Shown: piece after piece, positions 1-64,000 of the stretch
Layout of the letters: every line of letters starts with the position of its first letter
Position numbering within the stretch: the stretch's first letter is position 1
Assembly: GCA_018433765.1 (NCBI GenBank)
Contig: JAHDQO010000001.1
Location: forward strand, 310,001 to 374,000
DNA: 64,000 nt
Direction: 5' to 3'
Source: Tissierellales bacterium
GTDB taxonomy: Bacteria; Bacillota; Clostridia; Tissierellales; Sedimentibacteraceae
The notes under the pieces: generated by a model
Told to the model about the DNA's origin: nothing
What the model saw: only the letters and a program-made list of their open reading frames with translations
The model's database searches: none
Position numbers and translations under genes: made by a program

Positions 1-1
1 T

Positions 2-1033
2 AATGTAGTGCTTACAGCATGTTCTGTCGCAGGAGGTTCTTGCTTTGGAGATAATATAGGACTAATTTCAGATACTACTGTATTAAGTTCAGGTATGCAA
101 AAAGTCGAAGTTGTGGACAGAATACGACACCAAGGGGTTTGGTCTGGGCTGTGTGTTTTATTGGCATCTATATGTATAGTTATAACTAGCTTTATTATGG
201 ATTTACCTAATACAATGGGTAACCCAGCTGATGCTATTGCAGCTATACCTACTGAAGCAATCACTGCATTAGCTCAAGAACGTGCTTCAGCTGTAGCTTT
301 GTTAGAACAAGTTCAAGCTGGTGTACCAATATATATGACTATTCCTTTAATCATAGTTATAGGACTTGCAATAAAAGGCGTGCCTACTCTATTATGCTTA
401 GGTTCTGGGATTTTAACAGGATCTATTTTTGGACTAGTATCAGGAACTGTGCCATCCATATCTTATATATTTAATTTAATAGAGACAGGTTTTGCAAGTG
501 CAGGTAGTTGGGCTATGCTGATGATGATTTGGGTATCTGCTTTAGGTGGTATTATGAGTAGAATGAATGCATTTGCGCCAATTTCTAAATTTATAGTAAG
601 AATATCATCAAAGGTTAGACATTTGATGGCAGCCAATTATTTATTATGTTTACTGGGGAATGCATGTTTTGGTGATGAAAACTCGACTATTGTTACAATA
701 GGACCAATAACAAAAGAAGTAACAGATAATAATGTAGAAGCAAATGAAGAAGATATGTATAAACTTAGACTTAGAAATGCTTTATTTGCAGATGCAGGTG
801 GAGTATACGGTTCTCAAATTATACCGTGGCATACGTTCATATTATTTTATGTAGCAATATGCAATGCTGTATATCCATTATATAAATTTATGCCATTTGA
901 TATAATTAAATATAATTTTATGTCTCTAATAGCAGTATTCTCGTTATTTATTTTAACAATTACAGGTTGGGATAAATTCATACCATTATTTAAATTACCA
1001 TCAGAACCAGATGTCAAATTAAAAAAATTATAG
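2..1033 (+). CDS. nhaC: Na+/H+ antiporter, NhaC family (5' end outside window)
   Basis: Integral membrane antiporter of the NhaC family, which exchanges Na+ for H+ (some members carry organic anions). The frame is open to the left edge, so the first codons are missing; an internal GTG at 8 should not be taken as the start. The family signature GGSCFGDNIGLISDT lies at the visible N-terminus, and a second related motif, GNACFGDENS, comes later, as expected from the inverted-repeat fold. Several hydrophobic helices follow, ending with a short basic tail. It sits upstream of a dehydratase-RidA-aldolase-AOR gene set and may supply the sodium gradient or substrate/product exchange for that pathway (inference). 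Substrate unknown. Confidence 0.8.
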   Translation, partial: NVVLTACSVAGGSCFGDNIGLISDTTVLSSGMQKVEVVDRIRHQGVWSGLCVLLASICIVITSFIMDLPNTMGNPADAIAAIPTEAITALAQERASAVALLEQVQAGVPIYMTIPLIIVIGLAIKGVPTLLCLGSGILTGSIFGLVSGTVPSISYIFNLIETGFASAGSWAMLMMIWVSALGGIMSRMNAFAPISKFIVRISSKVRHLMAANYLLCLLGNACFGDENSTIVTIGPITKEVTDNNVEANEEDMYKLRLRNALFADAGGVYGSQIIPWHTFILFYVAICNAVYPLYKFMPFDIIKYNFMSLIAVFSLFILTITGWDKFIPLFKLPSEPDVKLKKL

Positions 1034-1330
1034 AAACTTAAATTTTAACTGGTTTATTATTAATAAGGCAAATTAATAGAGTAAAACTAATTATTACTTA
1101 ATCTCCGGAGAAAAACTACCAATAATATAAAACTAAATATAATAATTTAAACTATAAAGATTGGATTAAATCAAGGAATTAGGCAAATATATAATATCAA
1201 AATGCTTCTGAATTAACTACTTTAAGTAGAGGGGAATATCAAAAATATATCATAAACTTATTATTAATAATTAAAAAATTTGATGCTATTTAGAGCATTA
1301 AGCAAATATCAATATTGAGGAGGCAGTTTA
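1034..1330. other. AT-rich intergenic stretch, no feature recognised
   Basis: About 300 bases between the antiporter and the dehydratase. I see no convincing terminator, promoter or structured RNA, only AT-rich sequence ending in a good ribosome binding site (GAGGAGGCAG) before the ATG at 1331. The length suggests the dehydratase set may have its own promoter here. Confidence 0.4.
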
Positions 1331-2284
1331 ATGTTAAAACTAACAGATTTTATATCTGCTTATAACAGAATCAAAAATAATATAAATCATACACCATTGG
1401 AAGAATCCCTCTATTTTAGTAATGCAGAACATACAGTATATTTAAAATTAGAAAATCAGCAAAAAACAAAGAGTTTTAAAATTAGAGGTGCATTAAATAA
1501 AATATCTATTTTAACAGATGAAGAAAAACAACGTGGTGTTTTAGCAGTATCTTCAGGAAATCACGGTATAGCTGTAAGTTATGCTGCAAAGCTTATGAAT
1601 ATAAAGAAAACTATAATATTTGTACCAAAAGTAACTCCAGAAGTTAAGATAAACAAAATTAAGGCTAATGGTGCTAAAGTAATAATAGCAGGTGATAATT
1701 ATGATGAAATGCAAGCAATTGGCATGAAATATTTAGCAGAGCATAATATGACTTTTGTAGATCCTTATAATAAAGATTACGATGTATATGCAGGTCAAGG
1801 AACTATATCATTAGAAATATTATTGGAGAATCCTAATATTGATACATTGCTTGTACCTGTAAGCGGTGGAGGACTAGTAACAGGAGTTGGTATAGCAGCA
1901 AAGCTTATGAAACCTGATATAAAGGTTATAGGTATTCAAACTTCTGCTTGCCCTGCTTTTGTAAAATCATTTCATGAAAATGTATTTTATCCTGAATATC
2001 CAATTAAACCATCTATTTGCGAAGCTTTGATGGGTGGTGTAGGTGAAGAACCGTATAAACTAGCTCATCAATCAATGGATGAAGTTATAGAAGTTAGCGA
2101 AGCAAGTATCAGCAAAGCAACAGAAATTGCTATTAAGAATGAGAAGATAATTTTAGAGCCGTCGTCTGCTGTAGGTTTGGCAGCTCTTTTAGAAAAGCCG
2201 CAAGTTATTACAGGAAAAAATATTGCAATAGTAATATCAGGCGGTAATATTAATGATGATTTTTTATCATTTAATCTTAAATAG
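1331..2284 (+). CDS. PLP-dependent serine/threonine dehydratase-like enzyme (fold type II)
   Basis: Likely deaminates a hydroxy-amino acid (threonine, serine or a relative such as 3-hydroxyaspartate) to a 2-oxo acid through an enamine intermediate. It has 317 residues, the size of catabolic dehydratases and serine racemase, with no C-terminal ACT regulatory domain. Visible motifs: SFKIRGA with the PLP lysine at K50, the SSGNHG substrate/cofactor loop near 75-80, and the SGGGLVTG phosphate-binding glycine loop near 178. The ATG follows a strong GAGGAGG site. A RidA gene begins 12 bases after the stop, which suits removal of the 2-aminoacrylate or 2-aminocrotonate released. The exact substrate cannot be read from sequence. 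Confidence 0.85.
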   Translation: MLKLTDFISAYNRIKNNINHTPLEESLYFSNAEHTVYLKLENQQKTKSFKIRGALNKISILTDEEKQRGVLAVSSGNHGIAVSYAAKLMNIKKTIIFVPKVTPEVKINKIKANGAKVIIAGDNYDEMQAIGMKYLAEHNMTFVDPYNKDYDVYAGQGTISLEILLENPNIDTLLVPVSGGGLVTGVGIAAKLMKPDIKVIGIQTSACPAFVKSFHENVFYPEYPIKPSICEALMGGVGEEPYKLAHQSMDEVIEVSEASISKATEIAIKNEKIILEPSSAVGLAALLEKPQVITGKNIAIVISGGNINDDFLSFNLK

Positions 2285-2296
2285 TTGGTGATTTAA

Positions 2297-2668
2297 ATGA
2301 AAAAACAAATTAAAACAAACGAGGCACCTAATCCAACAGGTGCATATTCACAAGCTGTAGTTACAAAGTCAGATAGAATGTATATATCTTCACAAATGCC
2401 AATGAATTCAAAAACAAAAGAAATACCTGAAAGTATAGAGGAACAAACTAAACAAGTTTTAACAAATATAAGAAATATTTTATCTGAAGCTAATTTTAGT
2501 ATGAATGATGTGGTAAAAGTAACAGTTTATTTGACTAAGCAAAATAATTTTAAACAATTTAATAATGTTTATAAAACTTTTTTTATCGAGCCCTATCCTG
2601 CTCGAACAGTAATAAACTGTGAATTAGAGAATGAATTGATAGAAATGGATGTAATAGCAGAGAAATAA
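2297..2668 (+). CDS. RidA/YjgF/Rid-family enamine-imine deaminase
   Basis: 123-residue Rid-family protein; the family forms homotrimers that hydrolyse reactive enamines/imines such as 2-aminoacrylate. The N-terminal NPTGAYSQAV and the C-terminal YPARTVINCE segment carry the conserved arginine that binds the substrate carboxylate, followed by the family's MDVIA ending. It directly follows the PLP dehydratase and precedes an aldolase, so it most likely detoxifies or speeds hydrolysis of that dehydratase's product. This is one of two Rid genes in the window; the other, at 34.6 kb, is also beside a PLP lyase. Confidence 0.92.
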   Translation: MKKQIKTNEAPNPTGAYSQAVVTKSDRMYISSQMPMNSKTKEIPESIEEQTKQVLTNIRNILSEANFSMNDVVKVTVYLTKQNNFKQFNNVYKTFFIEPYPARTVINCELENELIEMDVIAEK

Positions 2669-2695
2669 TTATATGCAAAGAAAGGAAACAGTAAA

Positions 2696-3589
2696 ATGAG
2701 TAAGAATAATAGAATTAAAGGAATTTATCCTGTAGCTGTAACTCCATTTAAACAAGATGGCAGCTTTGATATTAAATCAGCTAAAGCTAATTTAGATTAT
2801 CTTATAGATAGCGGCATCAAAGGTATATGTATATTAGGAGCAACTGGTGAATATATGAGTGTTACAAATGAAGAACACAAAGCTTATGTAAAAGAAATAG
2901 TTCCATATATATGTGAGCGAGTTTCAGTAATAGTTGGTGCAACTAGAGAACGTCCAGATGAAGTAATTGATCTTATAAAAAATGCTAAAAAATATGGTGC
3001 TGATGCAGCGATGGTATTACCTCCATATTACTGTCATCCAGGACAAGATGAAATATACATGCATTACAAATATATAAATGACAGTGTTGATTTACCTTTA
3101 GTAATATATAATAATCCAGGTTCAGCAGGAGTTGAAATAGAAGAAGATACTTATGATAGAGTATTAAAACTTCCTAATGCCCAAGTAGTAAAAGAATCAA
3201 CAGGTGATATAAAAGTATTTACACGTCTTATGTTAGAAAAACAGGATACAGTTTTGTTATGTGGATGTGATAATATGGCGTATGAATATTTTGCAGTAGG
3301 TGCAGATGGATGGATTAGTATGGCAGCAAATATTGCACCTAAAAAATGCATGGACCTATTAACTTCTATCAAAACAGATAAAAATATAACTAGAGCAAAA
3401 GAACTATATAGAGATATTATTCCTTTACTCAATATATTAGAATCTGTATCTTATCCAGTTCAAACTATAAAGTATTTACTGAGCAAAAAAGGGTTGAATG
3501 GAGGATATGTCAGAAAACCTAGAATTGAGTTAACTCAAGAAGAGAAAAATTATATAGATACAAATATAGATTTAAAAAATTTATATTAG
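2696..3589 (+). CDS. DapA/NanA-family class I aldolase
   Basis: 297-residue TIM-barrel aldolase of the dihydrodipicolinate synthase/N-acetylneuraminate lyase family; pyruvate is the usual donor or product. The Schiff-base lysine is in VVKESTG (K166), the catalytic tyrosine in VIYNNPGSAG (Y138), and the carboxylate-binding loop reads GATGE near 48-52. The classical DapA loop is GTTGE, so a T-to-A change there argues against simple lysine biosynthesis. The catabolic context (dehydratase and RidA upstream, aldehyde oxidoreductase downstream) suggests a retro-aldol enzyme making pyruvate plus an aldehyde. That role is inference; the family call is firm. Confidence 0.85.
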   Translation: MSKNNRIKGIYPVAVTPFKQDGSFDIKSAKANLDYLIDSGIKGICILGATGEYMSVTNEEHKAYVKEIVPYICERVSVIVGATRERPDEVIDLIKNAKKYGADAAMVLPPYYCHPGQDEIYMHYKYINDSVDLPLVIYNNPGSAGVEIEEDTYDRVLKLPNAQVVKESTGDIKVFTRLMLEKQDTVLLCGCDNMAYEYFAVGADGWISMAANIAPKKCMDLLTSIKTDKNITRAKELYRDIIPLLNILESVSYPVQTIKYLLSKKGLNGGYVRKPRIELTQEEKNYIDTNIDLKNLY

Positions 3590-3599
3590 AATAATATCA

Positions 3600-3632
3600 A
3601 AAAAAGGATTATATTAATTATAATCCTTTTTT
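3600..3632 (+). terminator. Palindromic stem-loop between aldolase and AOR genes
   Basis: An A-run, a GGATTATA arm, a five-base loop and the complementary TATAATCC arm running into six T residues. It is symmetric, so it could act on both strands. It lies in the 61-base gap before the AOR gene and may partly terminate or attenuate transcription into it. Confidence 0.7.
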
Positions 3633-3650
3633 CAAAGAAAGGAAATCGTT

Positions 3651-5540
3651 ATGTTTAAAGAAGCAAAAATATTAAAAATAAACTTAACTAACCATAAGAT
3701 TGAAACTGAAATTTTACCTCCGGAAATATACAGGAAATATCCTGGAGGTTCTGCTTTGGCAACTTATTTAATATTAAAATATATGCCCCAGGGAGTAGAT
3801 CCGCTCAGTCCAGATAACTTGTTGGTGTTTGCTGTTTCTCCGCTTACAGGGTTACCTATAAGTGGTACAAGTAGGGTGGTTGTTGGGGCTAAAAGTCCTT
3901 TAACAGGATGTATAGGAGATAGTCAAGCAGGTGGGTTTTTCCCAGCTACTCTTAAAGCTAATGGCTATGATGCGATTATATTTTTTGGCAAGTCTTCAAC
4001 TCCTGTTTATTTATATATAGATGGAGATAACGTCCAAATAAAAGCAGCTGACAATGTATGGGGAAATGAAACTAGACGTTCTGAAGAAATTATAAGAGAA
4101 GATTTAGGAGAACAAAAAATAGATATAGCACAAATAGGACCCGGTGGAGAAAACTTGGTTAAATATGCATGCATTATAAATATGTGCCAGCGAGCAAATG
4201 GAAGAACTGGTATGGGTGCAGTAATGGGTTCTAAGAACCTAAAAGCTGTTGCTGTAAAAAGAAAAATAAGGAAAGATATATATGATAAAGTTAATTTATT
4301 GAAATTGGCTAAAGAAGCTACTTCCAGACTAAAAGAAAATGAAGCTTTGGCAGGTTTAGCTCAACATGGAACAGATGGAGATTTAGAAGGTTTTAGTGAA
4401 GCTGGATTTTTACCGACTAAAAACTGGTCTACAGGTTGGTTTCCGGAGGGTGCTGAAAAAATAACCGGTGAAACTATGTCAAATACTATACTAGTATCAC
4501 GTGATACCTGCTTTGGATGTGCAGTCCGCTGTAAAAGAGTAGTGGAGGTAAAGGATAAGGTAGATCCTTTCTATGGAGGACCTGAATATGAAACATGTGC
4601 TACATTTGGTTCATACTGCTGTGTATCTGATCTTAGTGATGTATCATTAGCTAATCAGCTTTGCAACATGTATGGAATAGATACTATATCATGTGGTGCG
4701 ACTATATCTTTTGCTATGGAATGCTATGAAAAAGGTCTTTTAACAAAAGAACAAACAGGTGGTATGGAACTAAATTTTGGAGATGGTAAAGTTGTAACTA
4801 AACTAGTAGAAATGATAGCTAAGAGGGAAGGAATAGGAGATATATTAGCAGAAGGAAGTTATAAAGCTGGGCTGATAATAGGACACGGAGCTGAAGAATA
4901 TTCTATATCAGTTAAAGGTCAAGAACTTCCTGCTCACATGCCTCAATATAAACCTTCTGTAGGTCTAATATATTCTGTTAACCCTTTTGGTGCAGACCAT
5001 CAATCTAGTGAACACGACCCATTCCTTATGTGTCCAGAAGGTACCAGAGAAAGAGAAAATATATCAAAACTTGGAGTATTAAAAACATATGATAATCCTT
5101 ATGATATTGATTATGATAAAGTAAGGTTTGCTTTTGACAGTCAATGCTTTTTTTCAATGTTAGATACTCTGTGTTTATGTCAGTTTGTATGGGGGCCTTG
5201 TTGGGAGCTGTACGGTCCTGATGACATAGTTAGTTTATGTAAATATGGTATAGGATTTAACACTTCTTTATTTGAACTGATGCGAATTGGTGAAAGAAGA
5301 ATAAACATGATGAGATATTTTAATGCTAGAGAAGGGTTTAGCAAAATAAATGATACTTTGCCTAAAAAAGTTTTTAAACCATTTAAAAATGGACCTGCAC
5401 AAGGTATAAAATTGGACAAAAAGGAATTTGAGTGGGCTAAAGAACAATATTATGCTGTAGCAGGATGGGATGAACATACTGGAAATCCAACAGATGGCAC
5501 TCTTAAAAAACTTGGATTGGAATGGCTGCTAGATATATAA
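3651..5540 (+). CDS. aor: Aldehyde ferredoxin oxidoreductase (tungsten/molybdopterin)
   Basis: Oxidises aldehydes to carboxylic acids with ferredoxin as electron acceptor, using a bis-pterin W (or Mo) cofactor and one [4Fe-4S] cluster; cytoplasmic. The 629-residue length is typical. Visible features: the N-terminal GTSRVVVGAKSP pterin-binding region, a CFGCAVRCK iron-sulfur motif near 287-295, and a later DTLCLCQF segment supplying the distal cluster cysteine. It has its own AAGGAAA site and follows a palindromic stem-loop. Placed after a DapA-type aldolase, it could take the aldehyde product to the acid and feed electrons to ferredoxin (inference). It ends in a strong terminator shared with the convergent PucR gene. 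Confidence 0.93.
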   Translation: MFKEAKILKINLTNHKIETEILPPEIYRKYPGGSALATYLILKYMPQGVDPLSPDNLLVFAVSPLTGLPISGTSRVVVGAKSPLTGCIGDSQAGGFFPATLKANGYDAIIFFGKSSTPVYLYIDGDNVQIKAADNVWGNETRRSEEIIREDLGEQKIDIAQIGPGGENLVKYACIINMCQRANGRTGMGAVMGSKNLKAVAVKRKIRKDIYDKVNLLKLAKEATSRLKENEALAGLAQHGTDGDLEGFSEAGFLPTKNWSTGWFPEGAEKITGETMSNTILVSRDTCFGCAVRCKRVVEVKDKVDPFYGGPEYETCATFGSYCCVSDLSDVSLANQLCNMYGIDTISCGATISFAMECYEKGLLTKEQTGGMELNFGDGKVVTKLVEMIAKREGIGDILAEGSYKAGLIIGHGAEEYSISVKGQELPAHMPQYKPSVGLIYSVNPFGADHQSSEHDPFLMCPEGTRERENISKLGVLKTYDNPYDIDYDKVRFAFDSQCFFSMLDTLCLCQFVWGPCWELYGPDDIVSLCKYGIGFNTSLFELMRIGERRINMMRYFNAREGFSKINDTLPKKVFKPFKNGPAQGIKLDKKEFEWAKEQYYAVAGWDEHTGNPTDGTLKKLGLEWLLDI

Positions 5541-5542
5541 AA

Positions 5543-5586
5543 AATTCACGATTCGGGATATAAAAAAACTATTCGAATCGTGAATT
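5543..5586. terminator. Bidirectional terminator between aor and pucR
   Basis: A perfect 13-base inverted repeat (AATTCACGATTCG and its complement) around an 18-base A-rich loop, flanked by A and T tracts. It separates the convergent AOR and PucR genes and overlaps the PucR stop region. Confidence 0.85.
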
Positions 5587-6745
5587 AATTAGTTTTGTCA
5601 AACAATTTTACAGCTAAAAATAATTGTTCATAAAAATTATCTTCTTTATCCATCATATTAGTTATTTGTTTAATACTATCTATTCTATATCTAACAGTAT
5701 TACGGTGTTGAAATAGCTCCTTGCTTGTAGCTTCTATCTTTCCATTGTTGTTTATATATGCAATAGCAGTTGTTAGTAGTTCAGCACCATATTTATTATC
5801 GTATTCGACTATTGGTTCAATTATATTTTGACAATATTCACTCATCCAATAATTATCTTTTAAAGGCAGTATGACTTTATCAATTCCAATATTTTTAAAA
5901 TCTAAATAATCTATATTTCTTTTTTTACAACTTGTAGATGCATATATACTTTTTTTTATGCACATATCAAGTTCATTTATATTATAATGTATATCACTTA
6001 TACCTATGTAATATTCACTTTTCTTTATTTTTAAAGCATCAATAATTGAAAACAATTCATTTTTTACTAGTTCTCCTTTTAAATTTTCAAAACTATATAT
6101 AATAAGTATACCATTTTCATATTTAAATATTGATGTTCCTACATTGTGCAAATTTCTGTTTCTACTTAAACGAAGCATATTTAATATTTTTATAATATTA
6201 CTATCATCAACATAACTTTTTTCAATACAGTATGCACAAATAAGATTATTATATAACATATTATTTATCTGTAAAGCAGTTTCTTCAACTACTGATTTTT
6301 TTACATCTCTTTTAATTATTCTGTTAACTTTTTCTTCAAGTCGATTATTATCATTTTTACTTTTAATAGCTTCGGTAACAGTTACTATTATATCTTCAAA
6401 AAATGTATCATTAAAAACAAATAGAGGTACAGCTCTATTGTTAGCACATTCAATAACATCTGATGAGAAATTTTGAAAACATATGTTTTTAATTGCTAAT
6501 CCGCTAATGTTGGTATTGTTTAATAACTCAATAATGGCATGCTCTGCTAACTCTATATTATTCTTAGCAAAAAATAAAGTAGTAAGTATTAAATCTCCTT
6601 TACTAAAAAAGTGATCTAAATTTTGATTTAGTTCATACTCAAATATTCCAAGTCCGCTTACCTCTTTATGAAGACCATTTTTTCCTGCAAGCAATTTAAA
6701 ATTTTTAGTGCAATCTAATTTTAGCAGTTCTTTCATTGTAACCAT
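5585..6745 (-). CDS. PucR/CdaR-type transcriptional regulator
   Basis: 386-residue regulator. The N-terminal third matches the PucR ligand-sensing domain (GLGIFEYELNQNLDHFFSKG region near 32-50). The extreme C-terminus carries the HTH_30-type helix-turn-helix (ATSKELFQHRNTVRYRI near 345-362), the usual arrangement in PurR/PucR/CdaR regulators of amino-acid and purine catabolism. It is convergent with the aor cluster and likely transcribed from its own promoter, since the next gene upstream on its strand stops at 6859. The obvious target is the nhaC-to-aor cluster (inference from position). The ligand is unknown. Confidence 0.85.
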   Translation of the reverse strand: MVTMKELLKLDCTKNFKLLAGKNGLHKEVSGLGIFEYELNQNLDHFFSKGDLILTTLFFAKNNIELAEHAIIELLNNTNISGLAIKNICFQNFSSDVIECANNRAVPLFVFNDTFFEDIIVTVTEAIKSKNDNNRLEEKVNRIIKRDVKKSVVEETALQINNMLYNNLICAYCIEKSYVDDSNIIKILNMLRLSRNRNLHNVGTSIFKYENGILIIYSFENLKGELVKNELFSIIDALKIKKSEYYIGISDIHYNINELDMCIKKSIYASTSCKKRNIDYLDFKNIGIDKVILPLKDNYWMSEYCQNIIEPIVEYDNKYGAELLTTAIAYINNNGKIEATSKELFQHRNTVRYRIDSIKQITNMMDKEDNFYEQLFLAVKLFDKTN

Positions 6746-6839
6746 ATAAATAACTCCTAGTAAAACTTAACTTTATATATTTAGTTTAAACCATTAATTG
6801 AAATATATTAGTTTCTTCATATTAATATTTATTAGTATA

Positions 6840-6859
6840 TAAGCAGCCATATGGCTGCT
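6840..6859. terminator. 20-base perfect palindrome after the Rpn gene
   Basis: AAGCAGCCAT and its exact complement with no loop bases, immediately after the stop codon of the minus-strand Rpn gene. It could end that transcript, but the sequence beyond it is only weakly U-rich, so termination strength is uncertain. Confidence 0.5.
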
Positions 6860-7746
6860 TACATTTCTATAAATTCATTTTCAGTTATTCCTAATATCTT
6901 TTCTATCTCTTTTATATTCATGCCAGATGCTAACATTTTTTTTGCAGCTTCTTTAATTCCTTTTTGTATTCCTTCTTTTAATCCTTCTTTTAGTCCTTCT
7001 TCTCTAGCTTTTTTTGGTAAAACTGTCTTAATATAATATTGAGAAGATTCATAGTCCATAATAGCTTTTTCTCTTGCAAGATATTCTTCTCTAATTTTTT
7101 CATCTGCACTTAGTTTTCGCATCATTTCCACCACCTTGCTAATATTTTGGTTTTTATGTGCTAATTTTTCTATTTCTTTTTCTTTACTTTTAATTCCGGA
7201 ATTTTTAAGTAATGTAATCCATGTTTCTTCTATTGTTAAATTTTGTATTGATTTTTCTGATTTTATTTTAGTTAACTCAAGAAAATGAATCTCTAAGTCA
7301 TCCAACAATTGAAAATTTTCTTCAGCTTCCTTTATTCTAAAGACGCTATGGTACTTGTTAGTTTCTTTAATCAAATTATATTCTAATATATTTATTATAA
7401 CACATTTTTTTAGAGTATCATACATTTTTGATTCTACAATTGTTTCTCCATATAATTTGCTCCAATAGTATAATGTTCTTTTTCTAAAATTATCTTTATT
7501 AGAAACTTGTATTTCTATGTTTATTCTCTCTCCTTTTTCTGTTTCCACTTTTACATCTACTATTGAAAGCTTGTCTTCCCTGAATTGTTTATAATTAAAT
7601 GGATTCAGGTAGGTCACTTCTCTTATTTTATGATCTTTTTCTAGTTTTAAAATGTCATTTAAAAATCCTATTAATGCTTCTTTACATTCATTTTCTTCTC
7701 TTGCAAAAATTGCCTTAAAAGCAAAGTCATTTGTTAATCTAAACAT
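6859..7746 (-). CDS. Rpn-family PD-(D/E)XK nuclease / putative transposase
   Basis: Rpn-type protein (recombination-promoting nuclease, PDDEXK transposase-like family), 295 residues. The N-terminal FRLTNDFAFKAIF opening is typical. The nuclease core shows an acidic residue in SIVDVKVE and an IEIQV strand (D-ExQ). The C-terminus has repeated GLKEG/GIQKG units, a length-variable tail known in this family. I start at 7746 rather than a longer in-frame start at 7818: GAGGAGG precedes 7746, and a perfect promoter lies between the two, so the longer start would be untranscribed. No flanking inverted repeats or target duplications were seen, so it is a stand-alone gene, not an insertion sequence. 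Confidence 0.8.
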   Translation of the reverse strand: MFRLTNDFAFKAIFAREENECKEALIGFLNDILKLEKDHKIREVTYLNPFNYKQFREDKLSIVDVKVETEKGERINIEIQVSNKDNFRKRTLYYWSKLYGETIVESKMYDTLKKCVIINILEYNLIKETNKYHSVFRIKEAEENFQLLDDLEIHFLELTKIKSEKSIQNLTIEETWITLLKNSGIKSKEKEIEKLAHKNQNISKVVEMMRKLSADEKIREEYLAREKAIMDYESSQYYIKTVLPKKAREEGLKEGLKEGIQKGIKEAAKKMLASGMNIKEIEKILGITENEFIEM

Positions 7747-7779
7747 AAATTTTCCTCCTCGTAAAGATATTACCATTAA

Positions 7780-7808
7780 ATTATACAGAACATACGTTTG
7801 ATTGTCAA
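7780..7808 (-). promoter_or_regulatory. Consensus promoter of the Rpn gene
   Basis: On the minus strand, TTGACA (7808-7803), a 17-base spacer and TATAAT (7785-7780). The predicted start lies about 30 bases before the ATG at 7746 and supports that start codon. Confidence 0.8.
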
Positions 7809-7824
7809 TAAATAACAATTGGTT

Positions 7825-7930
7825 GAAATTAGTCCATCTAAGGGACTAGTAAAGTCCTGCGTGGACACTTGATTAAGTAAAAAGCAATATTTGATTAATT
7901 TTATAAATTAAATATTGCTTTTTACTTAAA
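7825..7930 (+). ncRNA. Candidate structured element: nested hairpin plus 19-base inverted repeat
   Basis: Two adjoining structures in the divergent region between the Rpn gene and gap. At about 7829-7858, complementary GTCCA/TGGAC arms enclose a GGACT-AGTAA-AGTCC hairpin. At 7874-7892 and 7910-7928 there is a perfect 19-base inverted repeat with an A5 entry and a T5 exit, like a terminator. The right arm overlaps the predicted gap -35 box. It could be a small RNA with its own terminator, or an operator for gap. I found no clear promoter for a separate RNA. Confidence 0.35.
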
Positions 7931-7942
7931 ATATGTTAGAAT
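7915..7942 (+). promoter_or_regulatory. Predicted gap promoter
   Basis: TTGCTT, a 16-base spacer and TAGAAT, about 50 bases before the gap start codon. The -35 box sits inside the right arm of the 19-base inverted repeat, so a protein bound there would block it. Confidence 0.5.
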
Positions 7943-7991
7943 ATAATTGAAAGATATAATTAATTCATAGGTAATATAAAGGGAGGTTCTT

Positions 7992-9002
7992 ATGAGCGTA
8001 AAAGTAGCTATAAATGGATTTGGAAGAATAGGTAGAGATACCTTAAGAGCATATTTAGAAAAAAATCATGATGATTTTGAAATTACAGTTATAAATGGAA
8101 TAAAAAATATTGAAGAAACACTTCTTTTAATAAAATATGATTCTCTTTATGGAAAATTAGACAGAGAACTTTATGTTGAAAATGACTGTTTAGTAATAGA
8201 TGGCAAAAAAATAAAAATAACCAATGAAAGAGATGAAGAAAAACTACCTTGGAAAGAATTAGGCATAGATATTGTACTTGAGTCTACAGGTAAATTTAAT
8301 AGTAAAGAAGGCTCAATGCGACACATTAATGCTGGAGCAAAAAAAGTTATAATAACAGCACCGGGTAAAAATGTTGATGCAACAATAGTTATGGGTGTAA
8401 ATGAAGAAGTATATGATGCTAGTAAACATAATATTATTTCCAATGCCTCCTGCACAACTAATTGTCTTGCACCTATGGTTAAAGTTTTGCTTGATGAATT
8501 TGGTATAAAGAAAGGTCTCATGACTACAGTTCATGCATACACTAATAATCAAAATGTACTTGATGCAATAAATAAAAAAGATTTAAGAAGAGCAAGAGCA
8601 GCAGCAGAATCTATTATACCGACAACTACTGGAGCTGCTAAAGCAGTTACACTTGTAATACCTGAACTTGAAGGAAAGCTTAACGGTATGGCAATGAGAG
8701 TTCCTACACCAACAGTATCAGTAGTAGATTTCACAGTAGAATTAGAAAATAAAGTTACAGCAGAACAAATAAATAGTGCCTTTGATAAAGCAGAAAAAGG
8801 AAGATTAAAAGGTATACTTGGTATATCAAGAGATCCTTTAGTTTCAGTAGACTATAAAAAAGATTCAAGGTCATCTATAATAGATGGATTATCAACAATG
8901 GTTATTGATAATATGGCGAAGGTAGTTTCATGGTATGATAATGAATGGGGATATTCTTGCAGAGTTGTAGATTTAACTAATTACGTAGCTAGTAAAATGT
9001 AG
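7992..9002 (+). CDS. gap: Glyceraldehyde-3-phosphate dehydrogenase, type I
   Basis: Cytosolic glycolytic enzyme converting glyceraldehyde-3-phosphate plus phosphate and NAD(P)+ to 1,3-bisphosphoglycerate. The 336 residues are full length, with the Rossmann motif INGFGRIGR (7-15), catalytic C154 in SNASCTTNC, and the usual WYDNEWGYS near the C-terminus. Where NAD-specific enzymes carry Asp after the second beta strand (VND), this protein reads ING, so the usual discriminator acidic residue appears absent. Cofactor preference may be relaxed, though alignment is needed. The gene stands alone here, without pgk or tpi beside it, and has a GGGAGG site before the ATG. Confidence 0.95.
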   Translation: MSVKVAINGFGRIGRDTLRAYLEKNHDDFEITVINGIKNIEETLLLIKYDSLYGKLDRELYVENDCLVIDGKKIKITNERDEEKLPWKELGIDIVLESTGKFNSKEGSMRHINAGAKKVIITAPGKNVDATIVMGVNEEVYDASKHNIISNASCTTNCLAPMVKVLLDEFGIKKGLMTTVHAYTNNQNVLDAINKKDLRRARAAAESIIPTTTGAAKAVTLVIPELEGKLNGMAMRVPTPTVSVVDFTVELENKVTAEQINSAFDKAEKGRLKGILGISRDPLVSVDYKKDSRSSIIDGLSTMVIDNMAKVVSWYDNEWGYSCRVVDLTNYVASKM

Positions 9003-9049
9003 AATAATAGTAGTATGAGAATTAAAATTAAAAATATTTAAAAATATGG

Positions 9050-9078
9050 TTGATTTTTTTAACTAATGAGCATATAAT
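9050..9078 (+). promoter_or_regulatory. Promoter of the cysteine T-box / cysK unit
   Basis: TTGATT, a 17-base spacer and TATAAT; transcription would start near 9085, at the beginning of the T-box leader. Confidence 0.7.
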
Positions 9079-9084
9079 ATAAGA

Positions 9085-9366
9085 AACCCAACTGAATTAG
9101 TAGGAAATACAGTGAAGAAGGAAAGTAGCATATATGTAATTTAAAGAGAGAGTATCTATTAGCTGAAAAGATACTTATATGAAATATTTGTGAAGTGCCC
9201 TTTGGAGTATAGCACCGAATATGTGTTAAAGTAGGCTGCGTACGGTTTCACCCGTTATAGTGATAGAGCATGGCAGTGCTTGAAGAGTGGATATTAATTA
9301 TTATATCAAATAAAGTGGAACCGCGGAATTATACCGTCTTTAATTTAATTAAAGACGGTTTTTTGT
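9085..9366 (+). promoter_or_regulatory. T-box riboswitch, cysteine-specific, upstream of cysK
   Basis: A T-box leader senses uncharged tRNA and prevents termination. Visible elements in order: Stem I with the AG-bulge region (AAGAGAGAG near 9148), a hairpin with AGTATCT/AGATACT arms, the GAAG-TGC specifier context with the TGC cysteine codon at 9196-9198, the conserved TTTGGAGT that follows, the T-box core TGGAACCGCGG at 9316-9326, and a terminator at 9333-9365 (ACCGTCTTTA arms, T6). The TGC specifier fits the downstream cysteine synthase. The specifier is assigned from its position relative to GAAG, which matches the valine T-box in this window. Confidence 0.9.
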
Positions 9367-9395
9367 ATTTACAAGATATTAAGGAGGTATATATT

Positions 9396-10289
9396 ATGAT
9401 ATTTGATGATACATTAAAACTTATTGGAAACACACCAATAATTAAGCTGCCAAATGAGAATATTTACGTAAAGATGGAAAAGTTTAATCCCGGAGGTAGT
9501 ATAAAAGACAGGGCTGCATTAGGTATGATAGTTGATGCTGAAGATAAAAAGATTCTCAAAAAAGATAGTGTAATTATAGAACCTACAAGTGGAAACACAG
9601 GTATAGGGTTAGCTTTAATAGGAAAGTTGAAAGGTTATAAAGTAGTTATAGTAATGCCTGATACAATGAGCATAGAGAGAAGAAATATAATAGAAGCTTA
9701 TGGTGCAAAGCTTATACTAACAGATGGTAACAAAGGTATGAATGGTGCAATAGAGAAGGCAAAAAGTTTAGTAAAAGAAAATGATAAATATTATATGCCA
9801 GATCAATTTAACAATCATGCTAATAGCAGAATGCATTATAAAACTACAGCAGTTGAAATAATAAATGATATTGAAGATATTGATATTTTTGTAGCTTCTG
9901 TTGGTACAGGAGGATCTTTTACAGGAATATCTAAGAGACTAAAAGAGTATAACAGTAAAATTGTAACAGCAGCAGCGGAACCTGAAAACTCTGCAGTTTT
10001 ATCAGGAAAACAAGCTGGAAGACATAGGATACAAGGTATAGGGGCAGGGTTTGTTCCAAAAATATATAATCCTGAATATAATGAAGAAATAATACAAGTT
10101 AATGATGAAGATGCAGAAAATATAGCAGTTGAGATATCAATAAAAACAGGTATACTTGTAGGAATATCTACAGGAGCTAATGTAGCAGCTGCAAGAAAAC
10201 TTGCTCAGAAATACGGCACAAGTAAGAAAATTGTTACTATTTCTCCAGACGGAGGAGAAAAATATCTTTCAACAGGAATTTATAAATAA
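9396..10289 (+). CDS. cysK: Cysteine synthase (O-acetylserine sulfhydrylase)
   Basis: Makes L-cysteine from O-acetylserine and sulfide with PLP. The 297-residue protein shows NPGGSIKDR with the PLP lysine near residue 40, the TSGNTGIGLA substrate loop near 66, and the GTGGSFTG phosphate loop. The longer open frame runs back to 9270 through the T-box terminator. The real start is the ATG at 9396, preceded by AAGGAGG, which gives the normal family N-terminus. Expression should depend on cysteine starvation through the T-box. cysE follows 174 bases downstream, so the two-step serine-to-cysteine pathway is encoded together. Confidence 0.94.
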   Translation: MIFDDTLKLIGNTPIIKLPNENIYVKMEKFNPGGSIKDRAALGMIVDAEDKKILKKDSVIIEPTSGNTGIGLALIGKLKGYKVVIVMPDTMSIERRNIIEAYGAKLILTDGNKGMNGAIEKAKSLVKENDKYYMPDQFNNHANSRMHYKTTAVEIINDIEDIDIFVASVGTGGSFTGISKRLKEYNSKIVTAAAEPENSAVLSGKQAGRHRIQGIGAGFVPKIYNPEYNEEIIQVNDEDAENIAVEISIKTGILVGISTGANVAAARKLAQKYGTSKKIVTISPDGGEKYLSTGIYK

Positions 10290-10291
10290 AA

Positions 10292-10341
10292 GAGTGTTGA
10301 GTAACTAGTAACGAGTAACATAGTAACTTTACTATGTAAAG
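10292..10341 (+). repeat. Interspersed repeat family A, copy 1
   Basis: GAGTAACTAGTAACGAGTAA-type sequence ending in an ACTTTAC-TAT-GTAAAGT hairpin. Related copies lie at 31301-31360 (minus), 51109-51160 and 52653-52692. It sits between cysK and cysE. Confidence 0.65.
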
Positions 10342-10463
10342 TAAAAAATAATTTAACATTTATAAAATAATATAGAATTGCTAAAAGAAAATTATAAAAA
10401 GATTTTGGTTCGAAAGATATAAGATTCTTCTATTTAGAATTACTAAAAGGAGTGAGAAATGTA

Positions 10464-11018
10464 ATGATTAAGTTTATTAAGTCAATAATTTATGATATAG
10501 ATACAGTATTTGATAGAGATCCAGCAGCTAGAAATAGAATAGAAGTTCTGCTTTTGTATCCTCATATAAAAGCAATAATATCTCATAGAATTGCTCATAA
10601 ATTATACAGCAAGAAACTATTCTTTTTTGCTAGATTAGTATCAAATTTTAATAGATTCATTACAGGAATAGAAATACATCCCGGAGCTAAAATAGGTAAG
10701 GGATTATTTATAGACCACGGCATGGGAGTAGTTATAGGTGAAACTGCTGAAGTAGGAGACCATGTAACACTGTTTCATGGAGTAACATTAGGAGGAACAG
10801 GTAATGAAAAAGGCAAGAGACATCCAACAGTTGGAGAAAATGCATATATTGGAGCATCAGCTAAAATATTAGGAAATATTTATATTGCACCTAACACAAA
10901 AGTTGGAGCAAATGCTGTAGTATTAAAAGATACAAGACCAAATTCAACAGTTGTAGGCATACCAGCAGTTGAAGTCAAGCAAAATAACGTAATACAAATA
11001 CAAGAGTATGTAATATAA
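10464..11018 (+). CDS. cysE: Serine O-acetyltransferase
   Basis: Transfers acetyl from acetyl-CoA to serine, giving the CysK substrate. The protein is short (184 residues), like the B. subtilis-type enzymes. After a helical N-terminal part, hexapeptide left-handed beta-helix repeats begin at [13 protein letters not shown] and include the active-site [12 protein letters not shown] and HGVTLGGTG segments. I choose ATG 10464 over GTG 10452 because AAAAGGAG ends at 10452, too close for the GTG and well spaced for the ATG. Probably co-transcribed with cysK under the T-box, although a repeat and 174 bases intervene. Confidence 0.92.
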
Positions 11019-11043
11019 AAATTTTAAAAATTAATTAAACATT

Positions 11044-11070
11044 AGGGTTAAAGTTAAAAACTTTAGCCCT
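11044..11070 (+). terminator. Stem-loop after cysE
   Basis: AGGGTTAAAGT and ACTTTAGCCCT arms (one G-U pair) around a TAAAA loop, 25 bases after the cysE stop. The tail is only moderately U-rich. Confidence 0.55.
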
Positions 11071-11090
11071 ATAAATTATAAAAAATACTA

Positions 11091-11119
11091 TTGACATATA
11101 AATAAAAACAATTTATAAT
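11091..11119 (+). promoter_or_regulatory. Consensus promoter of the 136-aa membrane protein gene
   Basis: Exact TTGACA (11091-11096), a 17-base spacer and exact TATAAT (11114-11119), one of the best promoters in the window. Confidence 0.8.
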
Positions 11120-11121
11120 AT

Positions 11122-11174
11122 AATTATGACCGCAAGGTCATAATTTTTTAAAAGTCATATGACCTACTAGTCAT
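11122..11174 (+). promoter_or_regulatory. Operator-like array of GTCAT half-sites at the transcription start
   Basis: AATTATGACC, a GCAA loop and GGTCATAATT form a perfect 10-bp stem followed by T6 right at the predicted start site. Further GTCAT/ATGAC half-sites follow at 11154-11158, 11159-11164 and 11170-11174. The five half-sites could be repressor binding sites, or hairpins in which GGTCAT pairs with either flanking ATGACC. The GNRA-type loop favours an RNA role; the repeated half-sites favour DNA binding. Confidence 0.45.
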
Positions 11175-11194
11175 AATAAAGAGGAGATGATAAT

Positions 11195-11605
11195 ATGAAT
11201 TTTGGAAATGTATACTTCAGTATATTATGTTATATTTGGTCAGCAATCGCTATTATTTCAAGAATTGCAATGTTCGCTATGAAAGATAATTGGAATAAAT
11301 GGGAAACAGAAAAGGCATATTCACAAAAGAAGCCTTTTTGGGTTTACATTGTATGTATTGTTGGTATAGTTATAATTATTACAACTTGGTATGTAAATTT
11401 TAAATATAATGTAAGTTTGGGATGGATTTTAAGTATTCTTATTACATTAACTAGTATTAAAATGGTAAATATAATATTTAATTATAATAAATTTAGAGAT
11501 TTTATTATTAAAACATTAAACAATAAGGGTAAAATGATGAAACTTAATGTATTAGTCTTAGCTCTTTCAATAATATTAATCTTCATGGGGATATTTTTAT
11601 ATTAA
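11195..11605 (+). CDS. Four-helix membrane protein of unknown function
   Basis: 136 residues that I do not recognise. Four hydrophobic segments: about 5-27, 47-69, 75-97 and 115-135. A short charged loop after the first (KDNWNKWETEKAYSQKK) and a basic stretch before the last suggest both ends lie on defined membrane sides. No catalytic motif is visible. It is monocistronic, between a consensus promoter with an unusual GTCAT operator-like array and the valine T-box promoter. That strong regulated promoter suggests a conditional role, such as stress response or metabolite export, but there is no direct evidence. Confidence 0.7.
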   Translation: MNFGNVYFSILCYIWSAIAIISRIAMFAMKDNWNKWETEKAYSQKKPFWVYIVCIVGIVIIITTWYVNFKYNVSLGWILSILITLTSIKMVNIIFNYNKFRDFIIKTLNNKGKMMKLNVLVLALSIILIFMGIFLY

Positions 11606-11650
11606 AATAGATACAATTTACATTATAAAGTAGAATTAACTTAATTTTTG

Positions 11651-11679
11651 TTGACAATAATATTTTCTTTTAATATAAT
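11651..11679 (+). promoter_or_regulatory. Promoter of the valine T-box / valS unit
   Basis: Exact TTGACA, a 17-base spacer and exact TATAAT; the predicted start is near 11686. Confidence 0.8.
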
Positions 11680-11685
11680 ACTTTA

Positions 11686-11919
11686 TAATATATGTTATAT
11701 GCTGTGAAAAAGAGGAGTAAATATTAATACTTTAAAGAGATTGGAATTCATAGGCTGTAAGATTCCATAAGTAAATTGTATTGAAGGTAGCTTTTGAGCA
11801 TTTAGTCTGAATTAATAGTAGGACTAAACGGATAAGACCGTTATTAGATTAAGAGCCAATTTGGAATTAAGGTGGTACCGCGGGTTTTCTCGTCCTTTCG
11901 AGAATTCTCGCTTTTTTTA
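11686..11919 (+). promoter_or_regulatory. T-box riboswitch, valine-specific, upstream of valS
   Basis: Leader with Stem I (AAAGAGATTGG region near 11735), a GGAATTC/GATTCC hairpin, the specifier context GAAG followed by GTA (valine) at 11787-11789, intermediate stems, the T-box core TGGTACCGCGG at 11873-11883, and a terminator made of CGAGAATTCTCGC followed by T7. The GTA codon occupies the same place after GAAG as TGC in the cysteine T-box, and valS lies downstream. A 56-codon gene sits between the leader and valS, so it is under the same control. Confidence 0.9.
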
Positions 11920-11985
11920 TTTATAAAAACCATTTTATCTTGTTAATCTTAGTAGCTAAAAGCTAGTAGAAAAGAAGGTGATTTT

Positions 11986-12156
11986 ATGTACGAAGTCGGT
12001 GTAGGATTGCTAATTGGTGGAGCTATAGTAACATTTGCGTCAGATAAGCTGTTTAGAAAAGGAAAAATAAAGGATATGAAATCCTTATTGAAAGTAAAAA
12101 TAGCAGGATTAGGAATAACAATAATAGGAATGATAATTATGATGAAAATCTTTTAA
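11986..12156 (+). CDS. Small two-segment membrane protein (56 aa)
   Basis: Too short for standard ORF cut-offs but well supported: AGAAGGTG precedes the ATG, and the frame ends 44 bases before valS. The protein starts [15 protein letters not shown], has a basic middle ([12 protein letters not shown]) and ends in a second hydrophobic stretch ([15 protein letters not shown]). That is a helical hairpin with a cytoplasmic or external basic loop. I do not recognise the family. Its place between the valine T-box terminator and valS means it should rise with valine-tRNA starvation. Confidence 0.6.
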
Positions 12157-12200
12157 GAAAGATTTTATCTTTTATATCTAGAATTAAAGGAGGAAATATT

Positions 12201-14849
12201 ATGTCATCAAACATACCAAGTAAATATAATCCAAAAGATTTTGAACAAAAAATATATAAACAATGGGAAGAAGACAAATGCTTTAATGCAAAGCCAAACC
12301 CTGATAAAAAACCATTTACAATAGTTATGCCGCCTCCAAACATTACAGGACAGCTTCATATGGGTCACGCTTTAGATCATACACTGCAAGATGTTCTTAT
12401 TAGATGGAAAAGAATGCAGGGATTTGAAGCATTATGGCTGCCAGGTACAGATCATGCGAGTATAGCAACAGAAGTAAAAGTAGTAGATAGAATAAGAAAA
12501 GATGAAGGAAAGACAAAAGAAGAAATAGGTAGAGAAGAATTTTTAAAGAGAGCATGGGATTGGAGAAAAGAATTTGGTGGAAGAATAACAGAGCAAGCCA
12601 GAAAACTTGGCGACTCATGCGACTGGTCAAGAGAAAGATTTACAATGGATGAAGGCTGTAGCAAAGCAGTAAAAGAAGTATTTATAGAATTATATAATAA
12701 AGGATTAATATATAAAGGTAACAGAATAATAAACTGGTGTCCTGACTGCTTAACTTCATTATCAGATGCAGAAGTTGAACATGAAGATAAACCGGGAAAT
12801 TACTATTATGTTAAATATCCATATGTTGATAATCCAAATGAATTTTTTATTATAGCAACTACAAGACCTGAAACAATATTTGGAGATACAGCTATAGCAG
12901 TACATCCAGAAGATGAAAGATATAAACATCTTATTGGTAAAAAAGTTTTAGTTCCTATAGTAGAGAGAGAAATAGAGATTATAGGTGACGAATATCCTGA
13001 TATGGAAAAAGGAACAGGTGCACTTAAAGTAACTCCATCACATGACCCTAACGACTTTGAAATAGGATTACGTCATGATTTAAAGCAAATAGATTGCATG
13101 AACGAAGATGGAACAATGAATCATATTGCTGGAAAATATGAAGGTATGGATAGATACGAATGTAGAAAAGCCTTTGTAAAAGAACTTGAAGAAAAAGGTT
13201 TCTTGATAAAAACAGAAGAAACTGACCATAGTGTAGGAACATGTTATAGATGTCATACAGTTATAGAGCCTAGAATTTCTGACCAATGGTTTGTAAATAT
13301 GAAACCTTTAGCTGAGCCTGCTATAGAAGCTGCAAAAAACAAAGATGTAGAATTTGTTCCAGAAAGATTTACTAAAATTTATATGCATTGGTTAGAAAAT
13401 ATTAGAGATTGGTGTATTTCAAGACAATTATGGTGGGGACACAGAATACCTGCATATTACTGTCAAGATTGCGGTGAAATGATGGTAGCAAGTGAAGCAC
13501 CAAAAAAATGCACAAAATGCGGAAGTTCAAATATAAAACAAGATGAAGACGTATTAGATACATGGTTTAGTTCAGCATTATGGCCTTTTTCAACTTTAGG
13601 ATGGCCTGAGAAAACCAAAGATTTAGAATATTTTTATCCTACTAATGTATTAGTTACAGGATATGATATTATTTTCTTCTGGATAGTAAGGATGGTATTT
13701 TCAGGATTAGAACAGATGGGTGAAGTTCCGTTTAAGCATGTATTTGTTCACGGGTTAGTGAGAGATTCTGAAGGTAGAAAAATGAGCAAATCATTAGGTA
13801 ATGGTATAGATCCTTTAGAAGTAATAGACAAATATGGTGCTGATGCTTTAAGGTTTATGCTAATGACAGGTATAACTCCTGGTAATGATATGCGTTTCCA
13901 AATTGAAAGATTAGAAGCGTGCAGAAATTTTGCAAACAAACTTTGGAATGCATCAAGATTTGTTCTTATGAATATAGATGGCGATTTAATAAGTGAAGAT
14001 GAAGCAAAACAAAATTACAAAACTGAAGATAAATGGATAATATCAAGAATTAATACTGTAGCAAAAGAAGTGACAGGTAACCTTGAGAGATTTGAACTTG
14101 GTATGGCTGCACAAAAAATATATGATTTTATATGGAATGAATACTGTGATTGGTATATAGAAATAGTTAAACCAAGATTATATGGTGAAGAGGAAACTGA
14201 TAAAGATACTGCAAGATTTGTTTTAATAAAAGTATTAAAGGATATGCTTAAATTACTTCATCCATTTATGCCTTTCATAACTGAAGAATTGTGGAGTTAT
14301 TTACCTCAAGTAGATGATAAGTTGATATTATCAAGATGGCCAGAATTTGAGCTAGATGAAGCATATGATGAAGCAGAAAAGAATATGACATTCATCATGG
14401 AAGCTGTAAGAAGTATAAGAAATATAAGAGCTGAAATGAATGTAATACCATCTAAAAAAGCTAGAGCTGTATTTGTCCCTTCTAAAGACGAATGCAGACA
14501 ATATTTAGAACAAGGAGCAGTGTATTTCAGCACACTTGCAAACATAACAGATATAACTGTAGTAAATAGTAAAGAAGAAATAACAGAAGATATGGCTTCA
14601 GCAGTGATTGATGGTACTGAAATATTTATGCCTTTGTCAGATTTAATTGATTTTGAAAAAGAAGTAGAAAGATTAGAAAAAGAAAAAGTAAAACTCGAAG
14701 GAGAACTAAAAAGAGTAAAAGGTAAACTTTCTAATGAAAAGTTTGTAAGTAAAGCACCTGAAAAAGTTGTAAATGCAGAAAAAGAAAAATTAATAAAATA
14801 TCAGGAAATGATGGATAAAGTATTAGAAAGACTAAAAACTTTAAAATAA
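12201..14849 (+). CDS. valS: Valyl-tRNA synthetase
   Basis: Class I synthetase charging tRNA-Val, 882 residues and full length. Visible: the HIGH motif as HMGH (near 53), the long CP1 editing domain (threonine-rich [12 protein letters not shown] near 217), zinc-binding cysteine pairs (CQDCGEMM and CTKCGSS), KMSKS near 525, an anticodon-binding domain, and the C-terminal coiled coil (about 810-880, rich in Glu/Lys heptads) that contacts the tRNA corner. Regulated by the upstream valine T-box. Start at ATG 12201 after AAAGGAGG. Confidence 0.97.
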
Positions 14850-14850
14850 T

Positions 14851-14880
14851 TCAAAATTAAAAATGCAAAATGTAAAATTA
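14851..14880 (+). repeat. Interspersed repeat family C (AT-rich), copy 1
   Basis: AATTAAAAATGCAAAAT-type low-complexity sequence just after valS; a near match follows purE at 50283-50322. Such sequences decorate intergenic regions and are non-coding here. Confidence 0.5.
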
Positions 14881-14881
14881 T

Positions 14882-14909
14882 AAAAAAGCACACTAATCTG
14901 TGCTTTTTT
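14882..14909 (+). terminator. Terminator of valS
   Basis: A6-GCACA, a six-base loop, and TGTGC-T6: an 11-bp stem with a clean U-tail. Confidence 0.85.
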
Positions 14910-15035
14910 AATTTTTTTAGCATATATTGAAAAAAATACATTTTAATGTTAATATATTTTTTAATTATTATTTTATTATAAAGCGTAAATTACGTTTAAA
15001 CTTTGTTTATTGAGTTTTACTAAGATAGCTAGAAT

Positions 15036-15073
15036 AAGATCCTTCGACTCACTTTGTTCGCTCAGGATGACTG
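15036..15073 (+). repeat. Interspersed repeat family D (CTTCGACTC...CTCAGGATGAC), copy 1
   Basis: AAGATCCTTCGACTC followed by GTTCGCTCAGGATGAC, a GC-richer island in AT-rich sequence. A diverged copy lies on the minus strand at 39426-39457. Repeats of this kind are scattered between genes in many bacteria; it separates valS from the acetyltransferase gene. Confidence 0.65.
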
Positions 15074-15144
15074 ACTCTATATTGGTCATTGAGATTTATT
15101 TGATAATCGTATAATTACTTTTAATAATTGAGGAGGTATTTTAA

Positions 15145-15939
15145 ATGTTAAGAAAATTAGAAGAAAAAGATAGAAAAATTACGATGGATTTTTTAAGTAG
15201 TGAAGCAGAAATAAATCTGTTTATTATTGGTGATTTAGAATGTTATGGTTTTGATAAAGATTTTATGGAAATATGGGGTAGTTTTAATAATTTAAATGAG
15301 CTTGAAGGAGTTTTGCTTCAATACCATGAAAATTTTATACCATATTACAAAGATAGTAATTTTGATACCGAGGAGTTTAAACATATAATATCTTCTATGA
15401 AAGGTAAAAAAATAATTTCAGGTAAAGAAAGTATTGTTAATCAATTTATAAATACTTTAAATAATCCTGTGATTAAATATGATTATTTTTGTAAGCTAAC
15501 GGATGGAAGCAAATTAAAATATAGTAATGACATTGTAAAATTAGCTGTAGAAGAAGATGCTACAAGAGTATTTGATCTTCTTGAAGAAATTAAAGAATTT
15601 AAAGAGACAGATACAAATTCAGTAGATAGAATTAAGAATGTTATTTTAACAAAATCAGGACGAATTTATTATATTGAGGATGAAAATGGTAAAATGCTGA
15701 CAACTTCTCAAACTGCTGCTGAGAATTCTACATCTGCAATGGTTGTTGGAGTAGCAACGTTAAAAGAATATAGAGGCAGAGGCTTAATGACTCAATGCTT
15801 GTCTAAATTGTGTAGAGATGTTTTAGCTGAGAACAAAACATTATGTTTGTTTTACGACAATCCTAAAGCTGGCAGTGTTTATCACAAAATAGGATTTGAA
15901 ACTATTGAAAAATGGATGATGTTAATAGATAAAATATAA
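15145..15939 (+). CDS. GNAT-family N-acetyltransferase
   Basis: 264 residues with a C-terminal GNAT fold. Motif A is clear as VGVATLKEYRGRGLMTQ (about 196-212), with the pyrophosphate-binding RGRGL, followed by the FYDNPKAGSVYHKIGFE beta-bulge/strand typical of the family. The N-terminal ~110 residues are a separate, poorly conserved domain, as in larger two-domain GNATs; the substrate cannot be assigned. It has its own GAGGAGG site. It precedes the HIRAN-MoxR gene by 55 bases in the same direction, so co-transcription is possible but not established. Confidence 0.8.
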   Translation: MLRKLEEKDRKITMDFLSSEAEINLFIIGDLECYGFDKDFMEIWGSFNNLNELEGVLLQYHENFIPYYKDSNFDTEEFKHIISSMKGKKIISGKESIVNQFINTLNNPVIKYDYFCKLTDGSKLKYSNDIVKLAVEEDATRVFDLLEEIKEFKETDTNSVDRIKNVILTKSGRIYYIEDENGKMLTTSQTAAENSTSAMVVGVATLKEYRGRGLMTQCLSKLCRDVLAENKTLCLFYDNPKAGSVYHKIGFETIEKWMMLIDKI

Positions 15940-15994
15940 TTTTGCTAAAATTATGATATACTTATTATATAACTAATTTGCATAAGGAGAAAAA

Positions 15995-17614
15995 ATGAAA
16001 AAGACTAATGTAGGTATAATATTAATAGATGAAAAAATCCCTTTTGAGATAGGTGATGAGGTTTTATTAAAAAGAGAAATAAATAATAAGTACGATGAAA
16101 ATATAATAAAGTGCATAAAAGGTAAACAGGTTATAGGTTATGTTTCATCTGATGATTATACAGTTCCGGAAGATTGTTTAATAAATAAAAATATTATTCC
16201 TTATTTTAAGCTTATTGATGAAATTCAAGGGACTGTAGTACTTACTGAAAATATAATATATAGGAAAATTGACGATAAAGCAACAAACGTTTACATCGTT
16301 GAAGTATATCTTCCAGACATTGAAAATAGAGAAAAAGAGAAAAATAAAAAAGCAGAAGTCATTATAGGAGGAACAAAAAAAGAGTATCCTTATAGAGAGA
16401 AAATTATAGAGATGATTAATAGTGATCAGAAATCAATAGAAGGTATACTAAGTTTAAAAAAAGAAGAAATAATTGTAAATGAAAATGCTATAGGTAATAT
16501 CAAAAATATATTATATAGAAGTAATAGTATAATAGATTTTACACACATACTAAATGATGATATTAGTATTATAATAGAATTAAAGGAACAATATAAATTA
16601 ATAGGAAAAGTAAAACTAAATAAGCAAACAGAGAATCAAATAAATAAAGAATATTTAAATAAAATTGCAAAAGATGTTGTAAGAAAAGGATTAGATGGGA
16701 AAGAAAATATGCATGAAAAATTGGAATATATTAAAGAAAATAATATTCCCGATTTTTTGTTTGCCAAAATTTTAGAAACGTATATTAAATATTCTAATAA
16801 AGACAATCAATTTTTAAAAAAACCACAATTCACATATATAGATAAACAAGGAATTATGAAAAGAGCTCTTCATTATTTAACATTAAATAATAAGAACTTA
16901 ACATTTGTAGGTGAAAGAGGGGCAGGAAAATCAACTTTGGCAGAAACCATAGCTTGGATTTTTAACAGACCAGCTATAACTATATCTTTTTCACGTGACA
17001 CAGATAAATATGATATTTGGGGATATAAAACTATAGATATAACAAAAGAAGGAGAAAAAAAGGTAATATTTATAGATGGACCTCTTACAAAAGCAATAAG
17101 ACAAGGATATATAGTTATATTTGATGAGATAAATGTAGCAGATCCCGGAGTTCTAGAAAGTATGAATTCTGTATTAGACCATAGAAGAGAAGTTTATATT
17201 CCAGAATTAGGACAAATAAAGGCTCACAAAAATTTTATGGCAATTACAACTGAAAATAATGATACTTATCAAGGAGTAAACAAGCTGAATGAAGCTTTTA
17301 GAGATAGATTTATTAGAATAAAATGTTTACCTTATGAATCTATAAAAGACTTATTGATAATCAAAAATTCAAAATTGACTTTAGAAATCGCCGAAATTTT
17401 AGATAGCATTTATAAAGGTATAAGAAAACTGATTAAAGAAGGAGAAATATCTGAAAAGAGTTTAACAATAAGAGGATTTGAAAATGCTGCCTTAAGCTAT
17501 GAACCAGAAATTGTTTCATTAAAAGAAGTATTGATAGATTGTGTATTGAACCAAGGGGACAATGAAGATGATAAAAAACATATTATGAATATAATAAACA
17601 TGGAAGTATTGTAA
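15995..17614 (+). CDS. MoxR-type AAA+ ATPase with N-terminal HIRAN-like domain
   Basis: 539 residues. The C-terminal half is a MoxR-class AAA+ ATPase: Walker A GERGAGKS (306-313), Walker B VIFDEIN (374-380), a sensor-1-like TTENN (418-422) and an AFRDRF arginine-finger region (434-439). Residues about 15-105 resemble a HIRAN domain (GDEVLLKREINNKYDENII, then QVIGYV), known from SNF2/HLTF-type proteins and from stand-alone bacterial proteins that bind DNA ends. A 170-residue linker of unknown type lies between. MoxR ATPases act with VWA partners to remodel or metallate target proteins; such a partner begins 16 bases downstream. HIRAN on a MoxR protein suggests a nucleic-acid-linked client, which is inference. 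Confidence 0.82.
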   Translation: MKKTNVGIILIDEKIPFEIGDEVLLKREINNKYDENIIKCIKGKQVIGYVSSDDYTVPEDCLINKNIIPYFKLIDEIQGTVVLTENIIYRKIDDKATNVYIVEVYLPDIENREKEKNKKAEVIIGGTKKEYPYREKIIEMINSDQKSIEGILSLKKEEIIVNENAIGNIKNILYRSNSIIDFTHILNDDISIIIELKEQYKLIGKVKLNKQTENQINKEYLNKIAKDVVRKGLDGKENMHEKLEYIKENNIPDFLFAKILETYIKYSNKDNQFLKKPQFTYIDKQGIMKRALHYLTLNNKNLTFVGERGAGKSTLAETIAWIFNRPAITISFSRDTDKYDIWGYKTIDITKEGEKKVIFIDGPLTKAIRQGYIVIFDEINVADPGVLESMNSVLDHRREVYIPELGQIKAHKNFMAITTENNDTYQGVNKLNEAFRDRFIRIKCLPYESIKDLLIIKNSKLTLEIAEILDSIYKGIRKLIKEGEISEKSLTIRGFENAALSYEPEIVSLKEVLIDCVLNQGDNEDDKKHIMNIINMEVL

Positions 17615-17630
17615 TAAGAAGGTGATGTGC

Positions 17631-19427
17631 ATGTCTATGACGTATGAAGAAATGATTCAATTTGTAAAAAAAAATGAAATGCAAAATCAGCTGTACATTT
17701 CTGCTAAATATTTATTGAAGAATAAAGAATTTGAATTAAATATAGACGGATTATCTTCTTATACTGATGGCAGTACTATAAATATAGGATATCCATATAA
17801 ATTGATTGAAATATTAAATGAAGAAGAATTGATTATGTATTTTATGGCTTCTATGGGACATGAAATACAACATTTTTTATCTTCTCCTGCAAATGAGATA
17901 GATGAAACGCAGAAAATTATAACTAAAGACTTGAGTGAAAAAAGAATAAACAGGTATACAGCAGAAAATATAGCTAATTCAATATTAAATTCTCTAGAAG
18001 ATGCTAGAATAGATAATATACTAATAAACAGAAAAAAAGGATTTTTAAAATATATTAAATTTATGAGATATAAATTATTTATGTCTTATAAATTAGAAAA
18101 AGAAGAATTATATGACTTTATAAACACAATATATATTTATGCAACTACAGGATTATATCCAAGAGGTTTTGAAAACATATATAGAGACACAAAATTATAT
18201 GAAGAATTTAATAAAATAAAAAATGATATTGAAAGTGCAGTCTATGCGAGAACATGTAAAGATTGTATGAGTATTGTTATAAAAATAAAAAATAAAATAA
18301 TTGATTATCTCAAAGAATTAGTGCAGAAGGATGAAGGATTAGAACAAGAAAAATTTATAGAAAATGTCATATCATCAGGTAAAGAAGAAAAAGAATTTAA
18401 TTATGATAATACTAATAGCAGTAAAATAGATGATAATTCGGATTTAAATAATGATGAAGAAAAAACAAATGAAACAGAGAACATTGACTTTGATAATGCT
18501 GAATTTTACGAAAAGCAAGATGATATAGAAGGTGAAAGTAAAGAATTAAAGGATGAAGAAGTAAAAGATTTAGAAAAATATTATGTAGAAAAAGGTGCTA
18601 ATCCCAAAAGTTCAATTGTAATAAAAAGAGTTAATGAAGATAAATCAGAAAAAAAAGTTGAACTTACTTTTGATATTAAAAGAAAAATTAAAAAGTTTAA
18701 CTATGAAATTATTGATATAATGGAAGAAAGAAAACGACCACTTAGGAGAAATCAAAAGAGGGGACTAATAGATTTTAATAATTTGTACAGATTTGATATT
18801 TTCGGAGATGCAGATATATTTATAAAAAAAGCAAGAACCAATAAATACGATACAGTGTTCTATTTTTTAGTAGACGGTTCAGAAAGCATGAAAGAAGATA
18901 ATAAGTGGCAGTATGCCGTAGAAACTATGGCAGTATTAGAGGGAGCATTAAAAGAAATAGTTAAAATAAAAGTAGTCGTTTTCAATGCTATAGATAAAAA
19001 TACACAGCATATAGTTATAAAAGATTTCGATGATATTAAAGATGAAAATCTTATATATACAAGTTACAAAAAAGAATATATTTATCCAAAAGGAGCTAAT
19101 AAGGACGGAGCAAATATTAGAATAGCATCAAAAGAATTAGAAAAAAGAAATGAAAAACAAAAAATATTGTTTATTTTATCAGATGGGATGCCATCTGCAT
19201 ATTCTTACAATGGTAAATTTGCAGTAAATGATGTGAAAACCGGAGTTAAAGAAGCCAGAAGTAAAAATATAAAAGTTATTTCTATAATGTTTGGAAGTAA
19301 AGATTTTAGAAAAGAATATTATAGAGTATATAAAGAAATGTATGAAAAAAATATTATTTCAACAGAACCATCCAAAATATTTCTAAAAATAATAAGAGTT
19401 TTAAAAGATATATTTGCTAATGGATAA
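17631..19427 (+). CDS. VWA-domain protein with HExxH motif, MoxR partner (CobT-like architecture)
   Basis: 598 residues from ATG 17631, chosen over GTG 17622 and ATG 17625 because the AAGAAGGTG site overlaps them. The N-terminal part carries HEIQH (77-81) followed by an LEDARID helix (122-128), the pairing seen in metallopeptidase-like N-domains of CobT-type VWA proteins. A very acidic linker spans about 236-315. The C-terminal VWA domain (about 407-598) has a complete MIDAS motif, DGSES (D415, S417, S419). This layout of helical/zincin-like domain, acidic linker and VWA matches MoxR partners such as CobT, NorD and ViaA. Together with the preceding ATPase it should form a two-gene machine. 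Client unknown. Confidence 0.8.
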   Translation: MSMTYEEMIQFVKKNEMQNQLYISAKYLLKNKEFELNIDGLSSYTDGSTINIGYPYKLIEILNEEELIMYFMASMGHEIQHFLSSPANEIDETQKIITKDLSEKRINRYTAENIANSILNSLEDARIDNILINRKKGFLKYIKFMRYKLFMSYKLEKEELYDFINTIYIYATTGLYPRGFENIYRDTKLYEEFNKIKNDIESAVYARTCKDCMSIVIKIKNKIIDYLKELVQKDEGLEQEKFIENVISSGKEEKEFNYDNTNSSKIDDNSDLNNDEEKTNETENIDFDNAEFYEKQDDIEGESKELKDEEVKDLEKYYVEKGANPKSSIVIKRVNEDKSEKKVELTFDIKRKIKKFNYEIIDIMEERKRPLRRNQKRGLIDFNNLYRFDIFGDADIFIKKARTNKYDTVFYFLVDGSESMKEDNKWQYAVETMAVLEGALKEIVKIKVVVFNAIDKNTQHIVIKDFDDIKDENLIYTSYKKEYIYPKGANKDGANIRIASKELEKRNEKQKILFILSDGMPSAYSYNGKFAVNDVKTGVKEARSKNIKVISIMFGSKDFRKEYYRVYKEMYEKNIISTEPSKIFLKIIRVLKDIFANG

Positions 19428-19445
19428 CTTAAAGATGAGATTAAA

Positions 19446-20225
19446 ATGAAAATGGAGAATAGAATGACTTTATATGTTTCAGAACTAATTAAACCTGAGG
19501 AACTATTTCCTATTTTAAATGAATATGAACTTGGACTTGAAGTAACAAAATTTAGTATGGGAGATGTTATAGACAATAGTGAGATTAATTGTAAAGAATT
19601 TAAAAAACAATTAAAAAATTATGAGTTTACAAATAAAATATCATTTCATGGGCCATATTGTGATCTTGTTCCTGCAAGCTTTGATTCAAAAATTAAGAAA
19701 GCTACAAGTGAAAGATTTAACAGTGTGTATGATATAGCTAAAAAATTCAATTCAGAACATATAGTATTTCATACAGGCTTTATTCCCAAAATGCATTATC
19801 CAGACTACTGGTTAGAGAAATCAATAACATTTTGGAAAGAGTTTATAAAAAATAAAGAAAATATAGAAATACTTATAGAAAATGTGCTAGAAGATGACTT
19901 TATGCCAATATTTGAATTAGTTGAAGAGATTAATCATCCTAATTTTTCAGTATGTTTAGATATAGGTCATGCTAATGCATGTTCATCAAAAGGTATAGAA
20001 AACTGGATTAAAGGATTAAATAAAAAGATTAAGCATGTCCATCTGCATAATAATGATGGTATACATGATAACCATTTTGGATTACAAACAGGTAATATCA
20101 ACATATTGAATACTTTAGAATGTCTCAACACATTTTGTCCAAATGCATCTTGGACACTCGAAGTATTCAATAAAGTTGATATTATAGAATCCATAAAGGT
20201 ACTCAAAGATAATAGATTTTTATAA
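19446..20225 (+). CDS. Xylose-isomerase-like TIM-barrel protein (sugar phosphate isomerase/epimerase or EndoIV-like)
   Basis: About 259 residues with the AP-endonuclease-2/xylose-isomerase-like fold. Metal-ligand motifs along the strands are visible: ISFHGPYCD, IVFHTG, LIENVLED, CLDIGHAN, HVHLHNNDG and HFGLQTGNIN. The H/E/D set is intact, so the protein should bind two or three divalent metals. The family includes sugar isomerases/epimerases and the DNA-repair enzyme endonuclease IV; sequence alone does not separate these. Starts are possible at 19446, 19452 or 19464, none with a strong site. It begins 18 bases after the VWA stop, so probably one operon, and ends one base from the convergent kinase gene. 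Confidence 0.7.
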   Translation: MKMENRMTLYVSELIKPEELFPILNEYELGLEVTKFSMGDVIDNSEINCKEFKKQLKNYEFTNKISFHGPYCDLVPASFDSKIKKATSERFNSVYDIAKKFNSEHIVFHTGFIPKMHYPDYWLEKSITFWKEFIKNKENIEILIENVLEDDFMPIFELVEEINHPNFSVCLDIGHANACSSKGIENWIKGLNKKIKHVHLHNNDGIHDNHFGLQTGNINILNTLECLNTFCPNASWTLEVFNKVDIIESIKVLKDNRFL

Positions 20226-20226
20226 T

Positions 20227-22233
20227 TTAATTATCTGTCCAAAGAGGCATTGAAACTATTGCCTTAAATAAATCACCATCAATCTTAATGTCAAACTTTC
20301 CATTCTGTAAAGTTGATAAACTTTGAGCTATAGAAAGACCTAAACCTGATCCTTCTGTAGTTCTAGCTTCATCACCACGAACAAATCTTTCTTTTAATTG
20401 TTCAGGAGATATATTAAGAGCATTAGCAGAAATATTTTTAATTGTTAGCACTCCAAAGTTATTTTTTTTCTCAATATCTATATATACTCTAGTATTAGGA
20501 ACAGAGTATTTAAAAACATTTGCTAATAGATTTTCAACTATACGCCACATATATTTACTATCTGCATATATGTATGTTTGATTTTCATCAGTGTTAATTT
20601 TCATATCTAAATTTGATAGATTTATTTTATCTTCATATTCACCACACGCCTGCATTATGAGTTCATTTAGATTAACTTTTTCCTGCTGTACAGTTAAATT
20701 ACCGCTTGAAGCTTTGCTTGCTTCAATTAAATCTTCAATAAGGTTCTTTAATCTATTTGACTTTTCATCAAGTATATTTACATATTCAACAGCTGTTTCA
20801 TTGTCTAAATCTTGTTTTTTTAATAAGTCAACATACGTAATAATAGATGTCAATGGAGTTTTTAAGTCATGTGACACATTAGTAATGAGTGCAGTTTTCA
20901 TTTTCTCACCTTTTAATGCTCTATTTACAGCATTTTTCATGCCATCTCTTATATTTTGAATATTATTAGAAAAGTCTATTAGTAAAGCTGAAATTTTTGA
21001 TGTATTCATATTATAATCTAAATTACCATCTGAAATAGCTTTTGCATTTTCCATAATTATTGATAAAGATACAAGAAATTTAAATACAAGATATATAAAG
21101 ACGACATTAAAGCCTACTAATATAGCAAAATCAATTATAGTTCCATATCCAGTAAAAAATGATTGAAGAAGTATAGTATCAATTATTGAATAAGCAATAA
21201 ATAAGATTATAATCCAAGCTTTAAAGACTTTGCCTGATACACATAATCTAATCATATTTCTTAATCCAGTTATAAACTTATAAATCAGTGTATGTTGAAT
21301 AAATTGTTTCTTTTTAATAAGTCTTGCAAAAGATAAAATATATGAAAGACCAACTATGACATCTACTGCAAATATACCTAAAATAAACACTGCTTCATAT
21401 ATATTTGTAGAAAAAGAATATCCTTGAATAGTATTCATAGATATATTAGCAAACAACAAAACTAATATTGTTTGGAATTCAAAAAATACTTTATCAATAA
21501 AAATAAGTCTTACTTCACTATCTTTATTGCTTTTTCCACAGACAGATATTAAGTATATTAATGATATAATTAATAATACTAAACTTACTATTGCAGTAAT
21601 AAGAATTGGCTGGCTTATTGCTTTTACTTTTACAAAAGTGTTATAATCTTCATAAAAATTATCCCCTGGTTTTAAGGGATCTGACATTGTTGTATAAAGT
21701 TCACAATTATGTTTTTCTAGTATATCTTTTATATCTTTTCCCAGATAAGAATATAAATGAGTTTCATTCACTAATAAATAATTCATATAATCATTTATAG
21801 AATGCTTCTTTACTAGTTCTAGTTCGCTATAATTATCTGTATTTGAATATACCGAGTTTTTGTCATTATCTATAATATGATAGAGTAAATTAATATTGTT
21901 TGATTTGGATATCCTGTATTCTAGTACATTAAGACGATCCATATAATAACTTATACCTAAATCTTTGTAAGTTTCTTTTATGCTATCTAAATTTTCATTA
22001 ATATTATTTTCATCCTTAAGAATTATCTTTAATTCAACAATATTATAAATTAAATTAGTATATCTTTGATTAAACTTATATGTTTCATAATATGTATCAC
22101 ATTTAATTTCATCATGGAAGTTAGATAAAAAATTCATACTTCCTACTATACTTACTGCTGATAATATAGCTGTTATTACAGCTATTGTTTTTAAAACAAT
22201 TGAATATTTAATACTTTTCGACTTTGTATCCAA
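20227..22233 (-). CDS. Membrane sensor histidine kinase
   Basis: 668 residues. One N-terminal TM helix (about 12-34), a roughly 160-residue extracytoplasmic sensor region, then a cluster of five or six TM helices (about 210-400), a HAMP-like segment, HisKA with NVSHDLKTPL (phospho-His near 454), and a HATPase domain with ANVFKYS (N box) and GSGLGLSIA (G box). Its start overlaps the last 26 bases of the response-regulator gene, so the two are translationally coupled. The signal is unknown. It is tail-to-tail with the TIM-barrel gene, with one base between the stops and no evident terminator. Confidence 0.88.
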   Translation of the reverse strand: MDTKSKSIKYSIVLKTIAVITAILSAVSIVGSMNFLSNFHDEIKCDTYYETYKFNQRYTNLIYNIVELKIILKDENNINENLDSIKETYKDLGISYYMDRLNVLEYRISKSNNINLLYHIIDNDKNSVYSNTDNYSELELVKKHSINDYMNYLLVNETHLYSYLGKDIKDILEKHNCELYTTMSDPLKPGDNFYEDYNTFVKVKAISQPILITAIVSLVLLIISLIYLISVCGKSNKDSEVRLIFIDKVFFEFQTILVLLFANISMNTIQGYSFSTNIYEAVFILGIFAVDVIVGLSYILSFARLIKKKQFIQHTLIYKFITGLRNMIRLCVSGKVFKAWIIILFIAYSIIDTILLQSFFTGYGTIIDFAILVGFNVVFIYLVFKFLVSLSIIMENAKAISDGNLDYNMNTSKISALLIDFSNNIQNIRDGMKNAVNRALKGEKMKTALITNVSHDLKTPLTSIITYVDLLKKQDLDNETAVEYVNILDEKSNRLKNLIEDLIEASKASSGNLTVQQEKVNLNELIMQACGEYEDKINLSNLDMKINTDENQTYIYADSKYMWRIVENLLANVFKYSVPNTRVYIDIEKKNNFGVLTIKNISANALNISPEQLKERFVRGDEARTTEGSGLGLSIAQSLSTLQNGKFDIKIDGDLFKAIVSMPLWTDN

Positions 22234-22903
22234 TGCCCCACACCACCTTTAAATATTTTGGTTCTTTAGGATTAATTTCTATTTTTTCTCTGATATGTCT
22301 TATATGTACTGATACAGTGTTTTCAGCTGAATATAATTGCTCACCCCATACATTTTCATATATTTGCTCTATTGAATATATACATCCCATATTTTTCATT
22401 AGAAAAAGCATAATACGAAATTCAGTAGCTGTTAATTTTACAGGTTGTCCATCTACATATATTTCTTTAGCGTCAACGTTTAGTTCTAAACCACCAGTTT
22501 TTAATATATTAGATTTAGGTGCCATATTTCCCAGAGTTGTGTAACGACGCATTTGAGATTTAACTCTTGCAATGAGTTCTAAAGGATTAAATGGCTTTGT
22601 TATATAATCATCAGCTCCAAAATTCAATCCTAAAATTTTATCAGTATCTTCTGATTTTGCTGACAGCATAATTATAGGAACATTTAATTCATCTCTAATT
22701 TTCAACGTAGTAGCTAAGCCATCTAATTGAGGCATCATTACATCAAGAATAACCAAGTGAATTTCTTCATTTCTTAGTATACTTAATGCTTCAATACCAG
22801 TATAAGCTTTAACTACTTTATAATTTTCCTGCTTTAAATATATTTCAATAGCGTCAACTATAGCCTTATCATCATCACAAACTAAAACCTTTAAATTATC
22901 CAT
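22208..22903 (-). CDS. OmpR/PhoB-family response regulator
   Basis: 231 residues: receiver domain with acidic D11/D12, phospho-acceptor D54 in VILDVMMPQ, the T/S of LSAKS and the lysine in ITKPFNP, then a winged-helix Trans_reg_C domain ending with the HIRHIREKIE recognition region. An upstream in-frame TTG at 22918 overlaps the ribosome binding site, so I use ATG 22903 with GGAGG eight bases before it. Partner of the overlapping histidine kinase. A short TTAAGAATTTCTTAAA-type repeat lies upstream near 23000 and could be an autoregulatory site (weak). Confidence 0.9.
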   Translation of the reverse strand: MDNLKVLVCDDDKAIVDAIEIYLKQENYKVVKAYTGIEALSILRNEEIHLVILDVMMPQLDGLATTLKIRDELNVPIIMLSAKSEDTDKILGLNFGADDYITKPFNPLELIARVKSQMRRYTTLGNMAPKSNILKTGGLELNVDAKEIYVDGQPVKLTATEFRIMLFLMKNMGCIYSIEQIYENVWGEQLYSAENTVSVHIRHIREKIEINPKEPKYLKVVWGIGYKVEKY

Positions 22904-23149
22904 AATAACTGCCTCCAAAGCTTAATTTATTAACTTTCATTTTATCACCTGCCTTTATTATATGCTAGCAAGTAATTTTTAAAATGAACGAATATATATA
23001 TTAAGAATTTCTTAAATTTTTATAACGTAATTATACCAAAAAAATTAAATTTAGAATATAGAAATAGATACTTACTTTCTAATATGATAATATAAACGAG
23101 TAAAGATAATAAGAGTGATTAAATATTATATACAATAAGGAGAATTAAT

Positions 23150-23620
23150 ATGCTAAAACTAGATATACCAGGCTATAAAAAAATAAATATAAAATATATA
23201 ATTTTTGATTACAACGGTACTATTGCAGTAGACGGTTTAGTTAAAGATGAAATTAAGAATAAAATAATAAAATTAAAAGACATATTTGACATTTATGTTC
23301 TGACCGCAGATACATACGGAAATGCCAAGAAAGAGCTTGAGAGTTTAGATGTTAACTTTCATATAATATCTAAAGAAAATGGAACAGAGGATAAAATGAA
23401 TTTTATTAAAAAATTAGGTAAGAATAACTGTATTGCTTTTGGTAATGGCAGAAATGACTGCTTAATGGTTAAAGAAGCTGAGATAGGAATATGTATTATG
23501 GAACAAGAAGGTTGTTCAGTTATAACATTAATGAATAGTGATCTAGTAGTAAAAGATATAGAAGATGGAATTGATATGTTACTAAAACCTAAACGATTAA
23601 TTGCTAATTTGCGAAGATAA
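23150..23620 (+). CDS. Small HAD-superfamily phosphatase-like protein
   Basis: 156 residues. Motif I is FDYNGTIAVDG, motif II the LTADTYG region, and motif III/IV GNGRNDCLMVKEA. The usual DxD of HAD phosphatases is DYN here, so the second acid/base aspartate is replaced by Asn. P-type ATPases also lack it (DKTGT), and some small soluble HADs resemble their P-domain. The protein is close to the soluble P-type-ATPase-like HADs (COG4087 type). Substrate unknown. It precedes the PEP synthase gene by 190 bases, which has its own promoter-like sequence. Confidence 0.7.
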   Translation: MLKLDIPGYKKINIKYIIFDYNGTIAVDGLVKDEIKNKIIKLKDIFDIYVLTADTYGNAKKELESLDVNFHIISKENGTEDKMNFIKKLGKNNCIAFGNGRNDCLMVKEAEIGICIMEQEGCSVITLMNSDLVVKDIEDGIDMLLKPKRLIANLRR

Positions 23621-23809
23621 GCAAAATAATAAATAGTATAACACATTTATTGAAAGTTTGTATAATATACAATAGCTGGTGTTATGAATGATATCCTGTA
23701 TTAAATTAAATATAATTCTTATCTATTTAAATAAAAATATAAAAAAGTATAGCATAATTAATTATATGTGTTATAATATATGCATAAAACAGTAAAGGGG
23801 AGATTTAAA

Positions 23810-26173
23810 TTGAGCAATTATATTAAATGGTTTAATGAAATCAATAAAAATGACATTCCGGTTGTTGGAGGCAAAGGAGCTAATTTAGGAGAGCTTACTC
23901 AAAACAGTGTCAATGTACCTCCTGGATTTTGTGTGACATCTTCTGCTTATGTTGATTTTATAAAAATGTCAAACTTAGAAGATAAAATAAAGGAAATAAT
24001 AGACAATTTAAATATAGAAGACTCATCTGAACTTCAAATAAAAAGCAGCAATATTAGAAAAATTATAGTTGATTGTGAAATTCCTGAAAAAATTAAAAAT
24101 GATATTGAAAATGCGTATGAAGAATTCAGCCAAAAAATAGATATCGAAAACCCTTCAGTTGCTATTAGAAGCTCAGCAACTGCCGAAGATTTACCAGAGG
24201 CATCATTTGCAGGACAGCAAGATACATATTTAGAGATAAGAGGAATAGAAGACGTAGTAAACTATTCTAAAAAGTGCTGGGCATCTCTGTGGACTGCTAG
24301 GGCAATTTATTATAGAGAGAATCAGAACTTTAATCATTTTGATGTTTCTCTTAGCGTTGTTGTACAGAAAATGGTTAATAGTGAAAAGTCGGGAGTTATA
24401 TTTACTGCAAATCCAGTAAATAATGATACTAGTGAATTAATGATTAATGCAAGTTGGGGCTTAGGAGAAGCAATTGTATCAGGTACTGTTACACCTGATG
24501 AATATATTTTAGATAAAAGTAGTTTATCAATAAAACAAAAGCATATATCAGATAAAGATATTATGATAGTTAAAAAAGACTACGGTGTAGGTACTGTAGA
24601 AGTAAAAGTTAATAATTACTTAGGATTTAATAAAGTAAAGGAACAGTGCTTAACAGATAAAGAAATAAATGAACTTGGAAAAGCAGGAATAGCAATAGAA
24701 AATTTATATAAATCGTATCAAGATATTGAATGGGCATTTGATAAAGATACAAGTAGTTTATATATATTGCAAGCAAGACCTATTACTACTTTAAAAGAGG
24801 AGAAAAAAGAAATTATGAATGAGAGTAGCAGTGCTGAGCTTAAAGTTGTTGTAAAAGGTTTAGGTGCATCACCCGGTATTACAAGTGGAAAAGTAAAAAA
24901 AATAAAAGATATTAAAGAAATAGCACGAGTACAAGATGGTGATATATTGGTAGCAACTATGACAAACCCTGATATGGTTCCAGCTATGAGGAGAGCAGCT
25001 GCAGTAGTTACTGATGAAGGCGGAAGGACTTGTCATGCTGCAATAGTTTCTAGAGAGCTTGGCATACCATGTATAGTTGGAAGTAAAAAAGGAAGCAGTG
25101 TTTTACAAGAAGGTGCTATGGTTACTGTAGATGCTACTAGAGGAATAGTTTATGAAGGAAAAGTATTAGAAGAAAAACAAAAAAATCAAAAACAAGTAGA
25201 TAAAGAAGAAAGTTCAGCTATTAACATTAATGAGGATTTAATTTATCGTATGGCACCGATAACTGCAACTAAAATATATATGAATCTTGGTGAACCATCT
25301 ATAATAAATAAATATAAAAATTTACCTTTTGATGGTATTGGATTAATGAGAACTGAATTTATTTTTACTAATATGATTGGTGCTCATCCAATGTATCTTG
25401 TAAAAACTGGTCAAGGGGATGTTCTTGTAGATAAAATGTCAGAAGGTATTACAAAAGTAGCTCAAGAAATATATCCAAAACCTGTAGTAGTTAGACTTAG
25501 TGATTTTAGAACTAATGAATTTAGAGGATTAAAAGGTGGAGACGAAGTAGAGCCGATAGAAAATAATCCAATGATTGGATGGAGAGGTGTATCTAGATAT
25601 ATTTCAGAAGAATATGAAGAAGGATTTAGACTTGAATGTAAAGCAATTAAAAAAGTTAGAGAAGAATATGGTTTAACAAATGTATGGACTATGCTTCCAT
25701 TTGTAAGAACTACATGGGAACTTAAAGAAGCAAAGAAAATCATGGCTTCAGAAGGTTTAGTGCAAGGAAATAATTTTAAATTATGGATTATGGCAGAAGT
25801 ACCATCAGTTGTATTTGAAGCAGAAGAATTTGCACAGCTTGTTGATGGATTCAGTATAGGCAGTAATGACCTTACACAATTGATTATGGGAGCAGACAGA
25901 GATTCTGGTATATTAAATAGCATGGGATATTTTGATGAAAGAAATACAGCAGTTAAAAGAGCCATAAAAATATTAATTGAAGCTGCACATAAATACGGTA
26001 AAACTATATCTATATGTGGTCAAGGACCATCACAGTATCCTGAATTTGCTGAGTTCTTAGTTAAAAATGGAATAGATAGTATGAGCGTAAATCCTGATAC
26101 AGTAGATTATACCCGAAGATTGGTTGCAACGGTAGAACAAAGAATTATACTAAATAAAATAAGAGGGTTATAA
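23810..26173 (+). CDS. ppsA: Phosphoenolpyruvate synthase (pyruvate, water dikinase)
   Basis: Makes PEP, AMP and phosphate from pyruvate, ATP and water. The 787-residue protein has an N-terminal ATP-grasp-like nucleotide domain (VGGKGANLGEL; RSSATAEDLP; FAGQQDTYL), the swivelling phospho-His domain (GGRTCHAAIVSRELG) and a C-terminal TIM-barrel PEP domain (GLMRTEF; ICGQGPS). Upstream ATG 23780 lies at or before the likely transcription start (TATAAT at 23772-23777), while AAAGGGGA precedes TTG 23810; I take the TTG. Gluconeogenic entry from pyruvate suits a peptide/amino-acid-fermenting organism. Confidence 0.93.
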   Translation: MSNYIKWFNEINKNDIPVVGGKGANLGELTQNSVNVPPGFCVTSSAYVDFIKMSNLEDKIKEIIDNLNIEDSSELQIKSSNIRKIIVDCEIPEKIKNDIENAYEEFSQKIDIENPSVAIRSSATAEDLPEASFAGQQDTYLEIRGIEDVVNYSKKCWASLWTARAIYYRENQNFNHFDVSLSVVVQKMVNSEKSGVIFTANPVNNDTSELMINASWGLGEAIVSGTVTPDEYILDKSSLSIKQKHISDKDIMIVKKDYGVGTVEVKVNNYLGFNKVKEQCLTDKEINELGKAGIAIENLYKSYQDIEWAFDKDTSSLYILQARPITTLKEEKKEIMNESSSAELKVVVKGLGASPGITSGKVKKIKDIKEIARVQDGDILVATMTNPDMVPAMRRAAAVVTDEGGRTCHAAIVSRELGIPCIVGSKKGSSVLQEGAMVTVDATRGIVYEGKVLEEKQKNQKQVDKEESSAININEDLIYRMAPITATKIYMNLGEPSIINKYKNLPFDGIGLMRTEFIFTNMIGAHPMYLVKTGQGDVLVDKMSEGITKVAQEIYPKPVVVRLSDFRTNEFRGLKGGDEVEPIENNPMIGWRGVSRYISEEYEEGFRLECKAIKKVREEYGLTNVWTMLPFVRTTWELKEAKKIMASEGLVQGNNFKLWIMAEVPSVVFEAEEFAQLVDGFSIGSNDLTQLIMGADRDSGILNSMGYFDERNTAVKRAIKILIEAAHKYGKTISICGQGPSQYPEFAEFLVKNGIDSMSVNPDTVDYTRRLVATVEQRIILNKIRGL

Positions 26174-26178
26174 TAAAA

Positions 26179-26213
26179 ACAGCTTTGGATTTAATCCAAA
26201 GCTGTATTTTTTT
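26179..26213. terminator. Bidirectional terminator between ppsA and patatin gene
   Basis: A 12-bp stem (ACAGCTTTGGAT and its complement) with a three-base loop, A5 before and a long T tract after; serves the convergent genes. Confidence 0.85.
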
Positions 26214-27465
26214 TTCTTTCAAACATGATGTTTAAAAAAGTGTATGTAATAAATACTTTCGGTAAAAATTGTATTAATAATTTTTTATTATTAAAATGTT
26301 TATCGCTTAAATCTATTAAGTAAGTAACAAGATTTTTCTTATTAATATTATTAAACTCAAGAGCTTTGAACTTACCTTTTATTAAGGCACCTTCGTTTGT
26401 AAACTTAATTTTTCTCAAAGTATCTTGATACTCTTTAAGCACAATATCTAACAGTTCATCCATAGTATAAGTTTTTAAACGTTCAATTTCAAAAATTTCA
26501 GCTGCAATTTCTAAACATGCTGGCAAGATAGTTTTCATTGTCAATTTGCCATCGCAGTATTTATATAAGTGACGCATTATAGAAAATCTTGCAGCACGTG
26601 TAGAATTTGCATCACCAAGTTCCATCATATCTAGAATCTTTATTAATTCTTCATCTTTTAAAGGATTCATATAAGAATTGCTATCATTTATTGTATCAGT
26701 TTTAAAATAGTATTTTACTCCGCTGTATTTATTAAAGCATTTCATAGTATCTAGATAGCCCATATTAATACTGCTTTTAGCCATAGATAAGTTAAAATCC
26801 AATACCCTTCCGATTGAACCTGAGTATTTGATAAGAGTAAGAGAATCTAAATTAAAATCATCTTTAGTATAACTTTGTGTTCTTCCTAATCCCGAAGAAG
26901 CATCTACACAGATAACATCTTTTACACCGCTTTTAACTGCTAGCGATATTGGCATATTGTCATAGACCCCTCCATCTATATATTTAACACCATCAATTTC
27001 TTTTAGTTTAAACATTGGATGTGATGCACTTGCAATAATATAATCTATAAGCTTACCTTTAGGAATATCTTTCTTATTAAGCATTACAGGTTTCATATTA
27101 GTGACCGAATATGTAACAAGACCATAATCAATATCAGATTTTCTTATTTTATCCTCATCTATATACTTTAACAGAAGATTTTTTAAAGGAGATATATCTA
27201 AACCTTTATCTTTAACAGCTCTTACGAATAGAGATACGGCATTGCTTTCTTCATAATTCATAAAATTAACTATATCGGTATTTGTCCAAAGATTATAAGC
27301 AATATCATAATCACCTTGTGCAAATAAAGCACTATTAATAGCTCCAATAGATGTTCCTGCTACAGCTTTAAATTTTAATCCGAGCTCATTAAATGCCTTC
27401 CATGTACCAATTTCATAAGCTCCTCTAGTTCCACCACCTGAAAAAACTAAACCATACTCTTTCAT
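26191..27465 (-). CDS. Patatin-like phospholipase / acyl hydrolase
   Basis: 424 residues. The oxyanion loop GGGTRG (10-15), nucleophile elbow GTSIG with S39, and the DGG catalytic aspartate in YIDGGVYDN (near 165) are all present, so the Ser-Asp dyad is intact. The C-terminal half (about 250-424) is helical, lysine-rich and not recognised; it ends in a basic tail (MFERKKNTALD). Start at ATG 27465, with GAAGGGG upstream; the in-frame TTG at 27471 is too close to that site. Likely cytoplasmic lipid hydrolase; the substrate is unknown. Confidence 0.85.
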   Translation of the reverse strand: MKEYGLVFSGGGTRGAYEIGTWKAFNELGLKFKAVAGTSIGAINSALFAQGDYDIAYNLWTNTDIVNFMNYEESNAVSLFVRAVKDKGLDISPLKNLLLKYIDEDKIRKSDIDYGLVTYSVTNMKPVMLNKKDIPKGKLIDYIIASASHPMFKLKEIDGVKYIDGGVYDNMPISLAVKSGVKDVICVDASSGLGRTQSYTKDDFNLDSLTLIKYSGSIGRVLDFNLSMAKSSINMGYLDTMKCFNKYSGVKYYFKTDTINDSNSYMNPLKDEELIKILDMMELGDANSTRAARFSIMRHLYKYCDGKLTMKTILPACLEIAAEIFEIERLKTYTMDELLDIVLKEYQDTLRKIKFTNEGALIKGKFKALEFNNINKKNLVTYLIDLSDKHFNNKKLLIQFLPKVFITYTFLNIMFERKKNTALD

Positions 27466-27735
27466 AAACAAACATCCCCTTCAAAAAATTAAATTGATTT
27501 ATTTTATACAGCAGTTAAATATTTCATTACTGCTTGTAATTTTAACATTGTTAGCTATAATATAATTTTCTGAAAATATTTTATTTTATACTACTATACC
27601 AAATAACTAGTGTATAATCAATATTAGAAGAATAAATAATTTTAAGTTACAAATTTTAATATTAGGATTATATAAAATAACTTTAAGTTTGATTAAAAAA
27701 GTTAAGTATAGTAAAATTATACAGGGGTGAATATT

Positions 27736-27975
27736 TTGAAAACATTTAGAATTAATTTAAAAAATGAATTTGAAGCACAAATATATACTAATATATTGAA
27801 AGAAAATGATATACCATATGCTGTAATTCCTAATCACAGCCTTGTATATGATGGAATATTTGAAATGCAAAGAGGATGGGGATATGTTGAAATACCAGAA
27901 AAATTTAAACATATTTCTTTAGAGTTATATAATAATTTTAAGAAATGGGAGGAAGAGAAAGATGATAAAATATAA
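27736..27975 (+). CDS. Small DUF2007-like protein
   Basis: 79 residues from TTG 27736 (a GTG at 27727 overlaps the AGGGG site). The pattern FEAQIYTNILKENDIPY followed by a GWGYVEIPEKF strand resembles DUF2007-type small ferredoxin-like-fold proteins annotated as putative signal transducers. That assignment is tentative. Its 3' end overlaps the PHP phosphatase gene by 14 bases, so the two are translationally coupled. Confidence 0.55.
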   Translation: MKTFRINLKNEFEAQIYTNILKENDIPYAVIPNHSLVYDGIFEMQRGWGYVEIPEKFKHISLELYNNFKKWEEEKDDKI

Positions 27976-28807
27976 TTGTCATACACATTCAAACTTTTGT
28001 GATGGTATTGATACTATTGAAGATATGATAAAAGCAGCTATAAATTGTGATATGAAAGCAATAGGCATATCATCACATGGACCCTTACCCTTCGAGACCG
28101 AATGGAACATGAAAAAAGAAAGATTAGAAGAGTATTTGAATACAGTAAATGAGTTAAAAAAAGAATATAGTAAAGATATAGATGTATTAGTAGGCTTAGA
28201 GATAGATTATTTACCTGAATATGGGTTAGATTATGTTGGTGATGAATTATTGAACAAGCTTGATTATTACATAGGATCTGTGCATTATTTAGGCGAGTTT
28301 GAAGATGGATATAAGTGGTGTGTTGATGAAACTGCAGAAGTAATAAAAAGAGGTATTAAAGAAAATTTTGGTGGAGATGTACAAAAAACATTAAAACACT
28401 ATTACTCAAGTATTGCTGACCTTGCTGTAAAATATGAACCACCGGTAATTGGTCATTTGGACTTAATAAAGAAAAACAATAAAAATAACTGTTTATTTAA
28501 TGAAAATGAAGATTGGTATAAAGCTATAATAGAAGATTGTTTGAATACGATAAAAACAACTAAAAGTATTATAGAAATAAATACAGGTGGAAAAGCTAGA
28601 GGGTATACAGAAGAATTTTATCCATCAAATTGGATACTTCAAAAGATAAAAGATAAGCAAATACCAATAACTATAAATTCGGATGCACATTTTACAAAAG
28701 GTATAAATTATGAATTTAAAGAGGTATATGAGTTAATAAAAGAAATAGGTTTTAGTAGTTATTCATTTTTAACATCGGAAGGATGGAAACAAAAGGAGGT
28801 AATCTAA
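27962..28807 (+). CDS. PHP-domain phosphatase, histidinol-phosphatase (HisK) family
   Basis: 281 residues with PHP metal-binding motifs: NCHTHSNFCDG (H-x-H), a GLEIDY acid, SVHYLG, GHLDLIK and the C-terminal NSDAHF. All histidine/aspartate ligands are present, so a trinuclear metal site is expected. The family includes histidinol-phosphate phosphatase, but no other his gene is nearby, so a different phosphoester is equally possible. It overlaps the DUF2007-like gene and abuts the amidohydrolase gene with no gap: a tight three-gene unit. Confidence 0.8.
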   Translation: MIKYNCHTHSNFCDGIDTIEDMIKAAINCDMKAIGISSHGPLPFETEWNMKKERLEEYLNTVNELKKEYSKDIDVLVGLEIDYLPEYGLDYVGDELLNKLDYYIGSVHYLGEFEDGYKWCVDETAEVIKRGIKENFGGDVQKTLKHYYSSIADLAVKYEPPVIGHLDLIKKNNKNNCLFNENEDWYKAIIEDCLNTIKTTKSIIEINTGGKARGYTEEFYPSNWILQKIKDKQIPITINSDAHFTKGINYEFKEVYELIKEIGFSSYSFLTSEGWKQKEVI

Positions 28808-30595
28808 ATGTTTAAAAAAATGAAAATTTTGGGAGCGTTGATTTTTTTAGCTGTTTTTATTCAGTCATATTTGAATCTATTACCGAGAAATAATCCTGTA
28901 TTAACAATCATTATGATAATAGGACTATTTATTTGTGCTGTTGGTTTTTATGGTGAACGTAAGCGAGATTCAAATAATATAATTATAACTAATGCAAAAA
29001 TATACACCATGGACAGTAAAAATACAGTTGCAGAAGCAATATATATAAAAGATGGACTAATAAATGCAATTGGAAGCGAAAGCGATATATTACGATTAAA
29101 AAAAGGTGGGGAACAGAATATAGATGCGAGAGGAAGAACAATTATTCCAGGACTAATAGATTCACATATGCATTTATTAGGATATGGTCAATACATAACA
29201 TCATTAATACTTTCAGATGTAAAAAGTATAGATGAAATAATAAAAAAAGCAAAAAAATATATAAATAAAAATAATCTTACAAAAGATGACTGGTTATTAG
29301 GATATAACCTAAATGATGAACAACTTGCAGAAAAAAGGATGCCCACTAGAAAAGAACTTGATAATATTTCCTCGGAAATACCTATAGTAATAAAAAGAGT
29401 TTGCTACCATTCAATATCTTGCAATTCAAAAGCACTTGAAATAGCAGGAGTGGACGAAAATACAACAATAGATGGTGGTAATATTGAGAAAGATGCAGAT
29501 GGGCAGCCTAATGGAATTTTAAGAGAAGCGGCAAAAGGATTGGTAGAGAAACATATATCAAAACCAACTGTGGGCGATGTTAAAATTATGCTTGAGAAAG
29601 CATCACAATCAGCAGTTGAAAATGGATTAACAGGAATACAAACTGATGATTTTATACATATAGAAGGAGAAAATTTCTGGGAAAAAGTAATAGAAGCATA
29701 TAATGAGCTAGCTGAAGAAAAAAGACTTCCTGTTCGTATATATGAACAATGTTTGTTTCAAGATGAAAATGAACTAAAAGAGTTTATTAGCAAGGGATAT
29801 AAAACGGGTATAGGAAATAAAATGTTTAAAATAGGACCGTTAAAGATTTTATCAGATGGTTCTTTAGGGTCAAGGACAGCGTATCTTTCAGAACCTTACA
29901 ATGATGACCCTGATAATTACGGCACACCAATTTTAGAGCCTGAAAAAATAGAAAACTTAATAAAAATAGCACATGACAATGATATGCATACTGCAATACA
30001 CGCTATAGGAGATAAAGCTATACAAATAGCCGTTGAAGGTATAAAGAAAGCTCAATCAGAAAACAAGAAAAATGATATAAGACATGGTATAGTGCATTAT
30101 CAAATAACTAATGAAAAATTATTTAAAGAAGTTAAAGATAATAATATTATTACATATATACAGCCTATTTTTGTTGGATATGATTCAAAAATAGCAGAAA
30201 GCAGAATAGGTAATGAGAGAGCTGAAACATCATATAAATGGAAAACACTATTTGATATGGGAATAACAGCAGCTTTAGGAACTGACTGTCCTGTAGAAAG
30301 CTTAAATCCTTTTGAAAATATATACTGTGCTGTAAATAGACAGGATTTAGATGGTAAACCAGAAGGTGGATGGTTTCCAGACCAAAAAATAACTGTAAAA
30401 GAAGCAGTAAAAGGATATACAATAAACAGTGCATATGCTTCATATGATGAAAATAATAAGGGAACAATAGAAGTAGATAAATATGCAGATATGATTATGA
30501 TTTCAGAAGATATATTTGAAATTGACCCTCAAAATATAAAAGATATAAAATGTCAAATGACTATAGTGGATGGTAAAATAGTTTATAAAAGATAA
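28808..30595 (+). CDS. YtcJ-like amidohydrolase with N-terminal membrane anchor
   Basis: 595 residues. Two hydrophobic helices come first (about 7-24 and 29-47), then a short basic stretch and an amidohydrolase-3/YtcJ-type domain: GLIDSHMHLLG (H-x-H ligands), the SDGSLGSRTAYL loop, IHAIGDKAI (ligand His), GIVHYQ and ALGTDCPVE (the Asp). YtcJ proteins are usually soluble or exported; a two-helix anchor is unusual and would place the domain beside the membrane. Because the anchor has two helices, the catalytic domain is probably cytoplasmic. Coupled to the PHP gene. Substrate unknown. Confidence 0.82.
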   Translation: MFKKMKILGALIFLAVFIQSYLNLLPRNNPVLTIIMIIGLFICAVGFYGERKRDSNNIIITNAKIYTMDSKNTVAEAIYIKDGLINAIGSESDILRLKKGGEQNIDARGRTIIPGLIDSHMHLLGYGQYITSLILSDVKSIDEIIKKAKKYINKNNLTKDDWLLGYNLNDEQLAEKRMPTRKELDNISSEIPIVIKRVCYHSISCNSKALEIAGVDENTTIDGGNIEKDADGQPNGILREAAKGLVEKHISKPTVGDVKIMLEKASQSAVENGLTGIQTDDFIHIEGENFWEKVIEAYNELAEEKRLPVRIYEQCLFQDENELKEFISKGYKTGIGNKMFKIGPLKILSDGSLGSRTAYLSEPYNDDPDNYGTPILEPEKIENLIKIAHDNDMHTAIHAIGDKAIQIAVEGIKKAQSENKKNDIRHGIVHYQITNEKLFKEVKDNNIITYIQPIFVGYDSKIAESRIGNERAETSYKWKTLFDMGITAALGTDCPVESLNPFENIYCAVNRQDLDGKPEGGWFPDQKITVKEAVKGYTINSAYASYDENNKGTIEVDKYADMIMISEDIFEIDPQNIKDIKCQMTIVDGKIVYKR

Positions 30596-30667
30596 AACTT
30601 GAATATATTATTGAAGTGTTTTTGCATTTTTTATGTTAATTTTTAATGAATAACATAAAAAATATAA

Positions 30668-30696
30668 TTGACAATAGTTAATATATAAGCTATACT
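30668..30696 (+). promoter_or_regulatory. Promoter of the glycine-riboswitch transcript
   Basis: Exact TTGACA, a 17-base spacer and TATACT; the start near 30703 leaves about 50 bases before the aptamer. Confidence 0.75.
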
Positions 30697-30726
30697 TTTT
30701 AATAATTCAATAAAGATGGATGAAGT

Positions 30727-30904
30727 TAGCAGAAGACTACAACTGCTAATGGACAGAACTCTGGAGAGACTCTTAATGAGCACCGAAGGGGAAAACTGCA
30801 TAGCAGTGAAACTCTCAGGTAAAAGGACAGAGCATAGATAAAAAACAATTTTTACTATTGCATGTTTTAGATATTTAAGAGACTTATAATAAGTCTCTTT
30901 TTTG
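30727..30904 (+). promoter_or_regulatory. Glycine riboswitch, single aptamer with upstream hairpin, plus terminator
   Basis: The aptamer at about 30752-30832 has the conserved blocks CTGGAGAGAC, GAGCACCGAAGGGG, AACTCTCAGGTAAAAGGACAG. Only one complete aptamer is seen. A TTAGCAG-CTGCTAA hairpin (30726-30748) directly upstream may be the vestigial partner found in singlet glycine riboswitches. The expression platform is a terminator at 30877-30904 (10-bp AAGAGACTTA stem, T-rich tail). Glycine riboswitches of this class commonly switch genes on. The genes controlled are an ACT protein and a UPF0210 protein. Confidence 0.9.
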
Positions 30905-30951
30905 TTATTATAATATAAAAAACTAAAAACCAACATCGAAAGGAGAAAACA

Positions 30952-31221
30952 ATGAAAGCAGTCGTAACAATTATAGGAAAAGATAACATAGGAATTATAT
31001 CTAAATTTTCAACTGTATTAGCAAAAGAAAATGTCAATATACTTGATATAAATCAAACAGTAATGCAGGAATATTTTACAATGATTATGCTTGTAGACCT
31101 AGATATGATGAAAATAAAATTTAGTGATTTGCAGAATAAATTAACAGAGGCAGGAAAACAAATAAGTATGACAGTACGAATACAGCATGAAGATATTTTT
31201 AACACCATGTATGAAGTATAA
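30952..31221 (+). CDS. ACT-domain protein (UPF0237 type)
   Basis: 89 residues forming a single ACT domain: AVVTIIGKDNIGIISKFS is the ligand-binding turn (first strand, then a G-x-x-S/D-type loop), followed by VNILDINQTV. Single ACT proteins bind amino acids at dimer interfaces. As the first gene after a glycine riboswitch, glycine or a close derivative is a plausible ligand. It almost always accompanies the UPF0210 gene in Firmicutes (my recollection, not checked), and does so here, 259 bases downstream. No enzymatic domain is attached. Confidence 0.88.
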   Translation: MKAVVTIIGKDNIGIISKFSTVLAKENVNILDINQTVMQEYFTMIMLVDLDMMKIKFSDLQNKLTEAGKQISMTVRIQHEDIFNTMYEV

Positions 31222-31300
31222 TATGATAGTTGATAATTGATAATGTATAGTTGATAGTTGAATGTAATTTACTCATTCTTCGTAAATTTAATTATTAAAT

Positions 31301-31360
31301 GTTTTACTTATGTAAAACTTCCATCCATATTACTAGTTATTCGTTTCTCGTTACTAGTTT
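31301..31360 (-). repeat. Interspersed repeat family A, copy 2 (reverse orientation)
   Basis: On the minus strand this reads AACTAGTAACGAGAAACGAA, then ACTAGTAATATGG and a TTTTAC-ATAA-GTAAAA hairpin, matching copies 1 and 3. It lies in the gap between the ACT and UPF0210 genes. A run of TTGATAGTTGATAAT-like sequence at 31223-31262 adjoins it. Confidence 0.65.
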
Positions 31361-31480
31361 TAACTATTTACATTAGTAAAACAACGAAATTTTTTTAAAA
31401 TTGATTGTTCAAAGATAACTAAGTAGAATAAAATATAAAATTTTTTTAATTTTATGGAATTATAGAATGGAGTGTAACAA

Positions 31481-32839
31481 ATGTTAAATACGAAAAATGT
31501 TATTGAAACAATAAAGATGATAGATAGATATAAATTTGATATAAGAACAATAACTATGGGCATATCTTTACTTGACTGTTGCGATTCAGATGGAAAGAAA
31601 TCAAGACAAAAAATATATGATAAAATAACAAAAACAGCAGAGAAATTAGTTCCGACAGTTGAAGAAGTAGAAAAAGAATATGGAATTCCAGTAATAAACA
31701 AAAGAATAGCAGTTACACCAATATCTCTAATTGGGTCAGCAAGCAGCGATAAAAACTATGTAGAATATGCTAGGGTTCTTGATAAAGCAGCTTCAGAAGT
31801 AGGGATTGACTTTTTAGGAGGATTTTCAGCACTTGTTCAAAAAGGACAAACAAAAGGCGATCAAATTCTTATAAATTCAATACCAGAAGCATTATCAGTA
31901 ACACAAAAAGTTTGCTCTTCAGTAAATGTAGCAAGTACAAAAGCAGGAATAAATATGGATGCAGTAAAACTTATGGGTAAAATAATAAAAAATACAGCAT
32001 ACCTTACAAAAGATGAAGACAGCTTAGGCTGTGCAAAACTTGTAGTGTTTGCAAATGCCGTAGAGGATAATCCTTTTATGGCAGGTGCATTTCATGGAGT
32101 AGGAGAAAATGAATCATGCTTGAGTGTTGGAGTAAGCGGACCTGGAGTAGTTAAAACAGCACTAGAAAAAGTAAAAGGCGAAAGTTTTGATGTAGTATCA
32201 GACACTATTAAAAAAACAGCTTTTAAAATAACAAGAGCAGGTGAATTAATGGTAAAAGAAGTATCAAACAGATTGGGAATTCCGTTTGGTATAATGGATT
32301 TGTCATTAGCGCCAACTCCTGAAATAGGAGATAGCGTGGCACGAATACTTGAAGAGATGGGTTTAGAAAGCTGTGGAACACATGGAACTACAGCGGCACT
32401 TGCTTTATTAAATGATGCAGTAAAAAAAGGCGGTATAATGGCATCTTCACATGTTGGAGGGCTTAGCGGTGCATTTATTCCAGTTAGCGAAGATGAAGGA
32501 ATGATACAAGCGGTAAATAAAAGTTCTATGAATCTTGAAAAACTAGAAGCGATGACATGTGTATGTTCAGTTGGTTTAGATATGATAGCGATACCGGGAG
32601 ATACTTCCGAAAGTACAATATCAGCTATTATTGCAGATGAGTGTGCAATTGGAGTAATAAATAATAAGTCAACAGCAGTTAGGTTAATACCTGTATATGG
32701 AAAAGGAATAGGAGAAGAAGCGGAATTTGGTGGATTACTTGGACGTGCACCAATAATGGCAGTAAATAAGTATTCAAGCGAAGCTTTCGTAGCTAGAGGG
32801 GGTCGAATCCCTGCTCCTGTACACAGTTTTAAAAACTAA
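31481..32839 (+). CDS. UPF0210 / PFL-family protein of unknown function
   Basis: 452 residues of the UPF0210 (COG2848) family, which shares the pyruvate-formate-lyase-like ten-stranded barrel fold without clear glycyl-radical activity. Glycine-rich segments such as [23 protein letters not shown] and [11 protein letters not shown], and the closing [13 protein letters not shown], are typical. Function is unknown in the family. Being under a glycine riboswitch with an ACT protein points to a role in glycine handling or one-carbon metabolism (inference). Ribosome site GGAGTG precedes ATG 31481. Confidence 0.9.
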
Positions 32840-32842
32840 ATG

Positions 32843-32881
32843 AAGCTTATGCATCTGATTGTGCATAAGCTTTGTTTTTTT
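32843..32881 (+). terminator. Terminator of the ACT-UPF0210 unit
   Basis: An 11-bp stem (AAGCTTATGCA and its complement), an 8-base loop and a TTTGTTTTTTT tail. Confidence 0.85.
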
Positions 32882-32894
32882 AACATATTTTTTG

Positions 32895-32903
32895 TGGTAT
32901 AAT
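32895..32903 (+). promoter_or_regulatory. Extended -10 promoter before the MarR gene
   Basis: TGGTATAAT (TGn plus TATAAT) about 65 bases upstream of the MarR start; no good -35 box is seen. Confidence 0.5.
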
Positions 32904-32969
32904 ATCAATTGCAATAAATATAATAAGTAATTAAAAGAGAACTAGTTCTAATATAAAGGAGTAAAATAA

Positions 32970-33419
32970 ATGGAAAGAGAACAAATTTTTGATGAATTTA
33001 TGGACATATTATATAAAACTTCTAGAGAAATACATGTCTATGATTCAGTTCCAAGAAAGTATGGAACTGATGATTTGTTATATATGGTTGAAGCACATAC
33101 AATAAAGCTAATAGGTAATAAAGAATATATAGGAGTTACAGATATTGCAAATATTACTGGTAAGACAAAGGGTGCTGTTTCTCAAATAGTTGATAAATTA
33201 GCAGAAAAAAAGATAATAGTTAAAGAGAAAGATCCAGAAGATAATAGAAGGTTAAAATTATCCTTAACTGAAAAAGGACAGACAATATATAGTTTTCACA
33301 AAGAATTAGATAAAAAAAATTATAGATTAGTTTTAGACAAGTTAAATAATATTAGTACAGATGAATTTTTAATATGCAATAAAGTACTATCTTATTTAGC
33401 TAAAAGCAGAAATGAATAA
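32970..33419 (+). CDS. MarR-family transcriptional regulator
   Basis: 149 residues with the winged helix-turn-helix at about 50-110: GVTDIANITGKTKGAVSQIVDKL is the recognition helix region and KDPEDNRRLKLSLTEKG the wing. Dimerisation helices flank it. A tyrosine-rich N-terminal segment precedes the HTH. The likely targets are itself or neighbours; no clear palindromic operator was noticed. The next genes downstream are nearly 500 bases away and have their own promoter. Confidence 0.88.
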   Translation: MEREQIFDEFMDILYKTSREIHVYDSVPRKYGTDDLLYMVEAHTIKLIGNKEYIGVTDIANITGKTKGAVSQIVDKLAEKKIIVKEKDPEDNRRLKLSLTEKGQTIYSFHKELDKKNYRLVLDKLNNISTDEFLICNKVLSYLAKSRNE

Positions 33420-33643
33420 CAATAGTAAAATAAAAGAATTGATAAGCTCTCTTTTAAAAATGAGTAAAAAACATAATAACTAAAAAATTTATCACTGCTT
33501 TAGGCAATTTATTAATATATTTCTTACAGCATTTTTTATATACTTTTAATTAAGTGATTTTGGTTATATTGCTTAATAAATAAGCTTATTTAAAAATAAT
33601 AGTAATAGTATAATTTAGTGGAAATTGCAAAATAATAAAAAAC
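33420..33643. other. AT-rich gap before the yheO-like promoter
   Basis: Between the MarR stop and the promoter at 33644. Very AT-rich with no recognisable terminator, gene or RNA; short stretches such as AATTGATAAGCTC and GATAAAAGAG-like runs do not form a stable structure by eye. Confidence 0.4.
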
Positions 33644-33672
33644 TTGACAAAATAATAAAAAATAGTTATTAT
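33644..33672 (+). promoter_or_regulatory. Promoter of the YheO-like regulator operon
   Basis: Exact TTGACA, a 17-base spacer and TATTAT. The transcript would start near 33679, at the perfect palindrome AGATTTGCAAATCT (33681-33694), leaving a 230-base leader. Confidence 0.7.
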
Positions 33673-33705
33673 GATAATAAAGATTTGCAAATCTTGTCAA
33701 CGATA

Positions 33706-33869
33706 ATAGTATAGTATCTAAACAATTTTTAAATAAATTTTAGTTTAATGTGATTAGAGATGAGATAAAAATTTTACAAAGATAGTATAGATGCTAAACA
33801 AAATAAGATATTTTAGTATTTTCAAAGGTATAGATAAAAATTTTTATGAAAATAGTATAGATGCTAAAC
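33706..33869 (+). repeat. Three direct repeats (ATAGTATAGATGCTAAAC) in the regulator leader
   Basis: 18-base copies at 33706-33723 (ATAGTATAGTATCTAAAC), 33782-33799 and 33852-33869 (both ATAGTATAGATGCTAAAC). Spacing is 76 and 70 bases, near seven helical turns. The last two are preceded by a shared GATAAAAATTTT block, so the repeating unit is about 35 bases or more. They lie downstream of the predicted transcription start, so they could act as DNA operators for the adjacent regulator or as leader-RNA modules. Confidence 0.75.
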
Positions 33870-33907
33870 TAAAAAATATTAAACATGTTTAATTTATGAG
33901 GGTAGTT

Positions 33908-34558
33908 ATGAACAAAATAGTTGAAGCTTTTATTCCTATAGTTGATTTCTTAGCTGAGATGATGGGTGAAGATACGGAAGTTGCTTTACATGACTTAGAA
34001 GATTTAGACCGTTCTATTGTAAGAATAAAAAATAATCATATAAGTGGTAGAAAGGAAGGAGGACCTGCAACTGATCTTGCACTTAAAATCGTGAAGCAGG
34101 CAGAATATAAACACACCAATAATATGATTAATTACGTAAGCATGTCAAAAACAGGTAATATATTAAAATCCAGTACATTTATAATAAGAGATAAAAATAA
34201 AAAAGCAGTAGGTATGATTTGTATAAATACAGATTGTCAAAAAATGTTTACAATGAAGAAAATTGTAGATGAATATTTAAAGTTTTTTAATACAGAAGAT
34301 ACACAAGTGAATGTAGTTGAACGATTAAGTCATTCACCCGAAGATGTAACATTAGAAAGTATTTACAAAATAATATCACAAATAGGAATAAATCCTGAAA
34401 GAATGAGCCAAGATGAAAAGATTGAAGCAGTGAAACTTCTCAACGAGCAAGGAGTATTTCTTCTTAAAGGAGCAGTCAGCAGTGTGGCTGATGCATTAAA
34501 AGTAAGTCAACCCACTGTTTATAGATATTTAACGATAATAAAGAAAGAAGGTAACTAA
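33908..34558 (+). CDS. YheO/DauR-type transcriptional regulator (PAS-like plus HTH)
   Basis: 216 residues from ATG 33908 (GAGGG site); an ATG at 33896 is in frame but overlaps that site. The N-terminal YheO PAS-like domain is clear (DTEVALHDLEDLDRSIVRIKN; GRKEGGPATDLAL). The C-terminal HTH reads SVADALKVSQPTVYRYL at about 194-210. A DauR member of the family controls D-arginine catabolism in Pseudomonas, and others control amino-acid or sulfur-compound catabolism. Its stop codon abuts the RidA start, so it is the first gene of the operon it likely controls. Confidence 0.87.
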   Translation: MNKIVEAFIPIVDFLAEMMGEDTEVALHDLEDLDRSIVRIKNNHISGRKEGGPATDLALKIVKQAEYKHTNNMINYVSMSKTGNILKSSTFIIRDKNKKAVGMICINTDCQKMFTMKKIVDEYLKFFNTEDTQVNVVERLSHSPEDVTLESIYKIISQIGINPERMSQDEKIEAVKLLNEQGVFLLKGAVSSVADALKVSQPTVYRYLTIIKKEGN

Positions 34559-34942
34559 ATGAATGAAACTATTAGTACAACCAAAGCACCTGCAGCAATA
34601 GGTCCTTATTCTCAAGGAGTAAAAGCAGGAAATTTTATTTATGTATCTGGACAACTTCCAATTAATGTAAAAACAAAAGAATTTGTGTCAAAAGATTCAG
34701 TTAAAGAACAGACAGAACAATCAATTAAAAATATTAAGGCAATATTAAATAAAGCAGGTTATGAATTAACTAATGTAATAAAGACTACAGTATTTTTATC
34801 AGATATGAGTAATTTTAAAGATATGAATGAAATTTATGCTAAATATTTTAAAGTAAATTGTCCTGCAAGAGCAGCATTTGAAGTGGCAAAGTTACCTCTT
34901 GATGCACTTGTAGAAATAGAAGCAGTAGCATATAAGGATTAG
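34559..34942 (+). CDS. ridA: RidA-family enamine/imine deaminase
   Basis: 127 residues with the archetypal motifs APAAIGPYSQGVKAG at the start and CPARAAFEVAKLPLDALVEIEAVA at the end, including the carboxylate-binding arginine and the C-terminal glutamate of true RidA enzymes. It starts directly after the regulator stop. The next gene encodes a C-S lyase whose reaction yields 2-aminoacrylate, the classic RidA substrate, so the functional pairing is strong. Confidence 0.94.
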   Translation: MNETISTTKAPAAIGPYSQGVKAGNFIYVSGQLPINVKTKEFVSKDSVKEQTEQSIKNIKAILNKAGYELTNVIKTTVFLSDMSNFKDMNEIYAKYFKVNCPARAAFEVAKLPLDALVEIEAVAYKD

Positions 34943-35003
34943 GGTGTTATTTACTATACTTTAAGTATAGATAAAATAAAAAAATATATAGGAGATGATT
35001 ATA

Positions 35004-36695
35004 ATGAAATACGATTTAGACAGAATCGTTGACCGTAAAAGTACTAACAGTGCTAAATGGGAATTTGGAACAATTATAAATCCAAAGGTTGATGCAGATA
35101 CTCTTCCACTTTGGGTAGCTGATATGGACTTTGCATGTGCAAAACCTATTCAAGATGCAATTAAGAAAAGAGTTGATAGAGAAATATTTGGGTACAGTGT
35201 ACATGCAACTGGAGAATATTTCAGAGCCGCATGTTCATGGATGCAGAGAAGATTTAATTGGTATGTTAAATCAGGAGACATTTTTATTAGTCCGGGAGTT
35301 GTTCCAGCAATTAGTAATTTAATAAAATGTTTTTCCGAAGAAGGTGATGGGATCATTATACAAAGACCTGTATATTATCCTTTCACAACTAGTATAGAAA
35401 ATAATAAAAGAGTAGTAGTAAATAATGCATTAATAAATAATGATGGATATTATACAATGGACTTTGACGATTTAGAAAAAAAAGCAAAAGATCCTAATAA
35501 TAAAATGATGGTCTTGTGTTCTCCACATAATCCAGTAGGAAGAGTTTGGAAAGAAGAAGAACTGAAAAAAGTAGGTGAAATTTGTCTTGAAAACGATGTC
35601 GTTTTGGTATCAGATGAAATTCACTATGACATAGTTAGAAAAAATGTAAAACATACTATACTTGCTTCACTTTTTCCAGAGGAAGATAGAATCATAACAT
35701 GTACAGCTCCTAGTAAATCATTTAATCTTGCAGGTATGCACACATCACATATAATCATCAAAAATAAAAAATATAAAGAAAAATGGAATGAGGTTGTAGG
35801 CATGGGTATGCTGTCTCCACTTTCTATATGTGCTGTTCAAGCAGCTTTTGATGAAAGCGAAGATTGGTTAGATCAAGTAAATGATTATATTGATGGTAAT
35901 ATGCAATATATAAAAGAATTTTTGGACAAGTATCTTCCAAAAGCTAAATATGTTCCTGCAGAGGGTACTTATCTTGCGTGGATAGATTTAGAGGCTTATG
36001 GTGTAGGTGGAGAAGAACTTGATAAGTTAATGATAGAAGATGCAAAAGTACTACTTGATGGCGGTTCAATGTTTGGACCAGAGGGTAAATATTTTCAGCG
36101 AATAAATACTGCTTGTCCTAGAAGTATACTTCACGAGTGCTTAGTGAGAATGGCAAACACAATGAATAAAATACATGTAGGTGATGAAGTAAGAAATTTT
36201 ACTTATGATACACCTTGGGAAAAAGGTATTGATTTTAAATCTAAACTTGATAAGAAAACTTATCTTGTATTTCTAAGATATTATGGCTGTACTCTTTGTC
36301 AAGTAGATATTACAGAGTTTATACAAAGATATAAAGAATTTACAGGTAAAAATTGCCAGTTATTTGTAGTTTTGCAAAGTGCTGCTGAGACAATAAACAA
36401 GCAAGTTAAAAAAGAGGATATACCATATGACATTATCTGTGATCCTAGTCAAGAATTATATAAGTTATATAATCTAAATACTGCTTATAGTCAAATGGGT
36501 ATGGCATCAGAAAAAGTATTAGAAAAGGGAATAAAAGCTATGAAATTAGGTATACAGCATGGAGAATATGAAGGAAATGAACTTCAATTACCAGCAGTAT
36601 TCTTATTCAATAAGAAAGGTCAGGCTGAATTTGTTCATTACGGTACTGATGCAGGTGATATTCCAAGTGTTGATACAATGCTAGAGAAATTATAA
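35004..36695 (+). CDS. PatB/MalY-type cysteine-S-conjugate beta-lyase fused to a redoxin domain
   Basis: 563 residues. Residues 1 to about 390 are a fold-type-I PLP enzyme of the MalY/PatB class: LPLWVADMDF near 33, CSPHNPVGRVW, SDEIHYD and APSKSFNLAG with PLP lysine K238. This class cleaves C-S bonds of cystathionine or cysteine conjugates to thiol, ammonia and pyruvate. Residues about 395-563 form an AhpC/TSA-redoxin-like domain with a CTLC motif (C429, C432) after a strand (TYLVFLRYYG). Such a fusion is unusual and could trap or oxidise the released thiol/sulfide. ATG 35004 is used; ATG 34995 overlaps the GGAG site. Confidence 0.85.
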   Translation: MKYDLDRIVDRKSTNSAKWEFGTIINPKVDADTLPLWVADMDFACAKPIQDAIKKRVDREIFGYSVHATGEYFRAACSWMQRRFNWYVKSGDIFISPGVVPAISNLIKCFSEEGDGIIIQRPVYYPFTTSIENNKRVVVNNALINNDGYYTMDFDDLEKKAKDPNNKMMVLCSPHNPVGRVWKEEELKKVGEICLENDVVLVSDEIHYDIVRKNVKHTILASLFPEEDRIITCTAPSKSFNLAGMHTSHIIIKNKKYKEKWNEVVGMGMLSPLSICAVQAAFDESEDWLDQVNDYIDGNMQYIKEFLDKYLPKAKYVPAEGTYLAWIDLEAYGVGGEELDKLMIEDAKVLLDGGSMFGPEGKYFQRINTACPRSILHECLVRMANTMNKIHVGDEVRNFTYDTPWEKGIDFKSKLDKKTYLVFLRYYGCTLCQVDITEFIQRYKEFTGKNCQLFVVLQSAAETINKQVKKEDIPYDIICDPSQELYKLYNLNTAYSQMGMASEKVLEKGIKAMKLGIQHGEYEGNELQLPAVFLFNKKGQAEFVHYGTDAGDIPSVDTMLEKL

Positions 36696-36708
36696 GGAGG
36701 TAAAGAAA

Positions 36709-37491
36709 ATGAAATATAAAAGAGTTATACTTATGTATTTTTCACCAACAGGTACTACAAAGAAAACATTAGAAAATATAGCTAAAGGATTAGATGCAGA
36801 ACAAATAGAACATTTAGACTTAACTGATTTTGATAAAAGATGGGAAAGAAGAACTTTTGAAAAAGACGAATTGGTTCTTTTTGGAATGCCTGTTTATTCT
36901 GGAAGAATGGCACCTCCTGCAAAAGAGATATTCAACAGAACAACTGCAAACGATACTCTGTGTGTACCAATAGTGGTATACGGTAATAGAGCCTATGATG
37001 ATGCATTATTAGAACTTAAAAATGGAGCTGAAAGATGCGGCTTTAAAACAATTGCTGCAGCTGCTTTTGTAGCAGAGCATTCATTTAAAAATGGCATTGG
37101 GGAGGGAAGACCTGATGAAAAAGACACTGAGAAGCAAATAGAATTTGGCAAAATGGTAGAAGAAAAAGCTTTAAAATTAACAGATCTTAATACTGCAGAT
37201 GTAATAGTACCCGGCAATTTTCCATATAAATTTACAGCGGACATACCAATATCTCCAACAGCTGATGACAAATGTAAAAACTGCGGCAAATGTGCTGAGT
37301 TATGTCCAATGAAAGCTATAGACCCTAATAATCCAAAAATAACAGATAACTTTAGATGTATTTTATGCTATAGATGCATAATTAACTGTCCTGAAGGAGC
37401 AAGAGATGTAAGAGTTCCACAGTTTAAGGAACAAATAAAATTCCTTGCAGTTACAGCACAACAAAGAAAAGAACCTGAAATGTTTATTTAA
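36709..37491 (+). CDS. Flavodoxin-ferredoxin fusion (EFR1-like)
   Basis: 260 residues. The N-terminal flavodoxin-like fold has the FMN phosphate loop FSPTGTTKK (near 11-19) and GMPVYSGRMAPPA. The C-terminal part carries two 4Fe-4S motifs, CKNCGKCAELCP (about 186-197) and CILCYRCIINCP (about 215-226). It should pass electrons between ferredoxin/flavin pools in the cytoplasm. It starts 13 bases after the lyase-redoxin gene, so it may supply reducing power to the redoxin's cysteines (inference). Confidence 0.9.
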   Translation: MKYKRVILMYFSPTGTTKKTLENIAKGLDAEQIEHLDLTDFDKRWERRTFEKDELVLFGMPVYSGRMAPPAKEIFNRTTANDTLCVPIVVYGNRAYDDALLELKNGAERCGFKTIAAAAFVAEHSFKNGIGEGRPDEKDTEKQIEFGKMVEEKALKLTDLNTADVIVPGNFPYKFTADIPISPTADDKCKNCGKCAELCPMKAIDPNNPKITDNFRCILCYRCIINCPEGARDVRVPQFKEQIKFLAVTAQQRKEPEMFI

Positions 37492-37510
37492 TACCTTTTC
37501 AATTAGCAGA

Positions 37511-37541
37511 CAAAGAGGTAGTTAACTACTCTACCTCTTTG
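37511..37541 (+). terminator. Stem-loop between the flavodoxin and permease genes
   Basis: An 11-bp perfect stem (CAAAGAGGTAG and its complement) with a 9-base loop and no U tract. More likely an mRNA-processing or stability element, or a weak attenuator, than a full stop. Confidence 0.5.
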
Positions 37542-37572
37542 AATAAAAAAATAATTTAAAAGGAGGACTATT

Positions 37573-38907
37573 ATGTCTACTAATGTTTCAACAAAAAATT
37601 TGCGAAAATCTCTAGGACGTAAAGAACTATTTTCAGTAGCTATTGGACAAATTATTGGTGCAGGAATTATGGCATTGACAGGAGTAGCTATTGCAATGAC
37701 AGGACGCTCAGCTAATTTATCATTTATGCTGGCGGCAGTAGCTGTTATAGGATTAACTATTCCAATGATATTTATAACAAGTTCAGTAAGGTTAAGGGGA
37801 GGTCAATATACACAAGCGGCCGTATTTGTTAATGAGAAATTTGCAGGGATGTATATGATTATCTATATTGTATCAAATATTTCTATAGCAATGTATGCAA
37901 TTTCTTTTGCTGATTATTTCTTTGCACTTGTACCTTCTATACCTCCAAGATTAATTTCTATAATTGTCTTGACTCTAGTATTTATTATTAATTTCTTTGG
38001 AGTTAAAGGTGCAGCAAAGCTTCAGACGGTTATGGTAGTAGTTCTTGCAGCAGCCCTTGCAGCATTTACAGGTTTTGGAGTTTCAAAAATTCAGCCTGGA
38101 TATTTTCAAAATCCCGGATTTATGACTGCTGGAATTAAAGGTTTATTAACTGCAATGGCATTGTTAACGTTTGCAACAGGAGGTGCAACAGTAATACTTA
38201 ATCTTAGTGCAGAAGCTAAGAATCCCAAAAAAGATATTCCTTTTGTTTTAATAGTTTCAACCCTTGCAGTTGCAGGTGTTTATGCTCTTATGAGTACTGT
38301 TGCAGCAGGCGTGCTTCCTGTTGGACAAGTTGCAGGAAAACCTTTGACTCTTGTAGCAGAAACAATTTTGCCTACATGGTTATATATATTTTTTATAGTA
38401 GGTGGTGCAATGTTTGCACTTATAACAACACTTAATGCAACAGTAAGCTGGGTAACAAAGCCAATAATGCAAGCATGTGTCGATAATTGGTTTCCACAAT
38501 CTCTTGCTAAATTACATCCTAAATATAATACACCTTATAAGTTATTAATAATATTTTATATTGTTGGTTTAATACCAATAATAACAGGACTTGATATAGA
38601 ATACATTGCTAACTTTGCTTTATTACTTATGTACATTAATGGTTTGATTATAGGTGTAGGATGTTTTAGACTTCCTAAACTTTTTCCTAAACAATGGGAA
38701 AATTCACCCTTCCATATGAGTAGATTTTGGTTCTATTTACTAAATATAATTTCATTAATGGTTGTAGCACTTCAAGTAGTTTTAATGGCAGATAATCTTG
38801 ATACAATCGGATTAATTGGAAATGTAGGAGTTATGATATTTGCTGTAATATTTGGAGTTGTGAGAAGTAAAAAAGTAAATATGGAAGTAAGTGTAGAAAA
38901 TGAATAA
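37573..38907 (+). CDS. APC-superfamily amino acid permease
   Basis: 444 residues with about 12 hydrophobic helices. The first helix has the APC substrate-binding glycine motif (IGQIIGAGIMALTG), and helix 6 the FATGGATVI-type segment. No N-terminal regulatory domain. The gene follows the RidA/C-S lyase/flavodoxin genes and is likely the importer for the sulfur amino acid or conjugate they degrade. Strong AAAAGGAGG site. Substrate assignment is inference from context. Confidence 0.9.
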   Translation: MSTNVSTKNLRKSLGRKELFSVAIGQIIGAGIMALTGVAIAMTGRSANLSFMLAAVAVIGLTIPMIFITSSVRLRGGQYTQAAVFVNEKFAGMYMIIYIVSNISIAMYAISFADYFFALVPSIPPRLISIIVLTLVFIINFFGVKGAAKLQTVMVVVLAAALAAFTGFGVSKIQPGYFQNPGFMTAGIKGLLTAMALLTFATGGATVILNLSAEAKNPKKDIPFVLIVSTLAVAGVYALMSTVAAGVLPVGQVAGKPLTLVAETILPTWLYIFFIVGGAMFALITTLNATVSWVTKPIMQACVDNWFPQSLAKLHPKYNTPYKLLIIFYIVGLIPIITGLDIEYIANFALLLMYINGLIIGVGCFRLPKLFPKQWENSPFHMSRFWFYLLNIISLMVVALQVVLMADNLDTIGLIGNVGVMIFAVIFGVVRSKKVNMEVSVENE

Positions 38908-39031
38908 AAGCCCTTACATTCTATAAGGACTTTAATGGTAGTGAACCCGTAGTTTCCCTGGAAAGTTGCTATGGGTTTTCTTACAATATATGGTATCATA
39001 AAGATGAATTGTTGTAAAGTGAACAAAAAAT
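38908..39031 (+). terminator. Terminator region after the permease
   Basis: The main hairpin is at 38944-38983: AACCCGTAG and CTATGGGTT arms with an inner TTTCC/GGAAA pair and a TTTTCTT tail. A weaker CCTTA-CATTCTA-TAAGG hairpin lies before it at about 38912-38928. Confidence 0.6.
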
Positions 39032-39300
39032 AAAAAGCTATTTTATAGCTTTTCAGATTGTTGACAAAGTCAACAAGATGATAGGCTTTTGAGAAACTTT
39101 TTATTTGTAACTCGACTCCTTTCAGTCGCTGAGTAAGTTCGAAGAGCTAAATCAAAGATTTAGATTCTCACTTAAGTTCGAGGCGTGCCGAAAGCGAGTA
39201 AGCGGAGCGTATATAGAAATACGTGAGCATTCTCGATTGAGGCAACAACGATGAAATTCGAGTTTGTCAATAGCCTAAAAAGCTATTTTATAGCTTTTTA
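39032..39300. ncRNA. Structured intergenic element flanked by identical hairpins
   Basis: Direct copies of the palindrome AAAAAGCTATTTTATAGCTT open (39032-39053) and close (39278-39299) a roughly 220-base interval. Inside, TTGACAAA (39061-39068) can pair with TTTGTCAA (39263-39270), closing a domain. That domain contains a CTAAATC-AAA-GATTTAG hairpin (39147-39163), a GC-rich core (GTGCCGAAAGCGAGTAAGCG) and a CGTAT-ATAGAA-ATACG hairpin (39208-39222). Long-range closure plus local hairpins suggests a folded RNA or a mobile, non-coding repeat. No open reading frame fits. I associate similar GCGGAGCGTA...GTGAGCAT sequences with other clostridial intergenic regions, but this is unverified. Confidence 0.5.
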
Positions 39301-39589
39301 TTTTTGTTGGTTATTGTCGCTTGTTTTGGTAAAATAAGTTATACAGTCTTTGAATATAATGATAGCTATTTAAAAAATATAAATATAGGCAGTTTTTAAG
39401 ATATTTAGATTCACTACTCGTTATAGTCATTCTAGCGAAGCGGAGTTGAAGAATCTTGTATGTGCTATTAAAAGCAAAATTTTGACAATCAACTGTAGTG
39501 ATAGAACTTAATGTATAAACATAAGTAATATCAATGGTTTGATATTTTACAACCGTCTATTTAATATGAATATTAAAGGAGTAAAAAAT
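39301..39589. other. Intergenic stretch before the HExxH gene
   Basis: AT-rich sequence holding repeat family D (39426-39457, minus) and otherwise nothing I recognise. It ends with AAAGGAG before ATG 39590. Confidence 0.4.
39426..39457 (-). repeat. Interspersed repeat family D, copy 2 (reverse orientation)
   Basis: The minus strand reads AAGATTCTTCAACTCCGCTT then CGCTAGAATGAC, a diverged copy of 15036-15073. Confidence 0.65.
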
Positions 39590-40462
39590 ATGAAAGTAGA
39601 ACTAAATTTTATAACACAAGAAGATGCTAAAAGAATAATATCTACAGAAGATAATTATATAAAAAAGTTAACAGATAAAGAAATAGAGCTAAGAATGTTT
39701 GGTGAAACTAATATATCAAAAGTAAAATACTTAAACTCTTTAAAAGATTCTACACTTAATTGGAATGAAAACGATATAAATAGAATAAAAAAAATATTTA
39801 AATCTATAAATAAGAATATAAAAGAAATTATTGAGAATGACTCATATGAAATTAAGCTAATAAAAACAAATGGAAAAGATGAATGGAATTCTGCTTATAC
39901 GAGGGATGATTATATTTTCATACCTCAGAAAAAAGTATCAACATACACAGATTCAAAATTTGAAAGGCTACTAGTACATGAGATATTTCATATAATAAGT
40001 AGAAAAGACAAAAAAATTAGAAAAGCTTTATATGAAATATTAGGATATAATTTGATCCAAAATATTGAAATAAAAGAAATTATAAATAAAAAAATATTAA
40101 CAAATCCAGATACTGTAGGAAAATGGTGTACAGCCACAGGTGAATATAATCAAACGAAAATAAAAGTTACTCCAATAGTAGCTTTGAAAGATAATTTAAA
40201 TATTATAGAATCTAAGTTAGACATTGTTAATAGCATAGATATATTATTTTTAAAAATAGAAAATAATTGTGGAATAGAACTAATACCTGCCAAAGATATC
40301 AAAATTGATGAAAAAACTGTATTTAGAATTAATGGGAGAATAGAACATCCAGAAGAGATAATAGCTGAATATTTTGTTGAGATTGTTCTTGATAAAAATT
40401 ATACAAAAGATGATTATAAAGGAGAAATGTATAGAATATTAATAAATAAGGGAGATGATTAA
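39590..40462 (+). CDS. HExxH-motif putative metalloprotein, function unknown
   Basis: 290 residues from ATG 39590 (AAAGGAG site); the frame extends to 39539 but without a ribosome site. LLVHEIFHIISR supplies an HExxH zinc motif (H130, E131, H134), and HPEEIIAEYF near 264 is a plausible third-ligand helix, as in gluzincin-type enzymes. No signal peptide or membrane segment is seen, so it is probably cytoplasmic. The N-terminal 100 residues are lysine-rich and not recognised. The next gene starts at the following base. Confidence 0.6.
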   Translation: MKVELNFITQEDAKRIISTEDNYIKKLTDKEIELRMFGETNISKVKYLNSLKDSTLNWNENDINRIKKIFKSINKNIKEIIENDSYEIKLIKTNGKDEWNSAYTRDDYIFIPQKKVSTYTDSKFERLLVHEIFHIISRKDKKIRKALYEILGYNLIQNIEIKEIINKKILTNPDTVGKWCTATGEYNQTKIKVTPIVALKDNLNIIESKLDIVNSIDILFLKIENNCGIELIPAKDIKIDEKTVFRINGRIEHPEEIIAEYFVEIVLDKNYTKDDYKGEMYRILINKGDD

Positions 40463-40747
40463 ATGAGATTATCTAAATTAACTAATATTGGTGTAGAGTT
40501 AGAAAGACTTTTAAATGACGTAGGCATAAACGATTCTAAAGAATTAATGAAAATAGGGAGTGTAGAAGCAACATATAAATTAAATTTAATAGATGAGGCA
40601 TGTTTTAACAAATTATATGCTATAGAAGGAGCTATACAAAATGTGCGATGGTATAAAATGCCAAGAGAATATAGAGAAGAATTAAAAGAAGAGTACTTAA
40701 AAAGAATTTCAGAATATCAAAACACGAGTATCATAAATAAAAAGTAA
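40463..40747 (+). CDS. TfoX C-terminal-domain-like small protein
   Basis: 94 residues that match the helical TfoX/Sxy C-terminal domain: LSKLTNIGVELERLL, a GINDSKELMKIG segment and a closing YAIEGAIQNVRWYKMP. The helix-hairpin-helix-like GI..SKEL..IG resembles nucleic-acid-binding or protein-contact elements. In many Firmicutes this domain occurs alone, without the N-terminal TfoX part. Directly adjacent to the HExxH gene with no gap. Confidence 0.75.
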   Translation: MRLSKLTNIGVELERLLNDVGINDSKELMKIGSVEATYKLNLIDEACFNKLYAIEGAIQNVRWYKMPREYREELKEEYLKRISEYQNTSIINKK

Positions 40748-40767
40748 TAATTTTATTTCTAAACAGC

Positions 40768-40796
40768 TTGATAAAATTTCATACAACGAGTATAAT
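40768..40796 (+). promoter_or_regulatory. Promoter of the duplicated secreted-protein gene
   Basis: TTGATA, a 17-base spacer and exact TATAAT. The transcript (from about 40803) carries a 13-bp leader hairpin at 40827-40864 (AACTTGAACATTT arms) before the ribosome site. Confidence 0.7.
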
Positions 40797-40906
40797 TACA
40801 TAGATGTCCAATAAAAGGAAACTATAAACTTGAACATTTTCCAAAGAGAGTAAATGTTCAAGTTATATATTTTATACAATATATTTTACTTAAGGAGGAA
40901 ATTCAC

Positions 40907-42238
40907 ATGAAAAGCAAACTTTTAATAATGGTGGTTGCTATTTGTTTATTGATTTCTAATTTTACTATGGTTATGGCTCAAACTATTGATTCTGACAACA
41001 TAGACTCAATTAAGGCTAATGTACAGAGTTGTAATATTACCTTTGAAAGAAACACATCAAATACAATCGACATTAATTATTATGGTACTGCTTCGAATTT
41101 AAATTATGATCTCAAAACTTCAATTAATGAAAATATTTTAAATATAGATATTGTTTATATAGGAGAAGGTATAGCTCCTATAATTAAAGATGGTGGGGTT
41201 GTAGTCAAGTTGCCGTATAAGGATTTTGAATCTCTTGATATAGCAGGAAGTAAAGGTTCAGGAATAACATTGAATAATATTGATATTGATACAAATCTAA
41301 AAACTGAAAGTTGTGCAGTATTTATAACGAATTACAAATCTGAAAAAGATATTACAATAGATTCAGAACATGATGCTTACAATATAAAATCTGTACCTCT
41401 TACAAAAGATTTCAATTTAAAAGCAAATGGCAGTACAATTAAATTTAAATTCAGTCAGATTCCAGATAATCTTCACTTTAAGGTAACTGATGAGAACTCA
41501 TATTTTGAGATTCCTCAAGATTGGACTTATGACTATTCAATCGGCTCAGGTGAACCTGATATGGTAATAGATACTGTTGAAAGTGATTTTAGATTAACTT
41601 ATGCTGTTCAACAAACGATTGATTGTGATAATATAAAATCAATAGAAACAGATGTGCAGGGCTGTAACGTTACTTTTGAAAGAAGCACATCAAATGTTTT
41701 TGAGTTTGACTATTATGGTACTGCATCATGTTTAAATTATGACCTAAAAACTTCTGTAAATGAAGATATTTTAAGTATAGATCTTGATTATATAGGAGAA
41801 GGTATGGCTCCTTTTAAATATGTTGGTGGGATAGTAGTTAAAGTACCGGATAAAGAATTTGTCTCTCTTGATATAACAGGAAGAGAATGCTCAGGAATAA
41901 CATTGAATAATATTGGTATTGATACAAATCTAAAAACTGAAAGTTGTTCAGTAGAAATAAAAGATGAGCAACCTGAAAACAAATTTTTCATAGATTCAAA
42001 ACATGATGTTTACATATTAAAATTAGCACCTCTTACAAAAAAATTTGATATGAAAGCTGAATGTTGTGTTATTAAATTTGAATTTAGCAAGGCTCCCGAT
42101 AATCTAAACTTTAAGCTAAATGATAGCTATGGAAGTATTAATATTCCTGAAAATTGGAGTTATGACTATTCAATCGGTTCAGGGAAGCCCAATATGACAA
42201 TAGAAACTGTTTATAGTGTACTAAAATTATCTTGTTAA
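40907..42238 (+). CDS. Secreted protein with two tandem DUF4097-like repeats
   Basis: 443 residues. A signal peptide (about 1-25: basic start, hydrophobic core, MVMAQ end) is followed by two homologous halves of 211 residues, about 26-233 and 237-443. Each contains SCNITFER/GCNVTFER, YYGTAS, LNYDLKTS, YIGEG and SGITLNNI, and closes with YDYSIGSG. The pattern of strands resembles DUF4097-type beta-helix proteins. The two copies are alike at DNA level, indicating a fairly recent internal duplication. The second copy has extra cysteines (SCLNYD, ECSG, CCVIKF). Function unknown; likely exported or wall-associated. Confidence 0.7.
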   Translation: MKSKLLIMVVAICLLISNFTMVMAQTIDSDNIDSIKANVQSCNITFERNTSNTIDINYYGTASNLNYDLKTSINENILNIDIVYIGEGIAPIIKDGGVVVKLPYKDFESLDIAGSKGSGITLNNIDIDTNLKTESCAVFITNYKSEKDITIDSEHDAYNIKSVPLTKDFNLKANGSTIKFKFSQIPDNLHFKVTDENSYFEIPQDWTYDYSIGSGEPDMVIDTVESDFRLTYAVQQTIDCDNIKSIETDVQGCNVTFERSTSNVFEFDYYGTASCLNYDLKTSVNEDILSIDLDYIGEGMAPFKYVGGIVVKVPDKEFVSLDITGRECSGITLNNIGIDTNLKTESCSVEIKDEQPENKFFIDSKHDVYILKLAPLTKKFDMKAECCVIKFEFSKAPDNLNFKLNDSYGSINIPENWSYDYSIGSGKPNMTIETVYSVLKLSC

Positions 42239-42248
42239 TTTGTAAATC

Positions 42249-42289
42249 AGCACCGAATATATTAATTATTTTATTTGGTGCTTTTTTTT
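42249..42289 (+). terminator. Terminator of the secreted-protein gene
   Basis: AGCACCGAA paired with TTTGGTGCT (one G-U), an AT-rich loop and a T8 tail. Confidence 0.75.
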
Positions 42290-42420
42290 ATTTATTTAAT
42301 AAAAATACAACCCTGAAAATCTAAAATTAGTTTTTGGTAATAGCGTATAAAAATCTATTTTTGACTAATTATAATTAGGTATGATAAAATATTGTAAAAT
42401 TCTCTTAAAGGGGGCACAAG

Positions 42421-44115
42421 ATGAAAATAAAATTTTTAGGAGCAGTTGAAAGTGTTACAGGATCTTGTCATCTTATAGAAGTTAATGACAAAAAAATATT
42501 GCTCGACTGTGGGCAATTTCAAGGGAAAAAAGAAATTGAACAATTAAATTATAAAGATTTTGAGTTTGCACCTGGGGATATAGACTATTTATTATTAAGC
42601 CATGCTCATATTGATCACAGCGGAAGAATACCTTTATTAGTTAAGAAAGGATTTAAAGGTAAAATTTTCTGTTCTAAACCAACTTATGATTTATGTGAAA
42701 TAATGCTTAGAGATAGTGGACATATACATGAGGTCGAAGCTGAATGGAAGAATAGAAAAGCTGAAAGAGCAGGTAGAGAAAAAGTAGAACCATTATATAC
42801 AGAAAGTGATGCTGAAGAAAGTTTTAAATATTTTGAACCTTTATTATATGAACAATTAACTGAAATAGATGAAAATCTGACTGTAAGATTTAACGATGCA
42901 GGACATATATTAGGTTCTGCAATAATAGAAATATGGATAAAAGAAGGGGAAGAAACCACAAAACTTGTCTTTTCAGGTGATTTGGGTATGAAAGACAAAC
43001 CTATACTTAAAGATCCTACCATAATAGAAAAGGCAGATTATTTAATAATTGAATCTACTTATGGAAATAGACTTCATGAGAAAATTGGAGAAAGAATAGA
43101 TATTCTTGCAAATATAATACTTAAAACTGTAAGGCGAGGGGGTACAGTTGTTATTCCTTCATTCGCAGTTGGAAGGACACAAGAGATAATTTATGAACTT
43201 AATCAATATTATGATGGAAATAAAAAAATTCAAAGTGAATTAGCTCAAATACCTGTATATATAGATAGTCCACTTGCTACAAAGGCAACAGAAGTGTTTA
43301 AGAAAAATGCACATGTTTTTGATGAAGAAGCAAGAGAATATATAATGATTGGAGATAATCCGCTTGAATTTGAGAATTTACATTTTACACAATCAGCCGA
43401 AGAATCAAAAGCATTAAATACTTCAGATGAACCTAAAATAATAATATCAGCAAGTGGTATGTGTGATGCAGGTAGAATAAAGCATCATTTAAAACATAAT
43501 TTGTGGAAGAAAAAATCAAGTGTTATATTTGTTGGATATCAAGCAGAAGGAACATTAGGAAGAAGAATTAGAGATGGTGAAAAAGCTGTAAAGATATTTG
43601 GCGAAGAAATTCAAATAAATGCAGAAATTTACAGTGTAGAGGGATTCTCCGGTCATGCAGATAAAAATGGATTATTAGATTGGTTATCAGGATTCAAAGA
43701 AGGGCCTAAGCAAGTCTTTATAGTTCATGGAGAAGATGATTCTAAGAAAGAATTTGCACTGGAAATAAATAATAAACTAGGTTTAGATTGTGTTATTCCA
43801 TTACCGGGAAAAGAGTATGACTTAATTTCAGAAAATTTTTCAGAAAATCAAGTAACTGCAAAAGAAGACAAAAATATTAATATAGAAAAAGATAAAAAAG
43901 TAGATGGAAAATGTTTGCAGCCTGCAAGTAAAGAAAAGATAGATGAATTGTTGAACGAAATAGTTAAGCTAAAAGAATTATTCCAAGATTCATTATTATT
44001 AACAGAAGAATCTTTGAATAATAATATAAATGTTGAAGATTTTAATATTATTAATAATAAGATATTAGAAATTGAAAAAAACATTGTTAATTTAACTATG
44101 TTGAGTGGAAAATAG
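42421..44115 (+). CDS. Beta-CASP metallo-beta-lactamase-fold ribonuclease-like protein
   Basis: 564 residues. The MBL core is evident: HAHIDHSGR motif II, DAGHILGS motif III and FSGDLGM motif IV. The beta-CASP insertion and its A/B/C motifs follow (ESTYGNR; SASGMCDAGR; GFSGHAD). This is the architecture of bacterial RNase J-like and CPSF-related nucleases of the YsnF/COG1236 type. Residues about 465-564 add a lysine/glutamate-rich helical extension absent from minimal members. Probable cytoplasmic RNA exo/endonuclease; its targets are unknown. AAGGGGGCA site before the ATG. Confidence 0.85.
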   Translation: MKIKFLGAVESVTGSCHLIEVNDKKILLDCGQFQGKKEIEQLNYKDFEFAPGDIDYLLLSHAHIDHSGRIPLLVKKGFKGKIFCSKPTYDLCEIMLRDSGHIHEVEAEWKNRKAERAGREKVEPLYTESDAEESFKYFEPLLYEQLTEIDENLTVRFNDAGHILGSAIIEIWIKEGEETTKLVFSGDLGMKDKPILKDPTIIEKADYLIIESTYGNRLHEKIGERIDILANIILKTVRRGGTVVIPSFAVGRTQEIIYELNQYYDGNKKIQSELAQIPVYIDSPLATKATEVFKKNAHVFDEEAREYIMIGDNPLEFENLHFTQSAEESKALNTSDEPKIIISASGMCDAGRIKHHLKHNLWKKKSSVIFVGYQAEGTLGRRIRDGEKAVKIFGEEIQINAEIYSVEGFSGHADKNGLLDWLSGFKEGPKQVFIVHGEDDSKKEFALEINNKLGLDCVIPLPGKEYDLISENFSENQVTAKEDKNINIEKDKKVDGKCLQPASKEKIDELLNEIVKLKELFQDSLLLTEESLNNNINVEDFNIINNKILEIEKNIVNLTMLSGK

Positions 44116-44135
44116 ATTAAGTTAAAAATTAAGGT

Positions 44136-44162
44136 AAAAATCCGCATCATATGCGGATTTTT
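44136..44162 (+). terminator. Terminator of the beta-CASP gene
   Basis: A5-TCCGCAT, a three-base loop and ATGCGGA-T5, 20 bases after the stop codon. Confidence 0.85.
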
Positions 44163-44220
44163 ATTATTATAATTTTTGCATTGTTAACTAATAATTTAAT
44201 TTTATTATTTTAGTTGATTT

Positions 44221-44250
44221 ATTAATGTTCGTAACATAACGAACATTAAT
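44221..44250. promoter_or_regulatory. 12-base inverted repeat resembling PurBox half-sites
   Basis: ATTAATGTTCGT and its exact complement separated by AACATA. ACGAACATT is close to the Bacillus/Lactococcus PurR box (CCGAAC core), and a related TACGAATAATTA lies at 44281-44292. It is 77 bases upstream of the pbuG -35 box. Half-site order is opposite to the usual PurR operator, so this is tentative; it could also be a simple hairpin. Confidence 0.35.
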
Positions 44251-44326
44251 CTTATAAAACACAACTAAAATTAAGATTAGTACGAATAATTATAATAAAA
44301 AAATAATTTTTTTACCAGAAAAACTA

Positions 44327-44355
44327 TTGACATGCTCTACCAGTTTTGTTATTAT
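44327..44355 (+). promoter_or_regulatory. Promoter of the guanine riboswitch / pbuG transcript
   Basis: Exact TTGACA, a 17-base spacer and TATTAT, about 16 bases upstream of the aptamer. Confidence 0.75.
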
Positions 44356-44371
44356 AAATATGCTGAGTAAG

Positions 44372-44499
44372 TGTTTAAATATAGTCTCCAAAATAAGGTT
44401 GGAGAGTTTCTACCGGGTGCCATATTATCCGACTATTTAAACATCAATTTTGATGTTGAAAAAGTTGGAAATATATAGCCTTGTAAAAAGGCTATTTTT
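44372..44499 (+). promoter_or_regulatory. Guanine-type purine riboswitch with terminator
   Basis: The aptamer at 44372-44442 has P1 arms TGTTTAAAT/ATTTAAACA, P2 CTCCAA/TTGGAG, the conserved GTTTCTACCGGGTGCC, and a 3' TCCGACTA. The C of GACTA is the specificity base for guanine/hypoxanthine (adenine switches carry U). A short CATCAA/TTGATG hairpin and a terminator (ATAGCCTT stem at 44475-44495, then U5) form the expression platform, an expected off-switch at high guanine. The downstream gene is a purine permease. Confidence 0.93.
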
Positions 44500-44519
44500 A
44501 ATTTAAGGAGGATGATATA

Positions 44520-45824
44520 GTGGAAAAATATTTTAAACTTAAGGAACACAATACTACAGTAAAAACTGAAATCATAGCTGGAATTACTACATTTATGACT
44601 ATGGCATACATACTTATAGTCAATCCACAAATATTGGGAGAAGCAGGTATGGATACTGGAGCAGTATTTACTGCAACAGCTTTGTCAGCATTTATAGCAA
44701 CATTAGTAATGGCGTTATATGCTAAATTACCATTTGCTTTAGCACCGGGTATGGGATTGAATGCTTTCTTCGCATACAGTGTATGTATAGGATTAGGTAA
44801 GTCATGGCAGTTTGCACTTACAGCAGTATTTTTAGAAGGTATCATATTTATAGTTTTGACATTTTTAAATGTTAGGGAAGCTATTATAAATAGTATTCCT
44901 ATGAATCTTAAAAAGGCAATATCAGTTGGTATCGGATTATTTATTGCTTTAATAGGCTTATCAAATGCAGGTATTATAGTACATGAACCTGATTCAACAA
45001 TACTTCAACTTGGAAATATAACTTCAGGTGGAGGATTAGTAGCATTAATAGGATTAGTTATTACAGGTATACTGCTTGCTAAAAAAGTAAAAGGTGCTTT
45101 ACTAATTGGAATAATTATAACGACAGTTATAGGTATACCAATGGGAGTGACAACAGTATCTGAAGGATTTAAATTTTTTAGTGCACCGCCATCATTAGCA
45201 CCAACTTTCTTTCAATTTGATTTTTCACAAATATTCACATTTGATATGTTTGTAGTACTGTTTACATTCTTGTTTGTAGATATGTTTGATACTGTAGGAA
45301 CATTGATAGGAGTTTCAACGAAAGCTGGAATGCTGAGTAAAGACGGAAAAGTACCAAATGCTAAGAAAGCACTTTTAGCTGATTCTATAGGAACAACAGT
45401 AGGAGCTATATTTGGAACAAGCACAGTAACAACATATGTAGAAAGTTCATCAGGAGTAGCAGAAGGTGGTAGAACTGGACTTACATCTTTATCAACAGCA
45501 GTAATGTTTGGACTAGCTCTATTATTCTCAAATGTATTTTTATTAGTACCAAGTGCAGCAACATCACCGGCATTAATATTAGTTGGACTATTCATGATGT
45601 CACCTGTAAAAGATATTGATTTTGAAGACTATACAGAAGCTATACCTGCATTTATTACAATCATATTCATGCCATTTGCATATAGCATTTCTGAAGGTAT
45701 TGTTTTTGGTATAATTTCTTATGTATTATTAAAAATGATTACTGGAAAATTTAAGGATATACATCCACTTACATATGTAATAGCAATTTTGTTTGTTCTA
45801 AAAATAATAATTGGCACAATTTAG
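44520..45824 (+). CDS. pbuG: AzgA/PbuG-type guanine/hypoxanthine permease
   Basis: 434 residues, about 12-14 hydrophobic segments. The N-terminus (KYFKLKEHNTTVKTEIIAGI) and the motifs FDTVGTLIG and SSGVAEGGRTGL are those of the AzgA subgroup of NCS2 transporters, such as B. subtilis PbuG. Starts with GTG at 44520 after AAGGAGG. Imports purine bases using an ion gradient and should be shut off by guanine through the upstream riboswitch. Directly precedes the de novo purine genes but is separated from them by a hairpin. Confidence 0.93.
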   Translation: MEKYFKLKEHNTTVKTEIIAGITTFMTMAYILIVNPQILGEAGMDTGAVFTATALSAFIATLVMALYAKLPFALAPGMGLNAFFAYSVCIGLGKSWQFALTAVFLEGIIFIVLTFLNVREAIINSIPMNLKKAISVGIGLFIALIGLSNAGIIVHEPDSTILQLGNITSGGGLVALIGLVITGILLAKKVKGALLIGIIITTVIGIPMGVTTVSEGFKFFSAPPSLAPTFFQFDFSQIFTFDMFVVLFTFLFVDMFDTVGTLIGVSTKAGMLSKDGKVPNAKKALLADSIGTTVGAIFGTSTVTTYVESSSGVAEGGRTGLTSLSTAVMFGLALLFSNVFLLVPSAATSPALILVGLFMMSPVKDIDFEDYTEAIPAFITIIFMPFAYSISEGIVFGIISYVLLKMITGKFKDIHPLTYVIAILFVLKIIIGTI

Positions 45825-45833
45825 ATATTCTAA

Positions 45834-45858
45834 AAGGGTCCGAAAATATCGGACTCTT
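45834..45858 (+). terminator. Hairpin after pbuG
   Basis: AAGGGTCCGA paired with TCGGACTCTT around an AAATA loop. The U-tail is weak (AGCTTTCT), so read-through into purL is possible. Confidence 0.55.
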
Positions 45859-45961
45859 AGCTTTCTAATTTAGGTTATAAAAGTATTCACAAAATAGCGA
45901 ATATTTTTATAAATTAAATTTCAAATATATAAGCATACTAATAATCGAAAGGTGGATAAAT

Positions 45962-48900
45962 ATGACTTCCAATGTTAAAAGAGTATATGTTGAAAAAAGA
46001 GATGGCTTTAATGTAGAGGCTAAAAAACTCTATAATGATTTTAAATCAAATTTAAATATAAAAGGGCTTAGAAATGTTAGAGTTCTTAATAGGTATGACG
46101 TTTCGCATATATCAGAAGAGAATTTTAAAAAGGCTGTAACTTCAGTGTTCTCAGAACCTAATCAAGATATATTTAAAGAAACTATAAGCATAGAAGATAA
46201 AATGTTTGCAGTAGAATTTCTACCCGGACAGTATGATCAAAGGGCAGATTCAGCAGCACAATGTATTCAGCTTCTTACACAAAAAGAAAAACCTATAGTT
46301 AAATATGCAAGAATAATAGTGTTAGTAGGAGAAGTTAATGATGCAGATATAAATAAAATCAAAGAATACTATATTAATCCGGTCGATTCAAGAGAAGCAT
46401 CTCTAAAAAAACAAGAAACTTTAGAAGAAATATATCCAGATGCACTAGATGTTGAAATAATAGGAGGATTTATAAATAAAACAAAAAAAGAAATTCAAAC
46501 CTTTATGGACAGCATGGGATTTGCTATGAGCTTAGAAGACTTACTATTCTGTCAAGATTATTTTAAGAATACAGAAAAAAGAAATCCAACAATAACAGAA
46601 CTAAGAGTAATAGATACTTATTGGTCAGATCATTGTAGACATACAACATTTTCAACCCGAATTGAAAATGTGATTTTTGACAGTGGAAGTATTTCTGATG
46701 AAATTAAAAACACATATAATCAATACATTGAGTCAAGAGAATATGTTTACGAAAATAAACAAAAAGATATATGTCTCATGGATTTAGCTACTATAGGTAT
46801 GAAAGAATTAAGAAAAAAAGGTATGCTTAATGATTTAGAAGTGTCAGATGAAATAAATGCATGCAGTATAATAGTAAATGTAGATAGAGACGGTAAAAAT
46901 GAAGAATGGTTAGTGATGTTTAAGAATGAAACACATAATCATCCTACAGAAATAGAACCATTTGGTGGAGCAGCTACATGTTTAGGTGGAGCAATAAGAG
47001 ACCCTCTTTCAGGAAGATCATATGTATATCAAGCCATGAGGATTACAGGTAGCGGAGATCCAAGACAGAAAATAGAAGATACTCTCAAAGGTAAATTACC
47101 TCAAAGAAAAATAACAACAGAAGCTGCTCATGGATATAGTTCATATGGTAATCAAATTGGTCTTGCAACAGGTAAAGTAGTTGAAATATATGATGATGAT
47201 TATATAGCTAAAAGAATGGAAATAGGTGCGGTAATAGCCGCAGCTCCACGAGAAAATGTTAAAAGAGAAGCTCCGTTAGCCGGAGATGTAATAATACTAG
47301 TTGGAGGAAGAACAGGTAGAGACGGTTGCGGTGGTGCTACTGGTTCATCAAAAGAGCATACAGAAGAATCTATCCTTACATGCGGTTCAGAAGTACAAAA
47401 GGGAAATCCTCCAACAGAAAGAAAAATTCAAAGATTATTTAGAAATTCAGAAGTAAGTCAAATGATAAAAAAATGTAATGATTTTGGTGCAGGAGGAGTT
47501 TCAGTTGCAATTGGAGAGCTAGCGGATGGACTTGAGATAAATTTAGATAATGTGCTGAAAAAATACGAAGGACTTGACGGCACAGAACTAGCAATATCAG
47601 AATCACAGGAAAGAATGGCAGTAGTAATTAGAGAAAAAGATGTAGAAAAATTCAAAGATTTTGCTTCCAAAGAAAATTTAGAATCTACAATTGCAGCTAA
47701 AGTCACTGATGGCAGAAGATTAAAAATGTATTGGAGAGGAAAAACGATACTTGATATAAGTAGAGATTTTCTTGATACAAATGGTGTAAAGCAAAAAACT
47801 GATGTATTAGTTAAAGAACCGGTTGAAAAAGATAATTACTTTAATAAATTACCTTGTAATATAAAGTCAAAAGATATGAAAGAATCATGGCTTGAAAATT
47901 TAAGAGATTTAAATTGTGCAGCTCAGAAGGGTCTTGTAGAAAGATTTGATTCGACAATAGGAGCTGGAACAGTAGTTATGCCATTTGGTGGAAAAACTCA
48001 GATGACTCCTTCAGAAGGTATGGCAGCTACTATACCTTTATTAAAAGGAGAAACAAATACATGTACTCTTATGACACATGGCTTTGATCCTAAATTATCA
48101 AAATGGAGTCCTTATCATGGAGCAGTATATGCAGTTGTTCATTCTGCTGCCAAAATTACAGCTATGGGTGGAGACTACAGGAATATAAGACTTACTTTAC
48201 AGGAATATTTTGAAAAGCTAAACAAAGAGCCTGAAAGATGGGGTAAGCCATTTAGTGCACTTTTAGGAGCTTTTAAAGTACAAAATGAATTGAAAATACC
48301 TGCAATTGGTGGAAAGGACAGTATGTCAGGTACGTTTAAAGATATGAACGTTCCTCCAACACTTGTAAGTTTTGCAGTAGCGGTAGAGAACATAAAAAAT
48401 ATTATAACACCAGAGTTTAAAAAAGCTGATTCAAAAGTTGTTTTAATACCTATAAGAAGAGATAAAAATAAATTACCTGATTTTGATGATATAAAATCAA
48501 AATATGAAAAGATATATGAATTAGCAAGAAATAATAAAATTATGAGTGCTCATACTGTTGGATATGGAGGTATAGCAGCAGCAATAAGTAAGATGACATT
48601 TGGAAATAATATAGGATTCAAATCTCAAGCAAATATAGGAACAGAAACACTTTATGCTCCTTTGTATGGAGATATAATTATAGAAATAGAAAATGAAGAA
48701 GATATTAAATGTATAGACCATATATTATTGGGGAAAACAACTAATAATAAAGAAATAGAAATTAATAGTATTCAAATAGAAATTGATGAAATGCTTGATA
48801 TATGGTTAGAGCCTTTAAATGATACTTTTCCAGTTAAGGCAGATGTAGAAGGAAAAGTAGAAGATTATAAATATACTAATGGAATTAAAGTAAAATCATC

Positions 48901-49714
48901 AATTTCAATAGGAAAACCACGAATTTTAATTCCTGTTTTTCCTGGAACTAACTGTGAATATGATACAGGTAAAGCCTTTGAAAAAGCAGGTGGAATAGTT
49001 GATACATTTGTTTTTAAAAATATAACAGCAAAAGATGTAGAAGAGTCTGTTAATGAAATGGCTAGAAGAATTAATCAATCGCAAATTATTGCTTTAGCTG
49101 GTGGGTTTAGTGCAGGAGATGAACCAGAAGGTTCAGGTAAATTTATTACTGCTGTATTTAGAAATCCAATATTAAAAGAAGCAGTTATGAACCTAATAAA
49201 TAATAGAGACGGCTTAATGTTAGGTATATGTAATGGCTTCCAAGCTCTTATAAAACTTGGTCTTTTGCCATTTGGAGAAATTAAAGATCTGAAAGATGAT
49301 TATCCTACATTAACATATAATAAAATTGGCAGACATGTGTCCACATTTGCATCAACAAAAGTAGTATCTAATTTGTCACCATGGTTTAGTAATTGTAAAG
49401 TAGGAGACATGTATAATATACCTCTTTCACATGGAGAAGGAAGATTTACCGCAAACAAAGAATATATAAATAAACTAAAAGATAGTGGTCAAATAGCAGT
49501 TCAATACGTAGACCCAGAAGGAAAACCAACATTAAATGGGTTATACAATCCAAACGGATCTGTTGAAGCAATAGAAGGCATAACAAGTCCAGATGGAAGA
49601 ATATTAGGTAAAATGGGACACTCAGAGAGAATAGGAAATGGCCTGTACAAAAACATACCGGGAAACAAAGACCAAAAACTATTCAAAGCAGGAGTAGACT
49701 ATTTTCGCTTGTAA
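45962..49714 (+). CDS. purL: Phosphoribosylformylglycinamidine synthase, single-chain PurL
   Basis: 1250 residues: the long form with the synthetase domain and C-terminal glutaminase in one chain, making FGAM from FGAR, ATP and glutamine. Visible: the N-terminal PurS-like region, two AIRS-type ATP domains (KNETHNHPTEIEPFGGAATC; GGKDSMSG), and a class I glutaminase with FPGTNCEYDTG, the nucleophile in GICNGFQAL and a PLSHGEGRF histidine-glutamate. First gene of a collinear pur set. The upstream 137 bases contain only the pbuG hairpin and AT-rich sequence with a CGAATATT-like motif. Confidence 0.97.
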   Translation: MTSNVKRVYVEKRDGFNVEAKKLYNDFKSNLNIKGLRNVRVLNRYDVSHISEENFKKAVTSVFSEPNQDIFKETISIEDKMFAVEFLPGQYDQRADSAAQCIQLLTQKEKPIVKYARIIVLVGEVNDADINKIKEYYINPVDSREASLKKQETLEEIYPDALDVEIIGGFINKTKKEIQTFMDSMGFAMSLEDLLFCQDYFKNTEKRNPTITELRVIDTYWSDHCRHTTFSTRIENVIFDSGSISDEIKNTYNQYIESREYVYENKQKDICLMDLATIGMKELRKKGMLNDLEVSDEINACSIIVNVDRDGKNEEWLVMFKNETHNHPTEIEPFGGAATCLGGAIRDPLSGRSYVYQAMRITGSGDPRQKIEDTLKGKLPQRKITTEAAHGYSSYGNQIGLATGKVVEIYDDDYIAKRMEIGAVIAAAPRENVKREAPLAGDVIILVGGRTGRDGCGGATGSSKEHTEESILTCGSEVQKGNPPTERKIQRLFRNSEVSQMIKKCNDFGAGGVSVAIGELADGLEINLDNVLKKYEGLDGTELAISESQERMAVVIREKDVEKFKDFASKENLESTIAAKVTDGRRLKMYWRGKTILDISRDFLDTNGVKQKTDVLVKEPVEKDNYFNKLPCNIKSKDMKESWLENLRDLNCAAQKGLVERFDSTIGAGTVVMPFGGKTQMTPSEGMAATIPLLKGETNTCTLMTHGFDPKLSKWSPYHGAVYAVVHSAAKITAMGGDYRNIRLTLQEYFEKLNKEPERWGKPFSALLGAFKVQNELKIPAIGGKDSMSGTFKDMNVPPTLVSFAVAVENIKNIITPEFKKADSKVVLIPIRRDKNKLPDFDDIKSKYEKIYELARNNKIMSAHTVGYGGIAAAISKMTFGNNIGFKSQANIGTETLYAPLYGDIIIEIENEEDIKCIDHILLGKTTNNKEIEINSIQIEIDEMLDIWLEPLNDTFPVKADVEGKVEDYKYTNGIKVKSSISIGKPRILIPVFPGTNCEYDTGKAFEKAGGIVDTFVFKNITAKDVEESVNEMARRINQSQIIALAGGFSAGDEPEGSGKFITAVFRNPILKEAVMNLINNRDGLMLGICNGFQALIKLGLLPFGEIKDLKDDYPTLTYNKIGRHVSTFASTKVVSNLSPWFSNCKVGDMYNIPLSHGEGRFTANKEYINKLKDSGQIAVQYVDPEGKPTLNGLYNPNGSVEAIEGITSPDGRILGKMGHSERIGNGLYKNIPGNKDQKLFKAGVDYFRL

Positions 49715-49775
49715 GAAGAAATTTTCGTTAAGAAAATTTACCATAACTTTAAGTTTTTAAATTTTATCTTAATAA

Positions 49776-49790
49776 TAGGGCTAGACCCTA
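49776..49790 (+). other. Small palindrome between purL and purE
   Basis: TAGGGCTAGACCCTA, followed by an A-run, and a TTTTCGTTAAGAAAA hairpin at 49722-49736 just after purL. Both are short. The second has a near copy at 56067-56081 before purD (interspersed family B). They may mark mRNA-processing points inside the operon. Confidence 0.4.
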
Positions 49791-49811
49791 AAAAAATAAG
49801 GGAGGTTTTTT

Positions 49812-50303
49812 ATGAAAATTGCTGTTATTATGGGAAGCGATTCTGATTTTGATGTAGTATCAAAAGGATTAAAAATTTTGAAGGAATTTGGTGTAGAGGC
49901 AGAAGTGAGAGTTATATCAGCTCATAGAACACCATTTCAAGCATTAGATTTTGCTAAAAATGCTGAAGAAAACGGGTATGAACTAATAATTGGTGCAGCT
50001 GGAAAGGCAGCACATCTTCCGGGAGTACTTGCAGGGGTGACTCCATTGCCGGTTATAGGACTGCCTATAAAATCATCAACTATGGATGGCATGGATTCAT
50101 TACTTTCAATAGTACAAATGCCAAAAGGAGTTCCTGTAGCTACAGTGGCTATAAATGGAGCAGAAAATGCTTTCTTATTAGCAGTACAAATATTGTCTGT
50201 AAAATATGCTGAATTGAGAACTAAATTTAAAGAATACAAAGAGAATATGGCTAAACAAGTAATAGAGAAAGACGAGAAAATAAAATTAAAAATTAAAAAT
50301 TAA
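49812..50303 (+). CDS. purE: N5-carboxyaminoimidazole ribonucleotide mutase
   Basis: 163 residues, class I PurE. MGSDSDFDVV at the start binds substrate phosphate, ISAHRTP carries the catalytic histidine, and GAAGKAAHLPGVLAG is the conserved loop. Converts N5-CAIR to CAIR. The PurK partner that makes N5-CAIR is not in the window. GGGAGG site before the ATG; ends with an AT-rich low-complexity run (family C). Confidence 0.95.
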   Translation: MKIAVIMGSDSDFDVVSKGLKILKEFGVEAEVRVISAHRTPFQALDFAKNAEENGYELIIGAAGKAAHLPGVLAGVTPLPVIGLPIKSSTMDGMDSLLSIVQMPKGVPVATVAINGAENAFLLAVQILSVKYAELRTKFKEYKENMAKQVIEKDEKIKLKIKN

Positions 50304-50322
50304 AAATGCAAAATTAAGAATG
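50283..50322 (+). repeat. Interspersed repeat family C (AT-rich), copy 2
   Basis: Tandem AATTAAAA units followed by ATGCAAAATTAAGAATG. It overlaps the last codons of purE, whose final residues KLKIKN derive from it, and matches the sequence after valS. Confidence 0.5.
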
Positions 50323-50388
50323 AACCACAACTTTTAACTATTATCTTGTAAGAAGTGATAAAAAATAGAAATGAGGAGGAAGACCATT

Positions 50389-51096
50389 ATGAAAAAATTA
50401 GAAATGCTATACGAAGGAAAGGCTAAAAAAGTTTTTAAAACTGATAATGAAAAGTTATATATAGTTGAGTACAAAGATGATGCGACAGCTTTCAACGGAG
50501 TAAAAAAAGGTACAATAGTGGGAAAAGGCGTAGTAAATAATAAAATGTCAGCGGCAATGTTTGCAATGCTAGAAGAAAAAGGTATACCAACACATTTAGA
50601 GAAATTATTAAATGATAGAGAATGTTTAGTAAAAGCAGTTAAAATAGTTCCATTAGAAGTAATAGTAAGAAATATTGCAGCAGGATCATTATCAAAAAGA
50701 TTAGGAATTGAAGAAGGAATAGAAATGAAAGAGACAGTCCTAGAATTTTGCTATAAAAATGATGAGCTAGGCGATCCTATTATAAATGATTATCACATAG
50801 CTGCAGTTGAGTTAGCGACAAAAGAACAAGTTGAAAAAATAAAAGAATATGCATTAAAAATAAACGAAATTATGTTAGAATATTTTAAAGCAAGAAATAT
50901 TAAACTTATTGATTTTAAATTAGAGTTTGGACTTTACGATGGTGAAGTAATTTTAGCAGATGAAATATCACCTGACACATGTAGACTATGGGATGCTGAA
51001 ACTAATAAAAAATTAGATAAGGATAGATTTAGAAGAGATCTTGGAGAAGTAGAAGAGGTTTATCAAGAAGTGCTTAATAGAATTGTTGCAAAATAG
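50389..51096 (+). CDS. purC: SAICAR synthetase
   Basis: 235 residues from ATG 50389 (GAGGAGG site; an ATG at 50371 overlaps that site). [12 protein letters not shown] nucleotide loop, [14 protein letters not shown] and [16 protein letters not shown]-type metal/ATP motifs are intact. Joins CAIR with aspartate. Third gene of the pur operon. Confidence 0.96.
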
Positions 51097-51108
51097 TATT
51101 TTGCAAAA

Positions 51109-51160
51109 CGAGTGATGAGTAACTAGGAATGAGTAACATGGAAGCTTTACTAACGTAAAG
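51109..51160 (+). repeat. Interspersed repeat family A, copy 3
   Basis: CGAGTGATGAGTAACTAGGA, then ATGAGTAACATGGAAG and a CTTTAC-TAA-CGTAAAG hairpin. Clear match to 10292-10341 and to the reverse of 31301-31360. Located between purC and purF inside the operon. Confidence 0.7.
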
Positions 51161-51255
51161 AATGTAATTAAATGAGAGACGAGAGAGTATTAGTAGTTAG
51201 GAACTATGTCAGTTGTATTACTAATATAAGATATAACAGTAGAATGGAGAGTTTT

Positions 51256-52644
51256 ATGTACGAAAAACTATTTACAGATGACAAATTACATGAAGAATGT
51301 GGAGTTGTTGGAGTTTTTTCAGAAAATTCAGAGATTACATCACAACTTGTATATTACGGTTTATTTGCACTACAGCATAGAGGACAAGAGAGTGCAGGTA
51401 TAGCTATAAATATAGGTGGTGGTATAGAATATCGTAAAAATATGGGACTTGTAACTGAAGTATTTACTGATGATATTATAAAAAAATTAAAGGGCGGCAT
51501 TGCAATTGGTCATGTTAGGTATTCTACTACCGGTGATAGTTTAGCTGAAAATGCTCAGCCTTTAGTAGTTAAATGTAAAGGAACCACTTTAGCATTAGCT
51601 CATAATGGAAATCTTGTAAATGCAATAGCTCTTAAGGAATTGCTAGAAGATAGCGGTGTTATCTTTCAATCTTCTACAGATACAGAAGTTGTGGCCAATT
51701 TATTATCAAGAAATTATCACGGCGATATGATTAAATCAGTAAAAAATGTATCTGAAATAATAAAAGGTGCTTTTGCTTTTGTAATTATGACAGAAAAAGA
51801 ACTTATAGGAGTTAGAGATCCATTTGGACTAAGACCGCTGTGTATTGGAAAAAGAAGTGATGGATATGTTATGGCATCTGAAAGTTGTGCAGTAAGTGCT
51901 ATGGGTGCAGAATTCGTAAGAGATGTTGAACCGGGAGAAATAGTAGTAATTAATGAAAAAGGTATAGAAAGTATTAAAAGTTCAAAATATGCTAAGAGGC
52001 GTTCTTGTATCTTTGAATTTGTCTACTTTGCTAGACCTGATAGTACTATAGACGGAATAAATGTATATCAAGCTAGATTTAATGCAGGTAGATTATTAGC
52101 TAAAGAAGCTCCTGTAGAAGCAGATTTAGTTTTTTCTGTGCCTGACTCAGGCACACCTGCTGCAATAGGATATGCTCAAGAGTTAGGTATACCTTATGGA
52201 TTAGGTCTGATAAAAAATAGGTATGCGAAAAGAACATTTATTGAACCAAAACAAGAACTAAGAGAGCAAGGGGTAAAAATAAAACTTAGTGTATTAAAAG
52301 AGATAGTTAAAGGTAAAAGAGTTGTAATGGTAGATGACAGTATAGTTAGGGGAACAACGAGTAGAAGAATAGTACAAATGATAAAAGAAGCAGGTGCAAC
52401 AGAAGTACACGTACGTGTGGCATCACCACCTATAACTCATTCGTGTTTCTTTGGAATAGATACACCATTTAGAAGATATCTTATCGGTGCCATAAAAACA
52501 GTAGAAGAAATAAGAGAATTTATAAAAGCAGACAGCTTACATTATTTGAGCCTTAAAGGACTTATAAAATCAACAGGAGATGATAACTTCTGTATCGCAT
52601 GTTTAAATGGTGATTATCCAATGGAAGTACCGAACTTTGATTAA
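51256..52644 (+). CDS. purF: Amidophosphoribosyltransferase
   Basis: 462 residues; the committed step making phosphoribosylamine from PRPP and glutamine. A 14-residue propeptide precedes the nucleophile C15 (HEECGVVGVF). The PRTase motif VVMVDDSIVRGTT and the iron-sulfur cysteines of the Bacillus-type enzyme (RRSCIFEF and FCIACLNGDY) are present, so an oxygen-labile 4Fe-4S cluster is expected. The frame runs back to 51172, but GGAGAG precedes ATG 51256 and the family N-terminus begins there. Confidence 0.95.
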   Translation: MYEKLFTDDKLHEECGVVGVFSENSEITSQLVYYGLFALQHRGQESAGIAINIGGGIEYRKNMGLVTEVFTDDIIKKLKGGIAIGHVRYSTTGDSLAENAQPLVVKCKGTTLALAHNGNLVNAIALKELLEDSGVIFQSSTDTEVVANLLSRNYHGDMIKSVKNVSEIIKGAFAFVIMTEKELIGVRDPFGLRPLCIGKRSDGYVMASESCAVSAMGAEFVRDVEPGEIVVINEKGIESIKSSKYAKRRSCIFEFVYFARPDSTIDGINVYQARFNAGRLLAKEAPVEADLVFSVPDSGTPAAIGYAQELGIPYGLGLIKNRYAKRTFIEPKQELREQGVKIKLSVLKEIVKGKRVVMVDDSIVRGTTSRRIVQMIKEAGATEVHVRVASPPITHSCFFGIDTPFRRYLIGAIKTVEEIREFIKADSLHYLSLKGLIKSTGDDNFCIACLNGDYPMEVPNFD

Positions 52645-52652
52645 AATTAAAA

Positions 52653-52692
52653 TGAGAAATGAGTAACGAGTAACTAGGAACATGGTAAATTA
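52653..52692 (+). repeat. Interspersed repeat family A, copy 4 (partial)
   Basis: TGAGAAATGAGTAACGAGTA then ACTAGGAACATGG, lacking the terminal hairpin. Between purF and purM. Confidence 0.55.
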
Positions 52693-52724
52693 ATATATGA
52701 AATATACGAAGTGGAGTTGAAAAT

Positions 52725-53771
52725 ATGTCAAAGGGAAAAGGTCTTACTTATAAAGATTCAGGCGTAGATATTCATGCTGGATATAAATCAGTAAAGCTTA
52801 TGAAAGAACACGTAAAAAAAACTTTTACAAAGGGTGTAGTTTCTGATATTGGTGGATTTGGAGGATTATTTGCTATTGACAAAGATAAATATGAAGAGCC
52901 AGTATTAGTTTCAGGAACAGATGGCGTTGGAACAAAAATAATGATTGCATTTAAAATGGATAAGCATGATACTATTGGAGAAGATGCTGTAGCAATGTGT
53001 GTTAATGACGTTATCTGCCAAGGTGCTAAACCTCTTTTCTTTTTAGATTATATAGCAACAGGAAAATTAGAGCCTGAAAAAGCTGCCGATATAGTAAAAG
53101 GTATTGCAAATGGATGCATAAAATCAGGAGCAGCTCTTATTGGTGGAGAAACTGCTGAAATGCCAGGATTATACGGAGATGGTGAATATGATGTGGCAGG
53201 TTTTTGTGTTGGAATAGTAGATAAGAAGAAAATAATAAACGGCAGTAAATTACAGGAAGGTGACATAATTATAGGTCTGCCTTCAAGAGGTATACACAGC
53301 AATGGATACTCGTTAGTTAGAAAATTATTTTTTGATATAAAAGGTTACGACATTAATAAATATATTGATGAGTTAGGGTGTACACTAGGAGAAGAGCTTC
53401 TAAGACCTACAAGAATTTATGCTGATGTAATTATGGATTTAATAGATAAATTTGATATAAAAGGCATGAGCAACATTACAGGTGGAGGATTTTATGAAAA
53501 TATTCCACGAATGTTACCTGATGGATTGAGTGCTGATATTGAAACAAAAAATATTAATGTATTACCTATATTTAAATTTATTCAGAAAGAAGGAAACATA
53601 GATATAGACGAGATGTATAGCACTTTAAATATGGGTATTGGTATAGTTTTAGCAGTATCACCTAATGATGCAAAAGAAATAATTGACTATTTGGATCAAA
53701 AAGGAGAAAAACCTGTTAAGATAGGTGAGGTTGTTAAAGGAAAAGGGGATATTCAAATATGTCACAAGTAA
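52725..53771 (+). CDS. purM: AIR synthetase
   Basis: 348 residues, full-length PurM closing the imidazole ring from FGAM to [17 protein letters not shown], the [10 protein letters not shown] nucleotide motif, [11 protein letters not shown] and [13 protein letters not shown] are visible. The start is supported by a GTGGAG site. Its end overlaps purN by 13 bases, giving translational coupling. Confidence 0.96.
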
Positions 53772-54382
53772 AAATTGGAGTTCTCATTTCAGGTTCTGGT
53801 TCTAATTTACAGTCTATTATTGACAACATAAATTCTGGGAATATAAATGGAAAAATAGAGGTAGTTATTTCAAATAAGCAAAATGCTTATGGTTTAGAAA
53901 GAGCAAGAATTAGCAATATAGATGCAGTATATATTGATTCTAAACAATATAATGACAATGTAGAATTTAATGATGTAATAATAAAAGAACTTAAAAAAAG
54001 AAATGTAGAACTTGTAATACTTGCTGGATATTTAAAAATATTATCAAATAATTTTGTTAAAGAGTACCAAAATAGAATTATAAATATACATCCATCACTT
54101 ATACCGTCATTTTGCGGTATGAATTATTATGGATTAAAAGTGCACCAAGCAGTAATTGATTATGGAGCAAAGATAACTGGAGCAACAGTTCATTTTGTAA
54201 ACGAAGAAGCTGATGCAGGACCTATAATAATACAGGAAGCTGTTAAAGTTAAAGACAATGATACTGCTGAAACTTTACAAAAGAGAGTACTTAAAATAGA
54301 ACATAAAATACTTCCTGAAGTAGTAAAACTTTATTGTGACAAAAGAATAGAAGTAAAAGGAAGAAAAACTTATATAAGATAA
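53759..54382 (+). CDS. purN: GAR transformylase
   Basis: 207 residues, formyl-tetrahydrofolate-dependent GAR formyltransferase. GSGSNLQSI phosphate loop, the catalytic N-x-H in [10 protein letters not shown] and the aspartate in EEADAGPII are in place. Begins inside the purM 3' end (GGGGATATTC region supplies the site). Confidence 0.95.
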
Positions 54383-54437
54383 GAACTAAAAGATTTAAGT
54401 TAGCTATAGCAGAATAAGAAAAGAGGAGGAATACATA

Positions 54438-55991
54438 ATGAGAGCATTAATAAGTGTTTCTGACAAAACAGGAATAGTTGAATTTGCTGAGAAATTATCG
54501 AGCTACGGTGTAGAAATTATATCTACAGGAGGAACAGCAAAGAAACTAAAAGAAGCAGGAATTAAAGTAATAGGAATATCAGATGTAACTGGATTTCCAG
54601 AATGTTTAGATGGTAGAGTTAAAACATTACATCCTAATATACATGCAGGCCTTCTTGCAATGAGAAGTAATAAAGAGCATATGAAACAATTAGAAGAATT
54701 AAATGTAACACCTATAGATTTAGTAGTAGTTAATTTATATCCATTTAAACAAACCATCTTAAAAGACGGAGTAACAAGGGAAGAAGCAATCGAGAATATT
54801 GATATCGGCGGACCAACAATGTTAAGATCGGCAGCTAAAAACTATCAAGATGTTGCAGTAGTAGTAGATCCTACGGATTATGACAAGGTACTTGAAGAAA
54901 TTGGAAAGAATAAAGAAGTATCACTTGAAACAAAATTCAATTTATGTTCAAAAGTGTTTGCTCATACAGCTCACTATGATACACTAATTTCAAATTATAT
55001 GAGAGACCAGAGAAAAGAAGAAGATTTACCTGAAACTATCAGTTTGACATTTGAAAAAGTACAAGACATGAGATATGGTGAAAATCCACATCAAAAAGCT
55101 GCTTTTTACAAAGAAGTAAGAAAAGGTAAAGGATATTTGACAGAAGCAAAGCAGCTTCATGGTAAAGCACTATCATTTAACAATATTAATGATACAAATG
55201 GTGCTTTAGAACTACTAAAAGAATTTGATGAACCTGCTGTGATAGCTTGTAAACATGCGAATCCTTGTGGTGTAGGTATTGCAGACAATGTTCATGATGC
55301 ATATATTAAAGCATATAAAGCAGACCCAGTGTCAATATATGGAGGTATAGTAGTAACAAATACTCAAATAGATGAAAAAACAGCTGAAGAAATAAATAAG
55401 ATATTTATAGAAATAGTTGTAGCACCATCATATACAGAAAAAGCTGTAGAAATATTAAAGCAAAAGAAAAATATAAGAATACTAGTAATAGAAGATATAA
55501 AAGAAAAACAACCCGAAAATTCATATAACTTGAAAAAAGTTGGTGGAGGTTTATTAGTTCAAACAATAGATTCTAAGCTAATATCAGAAGAAGGACTTAA
55601 GGTTGTTACAAATAAACAGCCAACTAAGAGGGAATTGGAAGACCTAATGATAGCTTGGAAAGTAGTTAAACATGCAAAATCTAACGGTATATCTATAGTA
55701 AAAGATAAACAATCTATAGGAGTAGGACCGGGACAAGTTAGCAGAATTTGGGCATGCAATCAAGCGATAGATCATGCTGTAGAACATCTTGGAGAAGAAT
55801 CATTAAAAGAATCAGTATTAGCTTCAGATGCGTATTTTCCTTTTCCAGATTGTGTTGAAGAAGCAGCTAAAGCCGGCATAACTGCTATAATACAACCGGG
55901 CGGCTCAATCAGAGATCAAAAATCAATAGATGCATGTGATAAACACGGAATAGCCATGGTATTCACAGGAATGAGACATTTTAGACACTAA
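54438..55991 (+). CDS. purH: AICAR transformylase / IMP cyclohydrolase
   Basis: 517 residues, bifunctional enzyme for the last two steps to IMP. The N-terminal MGS-like cyclohydrolase domain has [10 protein letters not shown] and [13 protein letters not shown]. The C-terminal transformylase has [12 protein letters not shown] and the KHANPCGVG catalytic lysine-histidine pair, ending MRHFRH. GAGGAGG site. Confidence 0.96.
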
Positions 55992-55999
55992 AAAGATAA

Positions 56000-56128
56000 A
56001 AGATAAAAGATAAAAGTGAATAGTTATTGAAATTTTGTTCATTCTTCACGAAATAAATTAAATAATTTTCGTTAAGAAAAATTATACCATTAACTATTAA
56101 TTATAAACTATTAACTATCAACTAATAA
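56000..56128 (+). repeat. Low-complexity intergenic repeats before purD (families B and related)
   Basis: AAAAGATAAAAGATAAAAGA, then TCATTCTTCACGAAAT, then TTTTCGTTAAGAAAA (as after purL), then TTAACTATTAATTATAAACT/ATTAACTATCAACT. The last block is the reverse of the TTGATAGTTGATAA run at 31223-31262. These are mosaic AT-rich filler repeats inside the pur operon. Confidence 0.5.
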
Positions 56129-56143
56129 AATGGGGAGGTTATA

Positions 56144-57397
56144 ATGAAAATCCTTGTTGTTGGAAGTGGTGCAAGAGAGCATACTATTTGTTGGAAAATT
56201 GCACAAAGTGAAAAAGTAGATAAAATATATTGTGCGCCGGGCAATGCTGGAATAGCGCAAGTGGCAGAATGTGTAGATATAAAAGCAGAAGATGTAAAAA
56301 AAATAGTAGATTTTGCACAACAAGAAAAAATAGATATAACAGTAATAGGGCCAGAAGCTCCATTAGTAGAGGGTTTAGCAGACTTATTAAATGAAAAAGG
56401 GTTAAAAGCATTTGGACCAGTTAAGAAAGGTGCAGTACTTGAAGGAAGTAAAGCTTATTCAAAAGATTTTATGAAAAAATATAATGTACCAACAGCTAAA
56501 TACGAAACATATACGAATACAGAAAAGGCATTAGAAGGACTAATAGACTTTGATGTACCTGTAGTAGTAAAAGCTGATGGGCTAGCAGCAGGAAAAGGCG
56601 TACTTATATGCCAAACTCAAAAAGAGGCACAAGATGCTGTTAAAAGTATAATGGAAGATAAACAATTTGGAGATGCAGGAAACAGTATAGTAATAGAAGA
56701 GTTTCTGGACGGTATAGAAACTTCATTACTTTGTTTTGTAAATGGAAAAGACATTATACCGATGGAAAGTGCAAGAGACTATAAAAAAGCGTTTGACAAC
56801 GATCAAGGATTAAATACAGGTGGTATGGGATGCTTTTCACCAAATCCTATATATACCAAACAGTTAAATGAGTACATAAAAACTAAAATCCTTGACACTA
56901 CTTTAGAAGGCTTTAAAGGAGAAAATATAGATTTTAGAGGAGTATTATTTATAGGACTCATGATTAAAAATAATGAGGCAAAAGTACTAGAATACAACGT
57001 AAGATTTGGAGATCCTGAGACAGAAGTAGTGCTTCCAAGACTAAAATCAGATTTAGTAGAAATTATTGAAAAGACCATTGATGGTACACTAAAAGAAGAA
57101 GACCTTATGTGGAAAGATGAAAAAAGTGTAACTGTCATACTTGCTTCTGGAGGATATCCTGTTAAATATGAAAAAGGAAAAATTATAACTGGATTAGAGG
57201 AAGTAGATAAAGATATCATAGTTTTTCATGGAGGAACAAAACATGATAAAAACAATATACTGACAAATGGCGGTAGAGTTTTAGCAGTCACAGCTTTAGG
57301 AAAAACTATAAAAGAAGCAAGAAATAAAGTATATGACAATGTAAAGAAAATAAACTTTGAAAAGAAACAATTTAGAACAGATATAGCAAAATTGTAA
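56144..57397 (+). CDS. purD: GAR synthetase
   Basis: 417 residues, ATP-grasp ligase joining phosphoribosylamine and glycine. VGSGAREHTI phosphate loop at the N-terminus, VVKADGLAAGKGV ATP-grasp loop, NTGGMGCFSP and EYNVRFGDPE metal site. Last gene of the pur set; a terminator follows. purB and purK are absent here and must be elsewhere. Confidence 0.96.
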   Translation: MKILVVGSGAREHTICWKIAQSEKVDKIYCAPGNAGIAQVAECVDIKAEDVKKIVDFAQQEKIDITVIGPEAPLVEGLADLLNEKGLKAFGPVKKGAVLEGSKAYSKDFMKKYNVPTAKYETYTNTEKALEGLIDFDVPVVVKADGLAAGKGVLICQTQKEAQDAVKSIMEDKQFGDAGNSIVIEEFLDGIETSLLCFVNGKDIIPMESARDYKKAFDNDQGLNTGGMGCFSPNPIYTKQLNEYIKTKILDTTLEGFKGENIDFRGVLFIGLMIKNNEAKVLEYNVRFGDPETEVVLPRLKSDLVEIIEKTIDGTLKEEDLMWKDEKSVTVILASGGYPVKYEKGKIITGLEEVDKDIIVFHGGTKHDKNNILTNGGRVLAVTALGKTIKEARNKVYDNVKKINFEKKQFRTDIAKL

Positions 57398-57409
57398 ATT
57401 ATTAAAATT

Positions 57410-57437
57410 AGCTGAGTATACTATGCTCAGCTTTTTT
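57410..57437 (+). terminator. Terminator of the pur operon
   Basis: AGCTGAG/CTCAGCT stem with an extended AT upper part and a T6 tail, 13 bases after the purD stop. Confidence 0.85.
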
Positions 57438-57560
57438 ATATATAATTTATATAATATATTTGTGAAATTATTAAATTTTATATTTATAATTTAAATATTA
57501 ATAATGTACTTATAAGAAATATTACGTAATTTATATATCAAATTTTATGGAGGTGGTATT

Positions 57561-57740
57561 ATGTATTCTATAAAAGAAGAAGCTATAAATGTAATTAACA
57601 GATTACCTGACAATGTTTCTATAGAAGATATAATGTATAAATTATATGCTTTAGATAAAGTAAAAAAGGGTCAAGAAGATATAAAAAATGGAAGTTATAT
57701 AAAGGCTGATGAATTAAGGAAGGAAATAGAAACGTGGTAA
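57561..57740 (+). CDS. Type II antitoxin-like small protein
   Basis: 59 residues, below usual ORF cut-offs, with a strong GGAGGTGG site and ATG at 57561. The sequence MYSIKEEAINVINRLPDN and the acidic/basic C-terminus (ADELRKEIETW) resemble short RelB/Phd-associated antitoxins that precede ParE/RelE toxins. Its last codons overlap the start of the decayed toxin frame, the classic arrangement of such pairs. No DNA-binding domain is certain. Confidence 0.6.
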   Translation: MYSIKEEAINVINRLPDNVSIEDIMYKLYALDKVKKGQEDIKNGSYIKADELRKEIETW

Positions 57741-58059
57741 AGTGGTCTATTTCCGCTAAAAGTGATTTACGACAAATTTATAATTATATATCTAATGATT
57801 CTAAGTATTATGCAAAAAAAGTAATAACCACATTGCAATTAAATCAGAGAATTTAAATGAATTTCCTAATATAGGTAAAAAAGTGATGTAATTAAATAAT
57901 CCAGAAATTAGAGAAATATTAATTTATTCTTATCGTATGATATATCAAATTATTGGAGATAAAGAAGTTGAAGTACTTACTATAGTTCATACAAAAATGG
58001 ATTTTCCTTTAAAAAAGATGATTAGAATAATGAGGGAGCTAAAGGCTCCCTTTGATTAG
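57734..58059 (+). pseudogene. Decayed RelE/ParE-type toxin gene
   Basis: GTG 57734 opens VKWSISAKSDLRQIYNYIS, the ParE/RelE N-terminal helix, but the frame stops after 40 codons (TAA near 57856). Homology continues in a second frame (ENLNEFPNIGKK), which hits a TAA after KKVM, and then runs on as LNNPEIREILIYSYRMIYQI to VEVLTIVHTKMDF, the typical ParE C-terminus. So the gene carries one frameshift and one in-frame stop. The antitoxin upstream is intact. Frameshift calls could be sequencing errors, but the extra stop makes real decay likely. Confidence 0.8.
58034..58053. terminator. Hairpin between the toxin remnant and the ECF operon
   Basis: GGGAGC-TAAAG-GCTCCC followed by TTT; it sits where the two converging transcription units end and may serve both. 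Confidence 0.6.
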
Positions 58060-60689
58060 AGTTCAATAAGTCCATATTTTACTTTTATACGATCTAGCTT
58101 TTCAATCATTGGCTCGGAGATAAACCATAAAAAGAAAGCAGTCGCTGTTGCGTGTATAATATTAAAAGGTATGCCTGTTAGATAATAGGTTATCATACTT
58201 TTTAAGGACGGACTTGCCTGCCACATTAATGCCGAACTTGTATCCAAAATAAAGCCGCATATAAAAAATGTGGTAAATGCTCCAAAAATACAAAGAGAAC
58301 TTCTCTTTTTACGAAGTAATCCTTTACGGAATAAAATACCTGCGAGAAAACCTACTATTCCAAAGGCAAACATCTGCCAAGGTGTCCATGCTCCTTGTCC
58401 AAATAGCATATTAGAGACAAATGCTGTCATAGCACCTACTAAAAAACCTGTTTCACCACCAAAGCATACACCTGAGATGATGACAACTGCAACAACAGGT
58501 TTAAATTGAGGAAGCATAAAGAAAGCTGCTCTGCCTGCTACTGCTATGGCACAAAGCACTGATATAATAACAAGCTCTCTTGCTTGTGGTTTTCTGCTTT
58601 CGAAAACCATTGCAAATGGTAGCATAGTTTCTAAAAGAATTAAAAGGCTAATAAAATAATACTTTCTATCTCCAAGAAAATATACACCTATATAGATAGT
58701 AAGTGGTACTGCTAAAAATGCCATTATGACTGCTACAAGAGTTCTCTTTGATAGCTTTCTTTTTTCTTTTGGTACCTGCACAAAAAAATCTGGTGAATCC
58801 AAATCTTTTCCAGGAATAATTGCAGAAAGACCTACAGCAAGTTCTAAAACTAAAAAAAACTGTAACAAATAATCTTTCCAGCTAACTTCGTTTCTGTATA
58901 GAAGAAAAGATGTCAATACAAATGCCGCTAAACATGCTATACTAATGAAAATTCTCATCTGAGTTAGACGAAAAGGCTTTTTCCGAGACAAAGTTATTTT
59001 TTCTTCTTTCTTTTCATTAGCAAACAAACTGCTTTTTCTATTTATATTTTGATAACTTTTTTCTAAATTACCTCCTAACGCAAGTATTACATCCTCTGAT
59101 AGAATTGCTTTTGGAAGTATAGTTCTTGACATACGATTTGCAGCAGTGGTATAGAAATTTTTTCCACAGAAAAAAGTTCTTGGTGTGTCAATACTTGTAA
59201 TGTTGCCATCAAAAAACATGGCACAGCGACTGGCGTATTTTGCACAAAATTCAATGTCATGTGATACCATAACAATAGTAACACCATCAGTTTGCAACTT
59301 TTCTAATATATTTGATAGTTTTTCTTTAAAGTGACTATCTAGACCCTTTGTAGGTTCATCAAGTAATAGTATTTTTGGTGTTAATAACAGTACTTTAGCA
59401 AGTGCTGCTCTCTGTTGTTCACCGCCTGATAAGTCATAAGGGTGCATTTTGAGTAAATTATCAAGCTCACAGATTTCTGAAACTGCATCTATTCTCCTTT
59501 GCTTTTCTTCTTTTGTGATTTTCTTATCTGATAACATTTCGTATAAATCAAGCTCAACTGTTTTCTTTACAAACAGTGTTTGGGGATTTTGAGGAAGTAC
59601 TCCAATTTTACCTTTAGACTTAACTGTACCTCTGTAAGGCTTAAGAATACCACTCATAATGTTTAAACTGGTAGTTTTGCCAGTGCCATTGCCTCCTAAA
59701 ATGGCAAATATCTCACCCTTTTTAATTGTTACAGACAGTCCTTTTACTACATCTGGAAGTTCCCTTTCATAACGAAACCAAATTTCATCCATTTCAATAA
59801 CAGTTTCTTTAGTTAAGATTTTTTTATCTTGAGGAATGGCATTTTTATTTATCTGCTTTTCCTGTGACATCTCATTAATCCAATGCCGTCCGTCACGTAC
59901 AGTTACAGGGCATTCTAGATTATTATCTACGCTTGCATAAATACGCATAGGTGTTGGCATTGCAGAAAACATATCATGATTTATTGCTTTTAGTTGTTTC
60001 CCAACAAAAGCCGGAGTACCATCTGAAATGATACAACCATTATCCATTACCAGTACACGGTCTGATAATGGTAGAGCATCTTCTAAACGGTGTTCTGTAA
60101 GTAAAACAGTTGTACCAAGCTCACGGTTTATTTTTTTTATTGTTTCTAAAAAGTCAGATGCAGCAATAGGATCAAGCTGACTAGTGGGTTCATCTAAAAT
60201 TAGTATCGAAGGCTGCATGACCATAACAGAAGCTAAGTTTAGAAGTTGCTTTTGTCCGCCTGAAAGTTCTGTAACTTTTTTATGAAACCATGTTTGTATA
60301 CCAAAAAAGGATGCCATTTCAGATACTCTGCTTCTTATTTCGGGTGTAGAATAACCAAGACTCTCAAGACCAAATGCAAGTTCATGCCATACTTTATCAG
60401 TCACTATTTGATTGTCTGGCGACTGGTGGACGAACCCAATTTTTTCAGTTTGCTGACGCTGATTAAGGTTATCTAGCAAAGTATTTCCAAAATAAATCTC
60501 TCCTTTACGTTTGCCAGAAGGAGTGAGCGTAGTCCTCATATGTCTAAGCAAAGTAGATTTACCACAGCCTGATTTACCGCATAGGGTAATAAACTCGCCC
60601 TGCTTAATTAAAACGCAAATATCCTTTAAAGCCATATCCGCTTTCCTTGGATAGGTAAAGCTTAGATGTTTGATTGTAATTGTTTCCAT
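58056..60689 (-). CDS. ECF transporter: two EcfA ATPases fused to a membrane S-component
   Basis: 877 residues. ATPase 1 (about 1-240): Walker A GKSGCGKST, signature LSGGQKQLL, Walker B ILILDEPTS. ATPase 2 (about 290-510): GGNGTGKTT, LSGGEQQR, ILLLDEPTK. The remaining roughly 300 residues are membrane helices. The last six (about 690-865) look like an S-component: FKPVVAVVIISG, a GETGFLVGAMTAF segment and GAWTPWQM, a motif I associate with cobalamin-type S-components (from memory). Most ECF systems keep A, A' and S as separate chains, so this triple fusion is notable. It overlaps ecfT by 28 bases. Predicted role: ATP-driven uptake of a vitamin, likely corrinoid. Confidence 0.85.
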   Translation of the reverse strand: METITIKHLSFTYPRKADMALKDICVLIKQGEFITLCGKSGCGKSTLLRHMRTTLTPSGKRKGEIYFGNTLLDNLNQRQQTEKIGFVHQSPDNQIVTDKVWHELAFGLESLGYSTPEIRSRVSEMASFFGIQTWFHKKVTELSGGQKQLLNLASVMVMQPSILILDEPTSQLDPIAASDFLETIKKINRELGTTVLLTEHRLEDALPLSDRVLVMDNGCIISDGTPAFVGKQLKAINHDMFSAMPTPMRIYASVDNNLECPVTVRDGRHWINEMSQEKQINKNAIPQDKKILTKETVIEMDEIWFRYERELPDVVKGLSVTIKKGEIFAILGGNGTGKTTSLNIMSGILKPYRGTVKSKGKIGVLPQNPQTLFVKKTVELDLYEMLSDKKITKEEKQRRIDAVSEICELDNLLKMHPYDLSGGEQQRAALAKVLLLTPKILLLDEPTKGLDSHFKEKLSNILEKLQTDGVTIVMVSHDIEFCAKYASRCAMFFDGNITSIDTPRTFFCGKNFYTTAANRMSRTILPKAILSEDVILALGGNLEKSYQNINRKSSLFANEKKEEKITLSRKKPFRLTQMRIFISIACLAAFVLTSFLLYRNEVSWKDYLLQFFLVLELAVGLSAIIPGKDLDSPDFFVQVPKEKRKLSKRTLVAVIMAFLAVPLTIYIGVYFLGDRKYYFISLLILLETMLPFAMVFESRKPQARELVIISVLCAIAVAGRAAFFMLPQFKPVVAVVIISGVCFGGETGFLVGAMTAFVSNMLFGQGAWTPWQMFAFGIVGFLAGILFRKGLLRKKRSSLCIFGAFTTFFICGFILDTSSALMWQASPSLKSMITYYLTGIPFNIIHATATAFFLWFISEPMIEKLDRIKVKYGLIEL

Positions 60690-61555
60690 TTCCTATCCTC
60701 CAGTTTTTCTATAAATACAGGTGATATACAAAGTATGAAATAAGCGGTAAAAACACTTATAGAAAAAGGTGTTAATTGTACACTTTTCATGCTTGGAAAA
60801 TACCTAAAGTATACTCCGCCAAAAACTGCACCTACAAGAACATAAAGTCCAGCACTTCCTATGATAAGAAGAGCTTTCTTATCTCTATTATCAAAACGGT
60901 ATATAGAGAAAGCAGTTCGTCCCTTTAAACCATAACCACGGGTTTTCATGGAGTCAGCTGTCTCTATTGCGTTTTCTAATGCCCAAGTAACCATTATAGA
61001 TAAGATTTTAATACCGTTTTTTGCCCTTTGAAAAATACTTCCATTGTTTACATCTCTACCAACACATTTCTGTGCATTTGAAATCACCTTTATTTGTGCC
61101 TTGAATTTAGGTACAAATCTAAGAGCCATAGACAAAATAAGAGACAAAGAAGGAATAATTCTGCCGAACAAATAAATAAATTTATCCGAAGTCATTATAA
61201 CATTATAGCAGGAAAACCAAGATACTACCGAAGCAAGCATTACAGCGGCACCAATGCCAAAAGCAATGGATTCTAAAGTAAGAGGGTTTCCATTGTTTAA
61301 ATATTTAAGTATGGTTACACCTTCATGGTTAAAAGCTGGGTTTATTAATGCTGCCATAATCATTATAGGTAGTATATATATAATATTAAATCGTACTGCC
61401 TTTTTTCCACGAAGAATGACCGAGTATACAAATGCACATACAAAAGAGATTATGAGACAAATAGGGTGCATAAAAAACATTGAGCATAAAAGTACAAAGG
61501 TAAAGTATAAAAAATTAATGATTGGATGATAGCCTGCAAATGCACTATTCATCAT
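60662..61555 (-). CDS. ecfT: ECF transporter T-component
   Basis: 297 residues, five or six hydrophobic segments, and a cytoplasmic coupling helix with the SMKTRGYG motif (ARG-type coupling signature) near 205. It links the two ATPases to the S-component in energy-coupling-factor transporters. Overlaps the DUF4430 gene by 11 bases and the ATPase fusion by 28, so the operon is translationally coupled. Confidence 0.88.
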   Translation of the reverse strand: MMNSAFAGYHPIINFLYFTFVLLCSMFFMHPICLIISFVCAFVYSVILRGKKAVRFNIIYILPIMIMAALINPAFNHEGVTILKYLNNGNPLTLESIAFGIGAAVMLASVVSWFSCYNVIMTSDKFIYLFGRIIPSLSLILSMALRFVPKFKAQIKVISNAQKCVGRDVNNGSIFQRAKNGIKILSIMVTWALENAIETADSMKTRGYGLKGRTAFSIYRFDNRDKKALLIIGSAGLYVLVGAVFGGVYFRYFPSMKSVQLTPFSISVFTAYFILCISPVFIEKLEDRKWKQLQSNI

Positions 61556-62321
61556 TATTACTCATGATTGACAATGCACCTACATCTATACCTAAATCGC
61601 ATGTATAGACCCATTCTACAACATCATCTTGTTTTAGCTGATATCGGCTGCATCCATAGTTTGGAAACCATTCATTAACCTTGTATACCCAGCCTGAAAG
61701 TTCACCACAATCAAATTCATATAGATTATTTATACCTTCTATATAAACACTGTTATATATAGGAGTATTTACAAATTCCATGTGAATTTTGTTCTTTTTC
61801 ATTTCACGAAGCAAAATATTAAATACACTTTCACCCTCGTAAAAAGTAACAGTCTGCTTTTTAAATATTACTCCATCTTCTGGTACAAGTTCTACTTTTT
61901 CAGAATCGAGCCAATCAATATTTTCTAAAATAGTATCGCACCTGACTGAAAGAACACAAGTCATTTCTTTATCTGTAATGACAATATTTTCAGGTTCAAT
62001 AGGAACAGGTTTGCCTTCGGGAACAGGATCTGTTAAGTATTTATCTTTACCTGTTTCTTTGTTTATTACCATACCTTTAGAAGCAGAATAATCTGCATTA
62101 CCTTTTTCAACATCTATTTGTATGCCATTCAAATTTGCTTTTTTTGATGCAAGATCTATTTTTTCTTGTGCAGTTAAGTCACCCTTGTTTATATCTGTAT
62201 GTGTAGTAGATGTTACATTCCATCCTTGAAGTCCTGGCGCATTTCCACCCCACCAAAATACAAAAGCTAGAATTGCGATAGTAAGAACTGCAAATATTGT
62301 TTTATTTTTAGTTAATTTCAT
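61545..62321 (-). CDS. Membrane-anchored DUF4430 (transcobalamin C-terminal-like) protein
   Basis: 258 residues. An N-terminal hydrophobic helix (about 8-24, preceded by KLTKNK) anchors or exports it; no lipobox cysteine is seen. A linker is followed by the DUF4430/transcobalamin-like C-terminal domain at about 155-243: TVTFYEGESVFNIL, then CGELSGWVYKVNEWF and YQLKQDDVVEWVYT. In mammalian intrinsic factor and transcobalamin this beta domain closes over cobalamin. Here it lies between the toroid protein and the ECF genes. Binding of a corrinoid is inferred, not shown. Confidence 0.82.
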   Translation of the reverse strand: MKLTKNKTIFAVLTIAILAFVFWWGGNAPGLQGWNVTSTTHTDINKGDLTAQEKIDLASKKANLNGIQIDVEKGNADYSASKGMVINKETGKDKYLTDPVPEGKPVPIEPENIVITDKEMTCVLSVRCDTILENIDWLDSEKVELVPEDGVIFKKQTVTFYEGESVFNILLREMKKNKIHMEFVNTPIYNSVYIEGINNLYEFDCGELSGWVYKVNEWFPNYGCSRYQLKQDDVVEWVYTCDLGIDVGALSIMSNNDE

Positions 62322-62338
62322 ATTTAAAACCTCTTTTT

Positions 62339-63994
62339 CTAAAGGAGTTTTGCACAGCTTAACATATTAAAAACCATTTGAGCAACTTCGCATCTTTTTA
62401 TGGTTTCTTTTGACTGTATTTCCATAACTGATGAATCTAAAATTTTATTGTCATAACAGAATGCAAGTGAAACTCTTGCCCAATTGCTGCTTTTAACGTA
62501 ATCTGTAAATTGAGAAAGTAAATCTCTTGCTTCAATGGTTTCATATTCTGTATCCATACCACAAAGCTTAGCTGCACGTGAAACCATTGCTGCTGCTTCT
62601 TCACGTGTTATAACACCGTTTGGATCAAAGAAAGATTGAGATTTTCCTGAAACAATGTTGTAAGTACTAGCAGTTCCAACAAACGGTGCAAACCAATCTT
62701 CAGCTTTTACATCGGTGAAGATATTGCTGGTATTTGGTATAAGACCTAGTGCCTTTACAATGATAGTTGCAAATTCTGCTCTTGTCATTGTTGCATTAGG
62801 TTCAAAAATAGTTTCAGTTTTTCCATTAATGATTTCCCTTGATGCAAGAGCTTCAATAGCAAGTTGGTTGTTATGTTTCTGTACGTCATCAAATGTTTTG
62901 CCTATTTTTGTAACTTTTGGAGTATTTACATCTTTATGTTTATTTGGGAGACCTACAGCAGGTATATCATCTTTATTTCCAACATTAACAGCATCGCTCA
63001 TGCGGTATAAACTGTTTTTATCATTCATGGCTCTAGAAATAGCAATTAGAGCATAAAACCCTTGTTCTGTTGCCATTTGGTTAGTACTATCTTGAGATTT
63101 TGTATGTAAAAAGCCGCTTCCTTCTACGTAAAAACTCATAATATTATCAAACATAGTTTTTTCATTCTTAACGAAACGTTCATCATCAAGGGAAATTTCA
63201 AGTTCACAAAGAGCTACTGCCATTTGAACACAGCTTTCTATATTTTCACTACCCCAACTTGAAAAACCTGCATTACTGTTTTGAATATCAGACATACATG
63301 CAAGTGCTTCATCACATGCTTTTTTAACATCTTCTCTGTCTTGATATTTAGCAAGTGCTTGAAGTGCCATGCCTGTAATATCTGGTTCTGAGACTGCATA
63401 TTCTGCTGTTTCTGAATCAGTTCCTCCAAAAAGAGACCACCCACCGTCAGCTAACTGACAGTCAAGTATACGCTGAACGTACATGTCTCTGGTTGCTTGA
63501 ATTTCAGCAGTTGTGTTTTCAGGCATATCATAATTCCTGCTATCTAAAGCAATTAGTGCCCATATAGGTCCATTCATTCCCTGAAAAATTGTTTTATCAT
63601 AATCTCCAAGAGGAGTTAAAAGATTATATCCTCCTACATCAGTTGGGTCTTTACCAATAGCTGTAAGAGTAATAATGAGACGAGAATACTCAGTATATTT
63701 CTTTTCATGTAAGATACCTTTGTGTTCAGATACATATTCCTCTATAGCTTTATAATAGTTTTGATAATATTCATCTGGTGCTTCAAAGTTACTGCGTGCA
63801 AGACCTAATACCGCCCATTCACCACCTACTGAACCTAATTCAGGAGTTGATACAGTTTCATAAATATATTCTGCTGTGTCTTTAATTGCACTATCTAGGT
63901 CACTTGAACTTTCAGCAAAAGCAAAAGGTGCAGTACTTAAAAGCATAGTAACTGCCAATAAATATATTAAGCTTCTATTTACTAATTTTTTCAA
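62339..63994 (-). CDS. SLH-anchored alpha/alpha-toroid (prenyltransferase-repeat) surface protein
   Basis: 551 residues. A signal peptide (about 1-27, ending FAFAES) is followed by an alpha/alpha toroid of prenyltransferase/squalene-oxidase type repeats (about 30-330; for example DGGWSLFGGT and NAGFSSWGS), then three SLH domains (about 365-415, 420-475 and 490-551) for cell-wall attachment. The toroid matches the N-terminal fold of intrinsic factor and transcobalamin. The codon at 63994 is TTG with only six bases left in the window, so the true start may lie upstream, and any leader (for example a cobalamin riboswitch) is out of view. Confidence 0.85.
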   Translation of the reverse strand: MKKLVNRSLIYLLAVTMLLSTAPFAFAESSSDLDSAIKDTAEYIYETVSTPELGSVGGEWAVLGLARSNFEAPDEYYQNYYKAIEEYVSEHKGILHEKKYTEYSRLIITLTAIGKDPTDVGGYNLLTPLGDYDKTIFQGMNGPIWALIALDSRNYDMPENTTAEIQATRDMYVQRILDCQLADGGWSLFGGTDSETAEYAVSEPDITGMALQALAKYQDREDVKKACDEALACMSDIQNSNAGFSSWGSENIESCVQMAVALCELEISLDDERFVKNEKTMFDNIMSFYVEGSGFLHTKSQDSTNQMATEQGFYALIAISRAMNDKNSLYRMSDAVNVGNKDDIPAVGLPNKHKDVNTPKVTKIGKTFDDVQKHNNQLAIEALASREIINGKTETIFEPNATMTRAEFATIIVKALGLIPNTSNIFTDVKAEDWFAPFVGTASTYNIVSGKSQSFFDPNGVITREEAAAMVSRAAKLCGMDTEYETIEARDLLSQFTDYVKSSNWARVSLAFCYDNKILDSSVMEIQSKETIKRCEVAQMVFNMLSCAKLL

Positions 63995-64000
63995 TTGTTT

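Follow-up and report, generated by a model that had tools for sequence, protein, structure and literature searches.

A two-gene unit in the genome of a Tissierellales bacterium encodes a MoxR AAA+ ATPase that bears a HIRAN domain at its N-terminus, and a partner protein that joins an N-terminal HExxH domain to a VWA domain. Its domains, motifs, gene co-occurrence, tree grouping and neighbourhoods fit a remodelling machine similar to CobS/CobT and NorQ/NorD and apparently coupled to DNA. In large plasmids, phages and conjugative elements, relatives of the pair are embedded among genes for DNA replication and recombination, a setting that suggests action of this orphan machine on replicating or broken DNA. 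We tentatively favour the reading that HIRAN tethers the pair to DNA, where it remodels nucleoproteins of replication or recombination.

Domain organisation of the two proteins

The pair was analysed in a stretch of 64,000 nucleotides (the window), which shows the following features:

15145..15939, forward strand: GNAT acetyltransferase gene, 55 bases upstream of the pair (ORF list and Pfam)
15995..17614, forward strand: HIRAN-MoxR AAA+ ATPase gene, 539 aa, ATG preceded by aaggag (ORF list and Pfam)
15995..16345, forward strand: HIRAN region, residues 1-117 (Pfam match at 14-53, our own profile at 17-112)
16346..16870, forward strand: middle region of the MoxR protein, residues 118-292, alignable to plasmid relatives
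16898..17311, forward strand: AAA_5 domain (Pfam and motif inspection)
17631..19427, forward strand: metallopeptidase-VWA partner gene, 598 aa from ATG 17631, with agaaggtg ahead of the ATG
17622..18344, forward strand: N-terminal HExxH domain as modelled (AlphaFold2, frame from GTG 17622)
17859..17873, forward strand: HExxH motif (HEIQH, at 77; sequence inspection)
17988..18008, forward strand: NxxEDxR motif (NSLEDAR, at 120)
18861..19328, forward strand: VWA domain (PF00092, E 2.6e-8) with the MIDAS DGSES (at 415) at 18873-18887
19446..20225, forward strand: TIM-barrel (AP_endonuc_2) gene, 18 bases downstream of the pair (Pfam)

The AAA_5 domain lies at residues 302-439 (E 2.5e-23, Pfam) and contains GERGAGKST (306-314) and FDEIN (376-380), the Walker A and Walker B motifs, with LNEAFRDRF (431-439) beside them. 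This combination is that of MoxR AAA+ ATPases of the CbbQ/NorQ/CobS type, and by profile the domain matches CbbQ and the solved structures of NorQ and CobS. No convincing Pfam family was found for the middle region.

The stop codon of the ATPase gene is separated by 16 bases from the partner's ATG 17631, and the ORF list starts the partner at GTG 17622, a frame of 601 aa. The adjoining protein has both an N-terminal HExxH domain (HEIQH) and a VWA domain with the MIDAS DGSES, so that the MoxR-VWA pair proposed in the initial annotation is real. The VWA domain matches the solved structures of NorD and CobT by profile. All 13 partners examined have NxxEDxR, whose glutamate is probably the third zinc ligand. 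The N-terminal domain was modelled with a pLDDT of 89.6; its best structural matches include zincins, at Z scores of 4 to 5, a level that unrelated helical designs also reach. Foldseek gave no structural match to this model at E <= 0.001, and the best Z with VIA was about 5. A profile of the HExxH domain matched in 3 of 398 genomes across the phylum.

According to Pfam, HIRAN (PF08797) is present at residues 14-53 of the window ATPase (E 1.3e-5, 25.4 bits against a cut-off of 24.7), a match that spans only model positions 17-57 of 96. An independent profile, whose rows come only from G016 and three plasmid proteins of a joint alignment without Geobacillus, Jeotgalibacillus, P. thiaminolyticus and G194, matched residues 17-112 with 40.9 bits. 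The N-terminus alone scored 46.3 bits, against 11.8 for the best of 2000 shuffles, and the window, G037, L021 and G194 proteins each reached about 40 bits. A HIRAN-like domain had been proposed for residues 15-105, and both profiles match there. A seven-row profile that includes the window sequence matched PDB chain 3k2y, which we take to be a HIRAN structure, at 5.2e-6, and five HLTF sequences at about 0.01. AlphaFold2 gave no confident model of residues 1-292 (pLDDT 37, two sequences). Pfam HIRAN and AAA_5 matches in one frame were found in the window (1.3e-5), L054 (2.1e-6), L055 (7e-5), G016 (3e-4) and L056 (0.03), as well as in the g16 copies G037 (1.7e-4) and L021 (0.0068). As whole proteins, only those of the window and L054 (27.9 bits) exceed the cut-off, the other orthologues being under it; in the genome search it was also passed by G037 and G194. 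That search also found long HIRAN frames in G050, G214 and G236.

The DNA-stacking tyrosines of HLTF HIRAN are Y72 and Y93 (PMC4666394). Y33 of the window protein sits in an NNxYD motif alignable to HLTF and may be the counterpart of Y93; no equivalent of Y72 was seen. The Y33-type tyrosine is retained in the window genome and the g16 copies, and is absent from G016 and the plasmids.

Occurrence and conservation of the pair

The HIRAN-MoxR fusion is rare. It is supported in the window genome, three g16 relatives (L021, G037 and G194), G016 and, among six related megaplasmids of Bacilli, in three. The remaining ones (Geobacillus, P. thiaminolyticus and Jeotgalibacillus) show the pair without a supported HIRAN: the MoxR N-terminus is missing in P. 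thiaminolyticus, and the Jeotgalibacillus protein scored 5.5 bits against the independent profile. An earlier profile, which left out Geobacillus, contained Jeotgalibacillus, and its match to that protein was circular. The seven best-ranked of 72,556 entries were identical for the two window proteins, all of them plasmid records, from six distinct plasmids. The AAA tree has 35 rows, of which 11 (the window genome, three g16, G016 and six megaplasmids) cluster at 100/99; the HIRAN label requires three changes on this tree, with Jeotgalibacillus counted in.

HExxH is lost in all three g16 copies, that is, in three quarters of the closest copies, and the partner's predicted peptidase activity therefore seems dispensable. 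This degradation, the weakly constrained HExxH domain and middle region between G037 and G194 (dN/dS of 0.43 and 0.30, on few changes) and the chromosomal copies having no replication module beside them would fit a domesticated mobile-element relic without present function. Such a fate is very unlikely, since the frames of the window genome and g16 copies are intact and a comparison of G037 with G194 shows purifying selection on the AAA and VWA domains (dN/dS of 0.02 and 0.05; HIRAN, 0.12).

Genes beside the pair and its relatives

The two genes that flank the pair encode the GNAT acetyltransferase and the TIM barrel. No terminator-like site was found between the GNAT gene and the MoxR gene, and the GNAT gene is missing from the corresponding place in g16. 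The TIM barrel shows a CbiR match under the cut-off; its g16 homologues are on contigs other than the pair's and a query with the window gene found none in G016, so that it was rejected as a partner of the pair. A different AP_endonuc_2 gene is found 5.4 kb from the G016 pair. No LexA-type box was found near the operon and near-matches across the window number 9, against 11.8 expected by chance; SOS control was rejected.

As had been noted initially, a known target enzyme is absent beside the pair: of the two flanking genes, to which the Pfam scan of neighbours extended, neither encodes a nor, cbb or rav enzyme. Insertion of a metal or cofactor into an enzyme, in the fashion of CobS/CobT or NorQ/NorD, would agree with the profile matches to CbbQ, NorQ, CobS, NorD and CobT and with the CbiR likeness of the neighbour, but this likeness is below the cut-off and the gene is unlinked to the pair in g16. 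Furthermore, pair neighbourhoods have no client enzyme gene in common, HIRAN would be left without a role, and CobN (PF02514) was found in none of five genomes (the window genome, three g16 and G016), against 5 of 14 controls. The cobaltochelatase CobNST was rejected on this count, and we regard metal insertion in general as very unlikely.

On the megaplasmids, SSB and CHC2 primase genes are annotated directly upstream of the pair in five of six, and DnaE within 7 kb downstream in all six; the primase and DnaE of L054 were confirmed by Pfam. G016 has SSB 4 kb from the pair, and SSB, a CHC2-DUF3854 primase and DnaE on a separate contig. More distant pairs, without HIRAN, have similar surroundings. 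In G498, genes for SSB, a CHC2-DUF3854 primase, a PD-(D/E)XK nuclease, a beta clamp and a T4SS coupling protein are found within 20 kb. Two cyanophages show the pair between gp46/47 and the clamp genes gp45/44, and an SXT-like conjugative island has the order MoxR, 302-aa protein, ssb, bet, YqaJ exonuclease, DUF3150 and metallopeptidase-VWA.

Viral loci were surveyed with replication queries, up to four members being listed for each cluster. Nine of 17 clusters showed a homologue in the fetched stretch, a count without a background rate in genomes where phage replication genes are clustered anyway, and the other eight showed none; one of the nine matches is a query's own source, and the primase query was derived from L066. 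The earlier profile found no HIRAN in 80 IMG/VR loci that have MoxR relatives, and the MoxR proteins of L148, L150, L185, L186 and L187 likewise gave none. A viral scan with the Brevibacillus MoxR gave no relative, and one with the HExxH-domain alignment gave at least one. The RecT label of a 416-aa protein of L148 was confirmed by neither Pfam nor NCBIfam and was dropped.

The chromosomal copies of the window genome and g16 have no replication gene adjoining the pair, the adjoining genes differ between them, and a search of the window genome for a DUF3854 primase found none. Five hand-picked generic MoxR loci served as contrast; in two of them, similar to each other, a RadA-like repair gene is two genes from MoxR, so that the contrast with generic loci is blurred; in L192 the MoxR neighbour was unmatched by our VWA profile, and in L194 the MoxR itself matched the clamp-loader query. 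The expectation of DNA-related rather than metabolic neighbours holds for the mobile-element relatives, which are near replication or recombination genes, and does not for the chromosomal copies, beside which there are no DNA genes and no metabolic gene is constant.

These neighbourhoods could also arise from early-gene clustering of mobile elements, the pair being a general chaperone for protein assembly or quality control (of a virion, pilus or other complex) with HIRAN used for other contacts. We consider this possible, if unlikely. The absence of replication genes beside chromosomal copies is in its favour, as are pilus-like genes close to the G016 pair, one of them for a secretion ATPase of T2SSE type, and virion assembly is the role proposed by Iyer et al. 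for a MoxR and metallopeptidase-vWA pair of jumbo phages (PMC7824862). However, replication or recombination genes recur near the pair in mobile elements of three kinds, namely plasmids, phages and conjugative elements. Furthermore, 97 ORFs neighbouring viral pairs were scanned (at most three genes to either side of the pair, at one locus in each of 17 clusters, without a background control), and none of the 25 PHROG families matched most often, out of these and 103 further ones, is named as structural.

An anti-phage role, suggested in the initial annotation, found no support in PADLOC 2.0.0: the ATPase gave weak matches in the AAA region (best E 2.6e-4), and the partner none. Ten more proteins were searched (the L021 partner and four of its neighbours, with five neighbours of the window pair), among which only the window response regulator matched, weakly. 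A biological-conflict system in which HIRAN senses invading DNA ends is accordingly doubtful. MoxR-vWA cores do occur in ternary conflict systems (PMC7159879, PMC8195603), HIRAN with HipA-type kinases has been proposed as a sensor of phage DNA ends (PMC8262856), the ATPase has a sub-cut-off bpMoxR match (17.7 vs. 27 bits), and the pair occurs sporadically in the order. However, no effector domain follows the VWA domain, whose match ends at residue 569 of 601 with no other C-terminal Pfam family; no third gene beside the pair is common to the window genome and g16, and many relatives are parts of mobile elements. Ternary systems also have a third component such as VMAP or iSTAND; the genes flanking the window pair encode the GNAT acetyltransferase and the TIM barrel.

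Proposed function and comparison with known systems

If the pair is a DNA-tethered remodeller, MoxR would assemble into a ring, on which the metallopeptidase-VWA protein would dock through its MIDAS and present a client protein. HIRAN domains would keep the ring at DNA ends or forks, and ATP hydrolysis would pull apart or unload a replication or recombination nucleoprotein, with optional cleavage of the client by the HExxH domain. The pair of the window genome has no replication module beside it and may therefore serve the host's own replication or repair, or counter incoming elements. A more speculative version, to which we give little credence, takes the pair as what Cdc48 with Wss1/SPRTN is in eukaryotes, in a bacterial and likewise ATP-driven form. 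An AAA+ ring bound to DNA ends, with the metallopeptidase-VWA protein as adaptor, would extract proteins trapped on DNA where forks stall or at the ends of recombining molecules, and would cleave them in lineages that have kept HExxH; it would be carried by mobile elements near replication genes and have been taken over by the window genome and Anaerosalibacter-type relatives.

MoxR-VWA machines are usually viewed as metal-insertion or assembly chaperones. The HIRAN-bearing version points to an unassigned role in the DNA metabolism of mobile elements, which is testable because HIRAN gives a handle on the substrate. The finding also touches cyanophage cobS, which is commonly read as a vitamin B12 gene.

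Compared by description, jumbo phages of group 2.2 (PMC7824862) likewise have a MoxR ATPase beside a VWA protein that begins with a metallopeptidase domain, whereas the 80 IMG/VR loci showed no HIRAN. In pCAR1, MoxR ORF101 and VWA ORF103 belong to a block, ORF100-103, conserved in R478, Rts1, SXT and R391 (PMC2642839), so that conjugative elements, too, have retained a MoxR gene together with a VWA gene. The VWA protein of the SXT-like island matches our N-terminal HExxH-domain profile and the CobT family PF06213 (26.6 vs. 26.1 bits); however, the MoxR of the island carries CbbQ_C, gave no match to HIRAN and is separated from the VWA protein by five annotated genes. CobS/CobT and NorQ/NorD share the AAA and VWA domains of the pair, and differ in that the window ATPase is fused to HIRAN. 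By profile, the window N-terminus belongs to the same domain family as the HIRAN of HLTF and of HipL/HipN. In HLTF, HIRAN is attached to a SNF2-type helicase. In HipL/HipN it is attached to a HipA-type kinase or antitoxin (PMC8262856), whereas in the window it is attached to a MoxR AAA+ ATPase.

The ATPase and its metallopeptidase-VWA partner

The pair is composed of two genes:
15995-17614, MoxR AAA+ ATPase, 539 aa
17631 (ATG)-19427, metallopeptidase-VWA protein, 598 aa, 16 bases after the ATPase gene

According to Pfam, the ATPase shows a HIRAN domain (PF08797) at residues 14-53 (E 1.3e-5, 25.4 bits against a cut-off of 24.7) and an AAA_5 domain at residues 302-439. An independent HIRAN-region profile, whose source rows were G016 (a more distant genome of the order) and three plasmid proteins, the window being excluded, matched residues 17-112 with 40.9 bits; the N-terminus alone reached 46.3 bits, the top score among 2000 shuffles being 11.8. 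The N-terminal HIRAN domain proposed in the initial annotation is thus borne out by both Pfam and the independent profile. Furthermore, a PDB search with a seven-row HIRAN profile, window included, retrieved 3k2y at 5.2e-6 and five HLTF sequences at about 0.01. AlphaFold2 gave no confident model of the N-terminal part from two input sequences (pLDDT 37).

The partner contains the motifs HEIQH and NSLEDAR and the MIDAS motif DGSES, in agreement with the earlier description of a VWA protein with an intact MIDAS 16 bases from the MoxR gene. Its N-terminal domain gave a good AlphaFold2 model (pLDDT 89.6), for which Foldseek found no match at E 0.001 or below. For this model, the best VIA rows include zincins (ZMPSTE24, selecase, a putative Zn peptidase, ArdC and jannalysin), whose Z scores were 4 to 5 and which were interspersed with unrelated helical proteins.

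Motifs were surveyed in 13 partners, all of which show NxxEDxR and DxSxS. HExxH is kept in 10 (window, G016, six Bacilli megaplasmids, one virus and G498, whose pair has no HIRAN) and is gone in all three closest relatives, the g16 genomes (L062, L064, L021; HEVQY, NQAQR, NQVQR), which retain the MIDAS motif. Between G037 and G194, both g16, dN/dS values based on small counts were 0.02 for AAA, 0.05 for VWA, 0.12 for HIRAN, 0.30 for the middle region of the ATPase and 0.43 for the HExxH domain of the partner; those of neighbouring genes, also from small counts, were 0.10, 0.08 and, for an S41-type gene, 0.34. Because of this pattern of motif retention, motif loss and dN/dS, the motor and the MIDAS look like the essential parts of the machine, and peptidase activity of the partner, if any, looks optional.

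Distribution of the HIRAN-MoxR fusion

HIRAN PF08797 has a match in 67 of the 249 genomes of the order, mostly in frames of about 125-150 aa among the matches listed, and lies in a 528-547 aa frame in the window's own genome, G037, G194 and G016. The fused region is also present in Anaerosalibacter massiliensis (L021; HIRAN 0.0068 by Pfam, 40.6 bits by the independent profile), the sole full-length locus of three found by a peptide-pattern scan of genome contigs. In the same 249 genomes, near-full-length partners with 62-63% identity were found in G037, G193 and G194, and one with 35% identity in G016.

The first seven of 72,556 plasmid records were identical for both window proteins and belong to Brevibacillus halotolerans, Aneurinibacillus, Paenibacillus polymyxa, P. 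thiaminolyticus, Geobacillus subterraneus and Jeotgalibacillus malaysiensis; two P. polymyxa records of equal length were counted once, giving six megaplasmids. By Pfam, HIRAN is above the cut-off in Brevibacillus and under it in Aneurinibacillus and P. polymyxa; the Geobacillus, Jeotgalibacillus and P. thiaminolyticus ATPases gave no support for HIRAN. In a tree of 35 AAA domains, the sequence from the own genome forms one group (100/99) with those of the three g16 genomes, G016 and all six megaplasmids. The HIRAN label, which counted Jeotgalibacillus as HIRAN, requires three changes on this tree, so HIRAN losses are likely. A protein weakly matching the Brevibacillus VWA partner is also encoded on plasmids of Acinetobacter baumannii (H69-H86, records of about 105-114 kb).

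Gene neighbourhoods of the pair

According to annotation, SSB and CHC2 primase genes are directly upstream of the pair, on the same strand, in five of the six megaplasmids, and DnaE is downstream within 7 kb in all six, as the very next gene in Brevibacillus and Jeotgalibacillus. The Brevibacillus primase and DnaE were confirmed by Pfam, the remaining labels being those of the annotation. G016 shows SSB about 4 kb from the pair and a T2SSE-type ATPase gene close by. A separate 6.9-kb contig of that assembly (C135) carries SSB, a CHC2-DUF3854 primase and DnaE, the same gene set as on the megaplasmids. Within 20 kb of the G498 pair are SSB, primase, a PD-(D/E)XK nuclease, beta clamp and a T4SS coupling protein.

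No replication gene is beside the pair in the chromosomal copies, window included. The window pair has GNAT upstream and, 18 bases downstream, the following gene:
19446-20225, TIM barrel, 65 bits to CbiR against a cut-off of 105

In g16, homologues of this gene are on other contigs than the pair, which is flanked by an S41-type protease and an ExoIII-type gene (labels by our own reading). Profile searches found neither a DUF3854 primase in the own genome nor CobN in the own genome, three g16 or G016. For DUF3854, G037 and G193 gave weak matches, which are inside 615-aa frames taken to be DnaG.

In cyanophages P-RSM1 and SynMITS9220M01, partner and CobS genes are flanked by gp46/gp47-type and gp45/gp44-type genes (annotation); these partners were matched by an HExxH-domain profile that included viral rows. 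This placement of the cyanophage "cobS" and the metallopeptidase-type gene, with recombination endonuclease genes on one side and sliding clamp/clamp-loader genes on the other, suggests for "cobS" a DNA-metabolism role. A conjugative Salmonella island (L189), SXT-like by our reading of its genes, shows the order MoxR, 302-aa protein, ssb, bet, YqaJ exonuclease, DUF3150 and metallopeptidase-VWA. Since its VWA protein (6060-7856) matches both the CobT family PF06213 and the HExxH-domain profile, the CobT N-terminal domain and the partner HExxH domain may be members of one family.

Homologues of chosen replication queries were present in the fetched stretch for nine of 17 viral-pair clusters (a raw count without background rate, one being matched by its own query) and gave no match there for the other eight. 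Among 97 neighbour ORFs, the best 25 of 128 families include five ORFs of a clamp-loader family, four SbcC, four of a sliding-clamp family, four of an exonuclease family and three of a primase family. The five generic MoxR loci taken from the order for comparison gave no match to HExxH-domain profiles and have no neighbour matching the same replication queries, but two of them that are similar (L190 and L193, MoxR-VWA pairs of G006 and G018) show a RadA-like gene two genes upstream.

Proposed role and related systems

As the likeliest role, at slightly less than even confidence, we propose remodelling of a nucleoprotein of replication or recombination, HIRAN tethering the machine to DNA. Its weak points are the chromosomal copies without a replication gene alongside and the three of six megaplasmid pairs without supported HIRAN. 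The anti-phage or defence function suggested initially found no support in PADLOC searches.

HIRAN is already known to be associated with HipA-type kinases (PMC8262856). The HIRAN-MoxR fusion and its tie to replication modules were not found in the literature searched, mostly without subscription papers, nor was a paper joining phage cobS/cobT with MoxR, cobS with SXT ssb-bet-exo, or MoxR/CobS with plasmid DNA replication and recombination. A PeerJ paper lists cyanophage cobS under vitamin B12 synthesis and leaves open whether it serves this function in the infected host. The ssb, bet and exo genes of SXT have been described as operon-like. For pCAR1 (PMC2642839), MoxR ORF101 and VWA ORF103 are reported as members of a gene block that is also conserved in R478, Rts1, SXT and R391. 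Finally, the jumbo-phage pair of Iyer et al. 2021 (PMC7824862) resembles the window pair in joining MoxR with a metallopeptidase-vWA protein, and the role proposed there for the phage is virion assembly.
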